Origin: an uncultured Clostridia bacterium
GTDB lineage: Bacteria > Bacillota > Clostridia > Oscillospirales > Ruminococcaceae
Assembly: GCA_945910715.1 (NCBI GenBank)
Contig: CAMDZU010000009.1
Span: 1 to 13,126 of the forward strand
Direction of reading: 5' to 3'
Length of the DNA stretch: 13,126 nt
Each line of letters starts with the position of its first letter. The stretch's first letter is position 1. Below are positions 1 through 13,126 of this stretch, in pieces. The notes below the pieces were generated by a model, which had not been told where the DNA came from, ran no database searches, and saw only the letters and a program-made list of their open reading frames with translations. Made by a program: the position numbers and the translations under genes.

Positions 1-711
1 AAAGAGAATATCGATATAATCGTAATAAATACAATTTTCCGCACAATTTCGGGCGTAAAGGTAATTTACCGTATGAGAAAAAGCGGAAAGAACTATGCCA
101 ATCTGCCTGTAATGTTTGTTTCCTCCCATATTGACCAGGAAACAATTACCGAAATATCCGCAATTACCTGTGCGGACTTGGTGAAAAAACCCTTTGAGCC
201 CCTTTCGCTCTGCAAAAGAATTGAGCAGCTTCTGAACAGATGCGCCGCACCTGAGGACAGGGTTGACCTTGTGACGGGACTGCATAAGCGCAGCTACATT
301 GACGGCGTTATTGCGGACAACATAAGCAAGGGCGTTGAGGGAACAATGTTCATAATGGATTTTGACAATTACAGCTTTGCCAGCAACAACGTAAGTCAGA
401 ATTGCCTTAAGCAGATCGGGGAAATTCTAAGGAGAGAGCTTGCGGACAATATCGAATGCGGACTTATGAGCGGCAGCGCCGTAATGGGCTACATAAAGGG
501 CGAAACGGACAAGGAAAAGCTGGTAGCGTGGGCAAGGGACATTATCGGAAAAATCACCTCCTCCGTTACGGGGGAAAAGGTCTATGTGTCCGTGGGACTG
601 GCGACTCTTGGCAGAAACGGCGATAATTACGCCGATTTGTATATTTCCTGCGACAGGGCGCTTAATATAGCAAGAACAAGCGGCAAGAACTGCGCTTTCT
701 TTTATTGCTGA
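1..711 (+). CDS. Degenerate receiver-GGDEF signalling protein, 5' end outside window
   Basis: The frame is open from base 1, so the N-terminus is missing; 236 residues are visible. The ATG at 73 falls inside the receiver fold and is not the start. Visible codons 5-10 read DIIVIN, where a receiver has D-hydrophobics-D. The phospho-accepting Asp is therefore Asn (N10, bases 28-30), with the usual Gly eight residues later (G18). The conserved Ser/Thr (S41) and Lys (K63, in VKKPF) are kept. Codons about 87-236 form a GGDEF-like domain: the DLVTGLHKR entry motif and an FDNY segment are present, but the GGDEF site reads SGSAV (about 157-161). Neither normal phosphorylation nor diguanylate cyclase activity is expected. 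It probably acts as a binding or scaffold protein. The stop is followed at once by AGGAGG for the next gene, so the two are likely cotranscribed. Confidence 0.85.
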   Translation, partial: KENIDIIVINTIFRTISGVKVIYRMRKSGKNYANLPVMFVSSHIDQETITEISAITCADLVKKPFEPLSLCKRIEQLLNRCAAPEDRVDLVTGLHKRSYIDGVIADNISKGVEGTMFIMDFDNYSFASNNVSQNCLKQIGEILRRELADNIECGLMSGSAVMGYIKGETDKEKLVAWARDIIGKITSSVTGEKVYVSVGLATLGRNGDNYADLYISCDRALNIARTSGKNCAFFYC

Positions 712-716
712 GGAGG
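711..716 (+). promoter_or_regulatory. Ribosome binding site AGGAGG
   Basis: A perfect anti-Shine-Dalgarno match begins on the last base of the upstream stop codon, with 5 nt to the ATG at 722. It fixes the start of the stand-alone receiver gene and ties its translation to the preceding gene. Confidence 0.85.
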
Positions 717-721
717 TATAA

Positions 722-1096
722 ATGAAACAGGTACTTGTTATTTGCGAGGTGCTGAACGAGCTTACAAGGCTTAGAAAATACTTCGATCCCAACAGCTTCA
801 AGGTCAAGGCGGTTACCTCCTATCAGGCGGCTTTTACTACTCTGCGAAAGGAAAGGTCCGACCTTGTGGTGCTTGATATAGGGGAGAAAATAAGCGGTCT
901 TTTCGGCTTTTACGGGTTTATGAGAAAAAATATGAGCTGCTCGGATATTCCCGTTATAATAATGGCAAATCCCGGGGTGCAGAAGGCTCTCGCCGACAAC
1001 ACCGAGCTTATTGGCATGAGAGTGGTGGGCTCTGCAATAAGCGTTGAAAATATGCAGCTTGCTATGAATGAAGTGACAGCAAAGGCGGTTAAATAA
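722..1096 (+). CDS. Stand-alone divergent receiver (REC) domain protein
   Basis: A single-domain protein of 124 residues, the normal length of one receiver domain. The N-terminal strand reads VLVICEV, so only one acidic residue (E9) stands where receivers usually have an acidic pair. The phospho-site Asp is present (D52 in DLVVLD). The conserved Thr/Ser is Ala (A82 in IIMAN), and the Lys-Pro pair near residue 104 is replaced by small residues (GSAIS). The fold is therefore recognisable, but the phosphorylation switch is probably weakened or lost. No output domain follows, so it would act through protein contact, perhaps with its neighbours. The stop overlaps the next start by one base (TAATG), implying translational coupling. 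Receiver-fold assignment is fairly sure; function is unknown. Confidence 0.75.
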   Translation: MKQVLVICEVLNELTRLRKYFDPNSFKVKAVTSYQAAFTTLRKERSDLVVLDIGEKISGLFGFYGFMRKNMSCSDIPVIIMANPGVQKALADNTELIGMRVVGSAISVENMQLAMNEVTAKAVK

Positions 1097-2652
1097 TGGA
1101 ATCATTGGATCTGAACGCATTCAGACGTTTTTTCCCCACAATAGGCAGCTTTGTAATTGACAAAAAGGCTCACAGGGCATTTGCGGACGAGAATTTCCAC
1201 CGTATTCTTGATATGCCATATCGGGAGGAATGGACAGAAACAGAGCTTTCCGCAATTATTGCGGAAATAACCTACGTTCCCTGTCTTAGTATGAATAACA
1301 CCTACCGCAGAAAGTCGGGCGCAGAGGAAAAATGGCTGCGGCTTTTTATGGAGGACAGAGAGGACGGAGTTTCGGGCTTTTTGCAGGACGTTTCCGAGCA
1401 GATAACCAACCGTGAGCAAAGCTCCGATATGATGAGGAACAAATTCCTTGCCCGAGTGCAGGACTATATCAACGAATGCAGAGAGCCTGCATATATGGCT
1501 ACTCTTCATATTATCGCAAAGCACAATATGGGCACAGAGGGCGAAAGGGCAATTGCGGATGCAACGGAGGCGCTTCTTGGCTTTGCCTCGGACGATATTC
1601 TTATGGGCGTCAAGACATATAAGGCGGTATGGGTGTTCATAAAGAACAAAACCCCCGCTCTTGCAAAGGAGCTTATTAACCGAATGATGCTTGCCGCCGA
1701 GTCAAAAAGCAGAACAGGAGTGAGAATTACCCTTAAAACAGGCTATTGCGAGTACCCCGAGCAGGGAGTAAGCGCAGACGAGCTGCTTGTAAAGGCGGAT
1801 TTTGCGGCTTATGAGGCGGTAAACAGCAAGGACAGCCGCACAAAGCGCTTCAATCAGGGCCGTTTCGAGATAACCCGCAAGGACTTTGCCGAAATATCCT
1901 GCTTTAACAAGATAATAGACGAAAATCTCCTTGTGTATCATTTCCAGCCCGTTGTCAGCGCAAGGGACGGAGAAATTGTGGCTTACGAGGCGCTTATGCG
2001 GTCAACGGACGGCAGTCTTTCCCCGGGGGACATTATAAGAATTGCCGAAAATCAGAACAGGCTTTACGACATAGAGCGGCTTACCTTCAGCAATGTGATG
2101 AAGTTTTTAAGCTGCAACAGGGAGCTTTTCAAGGACAGAAAGGTGCTTATAAACAGCATTACAAGCTCGGTGCTTTCGGAGAAGGATTTTGAAAGCCTTG
2201 CAGACAGCTACGGAGAGCTTTTCGGCAATACCGTGTGGGAAATTACGGAGCAGACCAAGCCTACGGACCGAGTGCTTGAAACCATAAAGGAGAGGGCGCA
2301 GAGAGTAGGCTGCGAAATCGCTATTGACGATTACGGCTCGGGCTATGCAAACACAAACAACCTGCTGAAAATCTTCCCCAACGTTGTGAAGATTGACGCA
2401 GAGCTTATCAGGGACATTGACTCCAACAATCACAAGCAGCATTTTGTAAGCGGCATAATCTATTTCTGCACCGTAAACGGCATAAGAGTCCTTGCGGAGG
2501 GTGTGGAAACCGCAAAGGAGCTTGCGTGGGTGATAAAAGCAGGAATTGATTACATTCAGGGCTATTACACCTGCAGACCCCAGCCTGTGGTGGTTGACAA
2601 TATTGACGTAAAAATAAAGGAAGAAATAATAAGAACGGCTGCAATGGCGTAA
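1096..2652 (+). CDS. Cyclic-di-GMP phosphodiesterase: PAS-like, degenerate GGDEF, intact EAL
   Basis: A 518-residue cytoplasmic protein with no obvious membrane segment. Residues about 10-105 look like a PAS-type sensor: an IDKKAHRAF opening, and a GFLQDVSEQ end typical of the last PAS strand. Residues about 115-255 are a GGDEF-like domain whose signature site reads VKTYK, so no cyclase activity is expected. Residues about 268-500 form an EAL domain with the full known catalytic set: E298 in EALMR, N353, E382 in WEITE, D411 and D412 in DDYGSG, K432 in VKID, E468 in AEGVE and Q488 in IQGYY. EAL enzymes with this set linearise cyclic-di-GMP to pGpG. Its start overlaps the preceding stop (TAATG). 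Its last codons form the left arm of the terminator hairpin. The degenerate GGDEF may be an allosteric nucleotide sensor (inference). Confidence 0.9.
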   Translation: MESLDLNAFRRFFPTIGSFVIDKKAHRAFADENFHRILDMPYREEWTETELSAIIAEITYVPCLSMNNTYRRKSGAEEKWLRLFMEDREDGVSGFLQDVSEQITNREQSSDMMRNKFLARVQDYINECREPAYMATLHIIAKHNMGTEGERAIADATEALLGFASDDILMGVKTYKAVWVFIKNKTPALAKELINRMMLAAESKSRTGVRITLKTGYCEYPEQGVSADELLVKADFAAYEAVNSKDSRTKRFNQGRFEITRKDFAEISCFNKIIDENLLVYHFQPVVSARDGEIVAYEALMRSTDGSLSPGDIIRIAENQNRLYDIERLTFSNVMKFLSCNRELFKDRKVLINSITSSVLSEKDFESLADSYGELFGNTVWEITEQTKPTDRVLETIKERAQRVGCEIAIDDYGSGYANTNNLLKIFPNVVKIDAELIRDIDSNNHKQHFVSGIIYFCTVNGIRVLAEGVETAKELAWVIKAGIDYIQGYYTCRPQPVVVDNIDVKIKEEIIRTAAMA

Positions 2653-2672
2653 AGTGCATTGCAGCCGTTTTT
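2634..2672 (+). terminator. Intrinsic terminator shared by convergent genes
   Basis: A perfect 13-bp inverted repeat (AACGGCTGCAATG at 2634-2646, CATTGCAGCCGTT at 2657-2669) with a 10-nt loop runs into T's through 2672. The left arm is made of the last codons of the EAL gene and the loop contains its stop. The T-run ends on the stop codon of the convergent minus-strand gene. The minus strand has only a broken T-rich stretch after the same stem, so it should work best for the plus strand and more weakly for the other. Confidence 0.85.
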
Positions 2673-3949
2673 CATAAAACAAGATTTACCGTATTATACC
2701 CCACAATCTTTATCACCCTGAGCTGACTGAAATTCAGCGCCATAAGCGGAAAATCCACCCTGTCCGTATTGTTCATTGCCGCAAAAATGCCGCCCTCTGT
2801 GGAGGTAATAACGCATTGAGTGATGTACTCGCCATTGCCGTCAAGGAGCTGCACAATGTCCCCCGTTTCCGCCATTGAAAGAGGCACATTGCACATTGAA
2901 ACCAGCCCGAAGCCCTTGTTTTCAAGGCAGTAGCGGTAAAAATCCGCCCCGTTTATAAAGCTTCTGCTGTACCCCGAATGGCTGTTGTCACTGTTTTCGG
3001 AGTCGCTGTACCATTTCCATTGAGTTTTCGCTTCCCCTTGTACGTCCATCGGGATTCCGCCTGCAATAAGGCATTGGGAGGTGAAATTGGCGGCGTTGTC
3101 CTCATAGCTGCCGAAATAGGCGGTGTTTCTGCCGCTTTCGGAGCAGTCCCCCCATGTCCTTGCGTAATTCTGCGCCGCATTGCGGAGATAAGGGTATTCC
3201 ACCTGAGGTATTTCCCCGGCAATACCCTTGTGGGAAAAGCCCTTTATTTCAGCAATAAGAGCCTCGTTTGCCCTGTCGGTGTATTTTTCAATATAGGAAT
3301 AGGTAAGGTCGGAGCGCTGATAGCCGTCCCTCTGATACTCCCTTTCAAAGGCTTTCATTGCATATTTATAGCTGTCGCTGTCGCAGCTGTGGGCGAAAAT
3401 TTCCCAGTCCGTGCCGTTAAGCTTATAGCTGAAGCTGTGGCTTACAGCGCTCACCCCGGAGGTAATTTCCCCGAAATAAAAGGAAAGGGTCTGGGTAATG
3501 CTAAGCTCGGCAATACTTTCCCCTGCGGTAACCGCCCTTGTGCATTGGATTTCCGAAGTGATTTTGTCGGGGGCAAGATTATTGAGATAAAACCGCTCCG
3601 CCTCGTATCTCATTGCAAGGGTATCCGTCAGATAGTCCTCGCACTGAAAGGCAAAAAGAGGATAAAGGCTTTCCTCCCCCAGTCCCGTCAGAGTTGCAAG
3701 ATACCGCTCAAAATAGGATTTGACCCGACCTTGCAGGTTGTCGGGCACGCTTTGCTCGCTGAAATGCACAAGGGTTATTTCAACCTCTGCGCCGTTGGTT
3801 ATTCCGTAGGTGTAAGCCTCCTCGCTGCCGAAAAGCCTGTCTGTAATGTCCTTTGCAAAGTCCGTCGCCGTTAAAAGATAATAACCGCCTGTGCAGAAAA
3901 GTGCCAGTGCGGTAATAATTATCAGTGCCTTAAGCAGATACTTTTTCAT
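2672..3949 (-). CDS. Membrane-anchored Amidase_6-like protein lacking catalytic Cys and His
   Basis: A 425-residue protein from the ATG at 3949, chosen because it lies one base past the upstream stop. An in-frame ATG at 3979 lies inside the upstream gene and adds only ten residues. Residues 1-28 are a positively charged end plus a hydrophobic helix, a signal anchor or uncleaved signal. Residues about 40-235 are an unrecognised extracytoplasmic region. Residues about 250-425 match the Amidase_6 family: an N-Y-A-x-x-W segment, a block reading ANFTSQCLIAGG, and a GDIVQL strand. Family members normally read DCTNFVSQC; here the nucleophilic Cys is Ala (A286). The later catalytic His before the VIT strand appears to be Gln (Q378). 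A second Cys (C293) remains. Inference: a non-catalytic wall-binding or scaffold protein. Family assignment is good, loss of activity likely. Confidence 0.75.
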   Translation of the reverse strand: MKKYLLKALIIITALALFCTGGYYLLTATDFAKDITDRLFGSEEAYTYGITNGAEVEITLVHFSEQSVPDNLQGRVKSYFERYLATLTGLGEESLYPLFAFQCEDYLTDTLAMRYEAERFYLNNLAPDKITSEIQCTRAVTAGESIAELSITQTLSFYFGEITSGVSAVSHSFSYKLNGTDWEIFAHSCDSDSYKYAMKAFEREYQRDGYQRSDLTYSYIEKYTDRANEALIAEIKGFSHKGIAGEIPQVEYPYLRNAAQNYARTWGDCSESGRNTAYFGSYEDNAANFTSQCLIAGGIPMDVQGEAKTQWKWYSDSENSDNSHSGYSRSFINGADFYRYCLENKGFGLVSMCNVPLSMAETGDIVQLLDGNGEYITQCVITSTEGGIFAAMNNTDRVDFPLMALNFSQLRVIKIVGYNTVNLVL

Positions 3950-3950
3950 A

Positions 3951-4094
3951 TCAGGACCAGCCGTAATCGTCGTAATCACGCCACTTGTCTGCGGCTGACA
4001 TCTGTCCCAGCTTGAACATTACAAAAGCGGCGCAGGCAACGATTGACGCTAAAGCCGCAATGACAGGGATAATCCATGTGTTCTTTTTCTTCAT
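3951..4094 (-). CDS. Small single-pass membrane protein, 47 residues
   Basis: Starts at an ATG (4094) preceded by AAGGA at good spacing. A longer reading of the same frame, back to 4223, runs into the end of rsmI and has no such site. The product has a Lys-rich N-terminus (MKKKN), one hydrophobic helix at about residues 7-30, and a short acidic and aromatic tail ending DDYGWS. No family is recognised. Its stop is one base from the start of the Amidase_6-like gene, so the two should be translated together; the pair probably acts together at the membrane. It sits directly downstream of a promoter-like sequence and a roughly 95-nt leader. Confidence 0.7.
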   Translation of the reverse strand: MKKKNTWIIPVIAALASIVACAAFVMFKLGQMSAADKWRDYDDYGWS

Positions 4095-4113
4095 CTTATT
4101 TCCTTTCTGAGCG

Positions 4114-4131
4114 GCTTTCCGTGGGGAAAGC
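4114..4131 (-). other. Short hairpin in the leader of the 47-residue protein
   Basis: A perfect 7-bp inverted repeat (GCTTTCC / GGAAAGC) with a 4-nt loop lies about 20 nt upstream of the start codon at 4094. It has no T-run after it on the minus strand, so it is not a terminator. It could affect ribosome access or RNA stability, or be chance. Confidence 0.4.
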
Positions 4132-4193
4132 GGGGGTTTACAATTTATAAATCGAGCGATACTTTTTTTATAAAAGGCAATGGCTTTTCGCCC

Positions 4194-4223
4194 TATATAT
4201 TTATTCGTCACAGTTATTGTCAA
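4194..4223 (-). promoter_or_regulatory. Probable sigma-A promoter for the small protein/Amidase_6-like pair
   Basis: On the minus strand a perfect -35 box TTGACA (4223-4218) is followed after 18 nt by TATATA (4199-4194; an ATATAT reading gives 17 nt). The -35 box overlaps the rsmI stop codon. It would start RNA near 4187, leaving a leader of about 95 nt before the ATG at 4094. This is the only place in the minus-strand run with enough room for an internal promoter. Confidence 0.6.
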
Positions 4224-5050
4224 CTTAACAGCTCTTTATATATTTCCGACTTGGAAAACCTTGTTTTAGCGGCAATTTCCTTGCAGGCGTCGCTTGCCTT
4301 TCTGCCCTCCTCAACAAGCTTTTTTGCCATTTCCGCCGCTTCTCCAAGGGTTATTTCCGCCTTTGCGGTTTCCTCCTCGTAAGGCGCTCCCTCCACAATA
4401 AGCACATATTCTCCCCTGGGGCTTTCCGTTTCGTACTTCCTTATCATGTCGCTTATTGTGCCTCTGATTATTTCCTCGTGCACCTTTGTAAGCTCTCTGC
4501 AAAGGGCGATTTTCCTGTCACCCAGCGCTTCCAGCAAATCGTCAAGGGTGTATTTCAGCTTATGGGGCGCTTCGTAGAAAATCAATGTGCGGTGGTAATT
4601 CTTTATTTCCTCAAGGTGGTCGGAGCGCTGTTTTTTATTCACCGACAAAAAGCCCTCGAAGCTGAAGCGTGAGGTTGACAACCCCGAAACAGCCAGCGCC
4701 GACATTGCCGCCGTCGGGGACGGCACAACCACCGTTTCAATGCCGTGCAAGGCGCACAGTCTTACAAGGTCCTCTCCCGGGTCTGAAATACAGGGCATAC
4801 CTGCGTCGGTGCAGATTGCGCAGCTTTCCCCCTCCATTATCCTTGCGATTATTTCCTCGCCCTTGCTCCTTATATTATGCTCATGGTAGGAAATCATAGG
4901 CTTCTGTATTCCGAAATGGGTCAGCAGCTTCATTGTCACCCTTGTGTCCTCGGCGGCGATAAAATCCACGCTTTTCAGGGTTTCAACCGCTCTGGGACTG
5001 AAATCGGACAGGTTTCCTATGGGCGTGCCCACCACATAAAGTTTACTCAT
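4220..5050 (-). CDS. rsmI: 16S rRNA (cytidine1402-2'-O)-methyltransferase RsmI
   Basis: A 276-residue member of the tetrapyrrole methylase fold, close to the usual family length. Diagnostic motifs are VGTPIGNLSDFSPRA near the start (residues 7-21), AEDTR at 33-37, CTDAGMPCISDPG at 80-92, EGFL near 132, LIFYEAPHKL at 156-165, LCRELTK at 183-189 and PRGEYVLIVEG at 211-221. These are the family's S-adenosylmethionine and substrate surfaces. In characterised bacteria RsmI methylates the ribose of C1402 in 16S rRNA, which tunes decoding at the P site. Its ATG overlaps the end of the upstream methyltransferase gene by 8 nt, a translationally coupled arrangement like the yabB...yabC order in Bacillus. 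Confidence 0.95.
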   Translation of the reverse strand: MSKLYVVGTPIGNLSDFSPRAVETLKSVDFIAAEDTRVTMKLLTHFGIQKPMISYHEHNIRSKGEEIIARIMEGESCAICTDAGMPCISDPGEDLVRLCALHGIETVVVPSPTAAMSALAVSGLSTSRFSFEGFLSVNKKQRSDHLEEIKNYHRTLIFYEAPHKLKYTLDDLLEALGDRKIALCRELTKVHEEIIRGTISDMIRKYETESPRGEYVLIVEGAPYEEETAKAEITLGEAAEMAKKLVEEGRKASDACKEIAAKTRFSKSEIYKELLS

Positions 5051-5741
5051 AGGCCGATAAAAGCTCCTTTGTATATTCGTTTCCGTTTCTCATATTCAGG
5101 GGCTTTGTAATTTCAAGCCCCGCCTTGCCGCCCTTTTTGCCGCTTATCAGCGCAAGCCACGGCTTTTCCCCCTCCTTATTCTGCACAAGGGTAATAACCT
5201 TAGGCTCAATGCGGTATTTTCTCATGGTGCATATCACGTCCGCAAGCCTTTCGGGAATATGGCACATTTTCAGCGTGCCGCCGTATTTCAGCAGATAATC
5301 CGCCGCCTTAACCACGTCGTCAAGACTGCACAAAAGCTCGTGCCTTGCAACTGCCTGCGCCCTTGAAAGCCGCTCCAGTCCTGCTTTCGGCAGATAATAG
5401 GGGGGATTTACCGTTACCATATCCACCGATTCACGGGGAATTGTCAGCGCCTTAAGGTCGCAGAGCACAGGCTCTATTATTTCATCAAGTCCGTTCTCCC
5501 CTGCGGAAATTTTCAGCAGCTCAATAGCCTCCTCCTGTATATCCACGGCGTAGATTTTCTTCGGCGGCTCTTTCTTGCAGAAAAGCAAGGGGATAATTCC
5601 GCAGCCTGTGCACAAATCGCAGACTGTGTCCTTTCTTTTCGGCTTTGCAAAGCCTGCAAGGAGAAATGCGTCCGTGCCGAAACGGTGGTCGGCGCTTACG
5701 GTTATACTAAGGTCCGATAATGCAAATTTCTCTGTTTCCAT
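5043..5741 (-). CDS. TrmN6/YabB-type N6-adenine tRNA methyltransferase
   Basis: A 232-residue Rossmann-fold methyltransferase. DLCTGCGIIPLLF (42-54) is the S-adenosylmethionine glycine loop, AVDIQEEA (65-72) ends in the acidic ribose-binding strand, and VNPPYY (111-116) is the NPPY catalytic motif of N6-adenine methyltransferases. The N-terminal ADHRFGTDAFLLAGF segment is typical of the family that includes E. coli TrmN6 (YfiC), which methylates A37 of tRNA1Val, and Bacillus YabB. The start at 5741 has GGTGGG upstream and lies one base after the trkH stop. Position before rsmI supports the YabB assignment. The exact tRNA substrate cannot be read from sequence. Confidence 0.88.
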   Translation of the reverse strand: METEKFALSDLSITVSADHRFGTDAFLLAGFAKPKRKDTVCDLCTGCGIIPLLFCKKEPPKKIYAVDIQEEAIELLKISAGENGLDEIIEPVLCDLKALTIPRESVDMVTVNPPYYLPKAGLERLSRAQAVARHELLCSLDDVVKAADYLLKYGGTLKMCHIPERLADVICTMRKYRIEPKVITLVQNKEGEKPWLALISGKKGGKAGLEITKPLNMRNGNEYTKELLSAYE

Positions 5742-5742
5742 A

Positions 5743-7092
5743 TCAGCCCACCATAATATTTGCGGCAGGCAGTACCTTTGCCTTGTCGTCTGGCTTGTTC
5801 ATTGTCAGGGACAGTATAATCGAAACAGGGCCTATTCTTCCGATAAACATTGTTATCGCCAGCACTATTTTTGAAAATGGGTCAACCAGCACGGAAACTC
5901 CCGAGGAAAATCCCGTTGTGGAGAAGGAGGACATTACCTCGAAAAGAATGTTCAGTGCGTCAAGCTGGGGATTAAGCACATACACAACAATGAACGAGGA
6001 GGCGATAAATGCCGCCGAAAGGAACAGCACGGTAAGGGTCTTGTAAACAATGTTCTTGGGAACTCTGTGCTTTAAAATTTCCGTATCCTCCTTATTCTTG
6101 ATAACCGACCATGCGGTTGCAATCATAATTGCAAAGGTTGTCACCTTGATACCGCCGCCCGTTGAGCCGGGGCCTACGCCGATAAACATAAGGGTCATTG
6201 TGAACACCTTTGCGAATGCGTTGGCGGTTGGAAGGGGAATTGGCGCAAAGCCTGCCGTTCTTGAGGAAATGCTTGCAAATAAAGAGGTCAGCAGATTTTC
6301 CCCGAAATTCAGCTCTCCGAAAAGGTGAGGATTAAGCTTTTCAATAAGGAAATATCCAACAAAGCCCACTGCAATAAGTATTCCCGATACGCTGAGCACT
6401 ACCTTTGAGTGGAAATGGAGCTTCCTTGTTTTCTTCAAGTTAGCAAGGTTTTCCCATACCACAAAGCCGATACCGCCCATAAAAATAAGCAAAGCCAATG
6501 TCAGCAGCACAAGGGGATTGTCCACAAGGCTTGCCATTCCCTCAGGTGCGACGCTCATAACGTCAAAGCCTGCGTTGCAGAAAGCGGAAACCGCCATAAA
6601 CATCGCCATAAACACGCCGTAGCCGCCGAATTTGGGGATAAAGTCAATTGACAGCAGCAAAGCTCCTGCGGTTTCGATTACAAGGGAGTAAATGATAATC
6701 CGTATGAAAAGGCGGCGTGTGGTTTCAATGCCGTTTACGGTAACGTCCCCCGTTACCTCGCTTGCCTTTACAAGACCGATTTTCTTGCCCAGCGCAATGT
6801 TGAAAAAGGTAACCAACGTAACAAAGCCAAGACCGCCTACCTGAATAAGCAGCATTATTATCGTCTGTCCGAAATAGGTCCAGTAGGTAAAGGTGTCGTA
6901 AATGGTGATTCCCGTTACGCAGGTAGCGGAGGCGGCGGTGAAAACGCAGTCAACGAAGTTGGAAAACCGCCCCGAATTTGCGCTGAAAGGCAGCCAGAGC
7001 AAGGCCGCTCCCACCATAATTATTATGAAGAAGCCAAGAGCAAGGGTTCTTGCAGGCTTCATAGACCTTGTTTTTTTCCTGAGTACAGGCAT
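5743..7092 (-). CDS. TrkH/KtrB-type potassium uptake channel subunit
   Basis: A 449-residue polytopic protein with the four pore repeats of the TrkH/KtrB/HKT superfamily. The filter loops read ATCVTG (56-61), CNAG (172-175), SRTAG (277-281) and STTG (391-394), each giving the pore glycine (G61, G175, G281, G394). The GPGSTGGGIK stretch (307-316) and FIGRIGP with its conserved Arg (R419) are also family marks. It lacks the long N-terminal extension of TrkH, and its length fits KtrB. Such subunits normally need a cytoplasmic RCK partner (KtrA/TrkA) for gating; none is in this window, so it must be elsewhere if present. The start at 7092 has an AAGGAT ribosome site overlapping the upstream stop region, with a 3-nt gap between genes. 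Confidence 0.92.
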   Translation of the reverse strand: MPVLRKKTRSMKPARTLALGFFIIIMVGAALLWLPFSANSGRFSNFVDCVFTAASATCVTGITIYDTFTYWTYFGQTIIMLLIQVGGLGFVTLVTFFNIALGKKIGLVKASEVTGDVTVNGIETTRRLFIRIIIYSLVIETAGALLLSIDFIPKFGGYGVFMAMFMAVSAFCNAGFDVMSVAPEGMASLVDNPLVLLTLALLIFMGGIGFVVWENLANLKKTRKLHFHSKVVLSVSGILIAVGFVGYFLIEKLNPHLFGELNFGENLLTSLFASISSRTAGFAPIPLPTANAFAKVFTMTLMFIGVGPGSTGGGIKVTTFAIMIATAWSVIKNKEDTEILKHRVPKNIVYKTLTVLFLSAAFIASSFIVVYVLNPQLDALNILFEVMSSFSTTGFSSGVSVLVDPFSKIVLAITMFIGRIGPVSIILSLTMNKPDDKAKVLPAANIMVG

Positions 7093-7095
7093 TTC

Positions 7096-8991
7096 TTATC
7101 CTTCCTTTTGTTCTGCGGACGTGTCCGTCTGCAATGTGATAGGCTCACGGCTGTCGATTTTGCCTATGCCCTGTGACTGTGCATAAGCAAGAGCTCGCTC
7201 GCCGTAAGCGTAGATTATATATCCCTCAGCCCGTGCAAGCTCCGTAAGCGGAATATCCTTAGCCGCTCCCTTGAAGCGCAGCAATTGATTGTCGGGCATT
7301 ACTATAATGCAGTTTTCGGGTATTTCCTCCGAATCAAGGGTATAGCGCACAAGAATGTTCTGGTTGAGATACTGGAGCATTGTTGCGGTGTGACGGGCGG
7401 TTTTGTATGCAATAACCGGCGGTGCGTCCACCTGATTGTAAAGGTATTCCGTAACGGCAATGGTTTCAGCGTTTTTCACCCTTGATTCCTCGCTGCAAAG
7501 GGGCAGATAAACTGCGGCAACGCATACCGTGGAATAGGCGGTAATAACCGCAAAAACTCCTGCGCAGAGGAACTTTTTCCATTCCTTTGAGCAGCTTACA
7601 ATAACGATAAGCAGGGCAAGCACGCAGAATGCCGCCGAGGCTGTAAGGCAAAAGGTATCGTGGGTATAAAGAGCGGCAGGAGCTTCTCCTATCCGTAAAG
7701 GGAAAAGTGAAAGTATAGGCGAAAGCCGCACCTTGCCTGCATTAAGTATATCAGGCTCGGTAAAGAGGAAAAATGGGAGATACACAGCACCCAGCGCCGC
7801 CACACCCGAAAGAATATGGGGCAGCCCGATATCGTAAACGAAAAAGAAAATCAGCACGAAAAGGAGAGAAATGGGGATAACTCCGTCAAGGAAACGGCCG
7901 AAAATGGCTGCGTCCTGATATTCTCCGTAGCCCGAATTAAACTTGTAGAAGGTGCCGATAAGCAGGGTAAAGAACACCGTAAGGGCGGAAAAAACCGCAT
8001 ACAGAAGAAAGTCGGTACTGTATTTGCAGGGGGTTTTTCTGACCTTGCTCCTTATGAAAAGGGCGAAAACAATAACGAAAATGCCTATAGCAAGACCGCC
8101 GAAGCCCCATGTGGAGGTAACGAAGTAGTAAAGCTGGCCTACAAGGGTCTTGAAAAAGCGCTGTATTCCGTCCCCCTCAAAGCTTGCGGCAAGGGTTTCG
8201 GCAAAATTTTCGGCTGTGTTTTTAAGCTCCGCTCCCGAGGTCTGCCACACAAGACGCTGTATGAAATATGTAGTTATTCTTTCAAGGACGGCGGTGGCGG
8301 CAATTGCAGGGAAAAAGCTGCTGAAGCAGACGCTTTTCCGCTTGAAGCCTATTCTTGCGACAAGGGCTGTGATTATTACCGCCGCAACAACGCCTGTAAG
8401 CCGCTCGTGAGCCGCAAAGCACACCACGCACAGAAAGCCTGCCAGTATGGACAGCATGTGCTTGAAGCCGTAATGCTTTTCCGCTCCCGCTTTCATTACC
8501 ACCCATATAAGCAGCCACGGGAGAACGATTGAAACCGTTTCGTTCCAGATAAACTTGGTATGGGCGAAATATGTAACATAGCCGCCGCAGATAAGGGCGC
8601 AGAGTATAAGCTGTCGTGGCTTTTTTACCCCAAGCCTTGAAGCGATATTATAGGCAAGCAGCGGCACAAAGCTGACAAGCAGGGAGTTCATCACAAGAAG
8701 CGCCTTGTACTGCACATAGGGGTCGTTTGTCAGCAGCATTATTGGAGTGTAAAGCAGTCCCTGAATATAGCCGTAGAAATATTCCGTTCCCGACATTACT
8801 CCCGTCCAGTTTGCACCGCAGAAAAAGGCTCCCGTTGCGGCAACGCCGAATTCGTTGGGGTCAATGCTTGGCAGGGTCATTTGCAGGGAGAAAAAGGCGT
8901 TTACCGCAAACCATAAAATGAATATAACAAGCATTGCGCCCTTGTTGCCGTATTTGTTGTAGAATTTGTGGAACAAGCTCCTTATATTCAC
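7096..8991 (-). CDS. Large polytopic membrane protein, probable GT-C-fold glycosyltransferase
   Basis: The start is taken as GTG at 8991 (631 residues) because AGGTGA lies just upstream and it follows the preceding stop by 16 nt; a TTG at 9030 would add 13 residues but overlap the upstream gene. There are roughly ten or more hydrophobic helices. The first outer loop carries an acidic pair (D44 and E47 in SIDPNEFG) followed by an aromatic stretch containing YFYGY. This is the layout of GT-C glycosyltransferases (PMT/ArnT-like), which use lipid-linked sugars and act outside the membrane. After the last helices a soluble C-terminal region of about 110 residues follows. No close family is recognised and the substrate is unknown; another polytopic family remains possible. 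Confidence 0.6.
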   Translation of the reverse strand: MNIRSLFHKFYNKYGNKGAMLVIFILWFAVNAFFSLQMTLPSIDPNEFGVAATGAFFCGANWTGVMSGTEYFYGYIQGLLYTPIMLLTNDPYVQYKALLVMNSLLVSFVPLLAYNIASRLGVKKPRQLILCALICGGYVTYFAHTKFIWNETVSIVLPWLLIWVVMKAGAEKHYGFKHMLSILAGFLCVVCFAAHERLTGVVAAVIITALVARIGFKRKSVCFSSFFPAIAATAVLERITTYFIQRLVWQTSGAELKNTAENFAETLAASFEGDGIQRFFKTLVGQLYYFVTSTWGFGGLAIGIFVIVFALFIRSKVRKTPCKYSTDFLLYAVFSALTVFFTLLIGTFYKFNSGYGEYQDAAIFGRFLDGVIPISLLFVLIFFFVYDIGLPHILSGVAALGAVYLPFFLFTEPDILNAGKVRLSPILSLFPLRIGEAPAALYTHDTFCLTASAAFCVLALLIVIVSCSKEWKKFLCAGVFAVITAYSTVCVAAVYLPLCSEESRVKNAETIAVTEYLYNQVDAPPVIAYKTARHTATMLQYLNQNILVRYTLDSEEIPENCIIVMPDNQLLRFKGAAKDIPLTELARAEGYIIYAYGERALAYAQSQGIGKIDSREPITLQTDTSAEQKEG

Positions 8992-9007
8992 ATTATCACC
9001 TGCTTTC

Positions 9008-9961
9008 TTACATAAAGGGTTTAAATACAACCTGAACTACAATATAGGAAATAAGAGCAAGGACGGCAAGCCCCAGCACAGCAAAGCGCATACCGGGATT
9101 TCCTGCTCTGCCAAGAGCCGAGTAATATTCCTCGCTTGTGTCGTCCTCGAAATTCTCACGGATTGACTTGATTTTTTTCACCGCCCAGTTAAGGTACAGC
9201 CTGTCACCGAAAATTCCCATAATAATGGACAGGGCGATTGAAATATAATAGAAAATAGTATTAAGGGCAAGGTAGCCGGGATTTGACAGCATTGCCGAGG
9301 CAACCTCCGAGCCGTAATAGGTGCCCATAATGAACAGCATTTGGGGAATACTGAACAGCACATAGGCAAAGGTAAGCAGAATTGCGGGAATATACATTCT
9401 GCGGTAAAACTGGTATATTGGCGTCAGAAACAGGGCGAAAACGTTGAGGGAGGCTTTCTTTCCCGTTAAAGCCATTGTTTTGAGGAGATTTGCGGTGTAA
9501 GCCCCTTTTCCGGGATAGGGACAAAGAAAGCGGTTAAGCTCCATTTCGCTTACGCCCATAAACTTTTTCTCGGTGTTGCTTTCGCTGTTGCGGTAGAAAT
9601 TGTCCTCCTGCTCCTTAAACCATTGTTCAAGGTTTTCCTCCTGACCGAAAAAGTCGGTATTCTGACTGTGGGTCTGACCTGTGCGGTCGTAGGTGGTGCG
9701 GTTCTCGTCGGTGAAAACAGTGTCGGGACCCTTGTATTCGGGGTCGGGAGGGAAATAGGGGGGAGTGTCGGTTTTCTGCTTGGGGATTTCGGGCTTCCAC
9801 TCAAAGCCTGTGCCGTGCTTGTCGGCGTAGGGGCAATGCCCTAACTTTTCCCAGCATATCCTGTGAACGGGAGCGCCGCAGTCGGGGCAGGTGACAATGT
9901 CCTCATCTCCTGCAAAATATCCCTTGCAGCAGGCGCATCTCTGCTTTAAATATGGATTCAT
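9008..9961 (-). CDS. Prokaryotic RING-finger protein with DUF2628-like membrane domain
   Basis: A 317-residue protein. Residues 9-43 form a zinc-binding RING-like module with C9, C12, C25, C28, H33, C36 and C43, in the context CPDCGAPVHRICWE, which matches the prokaryotic RING family 1 pattern (Prok-RING_1). A low-complexity, Pro/Asp/Gln-rich linker follows (about 50-135). Residues about 136-170 hold a short conserved block reading GVSEMELNRFL and TGKKASLN. Residues about 172-312 contain about four hydrophobic helices with the YRRMY and LYLNWAVKKI features of DUF2628 proteins. The RING probably faces the cytoplasm. Whether it binds partners or has ubiquitin-ligase-like chemistry is unknown; no E1/E2-like gene is present. 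The start has AAAGGAT upstream and lies 17 nt after the RnfE-like stop. Confidence 0.8.
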   Translation of the reverse strand: MNPYLKQRCACCKGYFAGDEDIVTCPDCGAPVHRICWEKLGHCPYADKHGTGFEWKPEIPKQKTDTPPYFPPDPEYKGPDTVFTDENRTTYDRTGQTHSQNTDFFGQEENLEQWFKEQEDNFYRNSESNTEKKFMGVSEMELNRFLCPYPGKGAYTANLLKTMALTGKKASLNVFALFLTPIYQFYRRMYIPAILLTFAYVLFSIPQMLFIMGTYYGSEVASAMLSNPGYLALNTIFYYISIALSIIMGIFGDRLYLNWAVKKIKSIRENFEDDTSEEYYSALGRAGNPGMRFAVLGLAVLALISYIVVQVVFKPFM

Positions 9962-9978
9962 AGCGTATCCTTTCTTTG

Positions 9979-10626
9979 TTATTCGCCGTTTATTTTCTCT
10001 ATTTTAGCGGGGTCGGCGATATTGCCCCCACGGCGGTTCTTTCTTGCGTTGTAAAGCGCCCTGCAAAGGCCTGCCAGCACGCCTACAAGAATATATCCGC
10101 CGAAAGCGGTTTCAAGGGCAGGCACGTCAAAGGGCATTTTAATTACAGTATTGCCTATTGCGCCGTTAATAAGCAAATCTCTTATGCTGCCCACAATCAT
10201 GCAGGCAAAATCAAAGCCCAGTATGTACATTATTACGTCGGCTATCATAGGGCGGATCGGTCTTAGGTAAAAGCGGCTTTCCGTTTTGGAGAGAATAAGG
10301 GGGTTTGCAACTAAAATGGGGATATAAACTCCTGCCCAGTCGATTTGCAGCTGATAATAGTAATTCAGAAAGGCAAAGACGGGCATATACACAATTGACG
10401 CTACCAGAGCGTAAATGATAATTCTCACGGTATAGACGATTTTTCTCGGTATAAAGCGGCAGATAAGCACTGTCACAAAGGTGACCGCCGAGAAAATCAT
10501 ACAGATAATCGCCGCCTTTTCAAAGTTGGTTGCAGCGGCAATAACCGGGGCGATAAGCGCGCCGCTCATCAGCACGATATTCTGTTTTATAAGACCGTCC
10601 GAAAGGCTGGCTTGTTTTTTTGACAT
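9979..10626 (-). CDS. RnfE/NqrD-like membrane subunit lacking iron-sulfur cysteines
   Basis: A 215-residue protein with about six hydrophobic helices, matching the RnfA/RnfE/NqrD/NqrE fold. The correspondences are SDGLIKQNIVL for the family's N-terminal GLWKNNPVL-type start, GVYIPILVANPLIL (99-112) for GIFIPLIVTNCIVV, and a late IVGSIRDLLINGAI (144-157) for the VLGSLREIIGNGT segment. In the known family one Cys lies in helix 1 (GLCP) and one after the mid-protein Asn (TNC); together with the sister subunit they hold a membrane [2Fe-2S] cluster. Here these positions are A26 (LIAP) and P109 (ANP). Two other cysteines in the family order are not apparent. The start has an AAGGAT site overlapping the upstream stop, 4 nt away. 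It is likely partnered with the RnfD-like protein, but not a normal redox subunit. Confidence 0.75.
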   Translation of the reverse strand: MSKKQASLSDGLIKQNIVLMSGALIAPVIAAATNFEKAAIICMIFSAVTFVTVLICRFIPRKIVYTVRIIIYALVASIVYMPVFAFLNYYYQLQIDWAGVYIPILVANPLILSKTESRFYLRPIRPMIADVIMYILGFDFACMIVGSIRDLLINGAIGNTVIKMPFDVPALETAFGGYILVGVLAGLCRALYNARKNRRGGNIADPAKIEKINGE

Positions 10627-10630
10627 GGTA

Positions 10631-12001
10631 TTATCCTTTTTTCTTCTTCTTTTTATCGTTTGTTTTTCGTGGCTGCTTTATATGGTAGCTTTCCGCAAGC
10701 CTGGTTTCCATACTTACGGCGTCACGGCTTTTCTCGTGCTTTTCGTGGAAAACCTCCTCGCGGAGAGAGGTCATAAAGCTTTTCTGCTCAGGCTTTTTCT
10801 TTCGGGGTTTTTCCTCGCTTTTCCCCGTAAAGCCCCATTTTCTGCGGTTTATCTTGGTAACCTTGTTGTCAATGGGCGGCATATTATAATTAGTCGGCGG
10901 TACAATAATTTCCATAGTGTCCGTAAGCTTGGGAGTTTTGCCCGACTGTGCGTCGTCCTTTACCTTTTCAAAGGTGCCTATATGGGATTTTACAAAGCGG
11001 AAAGCCTTTTTAGCGTTTTGAATAATTCCCTCGGCAAATCGGTCGATATGGACGGAAATTGCGTTTGCAAGGAGCAATACGAAAACAAAGCCTGCCTCAA
11101 CCTTACCGAAATGTCTGAATACCACCGCAAGGACGCCTATCAGCGTGCCGTAAAGCAGTCTGCCGAAAACAGTTTTGGGTATAGTCTGAGGGTCGCTTGC
11201 AAGGAAAATGAAGCCGAAAAGCAGATAGCCGCTGATAAGCTCCACAATAATTGCGTTGCTGATATTCTCATAGAGGGGGAAAAACAATGACCCTGCGGCA
11301 AAGGCGGCAAGTCCCGAAAGGGTTACGGAAAGGGACAATGACCGTCTGCAAAGGAGCACTAAGCTGCATACCGTCAGCACCAGAACATGGGTTGTGCCGA
11401 TGGGACCCAAAAAGTTGCCCAGAAGTACGTCTGTTGTGGAAAGAGTCTGGGCGGTGCCCATTTTCATAAGGAAGCTTTCAAGTCCCGAGGAAAGAGGCGC
11501 AGTTACCGTGCCCCATAATTCAAGCTCCGCTCCTGCCTTTGGATAAAGGAGCATTTTTTCGGGATAGCAGATTACAAGGAATGCAAGGGAAACGCAGGCA
11601 GGATTGAAAATGTAGTTGTCCTTGCCGCCGAAAATGTGCTTGACGCCCATTGCCAGCGCCGCTCCGAAAACAACAAGCCCGTAGTCAATGCTTGCAGGCA
11701 TCATCAGCGCAATGCAGAAGCCTGTGGCAAAGGTGGATAAATCCTTGGGGTTGTAGGTCTTGCGGCTCAGCCTGCAGCAGATATAATCGGAGAGCATACA
11801 GAAGGCGATTGAAACCGCTACTATAATAATTGCTCTTACGCCGCTTTTCCACACCGCCATTGCGGTAAGTGCGGCAAAGCAGATAAGCTGATCCATATAA
11901 ATCTGTTTTGGCTTTTTCGGAGGCATTTTTTCCCTGTAAAAGCCTTTGGGCTTACGTTTTTTAACGTCTGTATCAACGGTTAAAACCTGAGTTTCGGACA
12001 T
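10631..12001 (-). CDS. RnfD/NqrB-like membrane protein without the flavin threonine, long basic tail
   Basis: Start ATG at 12001 (456 residues) with AGAAAGG 7 nt upstream; an upstream TTG at 12058 lies inside the divergent gene and is unlikely. The membrane part (about 35-320) carries family marks: GVKHIFGG followed by FNPA (119-135), LLGNFLGPIG (193-202) and SDPQTIP (269-275), matching the FMATDP segment. RnfD/NqrB normally bind FMN covalently to the Thr of an S/D-G-A-T motif just before the LLG stretch. The best match here is SSGLE (171-175), with Glu (E175) in that place, so the flavin bond should be impossible. Residues about 322-456 are a soluble, Lys/Arg-rich tail ending in a lysine run, absent from ordinary RnfD. 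It is first in the minus-strand run. Confidence 0.75.
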   Translation of the reverse strand: MSETQVLTVDTDVKKRKPKGFYREKMPPKKPKQIYMDQLICFAALTAMAVWKSGVRAIIIVAVSIAFCMLSDYICCRLSRKTYNPKDLSTFATGFCIALMMPASIDYGLVVFGAALAMGVKHIFGGKDNYIFNPACVSLAFLVICYPEKMLLYPKAGAELELWGTVTAPLSSGLESFLMKMGTAQTLSTTDVLLGNFLGPIGTTHVLVLTVCSLVLLCRRSLSLSVTLSGLAAFAAGSLFFPLYENISNAIIVELISGYLLFGFIFLASDPQTIPKTVFGRLLYGTLIGVLAVVFRHFGKVEAGFVFVLLLANAISVHIDRFAEGIIQNAKKAFRFVKSHIGTFEKVKDDAQSGKTPKLTDTMEIIVPPTNYNMPPIDNKVTKINRRKWGFTGKSEEKPRKKKPEQKSFMTSLREEVFHEKHEKSRDAVSMETRLAESYHIKQPRKTNDKKKKKKG

Positions 12002-12006
12002 ATAAT
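12001..12006 (+). promoter_or_regulatory. Possible -10 box for mecA
   Basis: TATAAT lies on the start codon of the divergent RnfD-like gene, placing a start near 12013, just ahead of the mecA ribosome site. The matching -35 region (about 11977-11983) is poor, so this is only a candidate. Confidence 0.35.
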
Positions 12007-12021
12007 AACCTTTCTGCAAAT

Positions 12022-12030
12022 AAGGAGGTG
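12022..12030 (+). promoter_or_regulatory. Strong ribosome binding site of mecA
   Basis: AAGGAGGTG, a perfect extended Shine-Dalgarno match, ends 6 nt before the ATG at 12037 and fixes that start. The divergent gene's own site (AGAAAGG on the minus strand) is at 12015-12009, so the 35-bp gap is filled by the two ribosome sites. Confidence 0.85.
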
Positions 12031-12036
12031 CTTTGA

Positions 12037-12630
12037 ATGAAAATTGACGTGCTGTCAAACAGCACCGTTAAAATAACCCTTTCGGGAGGCGATATGAAGG
12101 AATACGACCTGTGTTACGAAAACCTTTCACGGAAAAGCCCCGACACCGGAAGGCTGCTTGGGGAGGTGCTGAAGGCGGTAAGCCTTGAAAGCGACATTTT
12201 CTTTGACGCCAACGCAGACCGCTTGTTTATCGAAGCCTTTCCCCGCAGCGACGGAGGGTGTATGCTTTACATTTCTAGCCTTGAAGAGGAGGAAAAGCCC
12301 TCAAAGCCAAAGCGGAGCAAAGCCGCCGAAAAGGTCTGTCCTCTGCTTATCTGCCTTGTTGACGGGGTGGAAAGTCTTGGGGGACTTTGCCGCAGTCTGT
12401 GCAGCTTAAAGGAGCGGAATGGAATTTGTTTCAGCTCCTCCGTTTACGGCGACGGCGGCTCATACTGGCTCACCGTGGAGGCCGAAAGTAATACGGCAAG
12501 GCTGGAGGCTGTTATGCGTGAATACGGCAATGTGTATTCCGACCGCCTTTCTGCGGCGGCGCTTTCCGAGCATTGCTCCGAAATAGCCTGCGGCAACGGG
12601 GCGGAGATTATCGCCGATAGTATCGGTTAG
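12037..12630 (+). CDS. mecA: MecA-family adaptor protein
   Basis: A 197-residue protein; B. subtilis MecA is 218. The N-terminal domain (1-80) matches MecA closely: MKIDVLSNSTVKITLSGGDM, EYDLCYENL, a GRLLGEVLKAV helix, FIEAFPRSDGGCMLYIS. An acidic and basic linker (about 81-99) follows, then the C-terminal domain (100-197) with YWLTVEA and a LSEHCSEIA ending like the MecA LxEHGK segment. MecA proteins deliver substrates such as ComK to the ClpCP protease in Bacillus; the C-terminal domain contacts ClpC. Its targets in this organism are unknown. It reads away from the minus-strand run with a 35-bp gap. No clear intrinsic terminator follows the stop directly; the first G/C hairpin lies about 80 bp downstream. 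Confidence 0.88.
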   Translation: MKIDVLSNSTVKITLSGGDMKEYDLCYENLSRKSPDTGRLLGEVLKAVSLESDIFFDANADRLFIEAFPRSDGGCMLYISSLEEEEKPSKPKRSKAAEKVCPLLICLVDGVESLGGLCRSLCSLKERNGICFSSSVYGDGGSYWLTVEAESNTARLEAVMREYGNVYSDRLSAAALSEHCSEIACGNGAEIIADSIG

Positions 12631-12663
12631 GCACAAAAGCCCACTTTACTATATATAATATAC

Positions 12664-12692
12664 ATTATAGCAGAAAAGCGTGGTTTTTGCAA
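12664..12692 (-). promoter_or_regulatory. Promoter-like sequence reading antisense into mecA
   Basis: On the minus strand TTGCAA (12692-12687) is followed after exactly 17 nt by TATAAT (12669-12664), preceded by TG one base away (an extended -10). This is the best promoter-like sequence near the head of the minus-strand run. It would start RNA near 12657, run antisense through all of mecA, and reach the RnfD-like start at 12001. Confidence 0.5.
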
Positions 12693-12712
12693 TAGCGGAA
12701 AAAGAATAAAAA

Positions 12713-12727
12713 GGGGCTGCTCGCCCC
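12713..12727. repeat. G/C-block hairpin 1
   Basis: GGGGC and GCCCC enclose the loop TGCTC. The right arm is followed by an extra C, so it resembles hairpins 3 and 4 with a slightly shorter stem and one loop change. It is the first hairpin after mecA. Confidence 0.7.
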
Positions 12728-12736
12728 CATTGGTTT

Positions 12737-12786
12737 TCCCCTCGTTGTGGGGATTGGGGGCTTTGCCCCCTTTGACCCCTGTTTTT
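12737..12786 (+). terminator. Nested G/C hairpin with T-run, terminator-like
   Basis: TCCCC (12737-12741) can pair with GGGGA (12749-12753). Then GGGGGC (12756-12761) and GCCCCC (12765-12770) form a tight 3-nt-loop hairpin, which GGGG (12749-12752) and CCCC (12776-12779) can enclose. A TTTTT run (12782-12786) follows, making this the best intrinsic terminator candidate for mecA on the plus strand. Confidence 0.5.
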
Positions 12787-12817
12787 GTGTTTGTTTGGTT
12801 TTATATGTTGGTGCGGA

Positions 12818-12834
12818 GGGGGCTACTCGCCCCC
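12818..12834. repeat. G/C-block hairpin 3
   Basis: GGGGGCTACTCGCCCCC: a 6-bp stem with loop TACTC, followed by a T-rich stretch. It is identical over 17 bases to hairpin 4, 61 bp further on, and the preceding bases (TTGGT, then GAG) are shared too. Confidence 0.75.
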
Positions 12835-12878
12835 TGATTTTGTTTTATGTTGGTTATAATTTTTTAAGTTGGTTCAGA

Positions 12879-12895
12879 GGGGGCTACTCGCCCCC
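12879..12895. repeat. G/C-block hairpin 4
   Basis: A second exact copy of GGGGGCTACTCGCCCCC. With hairpins 1 and 3 it makes a small family in which stems are kept and loops vary. Confidence 0.75.
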
Positions 12896-12938
12896 TTGAT
12901 AGTCTTGTATCTGATTATAAGGTTGCCGCAACCCCTCG

Positions 12939-12968
12939 CCCTTTTCTTTGCCTGCACAAAGAAAAGGG
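12939..12968. repeat. 12-bp perfect inverted repeat
   Basis: CCCTTTTCTTTG (12939-12950) and CAAAGAAAAGGG (12957-12968) are perfect complements with a 6-nt loop. A small GGTTG/CAACC hairpin lies just before it (12921-12933). No protein or T-run explains it. Confidence 0.7.
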
Positions 12969-12978
12969 AAAAGAAATG

Positions 12979-13030
12979 CACTCGCTCACGCGCCGCGAGT
13001 GGCTTTGTGAAACTCGCAAAGCGAGTTTCA
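12979..13030. repeat. Two adjacent perfect inverted repeats
   Basis: CACTCGC (12979-12985) pairs with GCGAGTG (12995-13001). Directly after it TGAAACTCGC (13008-13017) pairs with GCGAGTTTCA (13021-13030) around an AAA loop. Both share the core ACTCGC/GCGAGT, so arms could also pair across the two hairpins, giving alternative folds. Confidence 0.65.
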
Positions 13031-13038
13031 AGGGGTGT

Positions 13039-13057
13039 AGTGCTTGTCGGCACTTTT
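13039..13057 (+). terminator. Weak terminator-like hairpin
   Basis: AGTGC (13039-13043) pairs with GCACT (13050-13054), followed by TTT. The stem is short, so it may be one more part of the hairpin mosaic. Confidence 0.3.
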
Positions 13058-13126
13058 CTAAGAAGGATTATGCTTGTGAAAGGCGCAGTCCGTGTACTAC
13101 TCTCATTAAAAACGTTGGTGTGACTT

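Follow-up and report, generated by a model that had tools for sequence, protein, structure and literature searches.

Two Rnf-like membrane genes and their ligand columns

The window analysed here is a 13,126-nucleotide stretch from an uncultured Clostridia bacterium, in which two adjacent reverse-strand genes encode divergent homologs of membrane subunits of Rnf (RnfABCDGE), the bacterial respiratory pump that functions as a ferredoxin:NAD+ oxidoreductase. Together with a third homolog from the same genome, these are referred to as the star proteins D*, E*, and A*. The features considered in the window are as follows.

9979–10626, reverse strand: E*, RnfE/NqrD homolog, 215 aa (PF02508, E 2.4e-18)
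10279–10287, reverse strand: Lys114-Thr-Glu116 of E*; Glu116 aligns with Glu115, a Na+-site residue in A. woodii RnfE
10300–10302, reverse strand: Pro109 codon of E*, second [2Fe-2S] Cys column
10423–10425, reverse strand: Arg68 of E*, matching Arg67 of A. woodii RnfE
10549–10551, reverse strand: Ala26 codon of E*, first [2Fe-2S] Cys column
10631–12001, reverse strand: D*, RnfD/NqrB homolog, 456 aa from ATG, with a membrane domain and a basic cytoplasmic tail
10844–10927, reverse strand: conserved cytoplasmic tail motif of D*, LTDTMEIIVPPTNYNMPPIDNKVTKINR, a candidate docking peptide
11192–11194, reverse strand: Asp289 of D* (SDPQT), second riboflavin-ligand column
11477–11479, reverse strand: Glu194 codon of D* (475-aa numbering), opposite the FMN-bearing Thr in the MAFFT alignment
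11600–11641, reverse strand: D* motif KHIFGGKDNYIFNP; riboflavin-ligand column at Asn152, the last Asn in it
12037–12630, forward strand: MecA-like gene (PF05389), divergent neighbor of D*, outside the complex and a marker of the ancestral slot

The open reading frame of D* runs from 10631 to 12058 when read from an upstream TTG (475 aa), and the ATG at 12001, with AGAAAGG ahead of it, is the likely start, judging by this Shine-Dalgarno sequence and by the length of homologs. PF03116 is the only Pfam domain matched in D* (E 4.3e-58). Comparison of profiles from D* and 12 ordinary RnfD proteins of the same order gave an hhalign probability of 100 over 292 columns, and the same comparison of E* with 12 ordinary RnfE gave 99.4 over 200 columns, so that the sequence-only reading was right to see an RnfD/NqrB-like and an RnfE/NqrD-like gene side by side. 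Even so, the star proteins have diverged far from the ordinary ones (23% identity for D* and ordinary RnfD), and none of the three reaches the NCBIfam cut-off for its Rnf subfamily, whereas the ordinary copies encoded in this genome all do. D* scored 133.3 of the 207.05 bits required for rnfD (298.6 for the ordinary RnfD), E* 49.4 of 213.4 for rnfE (253.7 for the ordinary RnfE), and A* 73.6 of 229.3 for rnfA (242.9 for the ordinary RnfA); the nqrB and nqrD cut-offs were likewise missed, by D* (76.6 of 349.9) and E* (32.6 of 244.85), respectively.

The FMN-bearing Thr is invariant in ordinary RnfD (12/12), and the corresponding MAFFT column in 50 D* rows holds Glu in 47, Thr in one, Asp in one, and a gap in one, with Glu194 being nearly invariant, although the exact residue opposite the Thr is uncertain because the region is rich in indels. 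The Thr in the 'TVTAPL' stretch of D* was considered as the FMN site and rejected, since by residue count the FMN Thr sits in an 'ATPL' motif; the 'TVTAPL' Thr is also not conserved among D* relatives. Passages of PMC11889175 assign a riboflavin-ligand role to an Asn and an Asp of RnfD, the latter also reported in PMC9588780, and both columns are retained in D* (Asn in 50/50 rows, Asp in 49/50 with one gap). Moreover, 13 of the 14 positions of KHIFGGKDNYIFNP are invariant among 32 aligned D*, and the remaining one is nearly so. Judged from these columns, covalent FMN alone is clearly lost in D*, and an earlier claim that the flavin was lost is thus upheld for the flavinylated Thr but not for riboflavin. 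The tail motif LTDTMEIIVPPTNYNMPPIDNKVTKINR is absent from the genome's ordinary RnfD, and in the six genomes searched it had one match each, always in D* and in no other protein.

For E*, the claim that both cluster cysteines had gone proved correct throughout the alignment. Cys occurs in 0/49 rows at the first column (Cys25; Ala 38, Gly 9, Val 1, Ser 1) and in 0/49 at the second (Cys108; Ser 19, Ala 14, Pro 8, His 7, Gln 1), and both are present in 12/12 ordinary RnfE. The columns of Lys114, Glu116, and Arg68 are each invariant (49/49). In the A. woodii RnfE, according to PMC11889175, Glu115 is a Na+ site and Arg67 belongs to an ion-pair network with it.

A third subunit and the conserved operon slot

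In relatives, E* is followed by A*, a Cys-poor RnfA homolog. The genome of the window, which is 68% complete, carries this divergent RnfA on a separate contig (C169), and the unit is thereby split over two contigs. Its four A/E cluster columns read A, P, N, and C (1/4 Cys), and 46/46 related loci with both genes aligned keep 0 or 1 of the four. The second Cys of A* persists in 31 of 47 aligned sequences, an observation that counts against the reading preferred below. At the column of RnfA Glu88, the third member of the gating network, Leu is found in 48/48 A*, and Thr110/Thr111 are lost; both changes speak against a transport reading. The conserved unit is then D*-E*-A*, with C-D-E-A in several other families, and not the two-subunit module first proposed.

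None of RnfA, B, C, G, or ApbE, no NqrA, C, or F, and no FMN_bind protein (an RnfG-like partner) was seen among the ten window ORFs scanned, and no known RNA family reached gathering scores in the window. The reported absence of Rnf partners and ApbE therefore stands for the window but not for the genome, in which a separate, intact-looking rnf operon (a D-G-E-A-B stretch on contig C166) was found, along with the RnfA on C169 and a partial ApbE match on contig C256.

Across 49 related loci, the slot contains D in 49, E in 48, A in 47, rpe in 47, DUF4015 in 45, and a yajC-type gene in 40, as well as the MecA-like gene in 42 (tblastn with the window copy); the identities of the slot genes come from Pfam on samples. 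The neighbors rpe, mecA-like, DUF4015, and yajC do not suggest transport. Three genes downstream, for a RING protein, a 644-aa membrane protein, and TrkH, were dismissed as partners, as none was found in the 49 loci, and the RING matches of relatives lie away from D*. D frames are open in all 49, one of them cut off by the locus end, and the E frame is interrupted in one locus (L090). Purifying selection on D*, E*, and A* is strong, with dN/dS of 0.026–0.155 in the 36 closest pairs listed. Because the Cys losses are common to all aligned E* and the Thr loss to nearly all D*, and dN/dS is low, chance does not explain the pattern; column counts and profile comparisons likewise dispose of chance or misalignment at the ligand sites.

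When classed by Pfam score, D* is present in 34 of 35 congeners and ordinary RnfD in 33, with both in 32. In G003 (82% complete) and G034 (96%), D* is present, and ordinary RnfD and RnfC_N were not found, PF02508 being represented only by two weakly scoring copies. Our tree placed the 26 star D rows in one clade (support 100/99). A wide spread of D* in the phylum was rejected, since its profile at 1e-50 detected only the window's genome and G058 among 398 genomes. A search with a star D through 295 genomes of the order did not separate star from ordinary copies; it served only for choosing 19 loci, with a twentieth stretch (L118) left aside.

Across related families, the operons in this one slot (rpe, mecA-like ... 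DUF4015) form a graded series: C-D-G-E-A-B, C-D-E-A, and D-E-A. Among the fetched loci, 23 of 25 with B keep all four cluster Cys, the exceptions being L097 (2/4) and L116 (1/4), and 17 of 18 without B keep 0 or 1, the exception (L124) keeping four on a contig that ends after A. In 19 loci from beyond the genus that lack B and G, the residue at the FMN column is Ser in nine and Thr in four; loss of the flavin attachment is thus shown for the window's group only, and the idea that the FMN Thr disappears together with B and G in every family was rejected on a recount. The riboflavin Asn and Asp are both kept in 14 of 19 such loci elsewhere in the order, a count from which L113 was excluded as ending before E and A. 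Arg67 and Glu115 are often lost in other families, and thus a shared ion path is not general to the star family. Two CxxCxxCxxxC motifs are kept in all 21 C proteins examined, and the glycine-rich FMN/NAD loop, read by eye, is lost in 16/16 non-ordinary C and kept in 5/5 ordinary C. RnfC_N occurs in 31 of 35 congeners and in none of G000, G003, G007, G024, and G034; profiles, with that for G built from one RnfG only, found no B, C, or G in four congener loci (L092, L094, L095, L096). In other families, genes of the DUF4015 type lie after ordinary rnf operons as well (L106, L114, L125, L126, L130, L137; profile scores 36–75, with L137 confirmed by Pfam), and hence DUF4015 marks the slot without being specific to the star form.

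Comparison with known systems and competing explanations

With Rnf, the star unit shares homologous membrane domains, the D-E-A gene order, and, in some related families, the slot markers of ordinary rnf operons. It differs in lacking B, C, and G and the FMN Thr, in having no more than one of the four [2Fe-2S] Cys, and in its rewired ion-path residues and new, conserved D* tail. Na+-NQR (NqrB, NqrD, NqrE) belongs to the same families (PF03116, PF02508), but the star proteins score lower against its models than against those of Rnf and lack the same ligands. The relevant passages of PMC8238504 and PMC10979944 describe a two-subunit NQR/RNF-like system, made of an RnfG-like flavoprotein and an RnfD-like protein fused to the NAD-binding domain PF00175, which also has an RnfD/NqrB-like protein without the flavinylated Thr; the star unit, however, has neither PF00175 nor G, and instead has E- and A-type partners. 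No description of a D-E-A or C-D-E-A unit without the cluster Cys was found in the open-licence papers searched.

An Rnf-derived family that has lost its cluster is well supported, and ligand loss together with conservation in relatives suggests a redox pump turned into something else, much as the sequence-only reading had supposed in calling it a repurposed module that retained the fold and gave up electron transfer. That D*, E*, and A* are a redox-disabled, Rnf-derived D-E-A unit under selection is very probable. A decaying, functionless remnant of an old rnf operon would fit the stepwise loss of genes and ligands across families, the unit split over two contigs, and the interrupted E frame of L090, yet the low dN/dS, the open D frames, and the replacement of ancestral motifs by invariant ones make this hardly credible. 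It is also improbable that star subunits join ordinary Rnf complexes to tune or block them, as the co-occurrence of D* and ordinary RnfD in 32 of 35 congeners might hint, given their great divergence and the situation in G034 and G003, where D* is present and neither ordinary RnfD nor RnfC_N was found.

A residual redox role is unlikely, but has more in its favor. Here, a riboflavin-holding D* would swap electrons with a cytoplasmic iron-sulfur protein (C elsewhere), for example to monitor or supply a redox pool in the membrane, with the trans-membrane half of Rnf missing. The kept riboflavin columns in D* and in loci elsewhere, the intact CxxCxxCxxxC motifs of C, and the Ser or Thr that 13 of 19 loci outside the genus have in the FMN column are consistent with this, and precedent comes from the above two-subunit system, whose D-like subunit, according to PMC10979944, has an apparent non-covalent flavin site. 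Conversely, the FMN/NAD loop is gone from every non-ordinary C, the window and the four congener loci have no C, RnfC_N is missing from the five genomes named above, and no electron donor was identified. A scaffold that kept only its fold and gives envelope or secretion proteins, such as the DUF4015 protein encoded beside A* or YajC, a platform in the membrane is rather improbable too. The frequency of DUF4015 and yajC-type genes in the slot, a tail motif confined to D* in the six genomes searched, and a unit without redox partner all agree with such a platform; however, DUF4015-type genes are found after ordinary rnf operons too, and the invariant charged residues beside the old E*/A* cluster motifs exceed what a passive scaffold needs.

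Our tentative preference, put at somewhat short of even chances, is that D*E* and A* form a redox-disabled, Rnf-derived complex with a new and perhaps transport-like role. Such a membrane complex would descend from the Rnf D-E-A core and be unable to pass electrons in the manner of Rnf, B and G probably having been lost before C. A* and E* may retain the inverted-topology dimer whose counterpart in Rnf alternates between inward and outward states, with gating residues partly kept (Arg67, Glu115, and the two Asn) and a putatively rebuilt ion path (Pro107 to His, Arg113 to Lys, and cluster Cys to small or polar residues), and could carry an ion or a small charged solute with no redox reaction driving it. 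D* would lie beside A*E*, perhaps with riboflavin still bound for structural or sensing purposes, and may dock a cytoplasmic partner through its conserved tail. That moving an ion or solute is the unit's function is possible, if somewhat doubtful, and the broader proposal, that an old Rnf-derived family in the order fully shed electron transfer to become a non-redox, alternating-access ion or solute transporter, is slightly more so.

Electron-ion coupling in Rnf and NQR is disputed, with the ion path placed in RnfA/E and not RnfD in passages of PMC11889175, and in RnfD in those of PMC9588780. Conserved D, E, and A proteins without the cluster and FMN site show which residues stay once redox is gone, and the star proteins offer material for testing ion movement apart from electron transfer. 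A gene in such a genome that bears the name 'RnfABCDGE type electron transport complex subunit D' is by itself no evidence of respiration. If true, the transporter reading would provide a natural experiment that parts the mechanical from the redox part of the pump.

The divergent pair and its chromosomal slot

The adjacent RnfD/NqrB-like and RnfE/NqrD-like genes proposed in the sequence-only reading are confirmed by their Pfam matches, and are separated by 4 bases on the same strand. These divergent homologs, here D* and E* (A* being the RnfA-type counterpart), lie in the window as follows.

D*: 10631-12001 (likely ATG start; a longer TTG frame extends to 12058), minus strand, PF03116 (4.3e-58)
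E*: 9979-10626, minus strand, PF02508 (2.4e-18)

For both, the best NCBIfam matches were Rnf/Rsx models, with scores far under the curated cut-offs. The source genome is a draft (1.72 Mb, 323 contigs, 68% complete). Closely 3' of E* and on its strand (4220-9961) are genes for a membrane protein of RING type (PF14446), a protein of 644 aa that has no Pfam match, TrkH, a methyltransferase, and a TP_methylase that we take to be RsmI-like. Here the pair may lie ahead of an operon to which it is unrelated. At the other end of the window, an EAL-domain protein (PF00563, 1096-2652) is preceded by two smaller genes, receiver- or GGDEF-like by eye, and the stretch 73-2652 is perhaps a c-di-GMP signalling cluster.

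A D* scan of one-genome-per-species contigs returned 49 loci, most of them MAGs under the titles Clostridia, Ruminiclostridium or Oscillospiraceae, and the pairing recurs in these other genomes, with E* after D* in 48 of the 48 loci that continue past D* (L053 ends inside it). The slot order is rpe, a MecA-like gene on the opposite strand, D*, E*, A*, DUF4015, and yajC, and among the 49 loci we counted D in 49, E in 48, A in 47, rpe in 47, DUF4015 in 45, a yajC-type cluster in 40 (its ORFs sharing the D* strand in 93% of cases), and the MecA-like gene in 42 (tblastn). Star queries were used to find the star loci, which were picked by hand, and frequencies here and below are therefore valid only within the named sets; the genomes are drafts, and L051 and G034, L013 and G011, and L036 and G017 are apparently the same records. 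D*-E*-A* is a family, not an accident. By the Nei-Gojobori method (49 D*, 48 E*, and 46 A* genes), dN/dS over the 12 closest pairs of each, which share branches and are hence non-independent, was 0.047-0.112 for D*, 0.076-0.155 for E*, and 0.026-0.091 for A*. The E* frame is about 300-345 aa in many relatives (L009-L025 and others) versus 215 in the window, where the C-terminal extension is missing.

In the window's own genome (G000), the slot is split, with the MecA-like gene, D*, and E* on the present contig (C9), and rpe, A*, DUF4015, and yajC on C169, which may reflect either a rearrangement in the lineage or an artefact of assembly; on C169, rpe directly precedes A* and D*E* are missing between them. 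A*, the fourth PF02508 copy of the genome, has rnfA as its best NCBIfam match, and therefore the divergent set comprises D*, E*, and A*, rather than the two-subunit module envisaged from the sequence alone.

Cofactor and ion-path residues

In the accessible text of the structural papers, Acetobacterium woodii RnfD binds FMN at Thr156 and riboflavin at Asn123 and Asp249, with an ion path through RnfE Arg67 and Glu115 and RnfA Glu88, Thr110, Thr111, and Asn112 (PMC11889175), while for Clostridium tetanomorphum the cluster cysteines are located and RnfD Asn124, Asp248, and Thr153 are named (PMC9588780). We mapped these positions onto the star proteins by counting in PDB alignments and by motif, over the window and the 49 loci (one cut A* row excluded, leaving 47).

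The suggested loss of the flavin site holds in part. The FMN Thr column of D* reads Glu in 47 of 50 rows (Thr 1, Asp 1, gap 1), though the riboflavin Asn (50/50) and Asp (49/50, one gap) are kept; as the FMN region carries indels in the profile alignment, our claim is limited to the absence of a conserved Thr or Ser. The proposed loss of both E* cysteine ligands was borne out by alignment, with Cys25 and Cys108 each in 0/49 and the profile alignment concordant on these columns. Arg67, Glu115, and Asn107 of E* are retained (49/49 each), and Arg113 is Lys in 49/49. In A*, Cys25 is found in 0/48 and Cys113 in 31/47; Asn112 is retained (47/47), with replacements of Pro107 by His (47/47), Thr110 by Val (47/47), Thr111 by Phe (46/47), and Glu88 by Leu (48/48). 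Only 0 or 1 of the four cluster cysteines is left in all 46 related loci with E* and A* both aligned. New invariant residues stand in place of the old, these being His in A*, Lys and Arg in E*, and KDNY in D*, and a conserved cytoplasmic tail motif of D* occurs once per genome in six genomes.

Ordinary copies and a graded operon series

A search for a complete Rnf elsewhere in the genome revealed an ordinary operon on C166, rnfD-G-E-A-B plus a partial C at the edge of the contig. Its D, E, and A pass the NCBIfam cut-offs and carry the ATPL Thr and 4/4 cluster cysteines, with FMN_bind in G and FeS plus Fer4 domains in B; an ApbE match on C256 is partial (profile 1-182 of 266). Among 35 congeners, with D copies classed by PF03116 score without one-by-one reading, a low-scoring D*-like copy occurs in 34 (G012 lacks it; in G025 it is split in two) and an ordinary RnfD in 33, and PF02508 copies number four in 30, three in 2, and two in 3. 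Hence, in G034 (96% complete) and G003 (82%), the divergent set is not accompanied by an ordinary RnfD. Both also yielded no RnfC_N match, as did G000, G007, and G024; ApbE is present in G034 and was not found in G003 and G041. Among 398 genomes sampled across the phylum, a match to the D* profile at 1e-50 was seen in just two, G058 and the window's own.

Further loci of the order were picked by hand from search matches and annotated with purpose-built profiles (those for G and B each from a single sequence). Here, ordinary rnf operons adjoin the same slot markers in several families, with marker profile scores of 34-76 for MecA-like and DUF4015 and 139 for rpe, and 14 loci of other families have C-D-E-A without detectable B or G and with at least one slot marker; in still other families, such loci are reduced to D-E-A.

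Table. Operon forms in further loci of the order
L137: ordinary rnf; MecA-like before, DUF4015 after (Pfam-confirmed)
L126: ordinary rnf; rpe before (Pfam-confirmed), DUF4015 after
L106, L114, L125, L130: ordinary rnf; DUF4015 after
L107, L135: ordinary rnf; MecA-like before
L087, L088 (cut before A), L089, L093, L099-L104, L108, L111, L112, L115: C-D-E-A
L090 (E frame interrupted), L109, L110, L117: D-E-A alone

In the 43 fetched loci that have E as well as A (C166, 4/4 with B, excluded), 4/4 cysteines accompany B in 23 of 25, with L097 keeping 2 and L116 keeping 1, and 0 or 1 remain in 17 of the 18 without B; the exception, L124, has all 4, on a contig that stops after A. The FMN column in 19 loci without B and G reads Ser in 9, Thr in 4, Gly in 3, Asn in 2, and Phe in 1, so that only for the window's group can a potential flavin acceptor be said to be lost. 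E Arg67 and Glu115 and the D riboflavin residues are kept in some loci outside the genus and lost in others. Two four-Cys motifs are present in 21/21 C proteins, and the glycine-rich FMN/NAD loop, judged by eye, is present only in the 5 ordinary ones and gone in the other 16. The RnfC-like proteins of L087, L099-L104, and others keep two four-Cys iron-sulfur motifs without this loop, and the E and A beside them have an incomplete cluster Cys set. L116 (G161:C43, 5402-9961) is an rnf-like C-D-x-E-A-B with 1/4 A/E cluster cysteines and an altered C FMN/NAD loop, where x is G-like by position without a Pfam match; this is a degenerate Rnf and perhaps an independent case. L097 (G053:C9, 6387-9978) has B and G with Cys at 2/4 cluster columns, and G053 also holds a second, ordinary operon (L138).

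In the D tree (56 rows, after removal of the very long L090, L091, L110, and L117 following a first tree), a branch with 100/99 support separates 26 star rows, drawn from five families, from 27 ordinary rows (including L097), L116, and the two rows of family f7. The f7 C-D-E-A loci (L093, L115) group with ordinary copies, though the AU test does not reject their placement with the star rows (p 0.32). D* stands far from the ordinary RnfD of its own genome, and the tree therefore makes the star family old within the order and no recent copy of the C166 operon. Synteny suggests, though the tree does not show, that the family originated on the spot, from the rnf operon of the slot itself; the order of the losses is our inference.

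Likely function and relation to known systems

According to the accessible text of PMC12174285, transmembrane electron flow in Rnf depends on B and G together with the A/E cluster and the FMN carried by D; in D*E*A*, we found no B, no G, no full set of A/E cluster ligands, and no FMN site in D*. A homolog failing these defining cofactor and subunit features is not to be called an Rnf complex. As its nearest described departure, the two-subunit NQR/RNF-like system has an RnfD-like subunit likewise without flavinylated Thr, but its partner set, in the accessible text, is unlike that of D*E*A* (PMC10979944, PMC8238504). Our searches of the open-licence literature turned up no account of either the D-E-A or the C-D-E-A form.

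D*E*A* retains the D-E-A protein core, some of the A/E gating residues, and the D riboflavin residues. Retention of the last speaks for a residual-flavin, redox role, which we nevertheless consider rather unlikely, and a scaffold role ranks after it as improbable too. Our reading of the whole pattern of retained and new features is a change of function, in which D*E*A* would most likely, if only tentatively so, move an ion or a small charged solute through A*/E* without dependence on redox.
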